Shown here one piece after another: positions 1-64,000 of a DNA stretch of 64,000 bases. Numbering within the stretch: the first letter of the stretch is position 1; every line of letters starts with the position of its first letter. The translations under genes and the position numbers were made by a program. The stretch comes from Breznakibacter xylanolyticus (GTDB lineage: Bacteria; Bacteroidota; Bacteroidia; Bacteroidales; Marinilabiliaceae), in NCBI RefSeq assembly GCF_003254275.1, contig NZ_QKZK01000006.1:1-64000 (forward strand). Direction: 5' to 3'. Below the pieces are notes generated by a model, which did not search any database, had not been told where the DNA came from, and saw only the letters and a list, made by a program, of their open reading frames with translations.

Positions 1-119
1 CTCTTTTGCTCTATTTGCTTTTGTAATACATTGATAATCAGTGTCTGAATTTTCGAAAAATCATTTGTAGTACACAAGGGGGTATTGTATATCAGCGGTT
101 TACATGTTTACTTTGGGGC

Positions 120-199
120 ATGTATTTCAAAGTATCCATGCGCACCAACCCCGAAACGGGAATCTATAGCGGTTATTACCGTGTTTAGTGGAGAGCTAG
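120..199 (+). pseudogene. Decayed transposase N-terminus (IS4/IS1634-like)
   Basis: From the ATG at 120 the sequence reads MYFKVSMRTNPETGIYSGYY and then R-V-stop at 186. Shifting frame at 185 gives L-V-E-S followed by a TAG at 197. The pattern 'RVSKRTNPxTGxxSGYYRLVESYRN' is the start of a transposase type common in Bacteroidota (IS4 superfamily, IS1634-like, from memory). I infer an N-terminal fragment carrying one frameshift and one nonsense mutation. No inverted terminal repeats were found, but the string tgtagtacacaa occurs on both sides (about 67 and 231). The rest of the transposase is not visible. Confidence 0.5.
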
Positions 200-408
200 C
201 GTCATTACGCTACCTTTACAAAGCGAAAATCTGTAGTACACAAATCCGAACTCGAAAATGAACAATTCATTGAAATACAGGCGCTGGCTTTAGGATAGCT
301 GCAAAATGGGTTAAGAATAAGCACACAAAACATCTCAAGGAAAGACAAAAGAGATCTTGAAGCTGGCATGACCAGGGGATTCCTGAGGTTTATTAAAATA
401 CCCCCCGT

Positions 409-575
409 AGGGGAAAAGACCGGTAGCATTGGGAGGAATTGTTTTCCTCTCGCCCCAATTGGGGAGAAAGATGGTTTGCTGACCTTCTTCTACCGAACGA
501 TAAGACAAGTCCGATAAGATTTTGAGACATGAGAATTGGTAGAAATAATAGCAAATCACTAACTAAACGACATTA
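409..575. repeat. Dispersed repeat C, copy 1
   Basis: An element of about 167 bp whose diverged second copy lies at 28818-29024. Both carry cggtagcatt near the left end, a central hairpin made of gccccaat and its complement, ctaccga to the right, and the right end agcaaatcacta-a-ctaaacga. The TCGGTAG/CTACCGA pair forms an inverted repeat around the central hairpin. The short open frames overlapping it are not coding in my view. The remaining sequence from 200 to 408 holds nothing I recognise. Confidence 0.7.
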
Positions 576-650
576 AATCATCATCTGAAAAAACGCTGTG
601 CTCCTGCGCCGCAGCGTTCATTGAAAACCACCCGGTTACGCCCTTGAATC

Positions 651-692
651 ATCTGCTTTCTTATTTATACGCAAGGCGTTACAAACTAACTC
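651..692. repeat. Dispersed repeat B, partial copy
   Basis: The stretch from atctgctttcttattta through acgcaaggcgttacaaacta is the left half of a repeat seen in fuller form at 6815-6888, 15010-15092 and 27158-27238. Here it stops before the 'cagcgccttcgcgcc' segment. It lies just past the 3' end of the minus-strand glycosyltransferase. Confidence 0.65.
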
Positions 693-703
693 AAAATCCG
701 CCC

Positions 704-1753
704 TCATTGCTCAATTCTCATTGTCGCATCTGCTGATGCCATATAAGCTAACACCCGCTGCGCCGTCAATTCATCCTGACGGCAACACGCCATCCCCATG
801 CGTCCCGACACATAACTTGCCAAATACTCCTGCTCTGGCTGACCTGGCGTGGGGATCAACAACGCTCCCTTGCGAAGCCTGACCAAATCCATCAACGACG
901 AATAACCCGAACGACAAACAACCACTGACGCTCTGCATATCAAATCTTCCATCTTCTCATCAGGTAAATGGGAATAAACCATCACCCCTCCATCTGCTTG
1001 CATCAACTCGTTTTGGCGATCAGGCTCACCGCAGATGACAATGCTGCGACACGACAATTTTGAAAATTCGGCTATCATCAATTTTACCAGCATGGAACGA
1101 TGCGGCTCAGGGCCCGAAACGATGCCCAACACATAATCCTCCTTTACCTTAGGCGCAGACATGCATGAAAATCGCGACAAAAAACCAATGTAAATAACAT
1201 TGCAAGGCAAGGGGGTCACTTGCGACAACATCCCTGCCAGTGATCGACTCCCTTGATGATCAGGAACCCAGCATTCATCAAAACGCTCAATCCAACGCCG
1301 GAGCACGCGCTGAACCAGTGGCTCACAAAATCGCCACAATCCCGGCAATCTAACCTTCAACTGATGCGTCACCAACACCGACTTCACCCCGCGATGCCAC
1401 AATCCATATCGGTTGTCAGAAATAACCATCGACGGCTGATACTGCAACACCAACTCGACCAGGCGTTGATGCTCCTTCCTTTTCGTACGCAAAAACGATG
1501 GAATCAACCCCAGCATCGCCCACACCTGTTGATTCCCCGACGAATAACTCACACGATAGCCGGGCAATGACACCGCTTCACACTCGGGAAACGAATGCGC
1601 AAGCAGCGACAACGATGCCCCATGACCGCAAATGATCACGCGCTCTCGACGATGTACAAACTCTCGTATCACCGGAATCATGCGGGTGGCATGACCCAAA
1701 CCCCAATCAAGGGGGCAAATCAGAATAGGACCTCCTGACTTCATATCGAACAC
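704..1753 (-). CDS. MurG-like GT-B glycosyltransferase
   Basis: A 349-residue protein with a GT-B fold pattern. The N-terminal segment CPLDWGLGHATRMIPV (residues 13-28) matches the glycine-rich acceptor-domain start of MurG/UGT-like enzymes ('GxGHxxR'). A C-terminal donor-binding region (about residues 265-315) contains ASVVVCRSGYSSLMDL and PTPGQPEQ, the usual nucleotide-sugar binding pattern of glycosyltransferase family 28. There is no signal peptide or membrane segment, so it is presumably cytoplasmic or peripheral. The acceptor cannot be named; a cell-surface lipid or glycan is likely. An alternative start is Met4 at 1744. It stands alone, 2 bp downstream of a broken regulator gene on the same strand. 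Confidence 0.75.
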   Translation of the reverse strand: MFDMKSGGPILICPLDWGLGHATRMIPVIREFVHRRERVIICGHGASLSLLAHSFPECEAVSLPGYRVSYSSGNQQVWAMLGLIPSFLRTKRKEHQRLVELVLQYQPSMVISDNRYGLWHRGVKSVLVTHQLKVRLPGLWRFCEPLVQRVLRRWIERFDECWVPDHQGSRSLAGMLSQVTPLPCNVIYIGFLSRFSCMSAPKVKEDYVLGIVSGPEPHRSMLVKLMIAEFSKLSCRSIVICGEPDRQNELMQADGGVMVYSHLPDEKMEDLICRASVVVCRSGYSSLMDLVRLRKGALLIPTPGQPEQEYLASYVSGRMGMACCRQDELTAQRVLAYMASADATMRIEQ

Positions 1754-1755
1754 TT

Positions 1756-2037
1756 TCAGATGGGTGGCTTTTTTAAACCAACAAATTCTATATGAGGTAA
1801 ATATATGATTTTATCTAATGGACGATATTTTGTCCCTGCAAATGTTGGCGAAATGGTATATTGAATTCCTTTACCTTGTCCCACTGTTACAAGACAACTT
1901 TCTGTTATTAACTTTGATAAAACTCTTTTTAATGTTGCATAACTGACAGAAATGTCAACATTATCGTGGACTTCCTTCGAAGAACAGGCCCCTCTTTGCT
2001 TTATCAAAGTCAATTATCTGTTGTTCTCTTGAATCAT
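1756..2037 (-). pseudogene. Frameshifted, truncated winged-helix protein remnant
   Basis: The open frame from 2013 (a TTG directly after a stop) encodes a winged helix with SYATLKRVLSKLITESCLV, then a wing 'GKGIQYTISP' and 'YRPLDKIIYL'. This resembles the N-terminal DNA-binding part of Bacteroidota Fic- or HipA-type proteins with the 'YxISPxxxxxxPIDIExYF' signature. An upstream ATG at 2035-2037 starts MNDSREQQIID in another frame. Removing one T from the TTT run near 2005 would join the frames as IIDLIKQRGACSSKEVH. I therefore read it as a +1 frameshift in a gene that has also lost its C-terminal catalytic domain. It ends 2 bp before the glycosyltransferase start. A functional 85-residue regulator starting at TTG is less likely but possible. 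Confidence 0.55.
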
Positions 2038-2248
2038 TCATTCTGAATAATTAGCTCATGAAGACAGCTTTCATAGCTCATTCAACGAACTATTTGAGCT
2101 GTATTTCTTCTTAAGATGAGCCACACGCAATTCAACTCAGCGTCTTTGCTCATCAGCTTTTTTCTGAATCCGTGTTCATTAAAAACGTCCTCGCTCTCAT
2201 TCTCCTCCGCCTGGGGAGGACTGGAAAGGGCTAAACCATAATCATCAT

Positions 2249-3025
2249 TCAACCCGACACCTGCACCGGAATCCCCAATATCCGCACCTTTTCGGCTATC
2301 TCCGACAACTCTGCCAACGATACTTTCTGCAACGTATCAAAAGGCGTATCTCGCTCAATGGTATATATCATCACTTGCGAAGGCTTAATGCGATTGAGCA
2401 ACTGTAACCAAGGCTCTACATCGGCTGCCGTGGTGTTATCGACCATCGCCCCATCATATCTCCCCTTCACAAACATGGTTTGAATGGTCAATTGACCCTG
2501 AAAATGCATCAAATGATTCACAAGTGCTTCCAGACTAAAGGCGCCCACCGGACGATCGAGCTGACAAATCGTCGCTTCTCGCCCGCCATCCAGCTTAAGG
2601 ATATTATCATCCACCTTCAACAACGCCTGATAAACATCGGATCGTTGGATGCGTGTGGCATTCGACAACACGGCAATTCGCGCTCGAGGACAATACTGAT
2701 TCCGTAAAACAATCACATCATCAACCACGCCGGCAAAGTCGGGATGAAGTGTCGGCTCTCCGTTGCCGGCAAAAGTGATCACATCGGGCAGCTCGCCCGA
2801 CCGGCTCATCGCGGTTAACTTTTCTTCTAAAAGCTCACGTACCTGATCGCGCGTGGGTAACTTCTCGCCGGTGGATGTCGTCTCGTTCAATCCGCATTCA
2901 CAATAAATGCAATCAAACGAACAAACCTTGCGACTATTGGGCAATAAATTGATTCCCAGCGACAAACCCAATCGTCGGCTTCGCACCGGCCCAAAGATGG
3001 TCTGATCAAATAAAAAAGTTGGCAT
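2249..3025 (-). CDS. Radical SAM protein (COG0731-like)
   Basis: A 258-residue radical SAM enzyme. It contains the cluster motif C35-x3-C39-x2-C42 (VCSFDCIYCECG), which binds the 4Fe-4S cluster that cleaves S-adenosylmethionine. The glycine-rich FAGNGEPTLHP segment near residue 88 is the SAM-binding 'GGE'-type motif. The overall order resembles COG0731 (wyosine synthetase-like) proteins of unknown bacterial role. I chose Met at 3025 (MPTFLFDQTIFGPVRSRRLG) because the FGPVxSRRLGxSLGIN start is typical of this family; the upstream in-frame codons to 3094 look non-coding. The substrate is unknown. It is transcribed alone on the minus strand. Confidence 0.8.
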   Translation of the reverse strand: MPTFLFDQTIFGPVRSRRLGLSLGINLLPNSRKVCSFDCIYCECGLNETTSTGEKLPTRDQVRELLEEKLTAMSRSGELPDVITFAGNGEPTLHPDFAGVVDDVIVLRNQYCPRARIAVLSNATRIQRSDVYQALLKVDDNILKLDGGREATICQLDRPVGAFSLEALVNHLMHFQGQLTIQTMFVKGRYDGAMVDNTTAADVEPWLQLLNRIKPSQVMIYTIERDTPFDTLQKVSLAELSEIAEKVRILGIPVQVSG

Positions 3026-3233
3026 AAAACTATTGGTTTCCGACAAAGTTAAATTTTTTGGCTCAATGTCGATTATTGTGAGTAAACAAAACATGAAAGC
3101 ACGAAATCAACACAAGGTAACTAAGCCGCCTTCGGAAACGAGCCCTGTCTAACACTTCGATACACAGGAGCTGATTATTGGCGAGTTCCATCTGACCAAT
3201 TGAAAACAAATAATATACAGATGAAAATGGCGT

Positions 3234-3444
3234 TAAAAAAATCATAGGCCTGAGCGTTAAAAAATATGCGCTGTTTGAGCTTGCGAGTTCGCAGATTTTA
3301 GCGAAGGCCTATGATTTTTAGCCATTTTACGTCAGCGGCGGCCTTTTTTGCTTACTTTTTGGGGCTGTAGCCAATTCAGCGGAGCTCAGCGACGCTTAAT
3401 CATGAGGGCAAATGAAAACAAACCCTTTCCGAATAAAAAGTAAG
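3234..3444. repeat. Two adjacent inverted repeats in a 595-bp gap
   Basis: The gap 3026-3620 holds no convincing gene. At 3235-3251 aaaaaatcataggcct is mirrored by aggcctatgattttta at 3305-3320. A second pair follows: cttacttttt at 3351-3360 and aaaaagtaag at 3435-3444, extended by the flanks ggcc...agcc. Similar 'cttactttttgg...aaaaagtaag' sequences recur between genes in Bacteroidota (from memory). The pair may be a REP-like element or a degenerate mobile unit. Confidence 0.6.
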
Positions 3445-3583
3445 AGCCTGCCCGGCTCGAGGGCACGAAATATTGGGTTGCGTGAATTGATACTTATGAT
3501 TACCCACACAAATCAGAATAGAGACAAATTTTTTTACCCGCTTACCCCCTGAATCTCCCATGATGATTTTTTACTGTTTTTGC

Positions 3584-3591
3584 TATCTTTG
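3584..3591 (+). promoter_or_regulatory. Candidate -7 promoter box for holB
   Basis: TATCTTTG fits the Bacteroidota -7 consensus TAnnTTTG. It lies 30 bp before the holB start codon at 3621. I see no clear -33 TTTG at the usual spacing, so this is tentative. Confidence 0.35.
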
Positions 3592-3620
3592 GGAAATTTT
3601 TGTCATTTCGGACTCTTTGC

Positions 3621-4739
3621 ATGCAATTCAAACAGGTCATTGGTCAACAGCCCATTAAGCAACAGCTCATTCGAATGGTTCACGAGAACCGTGTTAGCCA
3701 TGCGTTGTTGTTTGCAGGAAATCCGGGCACCGGCAAACTGGCCATGGCGCTGGCGCTGGCGCAATATCTCAACTGCACCAATAAAAATGACGATGACGCC
3801 TGTGGCCAATGCCCTTCGTGCCGAAAAATGGCCAAGCTCATCCACCCCGACCTCCATTTCGTTTTCCCCGTACACAAGGCCGATAACCGCGAACTCAGCG
3901 ACAACTTTTTGCCCGAATGGCGAAAAAGAGTATTACAATCACCCTACTTCGACCTCACTCAATGGATGACCGACATTGGCAGCGAAAAGGCTCCCGGAAC
4001 CATATACACCAAAGAAAGTGGCGAAATCGTGCGTAAACTCAGCATGAAATCCTACGAAGCCGAATACAAAACCATGATCATCTGGTTGCCCGAAAAAATG
4101 CGCGTCGAAGCAGCCAACAAGCTCCTCAAACTCATTGAAGAGCCTCCCGCTAAAACCATCTTCCTGCTCGTCTCCAACCAGCCCGCCGAAGTACTGGGAA
4201 CTATCCTCTCGCGTAGTCAGCAGATTCGATTCCCTCGTCTCGCCGACAAAGACCTGGTGCAACATCTAACCTCCGTCGACGGCATTTCCGCCGAGCAGGC
4301 CTCCTTTGCCGCCCGACTGGCCAATGGCAGCTACCTGGCCGCTCGCGAAGTCATTGCCCAGAGCGATGACCAGGCATATTTCTTCGACCGGTTCATCTGG
4401 ATGATGCGATGGGCTTATCAACGAAAAATATTTGAACTGCTCCAATGGGTCGATGACCTGGCAAGCCAAAACAAAGTGAAACAAAAGAATTTTCTCGACT
4501 ATGCCATCCGCATGATTCGCGAAAACTACGTGATGAACTTTGGACAGGCCGACATTGTTTACCTCAACAGTGAGGAAAACGAATTCTCTCAAAAATTCGC
4601 CCGTTTTATCAACGACAGAACCGCTTTGCCCATCATGGAAGAAATGTCTCTCGCCATCGCTCACCTGGAGCAAAACGGAAACGCGAAAATCATCTTCACC
4701 GATTTGGTGCTGAAAATGATTATCTTGCTCAAAGAATAG
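3621..4739 (+). CDS. holB: DNA polymerase III subunit delta'
   Basis: A 372-residue clamp-loader subunit. A Walker A motif GNPGTGKL (residues 33-40) follows an N-terminal QQPIKQQL segment. Four cysteines at 52, 61, 64 and 67 (C-x8-C-x2-C-x2-C) form the zinc module typical of delta' and gamma/tau. The LLKLIEEPP stretch and LSRSQQIRFPRL are standard for the AAA+ lid and sensor region. It works with DnaX and HolA to load the sliding clamp. Met at 3621 is preferred over an upstream TTG at 3600 because alignment to the family begins at MQFKQVIGQQ. It is followed after 68 bp by a RicT-like gene, a holB-yaaT neighbour pair also known from Firmicutes. Confidence 0.9.
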   Translation: MQFKQVIGQQPIKQQLIRMVHENRVSHALLFAGNPGTGKLAMALALAQYLNCTNKNDDDACGQCPSCRKMAKLIHPDLHFVFPVHKADNRELSDNFLPEWRKRVLQSPYFDLTQWMTDIGSEKAPGTIYTKESGEIVRKLSMKSYEAEYKTMIIWLPEKMRVEAANKLLKLIEEPPAKTIFLLVSNQPAEVLGTILSRSQQIRFPRLADKDLVQHLTSVDGISAEQASFAARLANGSYLAAREVIAQSDDQAYFFDRFIWMMRWAYQRKIFELLQWVDDLASQNKVKQKNFLDYAIRMIRENYVMNFGQADIVYLNSEENEFSQKFARFINDRTALPIMEEMSLAIAHLEQNGNAKIIFTDLVLKMIILLKE

Positions 4740-4807
4740 CACACTCGTGCCATGGCTTTCCCGGGCACTTTCAATATATATCGCAACACGTTTAAAACGT
4801 TTATAAC

Positions 4808-6226
4808 ATGCAAGAAGAGATACTTGAAACACACGATAAATGCACCGCTTGCACATCTCGTTGCAACAAACTCGAAGTCTTCGATTGGCTCAGCGACTTG
4901 CCTCAAGGCGTGTCGGCCAACGACATCGTTGAAATACAATTCAAAAATACTCGCAAAGGTTATTACCGCAACAGCAATGCCATTCATCTCGAAAAAGGGG
5001 ATGCGGTTGCCGTAGAAGCGTCTCCGGGGCATGACATTGGCGAAGTCTCACTCACGGGCGAACTGGTGCTGATGCAGATGAAAAAAAACAACATTTCTCC
5101 TGCTTCGTACGACTTCAAACGCATTTACCGAAAGGTGAAACCCGTGGATATTGAGAAATGGGAAGAAGCCAAAGCACTTGAACACGAAACAATGCTCGAG
5201 TCGCGCCGTATCGCGTCTCGTCTCAAGCTCAACATGAAAATCGGCGACGTCGAATACCAGGGCGACCGGACCAAGGCCATCTTTTACTACATTGCCGACG
5301 AACGCGTTGACTTTCGCGAACTCATCAAACTGCTGGCCGAACGATTCAAAATCCGAATCGAGATGAGACAAATTGGCGCTCGACAGGAAGCCGGGCGAAT
5401 TGGGGGCATTGGCCCTTGCGGCCGCGAACTATGCTGCTCCACTTGGATGACCAACTTTGTGTCGGTAACCACCAATTCGGCTCGATACCAGGAGATATCA
5501 CTCAATCCCCAAAAACTCGCCGGACAATGCGGCAAACTTAAATGTTGCCTCAACTACGAGTTAGATGCATACATCGACGCCCAGCAAGACTTCCCGAGAA
5601 CAAACATCCCCCTCCGGACTCGCGAAGGCGTCTTCCTGCACTTCAAAACCGACGTATTCAAACGCCTCATGTGGTACACGCTCGAAAACAACGGTAGCTC
5701 AGGCCTATTTGAAGTTTCCGTCGACCGCGTCAAAGAAATCATTGCCATGAACCGTAAAGGCATTGAAGTGGACAAACTCATCGAAAACGCACCCAAACCC
5801 GCCACCAAAGAAATCGGATTCCACAACGTGGTCATCGAAGAAAGCCTCACTCGCTTTGACGATAAAAACCGCCGAAATCGTGACAAACGCGGAAACAACC
5901 AACGAAACCGCCCTCAACGTCCGGGAAATAACCCGCGCAACAATGCAGCGCGCGACGAAGCTAACGACTCTACTCCAATGCAGTCGCAAAACCCCGAAGG
6001 ACAGACTTCGCAACCCCGTGAAAACCGCCAGCCTCGCATCATCAAGCCCCAGGCTCAGAACGGCTCCGATGGGAATCCGATCCGCCGCGAACGCGACAAC
6101 AATGCCACGCGAACGAACCAGCAACATCGTGGGAATCGCAACCGTCCCTCAAACCGTCCTCGTGGCGGAAATCAACCCAATAACAAAACACCCGATGCTC
6201 CGGCAAATGAAACGAGCCATGAGTAA
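4808..6226 (+). CDS. PSP1 domain protein, RicT/YaaT-like, with basic N/R-rich tail
   Basis: A 472-residue protein. An N-terminal C12-x2-C15-x3-C19 cluster precedes the PSP1 core. Within the core are CGRELCC (204-210) and CGKLKCC (241-247), the cysteine pattern shared with RicT (YaaT) of Bacillus. RicT binds an iron-sulfur cluster in a complex that influences RNA processing; whether that role holds here is inference. From about residue 355 to the end the sequence is low-complexity, rich in Asn, Arg, Pro and Gln (RNRDKRGNNQRNRPQRPGNN), probably disordered and able to contact nucleic acid. It lies between holB and gldH, all on the plus strand with short gaps. Confidence 0.8.
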   Translation: MQEEILETHDKCTACTSRCNKLEVFDWLSDLPQGVSANDIVEIQFKNTRKGYYRNSNAIHLEKGDAVAVEASPGHDIGEVSLTGELVLMQMKKNNISPASYDFKRIYRKVKPVDIEKWEEAKALEHETMLESRRIASRLKLNMKIGDVEYQGDRTKAIFYYIADERVDFRELIKLLAERFKIRIEMRQIGARQEAGRIGGIGPCGRELCCSTWMTNFVSVTTNSARYQEISLNPQKLAGQCGKLKCCLNYELDAYIDAQQDFPRTNIPLRTREGVFLHFKTDVFKRLMWYTLENNGSSGLFEVSVDRVKEIIAMNRKGIEVDKLIENAPKPATKEIGFHNVVIEESLTRFDDKNRRNRDKRGNNQRNRPQRPGNNPRNNAARDEANDSTPMQSQNPEGQTSQPRENRQPRIIKPQAQNGSDGNPIRRERDNNATRTNQQHRGNRNRPSNRPRGGNQPNNKTPDAPANETSHE

Positions 6227-6295
6227 GCCTTACTCACGCAGAAAGATGATTACTGGCGAGTTCCATATGACCGATGAAAAACAAATTATGAACAC

Positions 6296-6772
6296 ATGAA
6301 AACTAAACGCTGTTGGGGGTTGGGATGCATTGGTTTCTTCTTGATTTCGGTGGCCTGCGACCGTCACAAAGTGACGGAGGCTTTCTATGCCACCACCCAA
6401 AACCAATGGAACTCCGACTCAGTAGCTGTTTTCAGCATCGCTCCTCCCGACTTGAATCAATCATACAACCTGTTGGTCAAACTCAACCATACCAACGATT
6501 ACCCATTCAGCAACCTGTGGCTCTTTATTGAAACCACTTCCCCTTCGGGACTCACGGTCAACGACACCATCGAGTGTCTGATGGCCGACAAAGAGGGCAA
6601 ATGGATGGGGCGTCAATGGGGAAAACATTATTACATCCACTTCCCCTGGAGACCCGCTTTCAAGTTCGCAGAAAACGGCAACTACCACATTTCCATCCAA
6701 CAAGGCATGCGAGCCGAGTGGCTCAATGGCATCACCGAAGTGGGACTGCGTCTTGAAAAAAACAACGACTGA
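6296..6772 (+). CDS. gldH: Gliding motility lipoprotein GldH
   Basis: A 158-residue lipoprotein. The N-terminus has a hydrophobic stretch (LGCIGFFLISVAC) ending in a lipobox whose Cys21 would be acylated. The rest, with NPFSNLWLF-like 'YPFSNLWLFIETTSPSG' and 'GIRAEWL'-like 'GMRAEWLNGITEVGLRLEK', matches the GldH family. GldH is needed for gliding in Flavobacterium johnsoniae, but it is also kept in non-gliding Bacteroidota, so motility cannot be assumed. The gene starts 69 bp after the RicT-like gene and probably shares its transcript. Confidence 0.85.
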   Translation: MKTKRCWGLGCIGFFLISVACDRHKVTEAFYATTQNQWNSDSVAVFSIAPPDLNQSYNLLVKLNHTNDYPFSNLWLFIETTSPSGLTVNDTIECLMADKEGKWMGRQWGKHYYIHFPWRPAFKFAENGNYHISIQQGMRAEWLNGITEVGLRLEKNND

Positions 6773-6814
6773 TAGGATTCGCCGTCAATCCAATCTCTTC
6801 TATATTACTCTTTT

Positions 6815-6888
6815 GAGTGATCTGCTTTTTAATTTAAACGCAAGGCTTTACAAGTGAACTCAGCGCCTTTGCGTTTATTTTGACTCTG
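6815..6888. repeat. Dispersed repeat B, full copy
   Basis: Runs from gagtgatctgcttttta through acgcaaggctttacaa to tttattttgactctga. Two other near-complete copies are at 15010-15092 and 27158-27238. It lies between gldH and trmB, with its right end 53 bp before the trmB start. Confidence 0.75.
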
Positions 6889-6940
6889 AAATGACACTAT
6901 CATCTCAATAACTAACTGCTCTGCATTCATAAATTCACCC

Positions 6941-7717
6941 GTGGGAAAAAATAAACTTAAGAAATTTGCCGAACTGGCCACTTTCAACAACGTCATTGAA
7001 GCCGATTTTGACGACATCTTCCGTAAAGATTTTTTCAGAAAAGCGAACTGGAAACGTGATTTTTTTAAAAACGAGCATCCCATCGTCCTCGAATTGGGGT
7101 GCGGAAAAGGCGAATATACCGTGGGGCTGGGACGAATGTTCCCCAACAAAAACTTCATCGGCATCGACATCAAGGGCGCGCGAATGCACAAAGGCGCCAA
7201 AATGGCTCATGAAGCGGGAATGAACAACGCGGCTTTCCTGCGCACTCGCATCGAATTTATCACCTCATTCTTCGGCCCCAACGAAGTCGATGAAATTTGG
7301 CTCACCTTTCCCGACCCGCAAATGAAAAAAGCCACCAAAAGGCTAACTTCCACCTGGTTCATGAAAATGTATGCCTCGTTTTTAAAACCCGGGGGCATCA
7401 TTCACCTCAAAACCGACAGCAACTTCCTATACACCTACACCCGTGAAATGGTGCGAATCAACAACATGGAAGTGATCACCGACCAAAACGACCTTTACCA
7501 CTCCGATTACGTCGACGAAATTCTCGCCCTCAAAACACACTACGAATCGCAATGGCTTGCCAAAAACATTGCCATCAAATATTTAAAATTTAAACTCGAT
7601 AACGGCTCCAACCTCACCGAACCCGACATCGAAATTGAATTTGACGAATATCACAGCAAAGGCGGCGGATACCGCGAACGACAAACTGTCGAGGGGCAAC
7701 GCGTGGCAGGGAAATAA
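6941..7717 (+). CDS. trmB: tRNA (guanine-N7-)-methyltransferase TrmB
   Basis: A 258-residue class I methyltransferase that makes m7G46 in tRNA using S-adenosylmethionine. The SAM-binding motif LELGCGKGEY lies at residues 50-59, followed by NKNFIGIDIKGARMHKGA. The family signature FPDPQMKKATKRL follows the catalytic strand. The start is a GTG at 6941, giving MGKNKLKKFAEL, the usual beginning in Bacteroidota; no ATG is better placed. The protein is slightly long, with a C-terminal tail (SKGGGYRERQTVEGQRVAGK). It is transcribed alone and convergent with ppnP. Confidence 0.92.
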   Translation: MGKNKLKKFAELATFNNVIEADFDDIFRKDFFRKANWKRDFFKNEHPIVLELGCGKGEYTVGLGRMFPNKNFIGIDIKGARMHKGAKMAHEAGMNNAAFLRTRIEFITSFFGPNEVDEIWLTFPDPQMKKATKRLTSTWFMKMYASFLKPGGIIHLKTDSNFLYTYTREMVRINNMEVITDQNDLYHSDYVDEILALKTHYESQWLAKNIAIKYLKFKLDNGSNLTEPDIEIEFDEYHSKGGGYRERQTVEGQRVAGK

Positions 7718-7910
7718 CCGCCTTCCAACCGGTCAAATAGCATTGACTTCCAATTCGTGTGAATCAACAAACACACTTTCGTTGCTTTGCCTAGCGCCTC
7801 GTGCGATGACCAAAGAAAAAATTCGTGGAATTTTCGTGTAATTCGTGGACAAAAACCTCAATCTCTCCACATCCTCTAAATATCACGAATTTCCTATAAA
7901 TCAATAATAA

Positions 7911-7952
7911 AAGCGCTTAAGACCCGTGACAAATCATTGGCCTTAAGCGCTT
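7911..7952 (-). terminator. Hairpin terminator after ppnP
   Basis: aagcgcttaag at 7911-7921 pairs with cttaagcgctt at 7942-7952, an 11-bp perfect stem with a 20-nt loop. On the minus strand it is followed by TTTTATTATTG, so it would stop transcription from ppnP, whose stop is at 7967. It may also act on trmB readthrough. The rest of the gap holds a short aattcgtgg-type repeat (about 7820-7850) that recurs at 27097-27115. Confidence 0.7.
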
Positions 7953-7966
7953 CATCACATGTTGCA

Positions 7967-8257
7967 TCAAAGGTATTCACACACATAGGCCATAAAATCA
8001 GTGGCCTCTACCTTAAATCGCTCTCCCTTCTCTACGCGGAAAGACTCCCCTCGCTGATACGTTTTCCAGGCCTGACCCGGCAATTGTGCCTTCAATTCAC
8101 CCCACACGATGTTCATGATCTCAATCGTGTCCGTGCCAAACTCATAACTGCCCGGTGCAATCACTCCCGCTGTGGCTTTTCCTTGCGCATTGTTAGCGGC
8201 AAGCGATTTCACCTTTCCGTCGAAATATTCATTTACTTTTATCATTTCACTAACCAT
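7967..8257 (-). CDS. ppnP: Pyrimidine/purine nucleoside phosphorylase PpnP
   Basis: A protein of about 96 residues of the small cupin-type family formerly called DUF1255/YaiE. It cleaves nucleosides with phosphate to give free base and ribose-1-phosphate. NEYFDGKVKSL, GVIAPGSYEFGT and the ending FMAYVCEYL match the E. coli protein positions for NEYFSGKVKS, GVMVEGEYTF and SYLCRYL. Start is taken at MVSEMIKV (8257); MIKVNEYF at 8245 is equally credible. It lies between trmB (convergent) and the suf operon (divergent). Confidence 0.87.
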   Translation of the reverse strand: MVSEMIKVNEYFDGKVKSLAANNAQGKATAGVIAPGSYEFGTDTIEIMNIVWGELKAQLPGQAWKTYQRGESFRVEKGERFKVEATDFMAYVCEYL

Positions 8258-8367
8258 TTTTGGGGTTTTAAATTGCAAAACAACACTTTTTTCTCCAATT
8301 AGCCTTCATTTTATAACATTTTCTACGCAATTCCCATTCCTCGTTTAACCTATTTTGACAATCTTAA

Positions 8368-8382
8368 TTAGAACTAATCTAA
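8368..8382 (+). promoter_or_regulatory. Palindromic candidate operator upstream of suf
   Basis: TTAGA-ACTAA-TCTAA is a perfect 5-5-5 inverted repeat. It ends 10 bp before a TAGTTTTG box (8393-8400) that fits the Bacteroidota -7 consensus TAnnTTTG. A repressor bound here would block the promoter. The TTAG...CTAA halves recall DtxR-family metal-dependent repressor sites, which would suit an iron-sulfur operon; this is inference. The leader from the box to the sufB ATG is about 190 nt and contains a degenerate repeat-B fragment at 8492-8535. Confidence 0.45.
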
Positions 8383-8588
8383 ACTTTTTGAGTAGTTTTG
8401 CGGTTATATTATTCAAGAAGCTCGACTGAGTAAGCGCTAAAAAAATCTCTCATCATAACCTGATGAAGCGCAAAGGAATAAGATTATAAAAAACGACTTC
8501 GCGTCTCTGTGCCTTTGTGTATATTTTTTTCAGCCTTTTCTTCCGACTTTGACGATTCATCCAATTGTGACATAATAAAGCATCACGT

Positions 8589-10037
8589 ATGGCTACAGAT
8601 CAAAATACGATTCTGGACGAGGTGACAGGGGGGGAATATAAATACGGGTTCGTGACCGACATCGAAACCGAATACATTCCGAAGGGATTAAATGAAGATG
8701 TGGTGCGTTTGATTTCTCAAAAAAAAGGGGAACCCGATTTCATGCTCGAGTTCCGTCTCGAAGCTTTCCGCCATTGGCAAACCTTGACGCTGCCCGAATG
8801 GGCGCACCTCAACATCCCAAACATCGACCTTCAGGAGATTATTTTTTATGCGGCTCCCCGCACGAAACCCAAATACAACAGCATCGACGAAGTCGATCCT
8901 GAACTGATTGACACGTTCAACAAGCTGGGCATTCCTCTCAATGAACAACTGGCTCTGGCTGGCGTGGCCGTGGATGCCGTCATGGACAGCGTGAGTGTTA
9001 AAACAACTTTTAAAGAAACCCTAGCCGACAAAGGCATCATCTTTTGCAGCATCAGCGAGGCCATACGCGAGTATCCCGATCTCATCAAAAAATACCTCGG
9101 CTCGGTGGTTCCCTATCAGGACAACTACTACGCCGCTCTAAACTCGGCTGTGTTTAGCGACGGATCTTTCGTTTACATCCCCAAAGGGGTTCGTTGCCCT
9201 TTGGAGTTGAGCACCTATTTCCGCATCAACGCCAGCAACACCGGGCAGTTTGAACGAACCCTCATCGTGGCCGACGACGACAGCTACGTCAGCTATCTCG
9301 AAGGTTGTACCGCGCCTATGCGCGACGAAAACCAGCTCCACGCTGCCGTGGTCGAAATCATGGTCATGGAACGCGCAGAAGTCAAATATTCAACCGTTCA
9401 AAACTGGTATCCCGGCGACAAGGATGGCAAAGGTGGGATCTTCAACTTTGTAACCAAACGCGCCATCTGCAAAGGCGATTACGCAAAAGTATCCTGGACT
9501 CAGGTTGAAACTGGATCGGCTATTACTTGGAAATATCCAAGCTGCGTGCTCATGGGCAACCATAGCGTGGGCGAGTTTTACTCCGTGGCGGTCACCAACA
9601 ACCACCAGCAGGCCGACACTGGCAGCAAAATGATTCACTTGGGCAAGAACACCCGCAGCCTCATCGTCTCGAAAGGTGTCTCTGCCGGCAAAAGCAATAA
9701 CAGCTACCGAGGACTGGTCAAAGTCTCGAAAAAAGCTGATAACGCCCGCAATTTCTCCCAATGCGACTCGCTGCTCTTGGGCAACCAATGCGGCGCTCAC
9801 ACTTTCCCTTACCTGGAAATCAACAACAGCTCCGCCAAAGTGGAACACGAAGCAACCACCAGTAAAATCGGCGAAGACCAGATATTTTACTGCAACCAGC
9901 GCGGTCTCTCTACCGAAGATGCCGTCGCGCTTATCGTCAACGGTTATGTGAAAGAGGTCATCAATCAACTGCCGATGGAATTTGCCGTGGAGGCTCAAAA
10001 ACTCCTGCAAATCAGCCTCGAAGGCAGCGTGGGGTAA
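8589..10037 (+). CDS. sufB: Fe-S cluster assembly scaffold SufB
   Basis: A 482-residue scaffold protein of the SufBCD complex, where new Fe-S clusters are built. Family features include [27 protein letters not shown]-type beta-helix strands (about 200-225) and [17 protein letters not shown]. The C-terminal half carries CGAHTFPYL and [21 protein letters not shown] with the conserved residues of the SufB core. The length is normal. It opens the cluster, 63 bp ahead of sufC. The whole set is on the plus strand and cytoplasmic. Confidence 0.95.
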
Positions 10038-10100
10038 CCCTCTCAGCTCCTGTTCTTCAAAAAAAACATACATTCCACGTTCGCTAAAAAAAAATGCACC

Positions 10101-10853
10101 ATGCTTAAAATACGAAACTTACACGCTAAAATCGACGACAAGGAAATCCTGCGCGGAATCAACCTGGATATTAAACCCGGCGAAGTACATGCCATCATGG
10201 GACCAAACGGATCGGGCAAAAGCACCCTTTCGGCTGTCCTGGCTGGCAACGAAGCCTTTGAAGTCACTGAAGGTGAAGTCACATTTAACGGCAAAAACCT
10301 CCTCGACATGGCGCCGGAAGACCGTAGCCGCGAAGGCCTGTTCCTCAGCTTTCAGTACCCCGTTGAGATCCCTGGCGTTAGCATGGTCAACTTTATGCGC
10401 ACGGCCCTCAACGAACATCGTAAATACCGCGGCGAAGCGCCCATGTCGGCCAGCGACTTCCTCAAACTCATGCGCGACAAGAAAAACCTGGTCGAGATTG
10501 ACTCAAACCTTACCAATCGGGCCGTCAACGAAGGTTTCTCCGGTGGTGAGAAAAAGAAAAACGAAATTTTCCAAATGGCCATGCTGCAACCCAAACTGGC
10601 CATCCTCGATGAAACTGATTCCGGCCTCGACATCGACGCCCTGCGCATCGTGGCCAATGGCGTCACCAAACTCAAGTCGCCCGAAAATGCCACCATCGTC
10701 ATCACTCACTACCAGCGTCTGCTCGATTACATCGTGCCCGACCACGTGCACGTACTTTACAAAGGTCGCATCGTCAAGTCGGCCGGTAAGGAACTTGCCC
10801 TCGAACTGGAAGAAAAAGGATACGACTGGATTAAAAAGGAATTCGAAGACTAA
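10101..10853 (+). CDS. sufC: SUF system ATPase SufC
   Basis: A 250-residue ABC-type ATPase that drives conformational change in SufB-SufD. Walker A is GPNGSGKST (residues 34-42). The signature motif SGGEKKKNE and Walker B LAILDETDSGLDIDAL follow in order. The LSFQYPVEIPGVS insertion in the Q-loop region is specific to SufC. There is no membrane domain, as expected. It starts 63 bp after sufB and ends 33 bp before sufD, so the three are co-transcribed. Confidence 0.95.
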   Translation: MLKIRNLHAKIDDKEILRGINLDIKPGEVHAIMGPNGSGKSTLSAVLAGNEAFEVTEGEVTFNGKNLLDMAPEDRSREGLFLSFQYPVEIPGVSMVNFMRTALNEHRKYRGEAPMSASDFLKLMRDKKNLVEIDSNLTNRAVNEGFSGGEKKKNEIFQMAMLQPKLAILDETDSGLDIDALRIVANGVTKLKSPENATIVITHYQRLLDYIVPDHVHVLYKGRIVKSAGKELALELEEKGYDWIKKEFED

Positions 10854-10886
10854 AACCGGGGATAAACCCGATAATGCTCTGCCATC

Positions 10887-12275
10887 ATGAACGTAACCGA
10901 AATACTCTCCGGCCTGACCGAAGCGTTGGTGAATACTTATCAACAACATGCGGCAACGCTGGCCGAAAACCACGCTGCTGTGGTGAACCGCCTGCGTGAA
11001 TCTGCACTGCCCGCTTTCGTCAAAATGGGCATCCCTAACAACAAGGTTGAAAATTACAAATACACCAACCTACAACCGCTGTTTGCCGGAAACTTCGAGT
11101 TCTTCCCGCATGCCGATACCGACATGCACATCACCACCGAAGCATTCAGATGCGACGTGCCAGACTTGCAATCGCATCTCATCTTCCTGGTCAACGGCGC
11201 TTTTGCAGGGGTCAGCAACAAGAACAACTTACCCAAAGGAGTTGAAATCAGCTCCTTTAAAGAATTTGCAACGCATCGCGCGCAAATCGTCGAACAATAT
11301 TATGGCCAGGCAGCTCCATTGCATCACGACGGCATTGTTGCGCTGAACACCCTGCTCGCATCCGATGGATATGCCATTTATATCCCCAAAGGGGTTGTCA
11401 TTGAGGAACCTCTGCAAATCGTTAACATTCTCACCGGCGACACCGATCGCCTGGTGATACAACGAAACCTCATTGTCGTTGAAGAGGATGCTCAGGTGCG
11501 CATCATGGTATGCGACCACACACTTAGTGCCAGCCGTTTCGTCGCCAACACTGTCACCGAGGTTTTTGTGGATCAACGTGCCATCTTCGACCTCTACAAC
11601 TTACAAAACCAGCACAACCTCACCACGCAAATTGCCGGAACTTACATCCGTCAAAAAGCCAACTCTAACGTGATGAGCAACAACATCACCCTGCACACGG
11701 GGGTGGCGCGAAATAACATTCATGTGCACATGGACGACGAACATTGCGAAAGTCACGTTTACGGACTTTACCTCAACGATAAAAGTCAACACGTCGACAA
11801 CTACGTATTCATGGATCATGCAAAGCCCAATTGCTTTAGCAGCGAGCTATTCAAGGGCGTCATCGACGACTATGCGTCGGCCGCTTTCACCGGCAGAATA
11901 CTCGTGCAGCGCGATGCACAAAAAACGAATGCCTACCAGTCGTGCAACAACCTGCTGCTGACATCCGACGCCAAAGTAAACACCAAACCCCAGCTCGAGA
12001 TTTACGCCGATGACGTAAAATGCTCTCATGGGGCCACTGTCGGACAAATTGACGAAAATGCCATGTTCTACCTACGCTCTCGTGGACTGAGCCCCGAGGA
12101 AGCCCGCATTTTACTCATGTATGCCTTTGCCTACGAAGTGGTCGAAAAAATTCGGGTCGAACCCCTCAAAGAACAAATCCGTACGCTGGTCGAAAAACGG
12201 TTCCGTGGCGAACTCGACAAATGCGATGCCTGCGTTCTCTGCGACAGCAAAGCGCGTACCGCCGGATGCATGTGA
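10887..12275 (+). CDS. sufD: Fe-S cluster assembly protein SufD
   Basis: A 462-residue partner of SufB. The N-terminal helical domain (NKVENYKYTNLQPLF near 50-65) precedes the beta-helix. The C-terminal block CSHGATVGQIDENAMFYLRSRGL is diagnostic. The protein ends with a cysteine-rich tail, CDACVLCDSKARTAGCM, containing C-x2-C-x2-C and one more cysteine; I cannot say whether it binds a metal. It completes the sufBCD unit; 350 bp then separate it from sufS. Confidence 0.93.
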   Translation: MNVTEILSGLTEALVNTYQQHAATLAENHAAVVNRLRESALPAFVKMGIPNNKVENYKYTNLQPLFAGNFEFFPHADTDMHITTEAFRCDVPDLQSHLIFLVNGAFAGVSNKNNLPKGVEISSFKEFATHRAQIVEQYYGQAAPLHHDGIVALNTLLASDGYAIYIPKGVVIEEPLQIVNILTGDTDRLVIQRNLIVVEEDAQVRIMVCDHTLSASRFVANTVTEVFVDQRAIFDLYNLQNQHNLTTQIAGTYIRQKANSNVMSNNITLHTGVARNNIHVHMDDEHCESHVYGLYLNDKSQHVDNYVFMDHAKPNCFSSELFKGVIDDYASAAFTGRILVQRDAQKTNAYQSCNNLLLTSDAKVNTKPQLEIYADDVKCSHGATVGQIDENAMFYLRSRGLSPEEARILLMYAFAYEVVEKIRVEPLKEQIRTLVEKRFRGELDKCDACVLCDSKARTAGCM

Positions 12276-12625
12276 CACGTCAAAATAAAAGTCTTCGCTC
12301 AATCGCGCCTCATTCCGTGAGCCTAACGCACTTGTGATTTTTACTATCTTTGAATCAAAGACCCAATTGGTTATCACGAATCAAGATCTTTACACAAACC
12401 ATAACTATTATAAATTCAACATCATTAAATGAAACCCTGAAAGGGCAATAAGCATTAGCGTCGGCTTCGCACTACAATGAATACACATTCAATCATAGAG
12501 CCCTGAATTGAAAATCGACGAAGTCAAAGGGCGTAAGCTTACGCCCCTTCAGGATGTCGATTAGCGCATCAGCGTTCATTTCATACTCAACCCTGCACGG
12601 TTCGCCAACTAGTATTTAAAACATC
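12276..12625. other. Intergenic region between sufD and sufS with hairpins
   Basis: 350 bp without a gene. A TATCTTTG box at 12345-12352 fits the -7 promoter consensus and may start a separate sufSE transcript. At 12529-12546 lies the perfect 18-bp palindrome gggcgtaagcttacgccc, nested between aatcgac (12513) and gtcgatt (12557), giving an extended stem-loop. Earlier 'ccctgaaagggc' (12434-12445) is another small hairpin. These resemble REP-like intergenic elements. Confidence 0.55.
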
Positions 12626-13843
12626 ATGATCAACTTTGACAACATACGGGCTGAATTCCCCATTTTGAGCCGACAGATATACAACAAACCTTTAGTATAC
12701 CTCGACAATGCGGCCACCACCCAAAAACCCCGGTGTGTCATTGATGCAGAAGCGTTGGTATATCAAACCATCAACAGCAACATTCATCGAGGCGTTCACC
12801 ACCTCAGCAATCTTTGCACAGAGGCTTATGAAAACGCTCGAAAAACAATCGCCCGGTTCATCCATGCACCTCACGACCATGAGGTGCTGCTCACGCGTGG
12901 AACCACCGAAAGCATCAACCTGGTGGCCTATTCATTCGCTCACTCGTTCATGCAAGCGGGCGACGAGGTGATTGTGTCGCAACTCGAACACCATTCCAAC
13001 ATTGTCCCATGGCAATTGATGGAACAAACAAGAGGCATTGTCCTCAAAGTCATCCCCATCACCAATGAGGGCGAACTGGATTTATCGCTGCTCCCGGCTC
13101 TCATCACCCCCAAAACCAAACTCATCTCGGTGGCTCATGTCTCTAATGCTCTGGGAACCATCAACCCGGTGAAAGACATCATACACCTGGCACACGCTCG
13201 CAACATCGCGGTGATGATCGATGGGGCACAGGCCATTCAGCACATCACCGTCGACGTGCAGGATCTCGACTGCGACTTCTATGCCTTTTCCGGTCACAAA
13301 CTATATGGCCCAACCGGCATTGGCGTATTATACGGCAAAGAGAAATATCTTAACCAAATGATCCCATATCAGGGTGGCGGTGAGATGATTCAAAACGTGA
13401 GTTTTACAAAAACTACCTTTAACGAACTCCCCTATAAATTCGAGGCCGGCACACCCAACTATGCCGGCGCCATTGCTTTGGCTGCGGCCATCGATTTCAT
13501 CGAAAACATTGGCATGAAAAATCTCGAAGAAAAGGAGCACCAACTACTGGATTATGCCCACCAACAATTAGCGCTAATCCCCGGGCTCAGATTTATTGGC
13601 ACAGCCAAAAATAAATCGGGCGTCGTTTCGTTTTTGGTCGATAACATTCACCCATACGACATGGGCATGATGCTCGACAAAATGGGCATTGCCGTTCGTA
13701 CCGGTCACCACTGCGCACAACCCGTGATGGATCGCTTGGGAATCCCCGGCACCGTCAGAGCTTCATTCGCATTTTACAACACCAACAATGAAATCGACCT
13801 GCTCAAAGCTGGAATCCTTAAAGTCAAACAACTATTTGCCTGA
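12626..13843 (+). CDS. sufS: Cysteine desulfurase SufS
   Basis: A 405-residue PLP enzyme that removes sulfur from cysteine to give a persulfide for cluster assembly. The PLP-binding lysine is K225 in FSGHKLYGPTG. The catalytic cysteine is C363 in RTGHHCAQPVMDRLG, in the short rigid loop typical of type II (SufS) rather than IscS enzymes. The N-terminal LDNAATTQKP motif is also present. SufE, its sulfur acceptor, follows 35 bp later. Confidence 0.95.
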   Translation: MINFDNIRAEFPILSRQIYNKPLVYLDNAATTQKPRCVIDAEALVYQTINSNIHRGVHHLSNLCTEAYENARKTIARFIHAPHDHEVLLTRGTTESINLVAYSFAHSFMQAGDEVIVSQLEHHSNIVPWQLMEQTRGIVLKVIPITNEGELDLSLLPALITPKTKLISVAHVSNALGTINPVKDIIHLAHARNIAVMIDGAQAIQHITVDVQDLDCDFYAFSGHKLYGPTGIGVLYGKEKYLNQMIPYQGGGEMIQNVSFTKTTFNELPYKFEAGTPNYAGAIALAAAIDFIENIGMKNLEEKEHQLLDYAHQQLALIPGLRFIGTAKNKSGVVSFLVDNIHPYDMGMMLDKMGIAVRTGHHCAQPVMDRLGIPGTVRASFAFYNTNNEIDLLKAGILKVKQLFA

Positions 13844-13878
13844 AAATTTAAAATATCAAATCTCATAACTTTCAACCA

Positions 13879-14307
13879 ATGGATATCCGCCGGATACAAG
13901 ATGATGTGGTCGAAGAATTTGCGGCTTTCGACGACTGGATGGACAAGTACTCATATCTCATCGAACTGGGAAACGCGCTCGACAACTTTGACGAACAACA
14001 CCGCACCGAACAACACCTCATTGAAGGATGTCAGAGCCGCGTATGGCTGCACGCGCAATTGACCGATGGGAAGGTCGTTTATACCGGCGACAGCGATGCT
14101 ATCATCGTCAAAGGAATCGTAGCCTTGCTCATTCGCGTGCTAACAAACCAAGCGCCTCAAGACATCCTCGATTGCGACCTATATTTCATCGATGCCATTG
14201 GCTTAAAGGAACATCTCTCACCCACCCGCTCAAACGGATTGGTGGCCATGGTCAAGCAGATGAAACTATATGCGCTGGCTTTTAAAACCCAACTATCGGG
14301 CAAATAA
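13879..14307 (+). CDS. sufE: Sulfur acceptor SufE
   Basis: A 142-residue protein that takes the persulfide from SufS and passes it to SufB. The acceptor cysteine is C51 in LIEGCQSRVWLHAQL, the family motif. The opening DDVVEEFAAFDDWMDKYSYLIELG and ending SNGLVAMVKQMK are typical. It is 35 bp after sufS and clearly in the same transcript. A partial repeat B (14481-14537) lies in the 265-bp gap before the next gene. Confidence 0.93.
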   Translation: MDIRRIQDDVVEEFAAFDDWMDKYSYLIELGNALDNFDEQHRTEQHLIEGCQSRVWLHAQLTDGKVVYTGDSDAIIVKGIVALLIRVLTNQAPQDILDCDLYFIDAIGLKEHLSPTRSNGLVAMVKQMKLYALAFKTQLSGK

Positions 14308-14480
14308 GACGCTATTTCGAAAACGAACCTTATTGACGTCACAATGAAGGACACAATCATTGGACAAAGTGCAAAAGTGCTAGAGTACATCAGAACCGTC
14401 TTTCAATGATAATCCGAAAACTGTCGTTCGTAAAAACCGTTGTGTATTTTTAACTCCCATGAATAATCTACATTGCTCGA

Positions 14481-14537
14481 AACCGCAAGGCATTACAAAT
14501 TAACTCTGTCCCTTCGCGTCTCTGCGTTTAATATTTA
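14481..14537. repeat. Dispersed repeat B, degenerate copy
   Basis: aaccgcaaggcattacaaattaactc... followed by ccttcgcgtctctgcgttta matches the repeat-B order with substitutions. It sits 36 bp before the SufT-type gene. Confidence 0.55.
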
Positions 14538-14572
14538 CTAAAATACACTTCGTTCAATAAAAATTTGCCGCC

Positions 14573-14890
14573 ATGAGCACCGAATATCTACAAATGGAAC
14601 AACAAATCGTTGATGCATTAAAAACCATCTACGATCCCGAAATCCCGGTCAACATCTACGACCTGGGGCTGATATACGAAATCCACGTCGAAGACAATGG
14701 CAACGTGCGCGTGGTGATGACACTCACCTCACCCAACTGCCCTGTCGCCGAGTCTCTCCCCGAAGAGGTCTACGACAAAGTGTTGGCCGTTCCGGGCGTC
14801 AAAGGTTGCGAACTCAACCTCACCTTCGACCCGCCATGGACAAAAGACATGCTCTCTGACGAGGCGCTGCTTGAACTTGGGTTGCTTTAA
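14573..14890 (+). CDS. SufT-type DUF59 / MIP18 family protein
   Basis: A 105-residue protein of the DUF59 family. It has the conserved DPEIPVNIYDLGLIY, TSPNCPVAESLPEEV and FDPPWTKDMLS motifs. Stand-alone members encoded in suf clusters (often called SufT) support Fe-S protein maturation, probably in transfer to client enzymes. PaaD of phenylacetate degradation is related, but the context favours the SUF role. It lies 265 bp downstream of sufE and may have its own promoter. Confidence 0.85.
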   Translation: MSTEYLQMEQQIVDALKTIYDPEIPVNIYDLGLIYEIHVEDNGNVRVVMTLTSPNCPVAESLPEEVYDKVLAVPGVKGCELNLTFDPPWTKDMLSDEALLELGLL

Positions 14891-15009
14891 TACAAACGAT
14901 TGACGTTCGGTCTAAAACATCCCATTTCTGAAACGTTCCTGCGAATTCAATTTAGCAGATTAAATTTCACAGACGTATTTTAACTTCTCTATAACTACTA
15001 TATAACTCG

Positions 15010-15092
15010 TTGAGTTATCTGCTTTGTTATTTTAACGCAAGGCGTAACAATATAACTCAGCGCCTTCGCGCCTTTGCATTTATTTTGACTCT
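15010..15092. repeat. Dispersed repeat B, full copy
   Basis: Runs from tgagttatctgctttg through acgcaaggcgtaacaa and cagcgccttcgcgccttt to tattttgactct. It is the first of two repeats in the 417-bp gap 14891-15307, which has no gene. Confidence 0.75.
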
Positions 15093-15116
15093 ATTGCTGA
15101 ATTGAACTGTTTTTTT

Positions 15117-15207
15117 TCTCCTCACCGGTTCTCATCCTTTCTCACTGTAACTCAGCGTCAGTTCTTAGTTAATTACGCGAAGGAAGATGAATTAACGCTG
15201 AATCACC
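15117..15207. repeat. Dispersed repeat A, copy 1
   Basis: tctcctcaccggttctcatc, then ctcactgtaactcagcgtca and gttcttagttaattacgc. Three more copies of the same order lie together at 26727-26987. It directly follows a repeat B copy here; a repeat B also follows the A copies near 27.2 kb, so the two families tend to be adjacent. Confidence 0.75.
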
Positions 15208-15307
15208 TGCGTTTTATCTTATGTTATACTCATTAAAAACTCTACACACCTAGACTCATCAATACTGTTGCTTTGGAATGCTGGAAATTCGTCCAATTTG
15301 TGAATAA

Positions 15308-16258
15308 ATGACTTCAACGCCCAACCTCACCGATGCCATCCACCGGCAACAAATCCGCGCCAAGGCACTCGATTTGGGCTTTGACGACATTGGCTTTGCC
15401 ACGGCTCAACGCCTTAACGACGATGAGCCCCGATTGCAGAAATGGCTCCTCAACGGCGCAAATGCCGAAATGGCCTACATGGCCAACCATTTTGAAAAAC
15501 GTGTCGACCCGCGACTTTTGGTCGATGGGGCTTGCACCATTGTTTCTCTGCTCTCAAGCTACAAGCCTGCCGTTGAATCAAATAATCCCGACAACTTTAA
15601 AATTGCGCGTTATGCCTGGGGACACGACTATCACGAGGTCATTCGCGAAAAACTAAATGAGCTGTTCAACTACATCCGCGACCATCACTACCCCGACTTG
15701 CAGGGGCGTGCATTCGTCGACTCGGCTCCGGTACTCGAACGGGCTTGGGCAGCTCGTGCAGGGCTTGGTTGGATGGGCAAAAACACCTGTCTCATTCACC
15801 CCAAACTGGGTTCTTACGTCTTCATCAGCGAGCTCATCATCAACATGCCTTTAACCGGCAACTCTTCGTTGGTCAATAACCACTGCGGCAGTTGCTCGCG
15901 TTGCATCGATGCCTGCCCCACTCAGGCCATCACTCCCGGCTTCGTCGATGCGCGTAAATGCATCTCATATTGGACCATCGAACACAAAGGCGAAATAGAC
16001 CCTTCCATCACTCAAAACCTTAACAACTGGATTTTTGGTTGCGACATCTGCCAGGAGGTCTGCCCGTGGAACCGCAAAACACCTCCCTCCAAGGAACCAT
16101 CATTCTCCCCGCAACCGCAACTTTTACAGATGAATAAATCCGACTGGGAGGAATTATCGGAAGATTCATTCCGAATCATCTTTAAAAAATCAGCCGTAAA
16201 ACGAACCAAATATATTGGGCTGATGAGAAATATACGTGCAAATACCAATCAGAAATAA
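15308..16258 (+). CDS. queG: Epoxyqueuosine reductase QueG
   Basis: A 316-residue cobalamin- and Fe-S-dependent enzyme that performs the last step of queuosine tRNA modification. The N-terminal part (ALDLGFDDIGFATAQRL, FVDSAPVLERAWAARAGLGWMGKN) is the DUF1730/cobalamin domain. Two 4Fe-4S motifs follow: CGSCSRCIDACP and CDICQEVCPWN. It lacks the HEAT-like C-terminal extension of longer homologues, as is usual in Bacteroidota. Its last 10 bp overlap the end of the convergent PorP gene. Being next to the suf genes fits its need for two clusters. Confidence 0.93.
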   Translation: MTSTPNLTDAIHRQQIRAKALDLGFDDIGFATAQRLNDDEPRLQKWLLNGANAEMAYMANHFEKRVDPRLLVDGACTIVSLLSSYKPAVESNNPDNFKIARYAWGHDYHEVIREKLNELFNYIRDHHYPDLQGRAFVDSAPVLERAWAARAGLGWMGKNTCLIHPKLGSYVFISELIINMPLTGNSSLVNNHCGSCSRCIDACPTQAITPGFVDARKCISYWTIEHKGEIDPSITQNLNNWIFGCDICQEVCPWNRKTPPSKEPSFSPQPQLLQMNKSDWEELSEDSFRIIFKKSAVKRTKYIGLMRNIRANTNQK

Positions 16259-17235
16259 CGGATAGATCGCATCTCTTCCTCCTTATCTGCACTCTTGCGC
16301 TTAAAGTTACGATACTTGTTTTTCTTATAGAACTTGTAACAATCGTAACTCAATGTGATCTCATGAGCTCCCGAATTAAAATAGGACGTCCGGTTGGTGT
16401 AAAAATCGTACGAATAACAAATTCCCCAGTTGCGGTTCAACTGAAAATTCAGCATCCCGGCCAATGCCTGACCAAAACGGTAAGAGGCTCCAACCCACAG
16501 ATACTTGTTGTAATTCAAAATCACGTTTAAATCGATCACGTTCTCACCCGATGGCAACAATCGCACCAATGACGAGAAACGCATCGACTGGTGCTTATTC
16601 AATACATACGTGTATCCGCCATTGAGGTAAAAATGATGATCCGAAGCATACACACCACTATCTATACCACTGTACGAAAATCGACTCAGCAACAACTGGG
16701 GGCACGACAATGCCACATAATAATTGGGTGTAAACAAAACCGCACCCACGCCAAATGACGGCTTCACTCGATTGGTGATATTAAACCCAAAATATGGATC
16801 GGCCGCATCTCCAAGGTTCAATCCCGTGAGACCGATGTTATAAAGATGCACTCCTCCCGAGGCTCCCAACGACAAAAACATCTTGTTCGACATCCGTACC
16901 AAATACGAGTAGGTGCCGTGCACTTGACGCGACACAACTGGACCGGCCTCATCGCTCAACAAATATCCACCCAGTGACACCCGGCTTTTATTGATGGGCG
17001 AATGCGCACTCAGGTAATAACTCTTGGGGGCGCCTTCTACGCCAACCCACTGCTGACGTACGCCCAAATCTAAAGCCAACGAATTACGGTTACCCGTATA
17101 TGCAGCATTCATCGACAACGGCGAATTGACATATTGCGTAAACAGCGGATCCTGCTGAGCATATACAGGCATACTCAACAACAACAGCAGCGAAAACACC
17201 ACTACTGAAATCATCTTTTGAGTATATCCATTCAT
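16249..17235 (-). CDS. PorP/SprF family outer membrane protein 1
   Basis: About 329 residues. A signal peptide (KMISVVVFSLLLLLSMPVYAQ) is followed by QDPLFTQYVNSPLSMNAAYTG, the standard start of the PorP/SprF family. These outer-membrane barrels work with type IX secretion to attach or export specific surface proteins. Possible starts are Met at 17235, 17244 and 17256; the last overlaps the upstream stop as ATGA, suggesting translational coupling with the CHU_C protein just upstream. The C-terminus is basic (KKNKYRNFKRK). It forms a pair with that small surface protein. Confidence 0.88.
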   Translation of the reverse strand: MNGYTQKMISVVVFSLLLLLSMPVYAQQDPLFTQYVNSPLSMNAAYTGNRNSLALDLGVRQQWVGVEGAPKSYYLSAHSPINKSRVSLGGYLLSDEAGPVVSRQVHGTYSYLVRMSNKMFLSLGASGGVHLYNIGLTGLNLGDAADPYFGFNITNRVKPSFGVGAVLFTPNYYVALSCPQLLLSRFSYSGIDSGVYASDHHFYLNGGYTYVLNKHQSMRFSSLVRLLPSGENVIDLNVILNYNKYLWVGASYRFGQALAGMLNFQLNRNWGICYSYDFYTNRTSYFNSGAHEITLSYDCYKFYKKNKYRNFKRKSADKEEEMRSIRYF

Positions 17236-17252
17236 ATCTCTCATCCGCTCCC

Positions 17253-18233
17253 TCATCGGTTTATATACACACACCCGGTCAGCGGCGTGGAATTCCCTTC
17301 CAATCGAAATTGATAATAATACACTCCCGCGGGGAGCAACGACCCCGAATAGGTGCCCCTGTTGGCTGTGCCACCCCAGTCGTTCTGATAGGTGGGTGTC
17401 TCGTAAACCAACTCTCCCCATCGGTTCAGAATGCTCAATCGGATATTGCGAAACTGTCGGTAATAATCAAACTCCGGAACCACAAACAAATCGTTCATCC
17501 CATCACCATTGGGTGAGATACCGCCCGGAATAAACACATTCAACTCACTACTATTGGTGATGGTAAAATAAACCCATGCAGAGGTACAATCTCCCTCCAA
17601 ATCACAAACCCGATACTCAAGGGAATCTAAACCAATGTAATGTGTGTCCAACGTCACCGTCACCGTATAATCCTCATTCACCTGTGTATAACCGTGATGC
17701 AATTCTTGCGAAATGGTCATCTGAAGCGGCAGATCATACATCCCTGCATCGTTCATCAAAACATCTAGGGTCTCTCGCATCCCCTTCTCCATCAGAATCG
17801 TATCATTAACTGCTTCCGGTTTAAAATCAAAATCTGACACCTGAATATATAACGTTGCTTCGTCGCACTCTCCATTGGATGAACAGACACGATAAGTCAA
17901 TTCATCCTTACCAATATAACTCCGATTTGGCTTGTAATATATCTTTAAATCATCCTTTATCTCATATACACCATTTTGTGGTGCCTTGACTATCGAGAGT
18001 GTTATTTGCGACCCTTCTAATCCATAATCATTGCTCAAAACAGGTGAATATACTTCATCGCTTTCGAACATATACAATAAGTCATCATTGGCATTGATCG
18101 GAATTCCTCCGTCAATCCCTTTTCGATGATCGGCATGAGCGAGATCAAAAGAAAGTAAAAACAAAACGATAATCAATCCACTTTTCATGCCGATCGTTAA
18201 ATATTGGAATATTCTAAAATTTCTTTTCATCAA
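17253..18233 (-). CDS. Small surface protein with cadherin-like repeats and type B sorting domain
   Basis: A 326-residue secreted protein. A signal peptide (GLIIVLFLLSFDLAHA) is followed by two related Ig-like domains of about 95 residues. Each contains 'VLxND', then 'TYxxxxGxDSLxYRVCDxxGDC', the Big_9/VCBS-like cadherin pattern. The C-terminal about 85 residues, FIPGGISPNGDGMNDLFVV to the end, are the gliding-motility-associated (CHU_C, type B) sorting domain that directs export by type IX secretion. It is a miniature version of the giant adhesin upstream, and it overlaps or abuts its PorP partner. Confidence 0.85.
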   Translation of the reverse strand: MMKRNFRIFQYLTIGMKSGLIIVLFLLSFDLAHADHRKGIDGGIPINANDDLLYMFESDEVYSPVLSNDYGLEGSQITLSIVKAPQNGVYEIKDDLKIYYKPNRSYIGKDELTYRVCSSNGECDEATLYIQVSDFDFKPEAVNDTILMEKGMRETLDVLMNDAGMYDLPLQMTISQELHHGYTQVNEDYTVTVTLDTHYIGLDSLEYRVCDLEGDCTSAWVYFTITNSSELNVFIPGGISPNGDGMNDLFVVPEFDYYRQFRNIRLSILNRWGELVYETPTYQNDWGGTANRGTYSGSLLPAGVYYYQFRLEGNSTPLTGCVYINR

Positions 18234-18374
18234 AATCGATCCTCAACATTTATTTACGAGCGACCGAACAATGACTTACTCGTGAAATCAGTGTTAATCT
18301 CTGTTATTTCTATACGAAATAACTCACGCAGCAAATAATGACATAATACAACAAAACGTACAAAGATAAAAAAC

Positions 18375-18406
18375 AATCCCCGACAGACAATCATCTGACG
18401 GGGATT
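18375..18406 (-). terminator. Intrinsic terminator after PorP 2
   Basis: aatccccg (18375-18382) pairs with cggggatt (18399-18406); caga/tctg extends the stem inside. Read on the minus strand it is followed by a run of T. It lies 31 bp past the PorP 2 stop at 18437, so the giant adhesin and PorP 2 form one unit and the small CHU_C/PorP 1 pair another. Confidence 0.75.
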
Positions 18407-18436
18407 GGATTAAAATAATCGATTGTTTACCAATGT

Positions 18437-19507
18437 TTAATAACTTGTGTATTTATCATTCACACGCTTACCCTTTTTCTTGCCGGGACAATCAATGGCA
18501 CCATTAAAACGATCGTGACAGAAACGATAACCCAAAATCAGCTGATAATAACTACCGTAATGACTCTGTGCTGAAGTGTGTCCCAACTGATATTCAAGAC
18601 CAAAATTAATCCGCTTGTAAATCGTCCCAACGGTCACTGCTGAACCCAAATCGATTCCGGCATCCTTATCCATGGTGCGTCGGTATGCCAACAAACCCCA
18701 AAACGACAAATCTGAATTCATTGTCGGAACCGTCAGCTTCGCATTCAAATCCATTCGACTATTGGCCTGTGAATTCCGCCGATAGTAAAGCAATGGCTCA
18801 ATATACAAATCTATACCGGGCCATTTAAACACAGATGACATATACAAATGAAGATCCTTGGGGACATTCGGCTCCAAATCAGACTCCATCATTGAGTTGG
18901 GCTGCGAAAACAAATTCGTGACCGAAACGCCCATGTGAAAGTTACGACTTAATAAAATCATCCCCGTATTGGCATTCAGTCCCCATCCATTATCACTCCC
19001 GTTCATCACCACTGGATCCATCAATTCATCATTCGTCAACCCATCGTACGACAACGAACTTTGCTCCAGATTTAACGACAACCCGAACATCAACTTGGTA
19101 AAACTCTTGGTGCGACTATTTTTCGCAATCATTACTTCGTACGAAAATGATTGCTGTAAGCCCATTTCCTTAAAAAAACCATTTTTATCATTGTAGATAT
19201 ACGTCCCCGACCCCAAACTCTCAGACAACGCTGTCTGTGCACTCAGGATTTGTGTCGAGGGAGAATCATCCGTCCCAAACCATTGCTTTTGAACATACCC
19301 ATTGGCTATAAAACAGTTCTTATAAAACCCGGCAGCGGCAGGATTCATCAAATACAAATCATAAACATACAGATTAGTGATATAATGTTTTTGTGCTTGC
19401 AATGAAATGCCGGTCATTAATGCTGAAAACATAAACAACAAAACACCTCGAAGTACTACTGTTTTTATCAAATTAAATTCCACAGGGATAGGCATAAGAT
19501 ACATCAT
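18437..19507 (-). CDS. PorP/SprF family outer membrane protein 2
   Basis: About 356 residues from the first Met, with a signal segment (VLRGVLLFMFSALMTGISLQAQ) then KHYITNLYVYDLYLMNPAAAGFYKNC, the PorP/SprF opening with the conserved NPAAAG. The actual start could be any of the Mets at 19507, 19504 or 19492. The C-terminal YQLILGYRFCHDRF is a typical final strand, followed by a short basic tail. It follows the giant adhesin by 19 bp on the same strand, so it is almost surely its dedicated partner, as SprF is for SprB. Confidence 0.87.
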   Translation of the reverse strand: MMYLMPIPVEFNLIKTVVLRGVLLFMFSALMTGISLQAQKHYITNLYVYDLYLMNPAAAGFYKNCFIANGYVQKQWFGTDDSPSTQILSAQTALSESLGSGTYIYNDKNGFFKEMGLQQSFSYEVMIAKNSRTKSFTKLMFGLSLNLEQSSLSYDGLTNDELMDPVVMNGSDNGWGLNANTGMILLSRNFHMGVSVTNLFSQPNSMMESDLEPNVPKDLHLYMSSVFKWPGIDLYIEPLLYYRRNSQANSRMDLNAKLTVPTMNSDLSFWGLLAYRRTMDKDAGIDLGSAVTVGTIYKRINFGLEYQLGHTSAQSHYGSYYQLILGYRFCHDRFNGAIDCPGKKKGKRVNDKYTSY

Positions 19508-19526
19508 AACAGAGATTTCAACAACA

Positions 19527-22500
19527 TTATCTTTTAAGCGTCATATGACCTTTAATGACTTTACTCGTGGGATTCAATTCTACCACATACCAGTAATCAT
19601 CGCTTGGCATCGGTTTATTCAAATAATAACCATCCCATCCAGCGTCTGTCGGTTTATATATCCGCAATAACTTCCCATAACGATCATATATACGTATGTT
19701 CGAATCCGGAAATTTCTCCAAACCGGTAATCGTCCAGCGATCATTATGGCCATCACCATTGGGTGTTATGAGATTCGGAATTTTCAAATCCAATATATTA
19801 AAAATACTTACCGTGTCTGAATCCAAACACATGTTGCCATCGCGGACCCACAACACATACTCGCCATTGGGCAAATCTCGAAACACATTATCCTTCTGAA
19901 ATTCATCATCATTAATGGCATAGACATAAGGCTCGGTACCTCCCGAAGGCAAAACGGCTATCTGTTGATAAATCATCGTATCCAATTGTGCAATCACGGG
20001 CATTGAATGATGCAATAAATTGGTGGTATCGCGTAAGATAAAACAGCCATCTGTAACTTCAACCCAATATTCTCCTGTTTCTTGCATCCATTTGTATTGT
20101 TCGGTATCTCCGTCCGACCAAGTAAATGTCGGATAATTCTCAAAAATTTCCTCCGGATAAGCATTGAACTCAATGGAATCATTGGCACAAATAGTAACTT
20201 CAGAAACCAATGAATATTCTGGTGCTATTCTTGTGTATATCATCTTAGTATCCCACCCAAAACAACCATTGACATCTTGAACTCTCAACGTAATCAATGT
20301 ATCTTTTTGAGCGACGATGGATTGGGCTGATGATCCGGATGGCTCCCATTGATAAACAACTCCGGAACTAGCATTTAAAACGACATCTGTAATGGGGCAC
20401 ACCAATTCATCTGGCCCTAAATCAACTTCTGGTAAAGGCAACCAAAATATATTTAAGATATCACTATTCTGACAGGAATAGGCATTGGTAACCGATAATT
20501 TATATGTGCCGGATTTAGCGACAATACTAGGAGCATCAGTTTCTCCATCGGGCGTAGACCAAAGTATCGATGACACTCCACTGGGTGCTGACAAAGGTGT
20601 CAATACCCCTGAACAAACGGTGATATCCTCTCCCAAATTCACTTCCGGTAAAGAATGTGCATGAACGGTAATAGCTTCTTCTGCATAACAATCATTAATA
20701 GACGATTCTATTCTCAGCTTGATCGTCTGAACCTGATCATTTCCGATGATTGTATATGAATGGGGTTGTCCCTCGGATGAATCATCATTCCAATAATAAC
20801 TTCCAAAATGACTTAATGCTTTCACCTCAATAACTTCTCCGGCACAGCGATGTTGCTCTTCTGCACCCAAATCAAATTTTGGAGAGGTACGATGAGTCAA
20901 GTTCAGCGTTGCACTGGCATGACAAGCATTTGGATCTACGATATCTAGGGTATAAACACCTTTTGCATTCACAACCAAATCGGCATTGCTAATCGATATC
21001 GTATTATCTGAATTATGCCACACATAACTGTTCGCTAACACAGATGATGGCTTTTGCAAGGTTGCAGTACTATTATCACATATACTGACGTTGTTTAAAG
21101 TAAATGTTGTCTCCGGGTATCGGGTGATCAAAACAGTCGTAGAATCGGTGCATCCATAGTTATCCCGAACAACAACTTTAAATTCTCCGGCATCCGTCCG
21201 GCTTAATTCATGGTCGCTATCTATAACAACATCATTGGAATCGTACCACTCATAATGAATGACGTTCCCACTACCCTGTACCACATCAGGGATGACAGAA
21301 ACCATCACATCCTGACATGCAGGAATGGTTGACTGCGCAAAAGCAACTGTCGGATTTTGGTAAGAAACCACATCAATATAACCATCAAGTCGACATCCAT
21401 CTGAAGCTTCCTTGACGCGAAGATGATATCTTCCGGCTTGAGTCACCTCGACTTCATGAGCTGATGAAATAACGGTTGGATCGGAATCTTTATACCATTG
21501 ATAAGAATCATAAACATCTTCACAATGTAAAATCACAGATGATCCGGCGCAGAATGAACGTGGAGAACTGCTCAAATCAAGCGTTTGAACCGGATCTATG
21601 GTCAATTTTATCGTCTGATTCACATCGCAACCATGTTCATCTTGCGCGAGGATGGTATAGATCCCGTCATTAATCCCGGGCATCGAATTTGTCACCATTT
21701 GCTGATAAGGCATGGTTTGAATCAACGGCAATGCAACAGTGCTGGAAGAAGATGTCTGCTGAAACGACCAACGATAATTCAAATAACCCGGAGCGGTCGA
21801 CAACACAATTTTCCCTCCATAACAAATGGATTGATCGGGCAGACTGGCTGATTGTGAATCCCACCAGGCATAACGTCCTATACCCGAATTCGTACATCCA
21901 TCACTGTCAACTACGTCTAACACCAACTGTTCATACTGCCGATCTGCAAAAAAAGTTTGACCGCTACCTAACAATGACCCGCCACTGCCATCTCGCCATG
22001 TATAGGATACCATCCCATCAAGGCCTTTGAATTCCTCACTGCTTCCATAGCATTCTGTGATATCCGGAAGAATGACATCTGCCATCCTTGCATATCTCTC
22101 TATCGAAATTCGGGAAGTATCGGTACAATTATTGGTTGCCGTTGCAACCACATAAAAATCTCCGGAATCAGTCCTTGTCAACTCTGCATCACCATCACCA
22201 TCCACCTCTGCTCCGGCGGCATCATACCACTTAAACAGATTAGCCCCGCCAACTTCATTGGCTGTCGCTGTTACTGTTACGGGAATGCTAAAACAGAATG
22301 GCTTGCTCGTGTCGGTAGAAAGTTTAATTTCAGGATTCTCTAATGAGATAACATTAACAGACTTAGTTTTAAAACAAATAAGTTTCTTTCCTGTATCATA
22401 TACGGTTAACGAATAAGCCCCACTCTTTTCAACAATCGCAAAATTTCTGCTAGGTAAACTCTTGACTGATGCCCCATCAGTCCATTCCCACTCATAGGAA

Positions 22501-25500
22501 TCAAACTCATAATTACTCTTTAGCGTGATAAATGCACCTTCACATTTGGTGATATTATCATCACCTAAATCCAATTCGGGTATATATTCAACTTCCAATA
22601 AAATAGTTTGTTTAACCGGACATTTATTCACATCTTTTGCCTCAATAATATAGTTACCATCATTCACCCCATTAACAGCAGCTGTAACTGTATGCTGATA
22701 TCCGGTTGTGGCTAATGCCACGGGAACAACGCTTGGGGCTTTCTGAAATGACCATCGGATATCCGTATAAGTCGGATCAGTTGATAAGACAATATCAGTA
22801 CCAGGACAGGTAATTCGATCCGATAATTTTGTTGGTTGTTCGGCGTGCCATTTCAAACTTCCGGTTGCTTCACTCGTGCAATTGTTGTTATCGGTGACCG
22901 TCAATCTCACTTCCGAAACAGGCTGATTTAAGGTTAACGTTTGATTGCCACTACCATCCTGCCACAAATAAGTTTTCATGCCGACTGGACCATCAAATGA
23001 ATATGGCTCCCCATGACATTCAGTGGCATCGCGTAAACTAAACACCGGCAATGGATTTCTGGTTATATCAACAGTCGCAGTGCCGGTACAGCTCGCTTTA
23101 TCGGTGACCACAACATAAAAGCTACCGGCATCTGTCCGTGTTAACTGCGAGTCATAATCAATCACCTGATGACTTGAATCATACCAACGATAAACATACG
23201 GGCTCCCACTGCCATTGGCGGCAGCAGCATTAACAACCACCTGTTGGTTTTCACAGGCTGAGATATTACTACCGGACAAGGTTACTATTGGATTCTGCAA
23301 CGCAGTTACGGTGACGCTCCCCTGTTGTTTACATCCATCTGCTCCGGTGGTGGCTGTCAGGGTATACGTCCCGGCAGTGGATGCTACAACTGAATGGGTC
23401 GTAGAAATCACAGCAGGATCTGATCCGATAGTCCAGGCATAGGAATGGTAAACCGTATTGGTTTGTAAAGTCACTGTCGATCCAGGACAAAAGGATGCAT
23501 TGGTGATTCCCAGGTCAATAACCGGCATGGGATGAACAACCAAACCAATCGTCTGATTGACCGGGCAACCATTGCCATCAAAGGCACTGATTGAATAAAT
23601 CCCATCATTCAAACCTCTCATCACATTGTTCAGTGCTTGCTGATGTGGCTGGGTCACATCAAGAGGCAGACTGACTGATGTAGATGCGCTGGTTTGCTTA
23701 AATGACCAGCTATAGTTAGTATAAGCGGGATCGCTGGCTAGAACCACACTCCCCCCGGAACAGATGGTTTGACCGGCCAATGTCGGGGCTTTAGGATACC
23801 ACGAATAGCTTGCCTTTGCTTGTGCTCGGCATCCATTATTATCAACTACACTCAACTCAATGGAAGAGGCAGGCTGAGCAAGGGTGATCTGTGACGTGGC
23901 AAATGTTGAACTCCCAACCGTCCACGCATAACTTGCCATCCCGGAGGGACCGGAATAGACTTCGGAACTACCATGACATTCCGTCTTGTCTGACAAACTT
24001 ATCACAGGCAGGGAATTGACAGTAATGGACAACTGTTCGGTCACACTACAATCGTTCTCTGCCCAGCCTGTTAACTGGTAAACACCGGAAACTTTGGGAT
24101 AAATGGATGATTGAATGGAATCCTTCAATGCAACGCCATTCAAATACCACTGATATCGATCCAAAACGGCATCGGTGCTGATTTTTTGACCGATACAGAT
24201 GGATGAAGGATTTTTAGATAAATTTAATGCCGGAATGGGGTGAGCAGTGACATTTATTGTATCTTTTACGGCACATTTGTTTTCATCGGTCACCGTTAAA
24301 ATCACTGTCGTCGTGGTACCGGCACTGACTGTTAAATCCAAATCTTGTGTGGTTGCTGTATTGACAATCGAAGAACCACTATTTTGATACGTCCACAAAT
24401 AGGTATATGGTGTTGTACCCACGGTGCCTTCTAATGTGTAATTCGCCTCAGCACAAACGGTGGTGTCTTTGGGCAATTGCACATCGGCACCCAGAATCTT
24501 GACCTGCGTAGATGCTTTGTTTTCGCAACCGCTCGTAATTTTTTCGGTGGCCACTACCCAATATACCCCGGTTTGCTTTGCTACAATCTCCGAAACATTG
24601 GTTGCAATTGGAGTTCCGTCGGTACTGGCTAAATACCATCGAATGTTATATTCCGGATAGGTAGCTGAAGTGGATATATTCAATGTCCCATTCGATTTAC
24701 AAAAAGATTGTGGGTCACTTACCCTGATGGAATTGTAAGCCGAAAAATAGCCATAATTCAAACTGGCACCATTTTGATCAAGAACACTAAAGTGAAATTT
24801 CCCGGTAGAATTACTAATACGATAGGTCGTACCGGTTGATATTCCGGTATGTGGTTTATTAGTATCAATTGCCTCAGATTTAACTGCAACAGTTCGCCAC
24901 TTGGTATCCATACCATTCTTATCATACACAATATCCCAATCACTTTGAGCGGGGAGTAACGATGATTTATCCTTATTCTGAGAAATATCCATCAGTTTAA
25001 ACGATCCAATATCAGTATCTTTTGCTAATATCTGAATCCAAAAATCTTTTACAAAACTTCGATTAAAGTCAACCTGTTTGGAGCCGGTACACGTGATGGG
25101 AGGTAGAATGGCACTTCCCATCTCGTAACCATAACCAGTTACCTGATACGCATAAAAGGGAACACCAATCTCAGAATAAATATAAACATTGTCTTTGGCA
25201 ATATCTCGACTTACACTTTGCCCTTTATTTAAAGTAATTTTTTCAGTACCATACCATATCACGGAATTGTCACGAACCGCAGTTAAATAGACCTTTTGAA
25301 TATTACCGAATGATGAATCATTAGTCTTTATGGCAACATATTTATCACCAATCACATCAACAGGAATTAACTGATCACCAATAATATCATAATTCCCCTG
25401 AGGTTCTAGATTGATAGAATCATCAGAAATCGTGACGGCTATTTTTCCGGTGGATACAATATGTGTTCCACCTAAATTAATTTTAGCATCTTCTCCAACA

Positions 25501-26132
25501 GCCTCTAGGCAATAGGTTTCACCTCTTTTTAAGTCAATATCAAAAGACTCTCCGGCTTTACGTCCTCCAACACAATCAGTCGTAGGTGTAATAGTCACCT
25601 TCGTGTCTTCCGTTGCCACAATGTCAATTTTCTCCTTAGCTTTTATCGTTAATGGATAATTGCGATAATCAAGGTTCGAGGGCACATAAAACTCTGTCCC
25701 CAACGCAGAATTACCCTTTAATGTAAACTTATCCGGATTATTCATATCTCCTACTTCGTAATAAGCAGTAATATCCTGAGTCGATTCTATTAAAAGACCT
25801 TTATTCATCACAGGAAGATCGGTAGTCCGATTCCCATCCGTCCCGTTCTCCACATCTGCCTTATTTAACGTGACCGTAGATTGAACACCCGGATTGATCA
25901 CAATAGTTTGGGTTGCGAAAGTGCTATTTTTTGGCATAGAAATTGTCACAGTCGCTGCAACCGCAGAAACATTGGTCAATCGCAATTTGATATATTGATC
26001 TTCATTACTATGACTCTTAGACGCATCCGGTGCCACAAACCAAAAGGTGCGGTCAACTTGTGCGGATAAATAAAGAGTGGAGACTAAAAACAGGCCGATG
26101 GCCAACGCGAAGCTTCGTAAAAACAACTTCAT
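19527..26132 (-). CDS. Giant PKD-like repeat adhesin with type B sorting domain
   Basis: A 2,201-residue secreted protein. Start is Met at 26132 (MKLFLRSFALAIGLFLVSTLYLSAQ, a signal peptide); the upstream in-frame extension is not credible. Residues about 25-500 resemble IgGFc-binding-like domains (FWFVAPDASKSHSNEDQYIKL-type opening). Residues 500-700 and 1670-2100 are PKD/Ig-like domains. Between about 704 and 1672 a cassette of four such domains, roughly 323 residues long, occurs three times; each starts with ECHG or ECYG. The last about 85 residues (NLITPNGDGHNDRWTITGLE) are the CHU_C sorting domain. It is likely a surface adhesin exported by type IX secretion with PorP 2. Many conserved Cys occur once per domain. 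Confidence 0.85.
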   Translation of the reverse strand: MKLFLRSFALAIGLFLVSTLYLSAQVDRTFWFVAPDASKSHSNEDQYIKLRLTNVSAVAATVTISMPKNSTFATQTIVINPGVQSTVTLNKADVENGTDGNRTTDLPVMNKGLLIESTQDITAYYEVGDMNNPDKFTLKGNSALGTEFYVPSNLDYRNYPLTIKAKEKIDIVATEDTKVTITPTTDCVGGRKAGESFDIDLKRGETYCLEAVGEDAKINLGGTHIVSTGKIAVTISDDSINLEPQGNYDIIGDQLIPVDVIGDKYVAIKTNDSSFGNIQKVYLTAVRDNSVIWYGTEKITLNKGQSVSRDIAKDNVYIYSEIGVPFYAYQVTGYGYEMGSAILPPITCTGSKQVDFNRSFVKDFWIQILAKDTDIGSFKLMDISQNKDKSSLLPAQSDWDIVYDKNGMDTKWRTVAVKSEAIDTNKPHTGISTGTTYRISNSTGKFHFSVLDQNGASLNYGYFSAYNSIRVSDPQSFCKSNGTLNISTSATYPEYNIRWYLASTDGTPIATNVSEIVAKQTGVYWVVATEKITSGCENKASTQVKILGADVQLPKDTTVCAEANYTLEGTVGTTPYTYLWTYQNSGSSIVNTATTQDLDLTVSAGTTTTVILTVTDENKCAVKDTINVTAHPIPALNLSKNPSSICIGQKISTDAVLDRYQWYLNGVALKDSIQSSIYPKVSGVYQLTGWAENDCSVTEQLSITVNSLPVISLSDKTECHGSSEVYSGPSGMASYAWTVGSSTFATSQITLAQPASSIELSVVDNNGCRAQAKASYSWYPKAPTLAGQTICSGGSVVLASDPAYTNYSWSFKQTSASTSVSLPLDVTQPHQQALNNVMRGLNDGIYSISAFDGNGCPVNQTIGLVVHPMPVIDLGITNASFCPGSTVTLQTNTVYHSYAWTIGSDPAVISTTHSVVASTAGTYTLTATTGADGCKQQGSVTVTALQNPIVTLSGSNISACENQQVVVNAAAANGSGSPYVYRWYDSSHQVIDYDSQLTRTDAGSFYVVVTDKASCTGTATVDITRNPLPVFSLRDATECHGEPYSFDGPVGMKTYLWQDGSGNQTLTLNQPVSEVRLTVTDNNNCTSEATGSLKWHAEQPTKLSDRITCPGTDIVLSTDPTYTDIRWSFQKAPSVVPVALATTGYQHTVTAAVNGVNDGNYIIEAKDVNKCPVKQTILLEVEYIPELDLGDDNITKCEGAFITLKSNYEFDSYEWEWTDGASVKSLPSRNFAIVEKSGAYSLTVYDTGKKLICFKTKSVNVISLENPEIKLSTDTSKPFCFSIPVTVTATANEVGGANLFKWYDAAGAEVDGDGDAELTRTDSGDFYVVATATNNCTDTSRISIERYARMADVILPDITECYGSSEEFKGLDGMVSYTWRDGSGGSLLGSGQTFFADRQYEQLVLDVVDSDGCTNSGIGRYAWWDSQSASLPDQSICYGGKIVLSTAPGYLNYRWSFQQTSSSSTVALPLIQTMPYQQMVTNSMPGINDGIYTILAQDEHGCDVNQTIKLTIDPVQTLDLSSSPRSFCAGSSVILHCEDVYDSYQWYKDSDPTVISSAHEVEVTQAGRYHLRVKEASDGCRLDGYIDVVSYQNPTVAFAQSTIPACQDVMVSVIPDVVQGSGNVIHYEWYDSNDVVIDSDHELSRTDAGEFKVVVRDNYGCTDSTTVLITRYPETTFTLNNVSICDNSTATLQKPSSVLANSYVWHNSDNTISISNADLVVNAKGVYTLDIVDPNACHASATLNLTHRTSPKFDLGAEEQHRCAGEVIEVKALSHFGSYYWNDDSSEGQPHSYTIIGNDQVQTIKLRIESSINDCYAEEAITVHAHSLPEVNLGEDITVCSGVLTPLSAPSGVSSILWSTPDGETDAPSIVAKSGTYKLSVTNAYSCQNSDILNIFWLPLPEVDLGPDELVCPITDVVLNASSGVVYQWEPSGSSAQSIVAQKDTLITLRVQDVNGCFGWDTKMIYTRIAPEYSLVSEVTICANDSIEFNAYPEEIFENYPTFTWSDGDTEQYKWMQETGEYWVEVTDGCFILRDTTNLLHHSMPVIAQLDTMIYQQIAVLPSGGTEPYVYAINDDEFQKDNVFRDLPNGEYVLWVRDGNMCLDSDTVSIFNILDLKIPNLITPNGDGHNDRWTITGLEKFPDSNIRIYDRYGKLLRIYKPTDAGWDGYYLNKPMPSDDYWYVVELNPTSKVIKGHMTLKR

Positions 26133-27225
26133 ATACAGGTGGTTTGGTGTGTAACTAAATACAAAAAAATAATCCCGACAACAGGAAAAGAAAAGCCACC
26201 CTAAAACGAAAAACGGGAACGTAAAAAATACGATCGCCAAACTTCAAATCAAGGTGGTAAGGATCGTCAAAAAAATGTAACCTTTTTTTATATTGTACGC
26301 TCAAAAATTTGAATGGTTACGCTTTTGAGTCGAGAATCCCAATCTTTTAAAAAGTACATTTCATGCACATTTGCAACCAACATGGGAAAAAAGTACCATC
26401 TACTCTTTGTTGCTCACTAAGTTGCGAACAAATATACAAAAAACAACCATTCAAAATTCATCCAAACACCAAAAAAACATCTATTAACGGATTCTCGTCA
26501 TTCATTTTCGTCAGTTCGTCAACAAAACCACTAAATCATTCAAAAAAAATATTTAATGTCCACATAACACTTACTGCCACCCATTAACCATTTCTTTAAC
26601 TTCAAATACAGTAATATTGCGGCAACTCAAACAAATTAGAATGTTGAATGAGTGTATCTCCACGAAATTCAGAATCTCCGTTGTGCACTAAAATTCAACC
26701 CTCCTATTAATTAAATAAGGGCTTAATCTCCTCACTGGTTCTCATCTTAACTCACTGCACCTCAGTGTCAGCTCTTAATTGATTATGCAGAGGAAAATAA
26801 CTGAACACTGAGTTCCTTTCGTATATTCCCCTAACTGGCCCTCATCTTTTCTCACCGCAACTCAGCGTCAGTTCTTAGTTGTTTACACTGATGTTTCTTC
26901 TCCTCACTGGTTCTCATCTTAACTCACTGCAAATCAGCGTAAGTTCTTAGTCAGTTAAACTAAGGATGTTAATTAACGCAGAGTTTCTAAATAATTAACT
27001 GAATACTAGGTTAAAATTTCTCAGGCTTAACACCCCCCAAAAAAACTCCGTGCCTCTGTGCCCCTGTGTACTCTGATAATTTGGATAGTAAAAAATCGTG
27101 AAATTCGTGGATAAAAATTTCCTAAAAACCTACCAAAAACAAAATAATAACGCTAACGAGTGATCTGCTTTCTTATTTAAACGCAAAGTATTACAACAAA
27201 ACTCAGCGCCTTCGCGCCTTTGCGT
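26133..27225. other. 1.1-kb repeat-filled intergenic region
   Basis: No gene is supported between the adhesin and the MORN protein; the 74-residue open frame at 26363 has no recognisable start context or family. The left part (26133-26720) should hold the adhesin promoter, reading leftward. The right part is occupied by three repeat A copies, fragments related to 'ctctgtgcccctgtgtact' and 'gaaattcgtgg', and one repeat B. Confidence 0.6.
26727..26987. repeat. Three tandemly placed copies of repeat A
   Basis: Copies begin at 26727, 26828 and 26899. Each reads ctcctcactggttctcatc (or ctaactggccctcatc), ctcactgcaactcagcgtca, gttcttagt. They differ by several substitutions, and the third ends in gttaattaacgcagag, matching the 15-kb copy. 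Spacing is about 70-100 bp. Confidence 0.75.
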
Positions 27226-27238
27226 TTATTTCGACTCT
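27158..27238. repeat. Repeat B copy overlapping the MORN gene end
   Basis: gagtgatctgctttcttatt through acgcaaagtattacaaca and cagcgccttcgcgccttt to tatttcgactct. Its last 13 bp supply the stop codon and final residues (TESK) of the minus-strand MORN protein. Confidence 0.75.
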
Positions 27239-28110
27239 GTTGAGGCCGGCAAGGGCGCCGCCCCCTTCTCCGAAACTTCAGATCGTACAATTTTCCCATC
27301 CTCATAATATTGCGTCATCACCAATCGCCCCGCCGCATCATACACATACCGCCGCCCGTCCATCAAAATCCCATCTCTAAAATACCCTTGCTTCTCAATC
27401 TGACCATTGATGTGATAAACGGTATGTCGGCCGGTTCCGATAAATGGAGTCACCTCGTTCACCGCTTGCCCCACCCCATCGGGCATCGCCTCTGCGGGTG
27501 ATTTCTCTCCTGCAGCAAGTTGCGCAACCCCATTCTTAAAACGGGTACTCTTCACCAACGTCCCTTGCTCGTCATAATGCCTTTCAATGCCATCAATCAC
27601 GCCATTGGTTCGAGGCGTGCGATATTTCAATTGTCCATTCTCGTGATAATAAAGCTGCTCTCCCTCTCGTTTCCCGGCGGTATTGTACCGCCAATGATAG
27701 GCCATTTGACCCGAAGGATAATAAAACCGATACTCACCCACCCACTTGTCAACATCCCAAAACCCTTCTTCCCACAAAGTCCCGTCTTCATAATAAAACC
27801 TTGCCGGTCCACGAGCTTGACCATCTTCGTAGGTCAATTGATGCTTCATGCGCCCATGCGGATAATAAGCCTCCCAAACCCCATGCTTCTGTCCTTTCCG
27901 ATAAACGCCTTTCTCCAATACACCCCCTCCATTGTCACGCAATTCCCACATCCCGGTTCGCTGACCTCGCTCATCCATTCGATTAAGACCATCAAACGAT
28001 GCAGATGTCTCTTGCCCCAACACCGTGATCATACCAAAAAAGCACCAACTCATTAAAAAAGCCAATGCCCAATCCCCTCTATTTTTAACAACGTGGTTCA
28101 CAACATCCAT
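27226..28110 (-). CDS. MORN_2-repeat secreted protein
   Basis: About 294 residues from Met at 28110. A hydrophobic N-terminal segment (WALAFLMSWCFFGMITVLGQ) looks like a signal peptide. About seven MORN_2-type repeats follow (for example GVYRKGQKHGVWEAYYPHG, WRYNTAGKREGEQLYYHENG, GYFRDGILMDGRRYVYDAAG). Such proteins are often labelled YwqK-family antitoxins, but no toxin gene is near and the signal peptide argues for an envelope role. Earlier Mets at 28149 and 28218 are possible. Its final residues lie inside a repeat B copy, so the 3' end may have been altered by repeat insertion. Confidence 0.75.
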   Translation of the reverse strand: MDVVNHVVKNRGDWALAFLMSWCFFGMITVLGQETSASFDGLNRMDERGQRTGMWELRDNGGGVLEKGVYRKGQKHGVWEAYYPHGRMKHQLTYEDGQARGPARFYYEDGTLWEEGFWDVDKWVGEYRFYYPSGQMAYHWRYNTAGKREGEQLYYHENGQLKYRTPRTNGVIDGIERHYDEQGTLVKSTRFKNGVAQLAAGEKSPAEAMPDGVGQAVNEVTPFIGTGRHTVYHINGQIEKQGYFRDGILMDGRRYVYDAAGRLVMTQYYEDGKIVRSEVSEKGAAPLPASTESK

Positions 28111-28375
28111 TTTTTCACGATATTTGCATGGGTCGATGCTTTTAGGCATCAAAAACAAGTTACATGCTTTCGATCGGGGTTGCAAAAAATATAGTAATTT
28201 CTTATCGAATTTGCACACTCAATGTCCAATGGCTAAACCTCCCGAACATGCACGGCAGCACCCATTGAAAAATTGTGTCATTTTCTCTAATGCGTTTTTA
28301 CCACAAACCCTCAAAACTGGCAAAATGCAAGTTTTCTAAAAATCTCAACACACTGATAGCCTGCGTTTTAAAACA

Positions 28376-28452
28376 GATAAAGCATGGGTAAAGCATAGAT
28401 AGTGCCTGGATGAAGCATAGATAAAGCATAGATAGTGTATGAATAGTGCCTG
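28376..28452. repeat. 11-bp tandem array (7 units)
   Basis: Seven consecutive 11-mers: gataaagcatg, ggtaaagcata, gatagtgcctg, gatgaagcata, gataaagcata, gatagtgtatg, aatagtgcctg. The period is exactly 11, not a multiple of three, so it is not coding. Bases 28409-28470 are identical to the reverse complement of 46765-46826. Confidence 0.85.
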
Positions 28453-28817
28453 AACGATTAAGTTAAATAGCCACCAAGACAAGCAACGCTAATACTGCCA
28501 AAAAGTACAAACACAACCAACATACAAACTCATTTTGTGATAATCGACACAGCCACTTTCTGAAAAATATAATCCACACAACACACTGCCTTCGCAAATT
28601 GCCACAATCTCTTTGCCTGGCACAGAATGCACTAAAGCAATGATTTGAGATTCAATATCGTTAAGTTAAGAATCTGAACGGTTCAATGAGGCTCTCGGGT
28701 CAGTCAAGGAGTTAACAGATCACTGTTTTTGTGATATATTTAAGCTACAAATGCAACGTAAAAATAGGTCAAATACCCTATGATTTCTTTTTAGACGCGT
28801 GCAATACTTTTTAAGAG

Positions 28818-29024
28818 GCCCCATAGGGGCCAAATATCGGTAGCATTTAGGGGATTCGTTTACCTCTCGCCCCAATCGGGGCGAAAGATGATTTGCGAAC
28901 CTTCATCTACCGAGCTTTGGGGCCCAAAGGCACCATAGAAAAAGCTCAAAAGATCAAGTCCGATTTGATTGTGAGCCATAAGAATTGGGAGAAATGATAG
29001 CAAATCACTAAAGAAACGACACTA
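28818..29024. repeat. Dispersed repeat C, copy 2
   Basis: Matches 409-575 with the same order of tcggtagcatt, central cgccccaatcggggcg hairpin, ctaccga and agcaaatcactaaagaaacg. It carries about 40 extra bases after ctaccga (ggggcccaaaggcaccatag) relative to copy 1. It ends 160 bp before rnr. Confidence 0.7.
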
Positions 29025-29186
29025 AGATAAGATTCATGAATAAAACATAACCTCTTAAGCCGGTGCACCGTCACTCACATCCTGACATCATAAAAACTTA
29101 AAAAGAGCCATGAGCAAACCTTTACCACACCGAAGGTTGACAATTTGCGAGTTCCACATGGCAACTGAAAAACAAATTATAGACAA

Positions 29187-31355
29187 ATGAAAGATAAAAA
29201 AGATAAAAAGAAAGGAAGTAAATCCATCGACATCAAACAGTTGCTCATGGACATCTTCACAGCCAATCCAAAGCGGAGCTTTAACTACAAACAAATGACC
29301 GGCCTTACCGGCCTGGTGAAAAAAACCGACCGTCAAAAAGTGGCCATCCTGCTCAACGAAATGGTCACCCAAGGCCTGCTCACCGAAGTGGTACCGGGCA
29401 AATTCAAGCTGCTCATGCGCGAAGCATACGTCACCGGAAAGGTGGACATGACCGCTTCGGGCGCCGCATACATCGTTCCCGAAGATGGCGGCGAGGACAT
29501 CTTCGTGGCTCAAAGCAACCTCAACCAGGCGCTCCACGGCGATGTGGTGAAGGTTTTGCAGTACGCCCAACGCCGTCGACACCAACCACAGGGCGAAGTG
29601 GTGGAAATTATCAAACGCAAACGCGACACGTTTGTGGGAACCCTCGAGGTGGCTAAAAACTTTGCATTCCTCATCACCGACCGAAAGGTCATGTACCAGG
29701 ACATCTTCATCCCCCTAAACAAACTCAACGGCGGGCAAAATGGCCAAAAAGCCGTGGCCAAAATCACCGACTGGCCGGCCAATGCCAAAAACCCCTATGG
29801 CGAAATCATTGACGTGCTTGGCGATGCAGGGGAAAACCAAACCGAGATGCACGCCATCCTGGCGGAATTCAACCTCCCCTATCGCTACCCCGATCATGTA
29901 AATGCCGAAGCTGAGAAAATCGATGCCGGCATCACCCCCGAGGAGATCGCCAATCGACGCGACTTCCGCGACATCACCACCTTCACCATCGACCCGGAGG
30001 ACGCCAAGGACTTCGACGATGCCCTGTCGGTACGTCAACTTCCCGACGGCGAATGGGAAGTGGGTGTGCACATTGCTGATGTGACCCATTATGTGAAAGA
30101 AGACTCCATCATGGAAAACGAGGCCTTCTTCCGGGCCACATCGGTCTACCTGGTCGACCGCGTGGTGCCCATGTTGCCCGAACGGTTGAGCAATTTCATT
30201 TGCTCACTCCGCCCCAACGAAGAAAAGCTTTGCTTTTCGGTCGTGTTCCGAATCAACGACCAGGCCGAAGTGCTCGACAAATGGATTGGCCGTACAATCA
30301 TCAACTCCGATCACCGCTTCACCTACGACGAAGCCCAACAAGTCATCGAAACCGGACAAGGCGACCTGGCTTGGGAAATCACCAACATGGATCGCCTGGC
30401 CAAGATACTGCGCGACAAACGATTCAAAGCCGGTGCCATCGGTTTTGAACGTGCCGAAGTGAAATTTAAAATCGACGAAAACGGCAAACCCCTCAGCGTC
30501 TTTTTTAAAGAATCGAAAGATGCCAACAAACTCATCGAAGAATACATGTTGCTGGCCAACAAAGCAGTGGCCGAATTCATCGGCAAAGAAGAAGCCGGAA
30601 GGCATTCGGGCAAAAAAAAGGAACTCACCTTTGTATATCGCATTCACGATGAACCCAACCCCGATAAATTTGAATCGTTTACTCGTTTCATCACCCGTTT
30701 CGGATACAACTTGTCTGCTCTCCCGGGAGTCAACATCAACCGATCTCTCAACAAGCTGCTCGATGATGTGCATGGCCGACCGGAACAAAACATCGTTGAA
30801 ACACTCGCAGTTCGCACCATGGCCAAAGCCGTGTACTCCACCCACAACGTGGGACACTACGGACTGGGCTTCGACCATTACACCCACTTCACCTCGCCCA
30901 TACGCCGCTACCCCGACATGATGGTGCACCGCCTGCTGCAACATTACCTCGATGGCGGAAAAAGCGTGGCTGCCGATGAGTACGAAGACCGCTGCGAACA
31001 CAGCTCCGACATGGAGGCTCGCGCCGCAGATGCCGAACGTGCTTCCATCAAATACAAACAAGTGGAATTCCTCAAAGACCGCGTGGGACAGGAATTTGAT
31101 GGCGTCATCTCGGGCGTGACCGAATGGGGCTTTTACGTCGAACTGAACGAGAACAAATGCGAAGGCCTTGTCCCCATGCGCGATCTGGATGACGACTTTT
31201 ACGTGTTCGACGAAGAGAACTACTGCATCGTGGGACGTCGAAAACATAAAAAATACCAATTGGGCGACGCTATCCGCATTGTCATTGCACGCGCCAACCT
31301 GGAACGCAAACAACTCGACTTTGCCCTTCCCGGAACCATCGATAAATTGAAATAA
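29187..31355 (+). CDS. rnr: Ribonuclease R
   Basis: A 722-residue 3'-5' exoribonuclease of the RNB family that degrades structured RNA. Order: a lysine-rich start, winged-helix RNase II N-domain, cold-shock domains (about 75-230), RNB catalytic domain with TIDPEDAKDFDDALSV (Asp residues that bind Mg), and a C-terminal S1 domain (GVISGVTEWGFYVELNENK, about 635-715). The NVGHYGLGFDHYTHFTSPIRRYPD-type signature is present. It lacks the long basic tail of the E. coli enzyme. It stands alone, followed by an AT-rich palindrome. Confidence 0.94.
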   Translation: MKDKKDKKKGSKSIDIKQLLMDIFTANPKRSFNYKQMTGLTGLVKKTDRQKVAILLNEMVTQGLLTEVVPGKFKLLMREAYVTGKVDMTASGAAYIVPEDGGEDIFVAQSNLNQALHGDVVKVLQYAQRRRHQPQGEVVEIIKRKRDTFVGTLEVAKNFAFLITDRKVMYQDIFIPLNKLNGGQNGQKAVAKITDWPANAKNPYGEIIDVLGDAGENQTEMHAILAEFNLPYRYPDHVNAEAEKIDAGITPEEIANRRDFRDITTFTIDPEDAKDFDDALSVRQLPDGEWEVGVHIADVTHYVKEDSIMENEAFFRATSVYLVDRVVPMLPERLSNFICSLRPNEEKLCFSVVFRINDQAEVLDKWIGRTIINSDHRFTYDEAQQVIETGQGDLAWEITNMDRLAKILRDKRFKAGAIGFERAEVKFKIDENGKPLSVFFKESKDANKLIEEYMLLANKAVAEFIGKEEAGRHSGKKKELTFVYRIHDEPNPDKFESFTRFITRFGYNLSALPGVNINRSLNKLLDDVHGRPEQNIVETLAVRTMAKAVYSTHNVGHYGLGFDHYTHFTSPIRRYPDMMVHRLLQHYLDGGKSVAADEYEDRCEHSSDMEARAADAERASIKYKQVEFLKDRVGQEFDGVISGVTEWGFYVELNENKCEGLVPMRDLDDDFYVFDEENYCIVGRRKHKKYQLGDAIRIVIARANLERKQLDFALPGTIDKLK

Positions 31356-31366
31356 GCATTATAAGG

Positions 31367-31385
31367 GCAAAAAATATATTTTTGC
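31367..31385. terminator. AT-rich palindrome after rnr
   Basis: gcaaaaaatatatttttgc is a 19-nt inverted repeat, 11 bp after the rnr stop. It could act as a terminator or as an operator for the TetR gene 66 bp downstream. Confidence 0.4.
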
Positions 31386-31450
31386 AATAAATATCAAAGG
31401 AATCGTCTCGGTTACACAGCCGTGCACCCTGTTAAAATAAAAATCAACTC

Positions 31451-32065
31451 ATGACCCAGGAATTGACACCAGGAGCACTGAATGATAGTGTACAAACCGC
31501 CATTTTAGAATCTGCAAGAGAACTGTTTGCCCGATTTGGTTACAAGAAAACAACCATGGAGGACATCGCTCAGGTTCTTGGAAAAGGAAAAAGCTCGCTC
31601 TACTACTACTTCAAAAACAAAGAGGAGATATTTCAGGCGGTCATCAAATGGGAAGGGGATCTTCTTTTTTCCAAACTCCAAAAGGTGCTCCAAACCAATG
31701 ATGCGCCCGATGTGAAGATGCGTAATTACGTGGTCATTCGCATGGAAAACATTCGCGAGTTGCAAAATTACCATGTGACCCTCAAACAAGATGTGCCCGG
31801 GGGGTTTGAGTTTCTTGAACAGATTAAAAACGACTACGAACAGCAGGAAGTGCAGATGATCGAGTCCATCATGCAGGAAGGTTTGGATGCCGGGTTGTTT
31901 CATCTCAACAACACCAATATGGCAGCCGTAGCCATCGTCACAGCCCTCAAAGGACTGGAAACCCCTCTTTTACAGGCCATCAACCAAAAGAACTATGAGG
32001 ATTTCCGCGTACAAATCAACAACATCCTCAACATCCTGTTTTACGGCCTCATCAAAAGAGATTAA
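31451..32065 (+). CDS. TetR/AcrR family transcriptional regulator
   Basis: A 204-residue regulator. The N-terminal helix-turn-helix is clear: AILESARELFARFGYKKTTMEDIAQ, then GKGKSSLYYYFKNKEEIF (about residues 15-62). The C-terminal ligand-binding part is helical and not recognisable. TetR proteins usually repress a neighbour. The candidates are the metA-like gene 127 bp downstream or itself through the 31367 palindrome. The ligand is unknown. Confidence 0.87.
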   Translation: MTQELTPGALNDSVQTAILESARELFARFGYKKTTMEDIAQVLGKGKSSLYYYFKNKEEIFQAVIKWEGDLLFSKLQKVLQTNDAPDVKMRNYVVIRMENIRELQNYHVTLKQDVPGGFEFLEQIKNDYEQQEVQMIESIMQEGLDAGLFHLNNTNMAAVAIVTALKGLETPLLQAINQKNYEDFRVQINNILNILFYGLIKRD

Positions 32066-32192
32066 AACCGCGTAAAAAAACGCGCTCCCATTTATCCTTT
32101 TTACAAAACATCCCTCATTGGCGTGAACCAATAAGGTAGGAACTTGGTTTAATGAAAATGACTTCGGCAAACCACCAATTAATTAAAAGCGC

Positions 32193-33110
32193 ATGCCCAT
32201 AAAAATTCCAGATACCCTGCCTGCCCGTAGCGTTCTTGACAGCGAAAACGTGTTTGTGATGCCACAAACACGAGCTGCCAATCAAGACATCAGACCTCTG
32301 AAAATACTAATTTTCAACCTGATGCCTCTCAAAATTACCACCGAAACGCACCTTCTCAGAGTACTCTCCAATACGCCCTTGCAGGTAGAGGTGGATTTAT
32401 TGATGACCAGCAGCCACATCTCTAAAAATACGCCACTGGAACACTTAACGGCTTTTTATCATACGTTTCACGAAATTAAGCATCAGAAATATGACGGCAT
32501 GATCATCACGGGGGCGCCTGTTGAAGAAATGGATTTTGAAGAGGTCAATTATTGGGAGGAGATGAAAGAAATCATGGAATGGAGCAAGACCAATGTGACA
32601 TGTACCTTCCACATCTGCTGGGGCGCGCAAGCCGGCTTGTACTACCATTTCGGCATTCCCAAACACCATTTAGGCAAAAAGATGTTTGGCGTTTTTCCGC
32701 ACACCGTCAACTGCCCTCAGGAACCTTTGGTACGTGGCTTCGATGATCTGTTTTTCGCCCCCCACTCCCGCTACACCGGAGTGAAGCGCGAAGAGATGCT
32801 TAACAAAGAAGGTCTGATCATCGTTTCAGAGTCTAACGAAGCGGGTGTTTATATTGCCATGTCGGCCAACAGGCGCCAAATATTCGTCACCGGCCATTCG
32901 GAATACGACCCCAACACACTGAAGGAGGAGTATGTGCGGGATGTACGCAAGGGATTAGACATTGCCATCCCGGCCAATTATTTTACCAACAACGACCCAT
33001 CTCAGCCTCCCATGGTGACCTGGCGAAGCCATGCCCACCTGCTCTACTCGAACTGGTTAAACTACTACGTCTATCAGGCGACGCCTTTTGTGCTGGATGA
33101 AATCAGTTAA
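32193..33110 (+). CDS. metAA: Homoserine O-acyltransferase MetA, predicted acetyl-CoA type
   Basis: A 305-residue enzyme of methionine synthesis that acylates homoserine. The catalytic Cys is C142 ([10 protein letters not shown]); His235 and Glu237 lie in [10 protein letters not shown], the same numbers as in the characterised family members. Residue 111 is Glu ([10 protein letters not shown]). In this family Glu111 goes with acetyl-CoA and Gly111 with succinyl-CoA, so O-acetylhomoserine is the predicted product even though databases often call it MetA succinyltransferase. Its end overlaps the next gene by 14 bp. The 127-bp leader has small hairpins but I see no sure riboswitch. Confidence 0.9.
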
Positions 33111-33924
33111 ACCTCACATCAAGGCCATTGCCTCCGACTTGGACGGGACTCTATTGCCCTATCACGGGCAATTCAACACAGCCGACATAGAAACACTGAC
33201 TCGTTTGGGGCAAAGTGGCGTTGTACGCATCATTGCCACGGGCCGATCGTTGTGGTCGGCACAAAAAGTGATCTCCCCCGATTTCCCCATCGATTATCTG
33301 GTATTTTCGTCGGGCGCCGGCATCCTGAACTGGAAAACTCAACAACTTATCGAAAACTATTGCATCCCGTTTGAAGATGTGCATCGCACTACGACACTCT
33401 TTAAACGGCACAATCTTGCCTTTACACTACACCATCGCTCACCCGACAATCACCGCTTTTATTATCACCAGGGAAGTTCGCCACACCCAAACCTCGCAGC
33501 ATACCTGGAACATTACCATCCCAACGGGCAACCGTTAATGGAGCCCGTCCCTCATGATGCATACAGCCAACTATTGGCTTTTATGCCAAATTGGGAACAG
33601 TTCGACACCATTTCCAGGCAGGTGACCAACATGAAGACCATCCGCGCCACTTCGCCCATTGATGACGCCTCCATCTGGTTAGAATGTTTTCACCCACAGG
33701 TATCCAAGGCCCATGGTGTGAATCTGATTTGCAAGCATCATCAAATATCCGAACACGATGTGGCTGCGATTGGTAACGACTACAACGACATGGACTTACT
33801 AAGCACATTTCGTCACTCGGCCGTGGTGGCCAACGCCCCGCAGGAACTTCGAAATATGTTCCACTCGGTACGCCCGGTCAATGAAGCAGGATTTACCGAC
33901 TTTATGAGTCAGTTCACGTCATAA
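33097..33924 (+). CDS. Cof-type HAD-IIB hydrolase
   Basis: About 275 residues from Met at 33097, which overlaps the metA end. Motif I is SDLDGTLLP with nucleophile D14 and acid/base D16. Motif IV is [11 protein letters not shown] near residue 227. The sequence between them holds a type IIB cap. The family hydrolyses sugar phosphates, nucleotides or cofactors; substrate cannot be called. Overlap suggests co-translation with metA. Its 3' end overlaps the convergent CHAD gene by 11 bp. Confidence 0.85.
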
Positions 33925-34702
33925 CATCCTGTTTCATTTTATAGACGCCAAAATATCGAAGGATGGCTTGCTCGTTTTCGAATACACGGGCATGGATCAA
34001 TGTCGCAACCTCGGGGCTATGCTTCAACTCGGGGTTTAAAAAATGAAGTAAAAGTGCCCAGTCGTGCCAATGACCCAGTTCCTTTTCCAACAAATCTGTC
34101 AAGACAACCATCTCGTCATCATTCACATTTGCACCAATCCTCAATCGGGCACGCAAAAGAAAATGATTCTTTTTAAAACATCTGCGAGCATCGTGCCAAT
34201 GCATGCCCGCAGGTAAGACCATTAAAGGGTGTGCCTTCACAAAATTCTGATGAATGACATTATCGATCTCAGCACTCAACAACGGTTCTAAATGCTTTAG
34301 TAACGAATGAATTTTATTGAAACGGGGCGGTTGATAAGAAGCCAATTCGGAGATAAACTGAGCTTTCAGGTGCTGCATCCTGGTCAACAACCGAACCTCA
34401 GCACATGGCAAATGATCCCACACTTTAACCTGCTTCCCAAGCTTGTGAATCATGAAAGCATTGCGATATTTACCGGCAGGTTTATAAATTTTGAAAAGAT
34501 GTGAACGCCATTGAGTCATTCGTTGCCCCTGTGAGGTCTCTGCCACATTCATTAAGGGACAATAAAAAGCATCCAATTCCTTGGCAGCCACACGAAAATC
34601 GTGCACCGATTGATCATCAGCACCATCGGCAGCTTTAATCACGTGATGACTGAACCGCCGGGAAGCATCCACAATAAAGGAAATATACGAAGAGTCTGGC
34701 AT
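33914..34702 (-). CDS. CHAD domain protein
   Basis: A 262-residue helical protein with the CHAD motif: SVHDFRVAAKELDAF early (about 31-45), and later MHWHDARRCFKKNHFLLRARL and LGHWHDWALLLHFL. The conserved His and basic residues of CHAD domains bind inorganic polyphosphate. The Arg-Arg pair of the usual 'VHDxRVxxRRLR' is changed to AAKEL, so binding may be weaker. No polyphosphate kinase or phosphatase is adjacent. The 3' end overlaps the HAD gene. Confidence 0.75.
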   Translation of the reverse strand: MPDSSYISFIVDASRRFSHHVIKAADGADDQSVHDFRVAAKELDAFYCPLMNVAETSQGQRMTQWRSHLFKIYKPAGKYRNAFMIHKLGKQVKVWDHLPCAEVRLLTRMQHLKAQFISELASYQPPRFNKIHSLLKHLEPLLSAEIDNVIHQNFVKAHPLMVLPAGMHWHDARRCFKKNHFLLRARLRIGANVNDDEMVVLTDLLEKELGHWHDWALLLHFLNPELKHSPEVATLIHARVFENEQAILRYFGVYKMKQDVMT

Positions 34703-34742
34703 GTCATGTTCGGATTAAAATGAGCATCCGAACATGGCTAAG

Positions 34743-35579
34743 TCATTTCACCTCAGCCGTGATGGGATGCCTCAAACCTTTGGCATCAAAAAGTATTGCC
34801 TTAACCGATCCGATGGTAATCTTGGCTTCAACCATTACCGGAATGCGATTGGCATCGTCAGTCACCCAAACGGTCATGTCTTCGCCTGCATCAAACAGCG
34901 TTCCTTTCATGAGCATGGGCTTAAACTTGATGCAACGAAACGTCCGGTTTTGGTCTTTGGTTTTGATAATTTCCTTGCCCAGGTAAGTGATGTATAAATC
35001 GTGAATCACGCCATCGACAATCATGCGTGTGGGGATTTTATCGCTCGTCCGGTACTTTGAAAAATCAATATTACGGGCTTTGTACACCATTGTCAAGAGA
35101 TCCATGGTACATTCCTTCATGGGAACGGTAAGGTTGCGATCAGGTTTCTTATCGACCTTGAGAGACGTCACGATTTGCTTTTTATCGTAATCGAAGCGAT
35201 AATATTCATTAGCCACGTAACTTCCTTCTTTAACACTTCGAGCGGACCATAGAGGCTCAAGGCGAGACGTATCGATGATGGCGATAAAAGTATCGCGAAT
35301 GGTTAATAAAACGTCGTATTTCTTATGGGTTTTGGCGAGGGCTGTCAGCTTCATGGCCGGCTTTTGGCGATAAGTGATGGGATCGGTTTTAAACAACACC
35401 TCCCCGCCATTGACCCAAATAAAATGCCAATTGTAATAGGCCTGATAAGTGAGCCGCTCGCCGGCAGTAAAAGCGGCGTTTCGGGCATCACATTGAGCTG
35501 AAATTGAAGCTGTCACAAAAAGCAACAACACAAACACGGGAACCCTCCTCTGACTGAAAAACATCGAAAAAAAATTCAT
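34743..35579 (-). CDS. DUF3108 domain protein
   Basis: About 278 residues from Met at 35579 (ATG at 35582 also possible). A signal peptide (RRVPVFVLLLFVTASISAQ) is followed by AFTAGERLTYQAYYNWHFIWVNGGEV, the DUF3108 opening. Beta-rich, probably periplasmic or outer-membrane facing; molecular role unknown. It is 6 bp downstream of the Big_5 lipoprotein gene on the same strand, so they share a transcript. Confidence 0.8.
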   Translation of the reverse strand: MNFFSMFFSQRRVPVFVLLLFVTASISAQCDARNAAFTAGERLTYQAYYNWHFIWVNGGEVLFKTDPITYRQKPAMKLTALAKTHKKYDVLLTIRDTFIAIIDTSRLEPLWSARSVKEGSYVANEYYRFDYDKKQIVTSLKVDKKPDRNLTVPMKECTMDLLTMVYKARNIDFSKYRTSDKIPTRMIVDGVIHDLYITYLGKEIIKTKDQNRTFRCIKFKPMLMKGTLFDAGEDMTVWVTDDANRIPVMVEAKITIGSVKAILFDAKGLRHPITAEVK

Positions 35580-35594
35580 CATCACCACAGGCGA

Positions 35595-37451
35595 TTAAGG
35601 TCGGTTCGACTTAGAGGATTTGGAACGAAAAGATTGAGAGAACTGCAACACATCAAATTCGCCGGGATTCCACTTCACATTATGATCCCAATTGGCACGG
35701 GCAGCAATCTTTTCGGGATAATACATCAACACCTCAGGTTGTCGGCGCAGCAAATAATCACCCGAATCCCACCGACCGTTATCGTTCACATCAACCACAA
35801 TGCGCAACAAATACTCAGCGGGTTTGAGCAATCGAAAGGCGATTTTACCATTGGCAGGTACCCTTGCCTGACGATCCACCGATTCGTTGCCGGCATTGAG
35901 AATCTGAACCAACCACTTTTCGCCTGGATTTTCAACCGTTAAATATAGTGTGGCATAACTATCCTCTTTGTTGATGGTGGTTTTAAACTTCAATGGCTTG
36001 TTGACACGACCATACACATCACGAAAAGTGGCTGAATCGACCACCAACTCGTAAGCAGCACCGGACTCCCAAACCCGATCGACAGAAAAACGACGGACAT
36101 TGAGAGAATCACGAATCACGTTAAACGATTGATCAACCAACGTGCTATCAACCATCTTACTTAACCGGAGTCCCTGTTCGTTAAAGTAAACAGGAGCAGC
36201 ATCGAGATAGAACGACAAGCGGCTGAAGATGTCCAATGAACTTTTAAGATCTTTGATACCCAACGAGGGAACTTCATCCATTTCCTGATCATCCTTTTTT
36301 TTCTTACTCTCCTTTTTGGGAGTATCATCTGCAAAATAATAAAACGTCAAGGTATCGGTCTTAAAAATGGGTTGCATTAATGAATCAACAGTGGCATAAC
36401 TCACAGCCAAAGGCAACGAATCGTTGGCAATGAGCATGGTGTCACGCAACCAAACCGACAAGGAATCACGACCCTGTGAAAACTCAGGAATAAACCATTC
36501 GTCATCCACACTATCTAAGAGAGGCTCCATCTTCAACCCTTCAACACGAGCTCCAAACACGAGATTCAAACGTCCCTTTTCCTTACGATCGCTGGACTTG
36601 ATGTACTGTTGACGCACCGGATCAGAGAACATAAATAATTTCAAACTATCAGGAATATAGGCCAGCTCTTGCCGATACACCACCGAATCGGCAACCAGGG
36701 TATCAACCGATGAACCTTCGGACGGTTTAGGAGCCTTAATGGTATCGGCAACTGTACGATACTCAAAAGCAGGAACCACCAGCGAGTCGTACCAAGCAAT
36801 GCGTTCACCGGGCTGATCGAAACGATAGTTGGCATTGGCATCTGTGATGGCATAAACACGATAAGATCCGGGGCGCACATTGCGAATAGAGAAATAGCCT
36901 TTTTCATCAGTCTTGGCCAAGCGTACGGGCACCAATGTTTGAAAAGCAGTATCGGAAAGGTTACTATGCAAAAACACCAGGGAGCCTGCTGTTGGAGCCA
37001 GATTTTCCGCATCAAAGAGATGACCCGATACCGACAAAGAATCGACAACATCGCCCGTTGAAAACGAAAAACGAAAATTGGGAAGCACATTGCCTTCATT
37101 ATTATCACTGATGGCATCTGCGAAATCGAGGGTATATGTCGTATTCTCCTGTAGATCCTCCTCGAAGGTCACCAACAATTCACTACCCCGTGCAACAACA
37201 GTCGGGACCTTATTCATTGGCGGAGAAACCACTAACTTTTGATTCACATCCTTAAGCTGAATCAACTCATCAAATTCAATAGAGACTTCCTTCCCTGTAA
37301 AATTGAGAGCTCCATCAAGCGGAACAGATTTACGCACTCTGGGAGGTTGTTCGTCCTTGGCTCCACCTGTCGGTGTTCCGGGATTGGCACACCTAACCCA
37401 AATGGCAATAACGCCAATCATGACGATGAATAAAAATAGAAACCGTTTCAA
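35595..37451 (-). CDS. Big_5 Ig-like domain lipoprotein
   Basis: A 618-residue lipoprotein. The N-terminus (FLFLFIVMIGVIAIWVRC) ends at Cys21, followed by ANPGTPTGGAKDEQPP, a start typical of this Bacteroidota family. Residues about 37-130 are a Big_5/SbsA-like domain (PLDGALNFTGKEVSIEFDE). About 150-215 is a carboxypeptidase-regulatory-like fold (GYFSIRNVRPGSYRVYAITDANANYRFD). A Lys/Asp-rich linker (KKESKKKKDDQEMDE, near 380) separates a second half that ends in another 'DVNDNGRWDSGDYL' module. Probably exposed in the envelope; function unknown. Confidence 0.8.
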   Translation of the reverse strand: MKRFLFLFIVMIGVIAIWVRCANPGTPTGGAKDEQPPRVRKSVPLDGALNFTGKEVSIEFDELIQLKDVNQKLVVSPPMNKVPTVVARGSELLVTFEEDLQENTTYTLDFADAISDNNEGNVLPNFRFSFSTGDVVDSLSVSGHLFDAENLAPTAGSLVFLHSNLSDTAFQTLVPVRLAKTDEKGYFSIRNVRPGSYRVYAITDANANYRFDQPGERIAWYDSLVVPAFEYRTVADTIKAPKPSEGSSVDTLVADSVVYRQELAYIPDSLKLFMFSDPVRQQYIKSSDRKEKGRLNLVFGARVEGLKMEPLLDSVDDEWFIPEFSQGRDSLSVWLRDTMLIANDSLPLAVSYATVDSLMQPIFKTDTLTFYYFADDTPKKESKKKKDDQEMDEVPSLGIKDLKSSLDIFSRLSFYLDAAPVYFNEQGLRLSKMVDSTLVDQSFNVIRDSLNVRRFSVDRVWESGAAYELVVDSATFRDVYGRVNKPLKFKTTINKEDSYATLYLTVENPGEKWLVQILNAGNESVDRQARVPANGKIAFRLLKPAEYLLRIVVDVNDNGRWDSGDYLLRRQPEVLMYYPEKIAARANWDHNVKWNPGEFDVLQFSQSFRSKSSKSNRP

Positions 37452-37514
37452 GCGAAGATTTTTTTAAAGAAACACGCAAATTTAAACCAATTTCAGAATA
37501 AAGCGTGATGGAAA

Positions 37515-38084
37515 TCAAAGAATGATCTTTAGGGTCGCAGAGGGCGTAAAACGCATATTTTTCCAGTCAATACCTGTCATCTGAAGCACACCGGGTCTTC
37601 TGCCGGGCAAAAAAGAACCGCCTTCGCAACAATCGGTCTCACGCCATGGGGTATCAAGATGCTGGCTTAACCATTCGGCAACATCTATCTGCCCCCCTAT
37701 GCGTAAAGTCGCTTGTAAATCGTCCCAAACATACTGAGAAATGACATTACAATCAGGCAAACAGTCATCATGAATGAACAAAGGATAACCTAACGAATTT
37801 TTGGGAATCTCCCCCTTACGACATCGAACATACAACATGCCGTTACGAACCATCCGCATGATTGCTGCGATATCATCAATCGGGTTAGCAGGGAAACAAC
37901 CAACAAAACCGGGAACAATCAAACCATTAAAAAACTCAACACCGGCAGATTCAGTAAAAGCATCCCCATGCTCAGAAATGGAGACCACGCGAAGGTCATC
38001 ATCCAACTCAAGCAACGGCATGTGTAGAAAAGTACCTTGAGGCGACCAGGCAAAATGCGCAGCAATGCGTCGTCTTTCTATCAT
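37515..38084 (-). CDS. Amidohydrolase-like protein without metal site
   Basis: A 189-residue protein. The first about 60 residues look like the beta-sandwich start of amidohydrolases, ending in FFNGLIVPGFVGCFPANPI. In working members this motif reads 'GxxxPGFVNxHxHxE', whose histidines bind metal. Here the HxH is replaced by CFPAN, and the protein is half normal length, so it cannot be a normal hydrolase. Its ATG overlaps the DUF4296 stop as ATGA, implying coupled translation and an intact gene rather than random decay. The role is unknown. Confidence 0.6.
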   Translation of the reverse strand: MIERRRIAAHFAWSPQGTFLHMPLLELDDDLRVVSISEHGDAFTESAGVEFFNGLIVPGFVGCFPANPIDDIAAIMRMVRNGMLYVRCRKGEIPKNSLGYPLFIHDDCLPDCNVISQYVWDDLQATLRIGGQIDVAEWLSQHLDTPWRETDCCEGGSFLPGRRPGVLQMTGIDWKNMRFTPSATLKIIL

Positions 38085-38866
38085 GGCTTCTTTTCAGGTG
38101 CAAGAGGGATATGCTCAAGCGAGACTTCTTCGATAGAAAGATGTCGTTTATGCTTTTTATCGTGAAACAACAAAAAGCCTTCTAACGAAACAACGGCAGT
38201 ATCTTGTTTTAACACCTTTGTCAGCAGGGCATTGGTGCGAGAGTACGATTTTGTGATGCCTGTTCTCAGTGTGTCGCGTGTACTGTCGGCATAACAAGTC
38301 ACCAATACCATTTCGTCCTTCTTACCCAAATCATCTTTTTTGTAGGTGAACCAGGCACTCAACTTGATCTTTCCGTTCTTCAACGAATCCACAGCAAATA
38401 CAAAAGGCAAAGTCGCATCAAGTGAATCATGTAAAGGCAACACAAAAGAACGTTCCAATGTCCACAAATCTTTAATTGCCGAAGCAGAATCCTTTTCGGC
38501 TTCACTCCTGGCCGTGATTTCCTGTTGTAAACGAGCTTCGTGTTGTGTAAGAATCTGAATCACCTGATCGTAAACCTTCAGATAAACATTCGGATGAGCA
38601 GAATACCAAGAGAGGGCAGAATCAAAATCAGCCTGTGATAATCCGTGACGTTCGAGCACATCTTTATAATGTCCCAATTGCTGGGGACGGAGTGAAACGT
38701 TACTAAGATTCATGGCATCTTCCACCAGATGGATGTCAGCCAAAATAGTTGCCATCTCTTTTTTAGACGGAATATGTGACGGCACCCGATCCTTGACGTT
38801 ACATCCCAGAAACAACACAGTCAGCAATACAACGACCGAAACAAACCACACATTCCTGTACTTCAT
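38081..38866 (-). CDS. DUF4296 domain lipoprotein
   Basis: About 261 residues from Met at 38866 (Met at 38878 is also possible). A signal ending in a lipobox (VVVLLTVLFLGC) puts an acylated Cys near position 22. The DUF4296 core follows: PSKKEMATILADIHLVEDAMNL and YKDVLERHGLSQADFDSALSWY. The C-terminal half is less conserved. Function unknown, but the family is widely kept in Bacteroidota. It lies 18 bp after the sugar transferase gene and overlaps the next gene by 4 bp. Confidence 0.8.
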   Translation of the reverse strand: MKYRNVWFVSVVVLLTVLFLGCNVKDRVPSHIPSKKEMATILADIHLVEDAMNLSNVSLRPQQLGHYKDVLERHGLSQADFDSALSWYSAHPNVYLKVYDQVIQILTQHEARLQQEITARSEAEKDSASAIKDLWTLERSFVLPLHDSLDATLPFVFAVDSLKNGKIKLSAWFTYKKDDLGKKDEMVLVTCYADSTRDTLRTGITKSYSRTNALLTKVLKQDTAVVSLEGFLLFHDKKHKRHLSIEEVSLEHIPLAPEKKP

Positions 38867-38884
38867 GAAGTTCAACATTGAAGG

Positions 38885-40291
38885 TTATTTACCGTCAGCA
38901 CGTAACATGGTGCGAATGGTTTTAAGAATAATGACAAAATCATGCTTCAGAGACCAGTTATCGATGTACTCCAAATCCATGCGCATCCACTCTTCAAATG
39001 AAATATCATTTCGAGAAGGTGAAATCTGCCACACACAAGTGATACCGGGCTTCATTGAGAGACGACGTAATTGCCAACGCTCATATTTACTTACCTCAGA
39101 AGGGATGGGAGGACGGGGGCCAACAATTGACATATCACCCAAAAAGACATTAAAAAACTGAGGCAGTTCATCCAAACTGGTCTTTCTCAAAAAGCGACCA
39201 ATGGGTGTAATGCGTGGATCATTGGTCATTTTAAACACCGGGCCATCCATTTCATTGTGTCTCTCTAATTTTGCACGCAAAGCCTCGGCATTGGTCACCA
39301 TGGTTCTAAACTTATAAACCCAAAACTTACGCCCACGAACACCGACCCTCTTCTGCTTAAAAAATACAGGTCCCTTTGAAGACATTTTAATCAAAATGGC
39401 AATGAACACAAAAACAGGAGATAGCAGCACAATAACCGAAAAACTTCCTAAAAAATCGATCAACCGCTTCACCTGCAAAGACACATAATCCTCAGGAACA
39501 TTGGAGAATGTGAGCATGGGAGTCGTGTTGAAATAATGCAAGTGCATCCGATTGGTCAACATATTGAAAAAAGGCGAGTACATCCTAAAGATCACCCCCA
39601 CCTCGCTGCACGAAAAAGTCAGTTCTTCGAGAACCTTCATATCAGGTCGTTCAGTGCAATAAATCACCTCATCGACAGATTTACCGGTAATAAGCTCATC
39701 CAAATTGACATCCGAAGATGAAATAACGGGAAACAGGGAATTAAATTCTTGACGAAGTGAGCCACCATCTACAATGGCTACAATGCGATACCCCCACTCT
39801 TTATTTTTAATGATTTGACGAATAAAGGAAGCAGCTGAATTATCGCCTATAATCACGATATAACGGTAATTCTTTCCATTACGTCGAAAATATTTCAACA
39901 AGGAAAAAATTATCCCTTTTGAAATAAACATTAAGAAAGAATTAATCAGGGCAAAGAAAATCAACGGCATCATTCCGATATAATCTAATCGAAACGCAAA
40001 AATTGCCAGACCAATAATACCGCTGCCTAAGAAAGACAACCCAAGACAATTGAATAAAATAACCGAATACGGGCGAGACCTGTAAATCTCACTTAATCTC
40101 AACAACTTTGACAAATAAAACCAAACAGCTAAAATGCAAATATTTAATATCAAATAATCGTTGGATCCATAAAATCGTTCGCTAAAACCAAAAAAATTCA
40201 TGGAATAATTTAACGCAATCCATCCCACGACAACGTCAAGAAATCCCAGAAGCGAACGGACAAAATGTTCCTTTTCTTTTAACATGCTCAT
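38885..40291 (-). CDS. Polyprenyl-phosphate sugar phosphotransferase
   Basis: A 468-residue inner-membrane enzyme of the WcaJ/undecaprenyl-phosphate glucose phosphotransferase type. The N-terminal half has four hydrophobic segments, then a CoA-binding-like nucleotide fold (YIVIIGDNSAASFIRQII). A fifth segment (FLGSFSVIVLLSPVFVFIAIL) precedes the PF02397 catalytic domain: VYKFRTMVTNAE, DELPQFFNVFLGDMSIVGPRPP, KPGITCVWQIS. It starts exopolysaccharide or O-antigen repeat synthesis. No other polysaccharide genes are adjacent. A perfect 20-bp palindrome lies 170 bp upstream. Confidence 0.9.
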   Translation of the reverse strand: MSMLKEKEHFVRSLLGFLDVVVGWIALNYSMNFFGFSERFYGSNDYLILNICILAVWFYLSKLLRLSEIYRSRPYSVILFNCLGLSFLGSGIIGLAIFAFRLDYIGMMPLIFFALINSFLMFISKGIIFSLLKYFRRNGKNYRYIVIIGDNSAASFIRQIIKNKEWGYRIVAIVDGGSLRQEFNSLFPVISSSDVNLDELITGKSVDEVIYCTERPDMKVLEELTFSCSEVGVIFRMYSPFFNMLTNRMHLHYFNTTPMLTFSNVPEDYVSLQVKRLIDFLGSFSVIVLLSPVFVFIAILIKMSSKGPVFFKQKRVGVRGRKFWVYKFRTMVTNAEALRAKLERHNEMDGPVFKMTNDPRITPIGRFLRKTSLDELPQFFNVFLGDMSIVGPRPPIPSEVSKYERWQLRRLSMKPGITCVWQISPSRNDISFEEWMRMDLEYIDNWSLKHDFVIILKTIRTMLRADGK

Positions 40292-40459
40292 GAAGGTTGA
40301 TTTTTGAGGAACACAAAATTAATAATTTACTGATTGAAACAAACATTCCCACCTTAAACAAACTACTAAACAGCTGTAATTCAAAAAATTAATAATTTAA
40401 CCACGTAAATAATCCTCAAAATTGCTCAAAAAGGCAACTTAAGAAAAAGATCGCAATGC

Positions 40460-40479
40460 TTTGCCATAATTATGGCAAA
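40460..40479. promoter_or_regulatory. Perfect 20-bp palindrome
   Basis: TTTGCCATAATTATGGCAAA is identical to its reverse complement. It lies in the 436-bp divergent gap 40292-40727 between the sugar transferase (minus) and glnS (plus), nearer the former. The form suggests a dimeric repressor site. The rest of the gap has no gene; a TATTTTTG box at 40652-40659 may be the glnS promoter. Confidence 0.55.
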
Positions 40480-40651
40480 TTCCTTTTAATATGACATTTA
40501 GAAATCAATACATCACAATTAAAGAAATTGTAAACAGGGGGCCCCAAAGCCTCACTTCTGAGCATTGAAAAGTCAGGATAAGACTATAAACGGATTAAAA
40601 ATGCAAAGCCGATAAATCGACTAAAAACAGGCCTAATAACACAAAAACCGT

Positions 40652-40659
40652 TATTTTTG
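40652..40659 (+). promoter_or_regulatory. Candidate -7 promoter box for glnS
   Basis: TATTTTTG fits TAnnTTTG and lies 68 bp before the glnS start. No clear -33 box is seen. Confidence 0.3.
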
Positions 40660-40727
40660 CGCATCAACACTCCCTTGGATATCATCAAGGAGAGAATCAA
40701 CGATTTGCATCTTCTAAACATTCACAT

Positions 40728-42437
40728 ATGAGCACCGAACTGATTGACGATTCGCACGAGTCGAAAAGCAATTTTATTCACAATGAAATAGATAACGATC
40801 TGGCGCAAGGTAAGAATGGCGGAAAGGTTCTGACGCGCTTCCCACCCGAACCCAATGGCTACCTGCACATTGGCCACGCCAAATCCATTTGCCTTAACTT
40901 TGGCATCGCTCAAAAATTTAATGCGGCCTGCAACTTGCGTTTCGACGATACCAATCCAGTGAAGGAAGATGTAGAGTATGTTGATTCCATTGAGGCCGAT
41001 GTCAGATGGCTAGGGTTCAACTGGGCCGACGAACCCAAATACGCTTCCGACTATTTTGACCAGCTCTACGAATGGGCCGTGAAACTGATAAAAAAAGGCA
41101 AAGCCTACGTTTGTGAGCTCACTGCTGAAGAGATCGCAGCACAAAAAGGGACTCCCACCGAAGCCGGTAAAGAAAGTCCCTACCGCAACCGAAGTGTGGA
41201 AGAAAACCTGGATCTGTTTGAACGCATGAAGAATGGCGAGTTTAAAGACGGGGAAAAAATACTTCGCGCAAAAATTGACATGGCATCGCCCAACATGCAC
41301 ATGCGCGACCCTATCATGTACCGCATCATCCACAAGCATCACCATCGTACGGGCGATAAGTGGTGCATCTACCCCATGTACGACTATACCCATGGACAGT
41401 CAGACTTTATCGAGGGCATCACTCACTCAATCTGTACGCTCGAGTTTGAAGTGCACCGTCCGCTCTACAACTGGTTCCTCGACCAGATTTTGGAAGGAGA
41501 ACCGACGCCCGCTGCCCGTCCCCGACAAATTGAATTTGCCCGTCTGAACCTCAACTATACCGTGATGAGCAAGCGACGATTGCTCGAGCTGGTACAGAAA
41601 AACATTGTGGATGCTTGGGATGATCCCCGCATGCCAACCATATCGGGACTGCGCCGCAGGGGGTACACACCCGAATCGATACGCATGTTTGCCGATAAGG
41701 TGGGCGTGGCACGTCGCGACAACGTGATTGACGTAGCTCTGCTTGAATATTGCATCCGCGAAGACCTAAATAAACGCACCATGCGGGTCAATGCCGTGCT
41801 CGACCCGGTGAAGCTCATCATCACCAACTATCCAGATGACCAGGTTGAAATGATGGAAACCATCAACAACCCAGAAGACGAAAGCATGGGCAGTCGCACC
41901 CTCCCCTTCTGTAAAGAGTTGTTCATTGAGCGAGACGACTTTATGGAAGAACCACCCAAAAAGTTTTTCCGACTGGGACCGGGGCTTGAAGTGCGACTCA
42001 AAAGCGCCTATATCATCAAATGCGAGAGTTTTGTGAAAGACGCCAATGGCAACATCACCGAAATCCATTGTACCTACGATCCCGAAACCCGCAGCGGCAT
42101 GCCGCAAAGCGAGCGCAAGGTAAAAGGAACGCTGCACTGGGTGTCGGCTCGCCATTGCATCGATGCCGAAGTACGCCTGTACGACCGCCTCTTTATGGAT
42201 GCGGAACCCGATGGGCACAAAGACGTGGATTTTAAAGAATTTATCAACCCCGATTCGCTCAAAGTCCTCTCGAACTGCAAACTGGAGCCCTGCATGAAAG
42301 ATGTGAAACCACTGGATAAGTTCCAATTCCAACGCTTGGGCTATTTCTGTGTGGACACCCACTCAAGTCCAGAAAAGTTGATTTTCAACAAAACCGTTGG
42401 ATTGAAGGACAGCTGGGCAAAAGCGGCAGCGAAATAA
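40728..42437 (+). CDS. glnS: Glutaminyl-tRNA synthetase
   Basis: A 569-residue class I synthetase that charges tRNA(Gln). The HIGH motif is [14 protein letters not shown] and the KMSKS variant is [37 protein letters not shown] and GAPRRPTIS-like [20 protein letters not shown] are typical of GlnRS. The C-terminal anticodon-binding beta-barrels are complete. A separate GlnRS means the cell need not use the Glu-tRNA(Gln) amidotransferase route for this tRNA. Confidence 0.95.
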
Positions 42438-42482
42438 AGCCCCTCCCGAACTGGTGCCTACACAAAGGAGGTACTATAAATA

Positions 42483-42522
42483 CAAACAAAAAGGTTGCTG
42501 AAATCAGCAACCTTTTTGTTTG
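42483..42522. terminator. Bidirectional intrinsic terminator between glnS and gltX
   Basis: caaacaaaaaggttgctg (42483-42500) pairs perfectly over 18 bp with cagcaacctttttgtttg (42505-42522) around the loop aaat. The A-rich left arm and T-rich right arm make it work in both directions, stopping both convergent genes. Confidence 0.9.
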
Positions 42523-42540
42523 TTATAATAATAAAAGTAA

Positions 42541-44067
42541 TCATTTGATGGTCTCAACAGCAGCTCGAATACGCTTAATGGTTTCGTCCTTGCCCAAGAG
42601 TTCAACAATGGTAAAAAGATCAGGTCCAAAACTACCGCCCACCAGCGCCAATCGAAGCGCATTCATGATGTTGCCAAAATTTTGACCATTAGATGAGATG
42701 AGCTCCGAAGCGGCGTGTTTCAAGGCTTCGACCGTCCAATCGGGTTGTTCATTCAACAAATCGGCCAACTGAAGCATAAAAGCAGGCACGCCGTCTTTCC
42801 AACGCTTTTGCACCACTTTGTCGTCGTATGCAGTTGGCGCCTCAAAGAAGAAATGCGTCTGCTCCCATAATTCAGAAACAAAGTTAACACGCTCTTTTAC
42901 CAGCCCTACAATGGTTTGAAGCTTTTGAGAATCGACTGCAATTCCCTTCTGTTCTAACAAGGGCATGAAAAGAGCGGCCAATTGCGCATCGGATTTTTGA
43001 ATCAGGTATTGATGGTTGAACCACTTGGCTTTTTCGGGGTCGAAACGGGCACCGGACTTATTGACACGCTCGATGGTGAAAATCTCGGCCAACTGTTCAA
43101 CGCTGAAAATTTCCTGCTCGGTTCCGGGATTCCAACCCAACAATGCCAACAGGTTAATAACCGCTTCGGGGAAATAACCCGACTCGCGATACCCGCTGGC
43201 CACTTCGCCTTCAGGCGAAGTATACTCTAATGGAAACACAGGAAAGCCATCCTTGTCGCCATCACGTTTGCTCAACTTCCCTTTTCCACTGGGTTTGAGA
43301 ATGAGGGGCAAATGCGCAAACTGCGGCATGGTTTCTTCCCAACCAAAGGCACGGTACAGCATCACGTGCAGGGGAACCGATGGCAACCACTCTTCGCCAC
43401 GTATCACGTGCGTGATCTCCATCAAATGGTCATCAACAATATTGGCCAGGTGATAAGTGGGCAATTCGTCAGCCGACTTGTACAGAACTTTATCATCGAG
43501 AGTATTCGTATTAAAAGTCACATCGCCGCGCACCAAATCAGATGCTTTCACCAGCACATTTTCAGGCATCTTGAAACGAATCACATAAGGCTCGCCAGCC
43601 GAAATACGACGCTGAGTTTCTTCATCGCCCAGCGAGAGAGAGTTGCAAAGCGAGGTGCGCGTAGAGATGTCGTAGGCAAAAGTTCTCTTTTCTGCCTCAC
43701 ATTGAGCTCGCAGAGCATCAAGTTGCTCAGGCGTATCGAAAGCATAATAAGCCCAACCCCGCTCAAGCAGCAAGTTTGCATATTGCTTGTAAATCGCTTT
43801 CCGTTCCGACTGTTTATAAGGGCCAAAGGGACCGCCTTCTTTCACCCCCTCGTCAACGGTCAATCCCAACCAGGCCAGCGACTCGTTGATGTATTCCTCG
43901 GCATTGGACACAAAGCGAGTGCTGTCGGTATCCTCGATGCGAAGGATAAATGTTCCGCCATGTTTTTTGGCAAACAGATAATTAAACAAAGCCGTGCGAA
44001 CCCCACCAATGTGTAAGGGGCCGGTAGGACTGGGCGCAAAACGAACGCGTACTTTCGAGCGGGTCAT
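42541..44067 (-). CDS. gltX: Glutamyl-tRNA synthetase
   Basis: A 508-residue class I synthetase. The HIGH motif is [20 protein letters not shown] and the KMSKS motif is [31 protein letters not shown] and [15 protein letters not shown] are typical GluRS segments. The C-terminal anticodon domain is complete. It is convergent with glnS. The upstream 115 bp to the next gene holds its promoter region, not resolved. Confidence 0.95.
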
Positions 44068-44182
44068 AATCCTGATTTTTTATTGCGGGCAAAGGTAAAG
44101 AATTGGGTTGAAAAAATGGTACCTCATCCCGTTGCGTTTAGGGCTAGGCAACAGTTGAACGATTGTGAGACATCAACCGAAC

Positions 44183-46357
44183 TCACCGAATGGTCATCTC
44201 CTCGATGAGACGTGTTGCTCCCGCAAATTTATCAATCACGAAAAGAACGTAGCGGATGTCCACATTAATGCACTTTTGCAAACGAGGTTCAAAAGCAATG
44301 TCGCCGCTCATGGCCTCCCAATTGCTATCGAATGCCAAGCCAATGAGCTCGCCATTGCCGTTGATCACAGGGCTGCCGCTGTTGCCGCCGGTGATGTCGT
44401 TATTGGAGATGAAGCAAACGTTGAGCTCGCCGTTGGCATCGGCATAACGGCCATAATCGCGGGCCAGATGCAAAGCTTTGAGACGCGGATCAACCACAAA
44501 CTCCCAGTTGGTCGAATCCTCCTTCTCCATCACCCCTTCGAGGGTGGTAAAATGGTTGTAATAAACCGCGTCGCGAGCCACGTATCCGCCCACGGTGCCA
44601 TAACTCATGCGCATGGTGAAATTGGCATCCGAATAACGAATAAGATCAGAATCCATTTCCATGATGCCGGCCTGAAAGAGTCGAACAAAACGGTCGACGC
44701 GCAGATTAAGGTCGGTGGCACGGTGCGACACCTCACCGTAAAGCGACATCACCGAACTGCCGGCCACAAAAGCCACGTCGGCATTGAGGCGCTTCAACGA
44801 TGGCTTATCAAGAAAAGCCATCAAACGCACCTCATTGGCAAAAATGGATTTGCGAAAGAGATCATCGGCATACTTGCCAAAATCGCCCTTGTACCGCTTG
44901 GCAACCTCTTTGAAGAGCGAAGGATGAAATTCGGGCGAGATATCATCGGCATACATCTGAGCCAGTGCTGCCAACACCTTTCGGTCGGTTTCGGGGCTGT
45001 AGTTCTTATAAAAATCAGTCGCTTCGGCACGCAGTTTCTCTACCTGAGCGCGAATGGCGGCTGTGTCGTTTTTCTGAAGCGCCGACTTGAGCGCGTTGGC
45101 ACCATAGGCAAAATAGGGCAATTCGGCACCCCGCAACAGACACTCGATGAGGAATGAACGAGCCTTGACCAGTTCGGCGCGCTCGCGATAGGCCGACGCC
45201 AACGAGTCGAGCAAGTTGCCGTAACGAGCCACCCGGTCACCATCGGCAGCCACCCAGGCGGCAAAACGGGCTTCGAGGGCACGTTTGCGGGTGGGCACCT
45301 CCAGCCTGGTGAGCCCCAGGTTCATGCCGATGCTGTTTTTCCAGTAATTAGAACTACGGGCATATTTGGAAGCGTACTGAAGTTTCACCTTGTCGTCGGC
45401 CTGCATGTCGGCCATCCAGATGTCCTGCTTGGCGCCGCGGGGCTTGATTCGACTGTGGTTGACGATGTTCATGCGTTCGTCGATGCCCCAGGAACTCACA
45501 TAACGGTCGGTGCTGCCGGGATAGCCCAGCGTCATGGCAAAGTCACCTTCCTGAAAGCCTTTGGTGGAGACGGGCAAATGATGCGCAGGCTTTAATGGGA
45601 CATTCTCAAGCGAAAAATCAGCCGGAGAACCGTCGGGGGCGGCATAAACGCGGAACAAGGAGAAATCGCCCGTGTGGCGGGGCCACATCCAGTTGTCGGT
45701 GTCGTGGCCAAATTTGCCGATGGAAGAAGGCGGCGTGCCCACCAGCCGCACATCCTTGAACACTTCGTAAACCGATAAGAAATACTGATTCCCGGCAAAA
45801 AAAGGCTTTACCGAAGCGGTGTAATGCGTATCGTCAATGGCCTCTTTTTCGATGGCGCGACAGTTGGTGGCGATGATTTGCTGGCGAGCAGCTTCAGAAA
45901 GATCGGATGTCACACCCTCGAGCACCCGAGAGGTGACATCATCCATTCGTTTGAGAAAAGTGACGGTGAGGTCGGGCACGTAAATTTCGTCGGCAAAGGA
46001 GGCCGCCCAATAGCCGTCTTCCAGAAAGTTGCGTTCCACAGAGCTGAGCGACTGGATGCGATCGTAGCCACAATGGTGATTGGTGAGCAGCAGCCCTTTA
46101 TCCGATACCATCTCCCCAGTGCAGTAGTTGTGAAACATCACCACGGCATCTTTGATGCTGCTGTGATTGATGCTGTAGATATCTTCGGCAGTGAGGCGGA
46201 AGCCTTTGGCCTGCATGTCGGTGACGTTGAGTTTCTCAATGAGGGGAAGCATCCACATTCCCTCGTCGGCACGGGCGATGGTGCCGATGCCGGTTAGGAA
46301 CAACAACGAAAAGGCTGCAAGCCTGGAAAGAAACAAGATTCGAAGATTAGATTTCAT
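44183..46357 (-). CDS. S46 family dipeptidyl-peptidase, DPP7-like
   Basis: About 724 residues from Met at 46357, with a signal peptide (AAFSLLFLTGIGTIARA). A chymotrypsin-fold serine peptidase of family S46, acting in the periplasm to remove dipeptides. The catalytic His is in LTNHHCG (94-95), and the catalytic Ser is S660 in TGGNSGSPV. Eighteen residues later is S678 in GLAFDSNWEAMSGDI. At this place DPP11 has Arg (for Asp/Glu at P1) and DPP7 has Gly. Ser therefore points to DPP7-like specificity for hydrophobic P1 residues. A 39-codon upstream extension to 46474 lies in repeat sequence and is rejected. Confidence 0.9.
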   Translation of the reverse strand: MKSNLRILFLSRLAAFSLLFLTGIGTIARADEGMWMLPLIEKLNVTDMQAKGFRLTAEDIYSINHSSIKDAVVMFHNYCTGEMVSDKGLLLTNHHCGYDRIQSLSSVERNFLEDGYWAASFADEIYVPDLTVTFLKRMDDVTSRVLEGVTSDLSEAARQQIIATNCRAIEKEAIDDTHYTASVKPFFAGNQYFLSVYEVFKDVRLVGTPPSSIGKFGHDTDNWMWPRHTGDFSLFRVYAAPDGSPADFSLENVPLKPAHHLPVSTKGFQEGDFAMTLGYPGSTDRYVSSWGIDERMNIVNHSRIKPRGAKQDIWMADMQADDKVKLQYASKYARSSNYWKNSIGMNLGLTRLEVPTRKRALEARFAAWVAADGDRVARYGNLLDSLASAYRERAELVKARSFLIECLLRGAELPYFAYGANALKSALQKNDTAAIRAQVEKLRAEATDFYKNYSPETDRKVLAALAQMYADDISPEFHPSLFKEVAKRYKGDFGKYADDLFRKSIFANEVRLMAFLDKPSLKRLNADVAFVAGSSVMSLYGEVSHRATDLNLRVDRFVRLFQAGIMEMDSDLIRYSDANFTMRMSYGTVGGYVARDAVYYNHFTTLEGVMEKEDSTNWEFVVDPRLKALHLARDYGRYADANGELNVCFISNNDITGGNSGSPVINGNGELIGLAFDSNWEAMSGDIAFEPRLQKCINVDIRYVLFVIDKFAGATRLIEEMTIR

Positions 46358-46402
46358 AAGTGTGGTTTTAAAAGCCCCTCTTTCCCCAATGGGGGTGGTG
46401 TG

Positions 46403-46560
46403 AATATTTCGTAATGAGATGAACAAGTCATCAAAAAGATTGAATGTGATTATCTTTTTGAATTTGAGAAACACAAATTAAACACATGAAAAGAAGAGAA
46501 ACAAATGGGAAGCAGAAATACATCAACAAGGGCACACATTGCAAATGTGCGCCAGCGAAG
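46403..46560. repeat. Hairpin repeat E, long unit 1
   Basis: About 157 bp from ttcgtaatgagatgaacaag to agcgaagg. It ends in the stem-loop ggcacacatt-gca-aatgtgcgcc (46531-46553), a 10-bp stem with one mismatch. The next unit follows directly. It lies in the leader of the S46 gene. Confidence 0.85.
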
Positions 46561-46561
46561 G

Positions 46562-46718
46562 ATAATTTCGTAATGAGATGAACAAGTCATCAAAAGATTG
46601 AATGTGATTATCTTTTTGAATTTGAGAAACACATATTAAACACATGAAAAGAAGAGAAACAAATGGGAAGCAGAAATACATCAACAAGGGCACACATTAC
46701 AAATGTGCGCCAGCGGAG
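46562..46718. repeat. Hairpin repeat E, long unit 2
   Basis: Almost identical to unit 1 and adjacent to it; stem-loop at 46689-46711 with loop aca. Only a few differences, such as acacatatt for acacaaatt. Confidence 0.85.
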
Positions 46719-46782
46719 CAGTATTTGCACTTTTTGACAAAATCAGACATCTTCAATTTAGCACCTATTTAACTTAATCGTT

Positions 46783-46848
46783 CAGGCACTATTCATACAC
46801 TATCTATGCTTTATCTATGCTTCATCTATACACCATCCATACACTATC
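46783..46848. repeat. 11-bp tandem array (6 units, inverted)
   Basis: caggcactatt, catacactatc, tatgctttatc, tatgcttcatc, tatacaccatc, catacactatc. This is the reverse complement of the array at 28376-28452; 62 bp (46765-46826) are identical, including the flank ctatttaacttaatcgttcagg. Confidence 0.85.
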
Positions 46849-46994
46849 CTCCTGAAACCCTTTGCTGGCAAGGGGTTGAGAGGGGTATAGATTGGTATTT
46901 TGAGGGATTTTGGAGAAAGAACGGAAAAGAGGGTTGCAGAAAATGACACAACCTCAACAAGAAAAATAGAGGATGATTGATGAATCAAAATAGA

Positions 46995-47206
46995 AAAATG
47001 ACAATCAGATATTATGAATATTGGATGGTAAAATAGAAGACCCATTTTGCAAAGATGCACCAGCAAAGGATACGTATTGGTTCTATATCGATGATCATAG
47101 TGATTGACTATCACTGATATCTATGGTTTTATCCCAATAGCAACGAGATAATAAAAGGAGTGAAGAACCATAATGAAGGCACACATTGCAAATGTGCGCC
47201 AGCGGA
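46995..47206. repeat. Hairpin repeat E, composite unit 1
   Basis: About 210 bp. It starts near aatgacaatca, has a degenerate hairpin core (acccattttgcaaagatgca, 47040-47063), then 'cgatgatcatagtg', 'agcaacgagataataaaagg', and ends in the full stem-loop at 47178-47200. A second copy is at 47266-47473. Confidence 0.8.
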
Positions 47207-47265
47207 GGCTATGCGGCCAAACCATTTTGCAGGCAACTTGCCTGTTATTGTCCATGTACATATTT

Positions 47266-47473
47266 AAAAAATAACAATCAAGTACTGTGAATATTGGATG
47301 GTAAAACAGAAGACCCATTTTGCAAAGAGGCACCAGCAGAGGATACGTATTGGTTCGATGATCATAGTGGTTGACTATCTATGACAGCTATGGTTGTATC
47401 TCAATAGCAACGAGATAATAAAAGGAGTGAAGAACCATAATGAAGGCACACATTGCAAATGTGCGCCAGCGAA
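47266..47473. repeat. Hairpin repeat E, composite unit 2
   Basis: Same order as the unit at 46995, with a degenerate core at 47314-47337 and the full stem-loop at 47445-47467. Differences are scattered substitutions and one short deletion (ctata). Confidence 0.8.
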
Positions 47474-47477
47474 GGAA

Positions 47478-47690
47478 AATTTCGTAATGAGATGAACAAG
47501 TCATCAAAAGATTGAATGTGATTATCTTTTTGAATTTGAGAAACACAAATTAAACACTTGAAAAGAAGAGAAACAAATGGGAAGCAGAAATACATCAACA
47601 AGGGCACACATTACAAATGTGCGCCAGCGGAGAATACTGGATGGTGCAAAAATAGAAGACACACATTGCAAATGAGCTTCATTGATGTGA
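47478..47690. repeat. Hairpin repeat E, long unit 3 and trailing fragment
   Basis: 47478-47633 repeats the long unit with the stem-loop at 47603-47625. It is followed by a fragment of the composite unit (actggatggtgcaaaaatag, core acacattgcaaatgagctt at 47659). The apparent open frames across this whole region share the same repeated peptide and are not genes. Confidence 0.8.
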
Positions 47691-47855
47691 ATAAATTTAC
47701 ACAAGCAATTCATAACTTCATCTATATATTATTGACTTTAATCAATCAATTTGTTTATTTCAGTCAAATGGTAACAAATATTTCAACAAATATTAACAGC
47801 TGGCGTTATTTTTTTTCTTTAATTGCATCATCGTTTAACTAAAACAATAAACAAA

Positions 47856-48455
47856 ATGAAGAAGAAATTTTTTGTATTTGCGGCTGCCGCAATGATGACA
47901 ACAGGAGTATTTGCTCAAGTAAGCTTTGGTGTAAAAGCAGGTCTAAATTTATCAAAGTACACCGTCGAATTTGGTGATGAAAGCGAAACATCGGACAACC
48001 GCATTTCAGCAGCATTTGGTGGTTTTATGAATTATCAATTATCAGACAAATTCTCAATTCAACCTGAATTATTGATTTCAATGGAAGGTGGAAAAGAAGA
48101 AAGCTCAGTGGAAGGATTTGATATTAAATCCACTAGTAAAATTACTTTTCTGAATATCCCCGTAATGGCAAAAGCAAATATTGCTAATGGCCTTTATTTA
48201 GAAGCGGGACCACAATTGGGTTTTAAATTATCTGCCAAAAACGAAATGGAAGCAGCAGGCCAGAGTAAAGAAGAAGACATTGAAGATATGAAATCCATGA
48301 ATTTTGCTCTTGGAATTGGTGCCGGTTATGAAATGGAAAACGGTTTAGGAATTGGGCTGCGATATAACCTAGGGCTTTCCAACCTTTATGACGGAGAGGG
48401 GGATGGAACTTATAAAATTAATACGATTAACATTGGTGTAAGCTACAAATTCTAA
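47856..48455 (+). CDS. Outer membrane beta-barrel protein (PorT-like fold)
   Basis: A 199-residue protein. The signal peptide is KKKFFVFAAAAMMTTGVFAQ, followed by VSFGVKAGLNLSKYTVEF. Alternating strands (SIQPELLISMEGG, YLEAGPQLGFKLS, ALGIGAGYEMENGLGIGLRYNLGL) end in INIGVSYKF with a terminal Phe, as expected for an eight-stranded barrel of the OMP_b-brl_2 family. Start at 47856 is preferred, since upstream codons do not look like signal sequence. Role unknown; it stands alone with its own terminator. Confidence 0.85.
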   Translation: MKKKFFVFAAAAMMTTGVFAQVSFGVKAGLNLSKYTVEFGDESETSDNRISAAFGGFMNYQLSDKFSIQPELLISMEGGKEESSVEGFDIKSTSKITFLNIPVMAKANIANGLYLEAGPQLGFKLSAKNEMEAAGQSKEEDIEDMKSMNFALGIGAGYEMENGLGIGLRYNLGLSNLYDGEGDGTYKINTINIGVSYKF

Positions 48456-48477
48456 AATCAAAGATTACTAATAGATT

Positions 48478-48507
48478 AAAAAAGGCAGCCAATGTGCTGC
48501 CTTTTTT
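48478..48507 (+). terminator. Intrinsic terminator after the barrel gene
   Basis: aaaaaaggcagc (48478-48489) pairs with gctgcctttttt (48496-48507), a 12-bp perfect stem with a 6-nt loop and T-run, 22 bp past the stop codon. Confidence 0.9.
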
Positions 48508-48643
48508 AATGCATACCAATCAAAATACCAGCATCATCCACAAAACAATAACTCATCACGAAGGAAAAACAATCAGGATGAACAATTCAATCACACATAT
48601 TGAAAAGATTACAAACAGAAAAGATCTATCATCCAAAAAAACT

Positions 48644-48777
48644 TAGGGCTAAAGCCCTATCAGAACAACAACCAATAGTCCGTTGACTAAAGTCAACGGC
48701 AATTCAAAACCATCATTCAGATAAACATTCCTCTTATTGCTCAATCAGCGGTGATTAAAGTCAACGGCAATTCAAAA
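48644..48777. repeat. REP-like small hairpins
   Basis: Three elements in the 358-bp gap 48456-48813. tagggctaaagccc-ta (48644-48659) is a near-perfect palindrome. ccgttgactaaagtcaacgg (48680-48699) has a 9-bp stem. A decayed version, cggtgattaaagtcaacgg, lies at 48749. The last two are each followed by caattcaaaa. Such motifs recur in intergenic DNA of many Bacteroidota (from memory). Confidence 0.75.
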
Positions 48778-48813
48778 TTTTCTTTCAACAGCTTACAACA
48801 ACGATCACATCAA

Positions 48814-51800
48814 CTACGACTCATCAGCCACTTCTTCACCACGTTGTTTCTCCACAAACTCCGTGGGACTCACGCCAAAATATTCGCGGAAGCAGTTGGT
48901 GAAATAGGAGTGTGATGAGAAGCCGACGGTGAAAGCCACTTCGGAGACGTTGGCGCCGGGCACGGTAAGGAGCTTGGCGGCCTGCTTGAGGCGAATGTTT
49001 TTGATGAAGTCGCGTGGCGACTGTCCGGTGAGTTCCTTGAGCTTGCGGTGCAGGTGCACGCGGCTGATTCCGATGTGTTTGCTGATCATTTCGACGCTGA
49101 GTTCAGAATCGTGCAGGTGAGCCTGGATGGCTCCCATCACTTTCTCAATGAGCTTTTCGTCGGCCGAGTCGAGTTTCATGTCGTCAAGAGCAAGCTCCTT
49201 GTCGTGTGCAAATTTCATCATGAGCATTTGACGCGACTGCAACAGGCGGGCGATGGTGCTTTTGAGCACCTCGATATTGAAAGGTTTAGGCAGGTAGGCA
49301 TCGGCACCTTGCCCCAGCCCCTCGACCACATCCTCGTCCTTTGCCAGGGCAGTGAGCAGAATGACGGGCACATGAGCCGTATCAGGATGTCCCTTGAGTT
49401 TACGGCATAGCTCGAGGCCGGTCATCTCGGGCATCATTACGTCGCTGACCACCACGTCGGGCTTATCGCGCAGGGCATTTTTCCACGCCAGTTTACCGTT
49501 CTCCACCTCCACCACGCGGTATAGAGAGCTGAGTTCGTTCACCAGGTAAGCGCGCACATCGGCATCGTCCTCCGCAAGCAGCAGCCGGGGTTTACCTTTG
49601 GCACGTCCGGCATCGGTCAAAACGGGCAGCTCACCCACAATCGGGGCTATCACCATGCGAGGTTCTTCAACCCGTCCGGGCACCGCATAATCATCGGGGG
49701 TGAGGTGCTCGTTGCCCATGGGCAGATCCATGACAAACAAGGCACCCTTATCCCGACCATCGGCGGCAAAAATGGTTCCGCGGTGCATCTCCACCAGACG
49801 ACGGGCCAAGTGCAATCCCACGCCCGAACCTTTGCTCACCATGGCCGTTTTGCCCTGATAGAAACGGTCGAAAATCTTTTCACGAATCTCCTCGGGGATT
49901 CCAATGCCATTGTCTTCGACTTCGACAATAAAACGGCTGCTATCGATGGAGAGATAGAGACGGACCTCGATGCGGCCATCGCGCTCGGTGAATTTAAGAG
50001 CGTTGGAGAGGACATTGAAGAGCACCTTATCGAAATTACCGGGATCGACCCAAACGTTCAATTCGGAGAGCTCGGGCTCAAACACCAGGGTAATGTTACG
50101 CGACTGAGCAGTGTAATCAAAAGCATTGATGATGTCGCGAATGAAGCTCACCAGTTCAATCTGTTCGTATTGAAGACGCATCTGCCCCTTGTCGATTTTA
50201 CGCACGTCGATGAGCTGGTTCATGAGACGAAGAATGCGCATGGAGTTGCGGTGCATCAGGTCGTAGATGGAACGGCGTGCGGGGTCATTTTCCTTGTCCA
50301 TGAGTTGTTCAAGGGGGTTGATGACCAGCGTGAGCGGCGTGCGAATCTCGTGCGAGATGTTGGCAAACAGTTGCAAACGGGCATCATTGGCCTGTTCGGC
50401 ATACTGAAGCTCGAGCAGTTCATGGTTTTTGTGCAAGCGAAAGTGAATTTCGCGCATCACCAAAATGAAGATAAACACAGCCAAAACGAAATAGATGGCA
50501 AAGGCCCACCAGCTCATCCACCAGGGGGGAAGGATAATGAGCGATAGAGCAATCTGCTTTTCGTTACCACTGTTATCGGCCGCAATCACGTGAAATGTAT
50601 AACTCCCCGGGCTGAGATTGGTATAAGTGATGATTCGGTTGCGCACGTTGGTGGTTTTCCAATCGTTTTCAAAGCCATCCATGCGGTAGCAATAGACGAT
50701 TTTTTCGGGATTGGTGTATTCAAGCGCAACAAACTCGATGGAAAAAACATTGTCGGTGTGTCGAAGATGCACGGTAGGGTTCTCCTGCAACGATTTGTCG
50801 AGCACCGTAACCCCGCCCGACAGTTGTCCCACAGCCACGGGTTGATTAAAGATGCGCAACCCGGTAAAATAGAGATCGGGCAGAGGACGCGACACCCCAA
50901 TGTTTTGCGGGTAAAAGGCCGTGATGCCATTGACGCCACCAAAAAAGAGTTTTCCATCGGCCGATCGGAAAGCCGCACCACGACGAAACTCGTTGCTTTG
51001 CAAGCCTTCGTAGGAGTAGAAATTGGTAAAGACATTGAGTTGCGGCGAATAGCGACTCAATCCCGAATTGGTACTGATCCAGAGGTTTCCGTTGGCATCT
51101 TCCTCAATGCCATTGATGACATTGCCGGAGAGGCCATCTTTTTCGAAAAAGAATTGTGATTTGCCTGTATCCTCAAAAATACGTACCAGGCCATTGCTTG
51201 TACCCACCCATATATTTCCCTGTCTATCGATGGTGATGCAGTAAACCACGTTGTCGTAGAGAAAGCCGTTGTCCTTGTTAAAATGAAGAAACTTACCCGT
51301 GGCCGGGTCAAAACAGTCAACCCCGCGAAATGTGCCGATCCAGAGGCGACCTTTTTCATCAAAACGGAGCACATTGATCCACGAATTGGTGAGACGCTCC
51401 AGAGAATCAGCCCCCATGGCATTGATATGGGATACTTTTCGGCCATCCGGCTCATAGCGGTAGACGCCCCGCCCATAAGTGCCGGCCCATACATTGTGTT
51501 TGTCATCAATGGCAACCGCAAATATTTTCTCGTTTTCACGATCTTGTCCCAGTGAGACCTTCTGCACCCGTCCGGTATTTAAGTCAAACGACGCCAGCCC
51601 ATTGAGGTATGACCCCACCCAAAGCAACCCCTTAGGCTCATCCACAGCCAGCGACATCACAGTATTAGCGTGCAATGAGGCCCCAGCCAGCGAATATTGG
51701 CGCGTTTGACGCGACTGCGTATCCACGCGATAGAGGCCGTTGCCATCAGTACCGGCCCACAAAGCACCATCGGTGGTGGCAGCAATGGACATGATGCAAC

Positions 51801-52893
51801 CATTGCCGATGCTATAAGAAGGGTTATGCGAATAACCGTAATATTCAAATTTATTGGTAAACCCGGGAATGATGAGCACCCCTTTATGGAAGACCCCCAC
51901 CCACACGTTCCCCTGGTTGTCGAGGCAGAGCGAATGCGCCTTGGCCTTGTGCAGCGACACTTGCGAACCGGGGACGTCAAAATCGGTTAATTGAAGATTT
52001 GTCAGATGCTTGATTCCCTGCCCATCGGTTCCAATCCAGATGGTTCCACGCTTGTCGCTGAGCAACGACTTGACAGGCAAGATGCCGCGCTGATTGAAAT
52101 CGACAAAACGATTCTCATCGCGCAAATAAATACCCAAGCCGCCATCGAGAGACGCAATGACCACATTACCGGCAGGATCCTCACAAATATCGGAAATCTG
52201 CTTATCAGCCAGCATGCGAAACCAGGGATGGCGGTTGAACGACAAATCGACCGCCCCCGAAGCCGGGTCATAAACGGTGAGTCCCTTGTCCTCGCTGCCA
52301 AACCACAGCTTTCCGTTACGATCTTCGTAAACTTTGAGTAGATAGACACTTGGAAGTTTGGCACTCACCACGCGATCCTGATCGACTTTTAATGTTTTGG
52401 GATTGATGCGCACCACACCATCGCCAGAGGTGGTGACCCATAAGAACCCATTTCGATCTTCGAGGATTGAGGTAACATGCGGAAAGGCAAACATATTGGG
52501 CACATCGGTGAGCGGAAACCTCCGAAAGCTATTAGACACGCGGTCGTAAAGATTGAGCCCGTTGATGGTGCCCACCCAAAAATTGCCTTGAGAATCTTCA
52601 TACACAGTATGAACGAAATTACCGGTCAGGGAAGATGAATCGCTGCGTTGACTGCGATAAATGCTGAAGCGAGTGCCGTCGAAATGGTTAAGCCCGTCCT
52701 CGGTGGCAATCCACATAAATCCACGCCGATCCTGATAGACCTGATTGATTTGGCTGTTTGACAGACCATGATCAGAAGAAAAAAGCCGAGAGGTTTGCGA
52801 CCATCCCGATTGGCTCAGCAGCCCGAAAAAAAGCGGAAGCACAGTCCGACAGATTGTTAACAAACCTTGAAAACCGAATAAGTACCTTACCAT
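48814..52893 (-). CDS. Hybrid two-component system regulator (HTCS)
   Basis: A 1,359-residue one-protein sensor and regulator. A signal segment is followed by about 12 Reg_prop beta-propeller repeats (roughly 37-660; for example RGFMWIATEDGLNHFDG), a Y_Y_Y domain (about 715-780), one membrane span (788-813), HisKA with phospho-acceptor H848 in ANISHEIRTPLTLVI, HATPase, a receiver domain with D1151 in VVVSDVMMPE, and an AraC helix-turn-helix at the C-terminus. Start is Met at 52893. Such proteins bind oligosaccharide in the periplasm and activate the adjacent polysaccharide locus. It is divergent from susC, so xylan-derived oligosaccharides are the likely signal. Confidence 0.93.
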   Translation of the reverse strand: MVRYLFGFQGLLTICRTVLPLFFGLLSQSGWSQTSRLFSSDHGLSNSQINQVYQDRRGFMWIATEDGLNHFDGTRFSIYRSQRSDSSSLTGNFVHTVYEDSQGNFWVGTINGLNLYDRVSNSFRRFPLTDVPNMFAFPHVTSILEDRNGFLWVTTSGDGVVRINPKTLKVDQDRVVSAKLPSVYLLKVYEDRNGKLWFGSEDKGLTVYDPASGAVDLSFNRHPWFRMLADKQISDICEDPAGNVVIASLDGGLGIYLRDENRFVDFNQRGILPVKSLLSDKRGTIWIGTDGQGIKHLTNLQLTDFDVPGSQVSLHKAKAHSLCLDNQGNVWVGVFHKGVLIIPGFTNKFEYYGYSHNPSYSIGNGCIMSIAATTDGALWAGTDGNGLYRVDTQSRQTRQYSLAGASLHANTVMSLAVDEPKGLLWVGSYLNGLASFDLNTGRVQKVSLGQDRENEKIFAVAIDDKHNVWAGTYGRGVYRYEPDGRKVSHINAMGADSLERLTNSWINVLRFDEKGRLWIGTFRGVDCFDPATGKFLHFNKDNGFLYDNVVYCITIDRQGNIWVGTSNGLVRIFEDTGKSQFFFEKDGLSGNVINGIEEDANGNLWISTNSGLSRYSPQLNVFTNFYSYEGLQSNEFRRGAAFRSADGKLFFGGVNGITAFYPQNIGVSRPLPDLYFTGLRIFNQPVAVGQLSGGVTVLDKSLQENPTVHLRHTDNVFSIEFVALEYTNPEKIVYCYRMDGFENDWKTTNVRNRIITYTNLSPGSYTFHVIAADNSGNEKQIALSLIILPPWWMSWWAFAIYFVLAVFIFILVMREIHFRLHKNHELLELQYAEQANDARLQLFANISHEIRTPLTLVINPLEQLMDKENDPARRSIYDLMHRNSMRILRLMNQLIDVRKIDKGQMRLQYEQIELVSFIRDIINAFDYTAQSRNITLVFEPELSELNVWVDPGNFDKVLFNVLSNALKFTERDGRIEVRLYLSIDSSRFIVEVEDNGIGIPEEIREKIFDRFYQGKTAMVSKGSGVGLHLARRLVEMHRGTIFAADGRDKGALFVMDLPMGNEHLTPDDYAVPGRVEEPRMVIAPIVGELPVLTDAGRAKGKPRLLLAEDDADVRAYLVNELSSLYRVVEVENGKLAWKNALRDKPDVVVSDVMMPEMTGLELCRKLKGHPDTAHVPVILLTALAKDEDVVEGLGQGADAYLPKPFNIEVLKSTIARLLQSRQMLMMKFAHDKELALDDMKLDSADEKLIEKVMGAIQAHLHDSELSVEMISKHIGISRVHLHRKLKELTGQSPRDFIKNIRLKQAAKLLTVPGANVSEVAFTVGFSSHSYFTNCFREYFGVSPTEFVEKQRGEEVADES

Positions 52894-53289
52894 TCTGCCC
52901 TGTTTGAATTCTACGAGATCAAAACAACCCACAAAACTACCATTTATAAACAATCAACCAATCATATAAGCACAAAAAACCACAAAAGAAATTGAAGAGA
53001 CAACCCATTAAAACAAAGCAGAACAGTTGCCGCAAGTAAAAAAAACGACGTTCGGCAGCCAAACAATCCACACACCTAATTTTCATCACATTAGCCACAT
53101 TCATGTTACGCCATTGACAGTAAATGTTTCAAAATCACAAGCCCCCTCTTAAAAAATGTTACAAAAACGACAAGCATCTGATACAAACCTGATATTAACA
53201 TCTGTTTGCAGTGAGTAGCTTTACAATTAACATTCATTAGCGAATTAGCATCTGACAAAGGCTATTCACACATTAAAATTAAATTATTT
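52894..53289. promoter_or_regulatory. Divergent promoter region between HTCS and susC
   Basis: 396 bp without a gene. CATCTG occurs at 53175, 53199 and 53250; the first two are 24 bp apart and flank a related CCTGATATTA. A tagcttta sequence at 53216 is close to the -7 consensus. These are candidates for the HTCS binding site upstream of susC, as direct repeats are usual for such regulators. Confidence 0.4.
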
Positions 53290-56200
53290 ATGAGAAAAAG
53301 AAGTGGATTTAGGAAGGGAGCCATCCTGACAGTGGTTCTCTTTCTGGCGGTACACTTGTTAGCCCAGGCGCAAAACGTCAGGGTAACGGGAAGTGTAAAG
53401 GACAAAAACGGAGACCCGTTGCCGGGCGTCTCCATAGTGGTAAAAGGAACCACCACAGGCACCATCACCACGGGAATGGGAACGTACGAACTGAACGCCC
53501 CATCGAGTACCTCAATTTTGGTGTATTCGTTCATTGGGTTTGAAGCCAAAGAAATTACCGTTGGCAATCAAACCACCATCAACGTGGTGCTGAATGAAGA
53601 TAATTTGGGTCTGGATGAAGTGGTGGTCGTGGGTTACGGCCAAATGAAACGCACAGATGTGACGGGTTCAATGGTGTCGGTATCGAGCGATGCGATTCAA
53701 AAATCGGTACCAACCTCCATCGACCAGGTTCTTCAGGGTCGTGCAGCAGGGGTGCAAATTCAGCAAAACTCGGGCACACCCGGGGGTAGCTCATCCATTC
53801 GCATCCGGGGGATTAACTCACTGAACGCCTCCAACGAACCCATCTTCGTGATTGACGGGGTGGTGATTGACGGCTCGACCAGTTCGAGCAGCGAAAATGC
53901 ATTATCATCAATCAACCCCTCGGACATCGTATCGATGGACATCTTAAAAGATGCTTCAGCAACGGCAATTTACGGATCACGTGCAGCCAACGGAGTGATT
54001 CTTATCACCACCAAGCGCGGACAAAGCGGCGAAGCAAAAATTAATTACGATGGCTACATTGGATTTCAACAAATCCCGACGCGATTGGATTTATTGAATT
54101 TGCGCGAATATGCGGAACACAAAAATGCACGCGCAGCAGCCAACATCGTCACCGGCGATGATTACTTTGTACGAGCAGATTTATTGGGCGAAGGCACCGA
54201 CTGGCAGAACGAGCTGTTTAAAACAGCCAAGATGACCAGCCACAACCTGTCGGTAACCGGCGGAAACGAGAAAAACCTCTATTCATTGAGTGCCGGTTAC
54301 CTGGATCAGGACGGTATTGCCATCGGATCAGGTTTTGAGCGGATCAACCTACGTGGGAACTTTGACTCACAAGTAAAATCGTGGTTAAAAATGGGCGTGA
54401 CCTTTGCATTGAGCAACTCGTATCAAAATGTAACGGTTGACGACAACAACCTGATCAAGACCGCGATGAAGCAGACACCCAACGTGGCCGTACGCAGTGC
54501 AGACGGATCATTTGACGGTCCTGACACTGACATGTATGTGCAAACCAACCCGGTAGGGATGGCCATGATGCGCGAGAACGAGAACGAAAAAACCGGATTA
54601 CGCAGCAACGTGTATGCCGAGGCGACCATCATAGAGGGTCTGACATTTAAAACCGAGCATTCGAGTGACATGGGCATTACCAATAGTTATAAATTTATGC
54701 CCTCCTATAAGTTCGGTGCCATCACCAATGAAACCATTGAATCAGAACGCTCCAAATCGTACAACAAGTTTTGGTCATGGCGTAACATCCTGAATTACAA
54801 CAAAACATTTGCAGACATCCACAACGTCACCATGATGTTGGGACAGGAGATGCAAAAGTCACATTGGGAATACTTATATGGTTACCGCAGTGGCTTTTTG
54901 AACAACATGGCACATGATCTGAATGCCGGAGACGGCTCCACAGCCAAAGCCAATGGCAACAGCGGCGGAAGTGCCATTCAATCCTATTTTGGCCGTCTGT
55001 TCTATTCGTTCAACGACCGATATTTATTGACAGCCACTTTACGTCATGATGGCTCCTCAAAATTTAAGGAAGGCAATCGCTGGGGAACCTTCCCTTCAGC
55101 CGCCTTGGCCTGGAAAATTTCGAATGAGTCATTTTTGCAAGACCATCCGGTAATTAACAACCTAAAGTTGCGATTGGGCTGGGGTGCTGTGGGTAACCAA
55201 AACGTAACCGACTATGCATACACCTCGACCATGGCATCCGTGACCACCGTATGGGGAACAGGACAAATCAGTGGCAACACCGCTAACCCCGATTTGAAAT
55301 GGGAAACCACTTATTCGAGTAACTTGGGTTTAGATGTCAACTTGTTCAGAAACCGGGTTGAATTCATTGCCGACATATATTACAAAGAGACCAAAGACCT
55401 TTTGTTGGTATTGCCCCTCCCTGCGTATGTGGGAACCACAGGGCAAGGTTCAACATCAGCGCCCTGGGCGAACGTGGGATCATTGGAAAACAAAGGGATT
55501 GAATTGACTCTGAACACCATCAACCTTGACACACGTGGATTCCAATGGCGCACCAATTTGGTATTCTCATTGAACCGAAATAAGGTATTAGAATTGGCCA
55601 CCCAATCGGGTACCTTGGATAAAACCATTCAGGAAGGTTCAGAAGTTACCCCCGTCACACGGACCTCGGTAGGCAACCCCATCGGTCAGTTTTATGGATA
55701 CAAAGTCATCGGCCGTTTCGATAAGGCAACCGACTTTTACTATAAAGACGAGCAAGGCAACATTAAGGAAGTGGCACGCCCAAAAGGCGTTGGCATTAGT
55801 GAAACAGGCGCATGGATTGGTGATTACATCTTTAAAGATGTCAATAACGATGGTGTGATTGACGACTCAGACCGAACCATCATTGGCAATCCGGAACCCA
55901 AATTCACTTATGGGATTGGCAACTCGTTCTCATACAAAGGCATTGATTTAAGCATCAACCTGACAGGCTCGTACGGCAACGATGTGATCAATTATCAGCG
56001 CCGCTGGCTCGAGAACCCCCGAGAGAACCATAACCTTCTTAAAGAGGCGCTCAATTACGCACGGGTTGAAAAAATCAGAGCAGATGGCCCCGACAATGAC
56101 ATCCGAAACTTAGTAGTGACCAACACCGGATCGGAAATGTACCGCATGTCGGCTTCCGGATCAAATGCGAACAACCGGATGAGCGACCGCTATGTAGAAG

Positions 56201-56448
56201 ATGGATCTTACCTGCGCATCCAAAACATTTCGATTGGGTACAACCTGCCCGATAAATGGATCAATTACGTAGGACTGAGCAATGTGAAAGTGTATGCAAA
56301 CTTGCAAAACGTTTACACCTTCACGAAATACAAAGGATACGACCCCGAAGTGGGTTCATACAACCAGGATGCCCTTCTCACAGGGATCGACAACGGCCGT
56401 TATCCTTCACCACGTATTTACACCTTTGGTGTTAACCTCACGTTCTAA
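53290..56448 (+). CDS. SusC/RagA family TonB-linked outer membrane transporter
   Basis: A 1,052-residue outer-membrane transporter. A signal peptide (GAILTVVLFLAVHLLAQAQ) precedes a carboxypeptidase-like domain (VTGSVKDKNGDPLPGVSIVV, about 30-110). The TonB box region DEVVVVGYGQMKRTDVTGS leads into the plug (RIRGINSLNASNEPIFVIDG) and a 22-strand barrel ending in YTFGVNLTF. It imports oligosaccharides together with SusD. It is the first gene of the xylan locus and 20 bp ahead of susD. Confidence 0.95.
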   Translation: MRKRSGFRKGAILTVVLFLAVHLLAQAQNVRVTGSVKDKNGDPLPGVSIVVKGTTTGTITTGMGTYELNAPSSTSILVYSFIGFEAKEITVGNQTTINVVLNEDNLGLDEVVVVGYGQMKRTDVTGSMVSVSSDAIQKSVPTSIDQVLQGRAAGVQIQQNSGTPGGSSSIRIRGINSLNASNEPIFVIDGVVIDGSTSSSSENALSSINPSDIVSMDILKDASATAIYGSRAANGVILITTKRGQSGEAKINYDGYIGFQQIPTRLDLLNLREYAEHKNARAAANIVTGDDYFVRADLLGEGTDWQNELFKTAKMTSHNLSVTGGNEKNLYSLSAGYLDQDGIAIGSGFERINLRGNFDSQVKSWLKMGVTFALSNSYQNVTVDDNNLIKTAMKQTPNVAVRSADGSFDGPDTDMYVQTNPVGMAMMRENENEKTGLRSNVYAEATIIEGLTFKTEHSSDMGITNSYKFMPSYKFGAITNETIESERSKSYNKFWSWRNILNYNKTFADIHNVTMMLGQEMQKSHWEYLYGYRSGFLNNMAHDLNAGDGSTAKANGNSGGSAIQSYFGRLFYSFNDRYLLTATLRHDGSSKFKEGNRWGTFPSAALAWKISNESFLQDHPVINNLKLRLGWGAVGNQNVTDYAYTSTMASVTTVWGTGQISGNTANPDLKWETTYSSNLGLDVNLFRNRVEFIADIYYKETKDLLLVLPLPAYVGTTGQGSTSAPWANVGSLENKGIELTLNTINLDTRGFQWRTNLVFSLNRNKVLELATQSGTLDKTIQEGSEVTPVTRTSVGNPIGQFYGYKVIGRFDKATDFYYKDEQGNIKEVARPKGVGISETGAWIGDYIFKDVNNDGVIDDSDRTIIGNPEPKFTYGIGNSFSYKGIDLSINLTGSYGNDVINYQRRWLENPRENHNLLKEALNYARVEKIRADGPDNDIRNLVVTNTGSEMYRMSASGSNANNRMSDRYVEDGSYLRIQNISIGYNLPDKWINYVGLSNVKVYANLQNVYTFTKYKGYDPEVGSYNQDALLTGIDNGRYPSPRIYTFGVNLTF

Positions 56449-56468
56449 CCCACAAAAAGCATTTCATC

Positions 56469-58103
56469 ATGAAAATCAATAAAACGATATTTGCGATGGC
56501 GGCAGCCGCCACGCTCACCATGACGGGTTGTAACGAAGATTTCCTGGAGATAAAGCCCAACGACCGGCTGACCCTTGAAAATTACTTCACCAGCGAAAGC
56601 GAATTGCAAGCCGCCACTTCGGCTCTATACGGGAAAGTATGGTTCGACTTCAATGACAAATTCTATTATGCGTTGGGTGACGGACGCGCCAACAATATGT
56701 TCGCACCTTACTCAGACTACATTTATCCATTTACCAATTTCACCGAAACCTCACTGACCGGGCCATTGGTATCGGCATGGGCATCGCTGTACAATGTGGT
56801 AGGACAGTCGAATAACACCATCAACAATATCAATCGTTTGGCCACAGGTGTTACCGAAGAATCAAAAAACACGGCCATCGCCGAAGCTCGATTTATGCGC
56901 GGCACAGCCTATTGGTATCTGGCATCACTATGGGGAAATGTCATCATTATTGAAGACAACAGCACACTTGTGAACAATCCCATCGTCAACACCCATCCTC
57001 AAAAAGATGTGTTTGAATTTGCCATCCGCGATTTGGAGTTTGCAGCAAAACACCTCCCAGCCACGGCATCCCAAGCGGGGCGATTGACCAAATGGAGCGC
57101 CTACGGAATGCTCTCGCGGGTTTATTTGTCGTACGCAGGCATCAGCGATAACACCGACCGTAACGACGGGGTACGAGATGTGACATATTTGGAACTGGCT
57201 CGTAAAGCAGCGCAAAAAGTGTGTGAAGAGAGCGAGCTGACGCTGAACAAGGACTATGCCCATCTGTTCACCATTGCCGGCAACAACGATCCCGAATCAC
57301 TGTTTGCACTGCAATGGGTTGGTGGCACCACCGAATATGGTATCACCAACACGCAACAAGCTTATTTTGCCTGGAATTCGGAAATCACCGGTAACGATGC
57401 CGCATGGGGTTACTTCACGTATGCCTCATGGGACATGATTCAGGAATACGACACACAGGACACCAAGCGTTTACATGCCACCTTTTGCACCTATGGCGCC
57501 AAATATCCGGAGCTGAACAAAGCCGCAGGGGGTTACACCTATGAGGCTACCGACCGCTGCAATATCCGAAAAGGGGTATCAGGATCGACCAAAGACACCG
57601 AAGGCGTATCGGCACGGATGAACTCGGGATTGACTACCAAAATGTTGCGTCTGGCCGAAGTGTATCTCAACTATGCCGAAGCCATCATGGGCAACAACAC
57701 ATCAACGAGCGATGCCAATGCACTGAAATATTACAACGAAGTGCGTAAACGTGCCGGCATGGAAACCAAAAGTACAATCACCTATGACGACTTGCGTTAC
57801 GAACGCCGCATAGAGCTGGCCATGGAAGGACAATACTGGTACGACCTGGTGCGCCGCGGTTACTATCGTCAGCAAGAAGTGCTCAACTACATGAACGACA
57901 CCCAGGAACGCTCCGTGGGTTATAAATGGGAAAGCAACCAATACGTAATAGGGAATAAAAACACGGCACAGCAAGTCGCTACCGCCACGGCAGCCTCCTT
58001 ATTGCTTCCTTATCCGGAATCGGAAATGGTTCAAAACCCGTTGTTGAAGCAAACACCCGTTGCTTACAAATTTACGGAAGCACCCATCAATCTATTTGAA
58101 TAA
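56469..58103 (+). CDS. SusD/RagB family glycan-binding lipoprotein
   Basis: A 544-residue surface lipoprotein. The lipobox is LTMTGC with Cys21, then NEDFLEIKPNDRLTLENYF, the standard SusD start. TPR-like helices include AEARFMRGTAYWYLASLWGNV and the C-terminal LAEVYLNYAEAIMG and YERRIELAMEGQYWYDLVRRG. It caps the SusC channel and binds the glycan. Cotranscribed with susC. Confidence 0.95.
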   Translation: MKINKTIFAMAAAATLTMTGCNEDFLEIKPNDRLTLENYFTSESELQAATSALYGKVWFDFNDKFYYALGDGRANNMFAPYSDYIYPFTNFTETSLTGPLVSAWASLYNVVGQSNNTINNINRLATGVTEESKNTAIAEARFMRGTAYWYLASLWGNVIIIEDNSTLVNNPIVNTHPQKDVFEFAIRDLEFAAKHLPATASQAGRLTKWSAYGMLSRVYLSYAGISDNTDRNDGVRDVTYLELARKAAQKVCEESELTLNKDYAHLFTIAGNNDPESLFALQWVGGTTEYGITNTQQAYFAWNSEITGNDAAWGYFTYASWDMIQEYDTQDTKRLHATFCTYGAKYPELNKAAGGYTYEATDRCNIRKGVSGSTKDTEGVSARMNSGLTTKMLRLAEVYLNYAEAIMGNNTSTSDANALKYYNEVRKRAGMETKSTITYDDLRYERRIELAMEGQYWYDLVRRGYYRQQEVLNYMNDTQERSVGYKWESNQYVIGNKNTAQQVATATAASLLLPYPESEMVQNPLLKQTPVAYKFTEAPINLFE

Positions 58104-58121
58104 TTACAAACCGTCGAAATC

Positions 58122-59501
58122 ATGAAAATGAAAAAATATATATGGCTATGGCTGGTGATGGTACTGGCAGCGGTCAACTTTACAGCCTGCGAAAAGGACT
58201 CCGATGACTCAGGCAGCACCCCCATCACCGTCATAGGGATTTATCTTGAAGATGCAGATTCGGACGTCAAAGATCGTCCGGTCACCTTTGTCCGAAAAGG
58301 ACAAGTGTTGCGCATTGAAGGAACCGGATTGGCCGGAATGCTAAAAGTCTATGTCAACGGACACTCGACCTATTTCAATCCGGTGTTTGTGACAGACAAT
58401 TCCATGCTGATTCAAATTGACAAGAAAACACCCATCATGGATGCGGATGCATCGGTTCGGAATAAAATCAAGTTGGTAAAAAGCGGCACAGAATTAACCT
58501 ATGATTTTCAAGTTCGAGATGCAGCACCATCTGTTTCAAGCATTTCACACACGATGCCTCAGGTGGGCGAACCCGTCATCATTTACGGATCAGGTCTGAC
58601 CGAAATCACCAAGGTGGTATTTCCCGGCAACATCGAAGTCACCGAAGGCATCGTATCAGACCCGGACGGTGAATATGTGTTGGTCACCATGCCCGAAGGT
58701 GTTTCAGAAGAAGGTGGAGCCATCTTTATTGAAGGCTCCAACGGCGGTGCTTACACGCCGGCATATTTCAACTTTAAGAAAGGGGTTCTGCTCAACTTTG
58801 ATGGTTTGGGAACACATGGTTCATGGGGATCAGCTACAAGCATGATCAAAGCCGATGATCTAGAATCGGCGGTAATTGGCATCGGCAACACATCACAAGG
58901 GAAGTATTGCGCTCATCGCCCGGCTCGCATCGCAGAATTCGGTCAAAACAAAAATCGACTGAGTGAAGTGTGGACAGCCGGCAACGATGTGGATGACTGG
59001 CGCGGTCAATTAACCCCTTATATCCCGGCAACCACCCCCGTCAGCGAAGTGGCCTTTCAGTTCGACATATATGTGCCCAAAGCATGGTCAAACACAGGGT
59101 TCCTGAAAATTTGCCTTTACAATAGTTTCAATGGCGGCGAATGGAGCGGCAATACCTACAATTATGTGCCCTGGATTGTTGAAAAAACAGTAACGCCATA
59201 CCAAACTGAAGGTTGGGTAACCGTTACCATTCCCTTCAACAAGTTTTACAGCTTCTCGGCCACTGACAAGACATTTACCTTTGAAAATGTATTGGCAGCG
59301 CGTGAAGCCGCATCATGGAGAAACTTCGGTTTTTATTTTGAAAACTCCGACTTTAAGCTATCCAACATCACGGGCAGCACCACCGATGAAGGAATTGAAT
59401 TCGCCTCATCGGTGACATCCATCGATGTATATACCGATAACTGGCGTGTGGTGTCATTAAATACGCCAACCTATTCGGATTTTCCTGAGACGGCCGAGTG
59501 A
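58122..59501 (+). CDS. Surface glycan-binding protein of the xylan locus
   Basis: A 459-residue lipoprotein (lipobox NFTAC, Cys near 22). It has two IPT/TIG-like Ig domains (about 35-130 and 135-220; SHTMPQVGEPVIIYGSGL). The C-terminal domain (about 225-450) begins VLLNFDGLGTHGSWGS and resembles the glycan-binding domain of SGBP-B proteins found after susD in xyloglucan and xylan loci. It has no catalytic motif. Role: holding xylan at the cell surface. It lies 18 bp after susD. Confidence 0.83.
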   Translation: MKMKKYIWLWLVMVLAAVNFTACEKDSDDSGSTPITVIGIYLEDADSDVKDRPVTFVRKGQVLRIEGTGLAGMLKVYVNGHSTYFNPVFVTDNSMLIQIDKKTPIMDADASVRNKIKLVKSGTELTYDFQVRDAAPSVSSISHTMPQVGEPVIIYGSGLTEITKVVFPGNIEVTEGIVSDPDGEYVLVTMPEGVSEEGGAIFIEGSNGGAYTPAYFNFKKGVLLNFDGLGTHGSWGSATSMIKADDLESAVIGIGNTSQGKYCAHRPARIAEFGQNKNRLSEVWTAGNDVDDWRGQLTPYIPATTPVSEVAFQFDIYVPKAWSNTGFLKICLYNSFNGGEWSGNTYNYVPWIVEKTVTPYQTEGWVTVTIPFNKFYSFSATDKTFTFENVLAAREAASWRNFGFYFENSDFKLSNITGSTTDEGIEFASSVTSIDVYTDNWRVVSLNTPTYSDFPETAE

Positions 59502-59514
59502 TCAAAACAAGAAA

Positions 59515-59572
59515 AACAACATCCATCGCCAGATCAATTTTTCATAATTGATGCCAACGGATGGATGTTGTT
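59515..59572 (+). terminator. Long hairpin between SGBP and GH10 genes
   Basis: aacaacatccatc (59515-59527) pairs with gatggatgttgtt (59560-59572), 13 bp. Inside, atcaatt and aattgat form a second stem. No T-run follows, so it may be a partial terminator or an RNA processing/stability signal within the operon. Confidence 0.6.
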
Positions 59573-59593
59573 ATCACAAAAAAATAAAAACGT

Positions 59594-61813
59594 ATGAAAC
59601 TCAACAGAATATTACCCGCCCTGGCAATGGGCAGCTTGCTGGTCGCATCGTGCGACGAGAGCAAAATGGAGTGGGAAACCCGCGACCCGGCGTCTCAAAT
59701 CACCACCGCCGAAATTCCACTGGCGATGGCCGAGAAGATATCGCGTTACAAGGCGTTGAACGAATATGCCGAGATGAAACTGGGCATCGGCATTGACCTG
59801 ACGCTTTACATGGAAGATGAAGTATACGCCAACATCGTAAACGAGAACTTCGACGAAATTACCATCGGCTATCACATGAAGCACGGCCCGATGGTGACCA
59901 GCAAGGGCGACATCAACTTCAATTCAGTGGATGAAATGATCGCCAAGCTAAAAGAAAATGGGCTTGGCGTGTACGGACATACACTGGTGTGGCACCAGAA
60001 TCAGAATGCGAGCTACCTGAACGGACTGATTGCCCCAACGATTATTCCCGGGCCTGCCGGCAGCAGTGCCATTGACATCAGTGGTTTGGAAGATGGGACA
60101 TTTACCGGATGGGAGAGATCAAACCCCGGAGCAGGGATTACGATCGTTGATGGAGCAGGTCTAACGAGCACTTCAAAAGCAATAAAATTGATTTCGAGCG
60201 CAACTTCTTCTGCTGCTTATAATTTGCAAATCAAAACCCCATCCACAGCAGTTGTCAAAGAACACAATTACGAGTTGTCCTTTTGGATTAAATCGGAACA
60301 ACCAGGCAAAGGGCGTATTTCATTTGCCGGGCTTGAAAACAATTATCCTTATAAAGATTGGTATGCGACCGGAGGTTCATGGACCGAAGCATTTGAAACC
60401 ACATCGACCTGGCAACAAGTCAAAATCAGCTTAAAACCGGAAGATTTTAAAGAAGCAAATATCACCATGAACTTTGACTTGGGTTACCTGCCAGATGTCA
60501 CCTATTACATCGACGTTCCAACCATTTCACTCGTCGACAAAGACGGTGCACCTATCGTCATCAACCTGATTGGTAACGGAAACTTCGAAGGAGGTAACCT
60601 CGACGGATGGGGAGGTTGGGGCAATGAATCAACGCGTGCCATCTCGGCCGAAGGAGAAGGCTACGGCAACAAAGGCTACTCAATGGTACTCACCAACCCA
60701 ACTGCGGCCAATAACTACAGTGCGCAACAAGTTTACACACTGAGCGAAGCACTGACATTGGATCAAGAATACACATGTACATTTTGGGTGAAAGCAACCA
60801 CCGCAGCAAAACTACAAGTACAAATACAAAACGCAGATTACAACGGAGATTACTACGGCGGTATTGACGTTGGTACTACATGGATTCAAATTGAGAAAAC
60901 CATCAAACCTTCAAAAGACGATCGCACCAAGTTCATTTTCGATTTTGGAGAAACAGCTTGCACATTTTACATTGATGACATCGTATTGGCTAAAAAAGAA
61001 TCAGCGGCAGCATCACCAAAGCTCAAAGCCGCCACAGCCAACACGATCATCGAGAAAACCGCCGAAGAGAAAACCCAACTCATTGGAGCCGCCATGGAGA
61101 GCTGGATCAAGGGGATGATGGAACACTACAAGGGCGACGTGAAAGCCTGGGACGTGGTGAACGAGCCCATTGGTGACAATGCAGTATTGCGCGACGGCAA
61201 CGTGAGCGAACCTGCCAGCGATGAGTTCTATTGGGTGAAATATCTGGGTAAAGACTACGCGGTTACTGCGTTCAAACTGGCTCGTCAGTATGGGAATGCC
61301 GAAGATGTGTTGTTTATCAACGATTACAACCTTGAGCATAACATCGACAAGTGCAAAGCCCTGATTGAATATGTGACATACATTGAAGAAAAAGGCGCCA
61401 AAGTAGATGGCATTGGCACACAGATGCACATCAACATCAACACCAACAAGGAAAACATCAAAGAGATGTTTACCCTGCTGGCCGCTACCGGAAAACAGGT
61501 GCGCATTACCGAGCTGGATGTGCAGGTGCAAACCGATGCCCCATCGGCCGACCATTACCAAAAACAGGCCGAGATGTACCAGTTTGTGGTAGATCAGTAC
61601 AAAGCGCTTGTTCCGGCAGCACAACAGTTTGGCATCACCGTGTGGGGTGTGAGCGACAACGAGAAAGAACATGAACACTGGATTCCCGATGATGCGCCCA
61701 ACTTGTGGGATGCCAAGTACGAACGCAAAATGGCCTACAAGTATTTTGCCGACGGCCTGGCCGGAAAAGATGTGAGTGCCGACTTTAGTGGAGAATTAGA
61801 GTATGACGAATAA
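59594..61813 (+). CDS. GH10 endo-beta-1,4-xylanase with inserted CBMs
   Basis: A 739-residue lipoprotein xylanase (lipobox LLVASC). The GH10 domain is split. The N-terminal part (about 35-150) has GVYGHTLVWHQNQN. Then come two carbohydrate-binding modules of the CBM4_9/22 type (about 155-310 and 320-490; LDGWGGWGNESTRAIS in the second). The GH10 domain resumes at about 500, with acid/base E524 in WDVVNEPIGD and nucleophile E640 in ITELDVQ. Insertion of CBMs inside GH10 is known from gut Bacteroidota xylan loci. It cuts the xylan main chain at the cell surface. Confidence 0.93.
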   Translation: MKLNRILPALAMGSLLVASCDESKMEWETRDPASQITTAEIPLAMAEKISRYKALNEYAEMKLGIGIDLTLYMEDEVYANIVNENFDEITIGYHMKHGPMVTSKGDINFNSVDEMIAKLKENGLGVYGHTLVWHQNQNASYLNGLIAPTIIPGPAGSSAIDISGLEDGTFTGWERSNPGAGITIVDGAGLTSTSKAIKLISSATSSAAYNLQIKTPSTAVVKEHNYELSFWIKSEQPGKGRISFAGLENNYPYKDWYATGGSWTEAFETTSTWQQVKISLKPEDFKEANITMNFDLGYLPDVTYYIDVPTISLVDKDGAPIVINLIGNGNFEGGNLDGWGGWGNESTRAISAEGEGYGNKGYSMVLTNPTAANNYSAQQVYTLSEALTLDQEYTCTFWVKATTAAKLQVQIQNADYNGDYYGGIDVGTTWIQIEKTIKPSKDDRTKFIFDFGETACTFYIDDIVLAKKESAAASPKLKAATANTIIEKTAEEKTQLIGAAMESWIKGMMEHYKGDVKAWDVVNEPIGDNAVLRDGNVSEPASDEFYWVKYLGKDYAVTAFKLARQYGNAEDVLFINDYNLEHNIDKCKALIEYVTYIEEKGAKVDGIGTQMHININTNKENIKEMFTLLAATGKQVRITELDVQVQTDAPSADHYQKQAEMYQFVVDQYKALVPAAQQFGITVWGVSDNEKEHEHWIPDDAPNLWDAKYERKMAYKYFADGLAGKDVSADFSGELEYDE

Positions 61814-61901
61814 GGCATTTTTCGTCATTTGTTGACACTTATATAAGACCTGACAAGCCGATAATGGGTTTGTCGGGTCTGTGTGTTTAACAAATCAGAA
61901 T

Positions 61902-61929
61902 CCCCGAGGGTATTAAAAGACCCTCGGGG
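61902..61929 (+). terminator. Hairpin between GH10 and GH3 genes
   Basis: ccccgagggt pairs with accctcgggg around an 8-nt loop, followed by tttat. A second hairpin, agacctgacaagcc with ggtttgtcgggtct (61843-61880), lies just before it. Together they may limit readthrough into GH3. Confidence 0.65.
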
Positions 61930-61974
61930 TTTATAAAACCGACCTGACACAACAAACCCCAAACATAACAGATT

Positions 61975-64000
61975 ATGAACAGGAACCTTTTCACCACGTT
62001 GATGTTAGCCCTGATGCTGACATTCGGATGCCAAACATCGCACCCCCCGCGATACCTCGACCCCACGCTCACGTTTGAGGAACGGGCCAAAGCGCTGGTT
62101 GCCGCGATGACCCTCGAAGAAAAAGTGAGTCAGATGGTTTACGAGTCACCGGCCATCGACCGCCTGGGCATTCCCGAATACAACTGGTGGAATGAATGCC
62201 TGCACGGCGTGGGACGCGCCGGCATTTCAACCGTGTTTCCTCAAGCCATTGGCATGGCCGCCATGTGGGACACGGCACAAATGCACGCCATTGCCACAGC
62301 CATTTCAGATGAAGCGCGAGCCAAACACCACGCCTTTATGGCACAGGGCAAACGAGGCATTTACCAAGGGCTGACGTTTTGGACGCCCAACATCAACATA
62401 TTCCGCGACCCACGCTGGGGACGAGGCATGGAGACCTACGGCGAAGATCCCTATTTATCTGGCGAGCTGGCCGTTCCATTTATCCGAGGTCTGCAGGGTG
62501 ACGACAGCACCCACCTCAAGCTCATTGCCACGGTGAAACATTTTGTGGTGCACAGTGGCCCCGAGTCGTCGCGGCACAGCTTTAATGCACAGGTCAACGA
62601 CCGTGACTTTTACGAGACCTACACGCCCCATTTCCGCAAAACCATTCGCGAGAGCGGCGTTTATTCAGTGATGTGCGCTTACAACCGTTTTCGCGATCAG
62701 CCGTGCTGTGGCAGCACTTTTCTGGACAGTTTACTGCGTGTGCGATGGGGTTTTAACGGTTACATCGTATCGGACTGCTGGGCCATCCGTGACTTTTACG
62801 ACAAAGGCGCGCACGAATTGGTTCCCACACCCGAAGAAGCAGCGGCCATGGCCGTACGCGCCGGAACCGATCTGAATTGTGGCGACACCTATCCGGCATT
62901 GGTCAAGGCAGTGAAACAAGGCCTGATCAGCGAATCCGAAATCGACATTAGCGTGACCCGATTGATGCTGGCCCGGATGAAACTGGGCATGTTTGATGAC
63001 CCGGCAACCGTTAAATGGTCCAAAATTCCCTATCAAGTGGTGGACAGTCGCGAACACCAACAACTGGCCCTCGAAGCCGCTCAAAAGTCAATGGTGCTGT
63101 TGCGCAATGAGCACAACACCCTCCCCCTATCAAAAAGCATAAAAAACATAGCCGTCATAGGCCCCAATGCCGACAACACCGACGTGTTGTTGGGCAACTA
63201 CCATGGCTACCCGTCAAACCCCGTGACGCCCTATGCGGGCATTCGCGCCAAACTTCCTACAGCCGAAGTGACCTACGCACAGGGATGCCGCCATGCCGAC
63301 GAACTGCCCACCATGCGCATGATTCCCGAAAAAGTGCTATACACCGATGCCACGAAGCAAGAACGGGGTCTCACCGCCCAATACTTTGCCAACGACTCAC
63401 TCCACGGCCAACCTGTGCACACCCAAACTGACAAAACCATCAACTTTGTCTGGTGGGACAAAGCCCCCTTCAGCGACATGAGTCCATTGTCGTATTCGGT
63501 GAAATGGACCGGGGTGATTGTCCCCGAATTTTCGGGACGTTATGCCATAGGCGGAGAAGGTTTCCCTGAGTTTACGGTCACCCTGGCCGACTCGCTGATA
63601 TGCCAATTTAAGGACATCCATCACCCCAAACTGCAATACACCTATTATCAACTGGAAGCCGGCAAGGTCTATCCGGTGACTGTCACCTACCGTCAACACA
63701 AATCGGAATACGCCACCGTGAAGCTCATGTGGGATCAGCCCGGCCAGCCATTGATTGACGAAGCGATCACTGCCGCGAAAGAAGCCGATGTTGTGATCCT
63801 TTGCATGGGCCTAAGTCCTTTGCTCGAAGGTGAAGAGATGAAAGTGGCAGTCCCGGGTTTCAGTGGCGGCGACCGGATTGACATTGGACTTCCTCCGGCA
63901 CAAATTCACCTCATCAATGAGCTTCGCACACTTAACAAACCCACGGTGATGGTGTTGCTTAACGGCAGCGCCATATCACTTCCCAAGGAAGCGGATAACA
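61975..64000 (+). CDS. GH3 beta-xylosidase with PA14 insert (partial)
   Basis: 675 codons before the window ends; the 3' part, perhaps 190 codons, is missing. The lipoprotein start is NLFTTLMLALMLTFGC. The GH3 N-terminal domain has NWWNECLHGVGRAG, NINIFRDPRWGRGMETYGEDP and the nucleophile D267 in YIVSDCWAI. A PA14-like domain (about 463-590; GLTAQYFANDSL) is inserted into the C-terminal domain, where GLSPLLEGEEMK holds the likely acid/base Glu. The 'WWNExLHGVGR' form and the partner GH10 indicate a xylosidase that trims xylo-oligomers. It follows GH10 by 161 bp. Confidence 0.9.
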   Translation, partial: MNRNLFTTLMLALMLTFGCQTSHPPRYLDPTLTFEERAKALVAAMTLEEKVSQMVYESPAIDRLGIPEYNWWNECLHGVGRAGISTVFPQAIGMAAMWDTAQMHAIATAISDEARAKHHAFMAQGKRGIYQGLTFWTPNINIFRDPRWGRGMETYGEDPYLSGELAVPFIRGLQGDDSTHLKLIATVKHFVVHSGPESSRHSFNAQVNDRDFYETYTPHFRKTIRESGVYSVMCAYNRFRDQPCCGSTFLDSLLRVRWGFNGYIVSDCWAIRDFYDKGAHELVPTPEEAAAMAVRAGTDLNCGDTYPALVKAVKQGLISESEIDISVTRLMLARMKLGMFDDPATVKWSKIPYQVVDSREHQQLALEAAQKSMVLLRNEHNTLPLSKSIKNIAVIGPNADNTDVLLGNYHGYPSNPVTPYAGIRAKLPTAEVTYAQGCRHADELPTMRMIPEKVLYTDATKQERGLTAQYFANDSLHGQPVHTQTDKTINFVWWDKAPFSDMSPLSYSVKWTGVIVPEFSGRYAIGGEGFPEFTVTLADSLICQFKDIHHPKLQYTYYQLEAGKVYPVTVTYRQHKSEYATVKLMWDQPGQPLIDEAITAAKEADVVILCMGLSPLLEGEEMKVAVPGFSGGDRIDIGLPPAQIHLINELRTLNKPTVMVLLNGSAISLPKEADN

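Follow-up and report, generated by a model that had tools for sequence, protein, structure and literature searches.

Dispersed intergenic elements with 11-bp repeat arrays in Breznakibacter xylanolyticus: candidate assembly sites for an oligomerising DNA-binding protein

Introduction

Two short arrays of an 11-bp direct repeat lie 18 kb apart and in opposite orientation on the chromosome of Breznakibacter xylanolyticus, and a stretch of 62 bp is identical in both. What are these arrays, and why do they match so exactly? The window in which they occur, i.e. the whole stretch of DNA analysed here, comprises 64,000 nucleotides (positions 1 to 64,000 of contig NZ_QKZK01000006.1, assembly GCF_003254275.1) of a 4.38-Mb draft genome in 92 contigs. 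A length of 11 bp is about one turn of DNA, and the main known settings of arrays in phase with this turn are phage att sites, plasmid centromeres and iterons. In the present genome, turn-phased arrays occur at scattered chromosomal sites, within elements whose length hardly varies.

Results

The first array is composed of seven direct-repeat units at 28376-28452 on the forward strand and the second of six units at 46783-46848 on the reverse strand, as a sequence-only reading of the window had counted them and as period analysis gives them. The exact inverted match reported in that reading, 28409-28470 against 46765-46826, was reproduced at 62 of 62 positions and lies in an extended inverted pair of 85 nt with 89% complementarity. 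The non-repeat flank, previously put at 19 bp, measures 18 bp within the exact match (28453-28470, +; 46765-46782, -). Both the inverted match and the alignment of the nine genome copies described below identify this flank as conserved, and it contains box C around ATTAAGTTAAATAG. A more distant motif had been placed on the same side of both arrays, and this holds: box A, TGTGTCATTTTCT, is located upstream at 28274-28286 (+) and 46938-46950 (-). The first of these is also supported by the nine-copy alignment, and the box recurs before the arrays of another genome, G203. On the other side, the alignment places a box D at 28496-28511 (+), as TGCCAAAAAGTACAAA, and at 46724-46739 (-), as TGTCAAAAAGTGCAAA. 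From box A through filler, array and box C to box D, the first copy (C6a) occupies 28268-28514 (+) in the nine-copy alignment. The second (C6b) occupies 46721-46956 (-) and, by span measurement and alignment, is one 11-bp unit below family length.

According to the ORF calls, both arrays are situated in gaps between divergent genes, in agreement with the earlier description. C6a lies between a MORN-repeat gene (-) and an RNase R-like gene (+), and C6b between an S46-peptidase-like gene (-) and a beta-barrel-like gene (+). The MORN name comes from Pfam and the other three were read off the sequence; in this work only MORN, DUF5675 and DUF6266 are names from family searches, all remaining gene names being read off sequences. 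A pattern of two units with at most three mismatches matches four times in the window and not once in 100 dinucleotide shuffles; therefore, chance is excluded as the source of the window arrays.

A whole-genome search with the array yielded 13 matches: nine strong ones (query included), one array on contig C3, and three weightless matches of 19-20 bp (C7, C8, C74; E 0.06 to 4.9), which were left out. Many copies between genes had been proposed beforehand as a test, and the nine strong matches in this genome bear the proposal out. The seven further copies, the conserved box D on the other side of the array and the C3 array, which stands at a gene for a helix-turn-helix (HTH)-like protein, were absent from the sequence-only reading. 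All nine elements are intergenic by ORF calls, about 240 bp long, and have the same order of parts: box A (around GTGTCATTTTCT), approximately 100 bp of filler, an array with a period of 11, box C (around TTAGTTAAATAG) and box D (around TGTCAAAAAGTGCAAA).

The distance between the outer boxes is nearly invariant. Measured from the TGTCA of box A up to where box D ends, seven of the nine copies span 236 bp; C5 spans 237 and C6b 225, which is 236 minus exactly one unit. C36 has gained one position before the array and lost one after it, leaving the total length unaltered. Seven copies have TAGAT at an offset of 10 modulo 11 from TGTCA and the other two at an offset of 0, and an odd unit, CTCCCTAGATA, is present in C22, C10 and C24. 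Filler identity among the nine copies averages merely 44% (range 30-67%). In a leave-one-out comparison, homology of the filler is detectable in 7/9 copies, weakly for C6a (2.4 bits), and is not detectable in C30b and C22, both of which still span 236. A comparison repeat pair from the same genome, the single pair serving as the spacing control, is 70% identical and carries a 32-bp indel. Since the elements, unlike this pair, keep a near-constant span despite their diverged filler, the A-to-D span looks selected.

Dispersed copies of this kind could be a non-autonomous, MITE-like mobile element with an internal minisatellite, the array serving only for mobilisation or being incidental, as in BrickBuilt. 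The nine dispersed intergenic copies beside unrelated genes would fit such an element, and so would the in-register BLAST homology between copies, which ends at the element borders. Moreover, the G203 copies share up to ~1.1 kb and others 0.2-0.3 kb, as truncated mobile copies would. However, the best end match averages 7.0/10 versus 6.9 for shuffled ends, and no terminal repeat, inverted or direct, rises above the controls. Likewise, no target duplication at any offset exceeds permuted flanks in the nine copies, the best flank 5-mer (5/9 copies) being TGTCA, which is common to boxes A and D. Length is also retained although the filler has diverged or is not recognisably related. Terminal inverted repeats are common, although not universal, in MITEs. 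We regard an element of this type as a serious rival, possible if somewhat doubtful, though the usual MITE ends were not found here. The copies probably spread through some older step of duplication or mobilisation.

The elements might instead define a regulon, each copy acting as an operator or promoter for the genes next to it. Four of the nine copies, both window copies included, lie between divergent genes, and the same array is found at the start of the HTH gene, which would suit regulatory sites. By the same ORF calls, however, convergent genes enclose two copies (one of which has tRNA genes to one side), co-directional genes enclose a further two, and the remaining copy adjoins a contig end; no common function is visible among the neighbours of the nine copies. 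We consider the regulon improbable, and neighbour regulation is unlikely to be the common role of the elements.

The exact identity of the two window copies was previously taken to imply recent copying or gene conversion. A recent inverted duplication or a conversion between them would explain 62/62 inverted identity at a distance of 18 kb. However, few stretches of the family are as well conserved as the 62-bp core: compared with C6a, it is identical at 62/62 positions in C6b, 60/62 in C30b, 59/62 in C5 and 57/62 in both C30a and C36, falling to 51 in C22, 47 in C10 and 46 in C24 of 62. C30b and C5 sit on contigs other than that of the window. Outside the core, C6a and C6b differ in the same manner as other pairs, with 65% identity over the element. 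Near-identical cores elsewhere, together with homology that ends at the borders, imply that conservation of the segment suffices for the exact match. The implication of recent copying is thus not supported: the match is the top of the family's identity distribution, for which recent copying is not needed, and a recent event between the two window copies is quite improbable, although a short conversion tract is conceivable. An assembly duplication, which had been named as another possible source, is very unlikely because the flanks differ and other copies exist. Assembly artefact and simple pairwise recombination were both rejected in view of the seven further copies and the end of homology at the borders.

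A structured RNA gene, to which the constant length in 7/9 copies might point, is the least probable explanation, because the consensus folding energy (strand as aligned) is -2.0 kcal/mol with compensatory change in 0/7 predicted pairs, and the sole Rfam matches at both loci are far below gathering scores and outside the elements.

On contig C3, an 11-bp array extends into the start codon of a 77-aa HTH-like ORF, and sequence comparison reveals units common to this array and the nine dispersed elements. The 77-aa protein is the sole match in its own genome at E 1. Relatives of the protein were detected in 28 genomes, its own included, of the 100 examined, a set in which the window's own genome alone represents its genus; a search of genome_contigs gave 42 loci spread across Bacteroidota. 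An AlphaFold model of a Lutibacter relative (L094; pLDDT 91.1, pTM 0.78) contains four helices in two pairs, which are read as two putative HTH hairpins. A gene for a protein of ~250 aa, hereafter the partner, is found within the fetched stretch at 60/72 loci and is the divergent neighbour in 55 of these 60 by coordinates, the 72 loci being drawn from two overlapping locus sets and thus not independent. Downstream of the partner gene there are often a DUF5675 gene and genes for small proteins.

The HTH gene and its divergent partner are widespread, yet no Pfam or NCBIfam family matches either protein above cut-off. A Cox-like match to PHROG 575 is sub-threshold (E 0.013; 0.03 for the Lutibacter relative). 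Fold searches at E 0.001 gave no match for the HTH protein (best 0.83) or the partner (best 1.2e-3), the best VIA-align Z for the HTH model is 3.1, and profile searches of PDB sequences reached E 0.019 and 0.71 at best, with unrelated-looking chains.

Arrays with the same period recur upstream of the HTH homologues. Autocorrelation in these regions peaks at lag 11 (0.363), lag 22 (0.341) and lag 33 (0.313), with values of 0.26-0.30 elsewhere. Among 50 unique upstream regions, 34 exceed the 99th percentile of mononucleotide shuffles for an array and 16 have none above this threshold, a count that leaves out seven HTH loci without the anchor motif. Close counterparts of the odd unit of C22, C10 and C24 are found at Lutibacter and Tenacibaculum HTH genes. 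The two-unit pattern, with at most three mismatches, gives 15 overlapping matches in the window genome and no more than six in any other of 100 genomes. Outside the own genome, matches stand directly upstream of an HTH match in 3/3 cases with one mismatch and in 7/11 with at most two. A backward control pattern gives 26 matches over 101 genomes, none of them in the window genome; since this control also matches, isolated three-mismatch matches elsewhere are at about chance level.

Several further origins and roles were considered for the HTH locus and rejected or set aside. Box A is not clearly enriched at HTH genes, with 12/56 versus 5.8 expected. That the elements derive from the entire HTH promoter region was also set aside: it is mainly the array that accounts for the 51.8-bit match of the full model at C3. 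Taken alone, the filler scores 0.5 bits there; 52/2000 shuffles reach this value, as do roughly twelve of 543 other slices (those from elements excluded), and hence the score is no evidence. A phage origin of the gene was discarded, as viral contigs and 50,697 phage records contain no relative; viral contigs also have no exact match to the two-unit pattern. A plasmid origin was likewise discarded, with a relative in just one of 72,556 plasmid records, from Marivirga. On this plasmid, p1 of Marivirga sp. BKB1-2 (L138), the HTH relative has a DUF5675 gene nearby and a site-specific integrase ~1.2 kb further on. A defence system was rejected because the HTH protein, the partner and three neighbour proteins have no PADLOC match at E 0.1.

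The divergent HTH/~250-aa unit itself is seen throughout Bacteroidota (L021:1102-2934 on contig C3; loci L033-L103). To our own reading, the small proteins near it look membrane-like and resemble a lysis cassette in appearance. One genome, G008 (loci L035 and L060), has ten HTH matches, several of which are truncated or have internal stops, and two of which are close together on one contig; judging from such copies, the unit is apparently duplicated and decaying in some genomes.

A sequence model of the nine copies was also run on 393 genomes of the order. It matched at least six genomes at E 5e-4, own included; the best five candidates per genome were scored, and the counts are therefore lower bounds. 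The follow-up at E 0.01 gave 10 matches in G203 and seven in G295, both of which belong to other families, three in G215 and three in G367, and a G066 match without a clear array was excluded from the counts. Several G295 copies repeat the terminal signature of the window copies, GTATGAAGAGTGC-TGAA, or close variants. In G203, box A directly precedes the array, and TAGAT lies at multiples of 11 from TGTCA in 8/10 copies, these being the copies in which the pattern located box A. With at most two mismatches, box A has no consistent position at the G295, G215, G585, G672, G597, G367 and G065 loci. Intergenic repeats of up to ~1.1 kb, ~76-80% identical, are present at G203 loci L162, L167, L173, L177, L181 and L183-L186; they carry box A and the 11-bp array, and no conserved ORF is visible in them. 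The 11-bp arrays at G215 loci L160, L166 and L175 have a different unit, GCCTTGATAGT.

A profile search for the HTH protein at E 0.01 found two matches in G367 and none in G203, G295, G215, G065 and G066. Arrays in G203 and G295 without a detected HTH relative imply that either the array type is wider than the HTH link or the protein has diverged past detection. From the sequences, these arrays may be bound by another protein or by an HTH relative that is too diverged, and either is compatible with the data. In a class-wide scan, whose control columns are void because TAGAT is the same read backwards and whose single matches in G734 and G773 may be chance, G597 has one array upstream of a much diverged HTH ORF. 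The units of this array (L194) are of the TAGATAACCCG type. It is possible that protein and operator co-vary in G597.

Discussion

We tentatively favour the interpretation, to which we give nearly even weight, that the arrays are the centres of dispersed non-coding intergenic elements of ~240 bp that are candidate assembly sites for an oligomerising DNA-binding protein. The elements may be docking strips along which a protein stacks, and not the remains of a single DNA duplication. Direct repeats at about one turn, combined with boxes at a kept distance, are the layout of sites for head-to-tail stacking proteins. The nine copies and the HTH-gene array, the 11-bp period and the near-constant A-to-D span over diverged filler argue for this assembly-site interpretation. 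Arguing against it are the arrays of G203 and G295, where an HTH relative is undetected, the lack of clear enrichment of box A at HTH genes, the HTH model without a significant fold match, the uninformative filler score at C3, a spacing control of one repeat pair and the 16/50 HTH upstream regions below threshold. The sequence-only reading had suggested that one unit per turn could place bound proteins on the same DNA face. Indirect support for such predicted same-face binding comes from the recurrence of the array upstream of a small HTH gene across Bacteroidota and from the box-array-box spacing, near-exact and once altered by one whole unit.

In the assembly-site interpretation, one subunit would occupy each 11-bp unit, giving a head-to-tail stack along a single face of the helix; this stack would bend the DNA and fix the position of boxes A and D relative to each other. 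We infer that the HTH protein, encoded by one gene here on contig C3, is a candidate binder of the elements in this genome. It would control its own divergent promoter region via the C3 array and may also occupy the dispersed elements, where DNA would be bent or looped and boxes A and D might bind a partner. A wider proposal, which we consider rather unlikely in full, is a chromosomal, non-phage nucleoprotein system of Bacteroidota in which a small tandem-HTH protein oligomerises on 11-bp arrays at its own divergent promoter region. In some lineages arrays of this kind would have been built into genome-wide platforms of fixed geometry (box A, array, box D), 236 bp long or shorter by one unit, whose role would lie in organising or rearranging the chromosome and not in regulating neighbours.

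Literature searches by words and by the letters of the unit, covering few subscription papers, found no recognisable description of this element, although several known systems are comparable. In ParR/parC plasmid centromeres, a small protein binds direct-repeat arrays located at the promoter of its own gene. The present elements differ in being chromosomal and dispersed, with fixed flanking boxes. Porphyromonas gingivalis belongs to the same order-level group as the source organism. Its BrickBuilt element is a MITE with a 23-nt tandem unit and terminal inverted repeats (PMC4596501). Our elements are similarly intergenic and multi-copy, with flank, tandem array and flank, but differ in the 11-bp unit, in having no detected terminal inverted repeats and in the fixed span.

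Recombination directionality factors (RDFs) offer a comparable arrangement of sites. As described in PMC7498355, Apl of phage 186 binds direct repeats 10-11 bp apart, seven operators being situated between its promoters and another five at attP, and Apl and other RDFs stack head to tail with one subunit per turn. Compared with this description of Apl/Xis/Cox sites, direct repeats one helical turn apart occur here both in the elements and upstream of HTH genes, and arrays of five to seven repeats are found at the candidate regulator's promoter region and at separate sites. The units common to the C3 array and the nine elements are a similarity of sequence. Unlike those of Apl, our elements are chromosomal and without a match in phage collections, and comprise nine dispersed sites with boxes at a fixed distance, and the protein has only a sub-threshold Cox-like PHROG match. 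RdfS is a small wHTH protein that oligomerises into filaments and binds att and its own promoter, at sites with no apparent consensus (PMC11963761). The candidate here is also a small HTH protein, whereas the present elements have a clear 11-bp unit; kinship of the proteins is not implied.

If the HTH protein binds the arrays, it would be an undescribed stacking regulator of Bacteroidota with its own operator code, and some genomes would carry scattered high-capacity binding platforms.

Other repeats are found around the elements. At window positions 46406-46715, 46994-47475 and 47445-47632, C6b is surrounded by a 158-bp tandem duplication and by further copies of repeats with the palindrome-like GCACACATTGCAAATGTGCGCC. 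Other dispersed intergenic repeat families in the window are represented by the pairs 410-576 / 28827-29025 and 15012-15096 / 27158-27242. Beside a box-D-like site at C6:169730 there is, by eye, what we take to be a sigma-54-like motif. A repeat family with GTAAGGCTGGATTTCAATCC flanks L016 (C5), L017 (C36) and L018 (C22), and in C5 it stops at the left border of the element.
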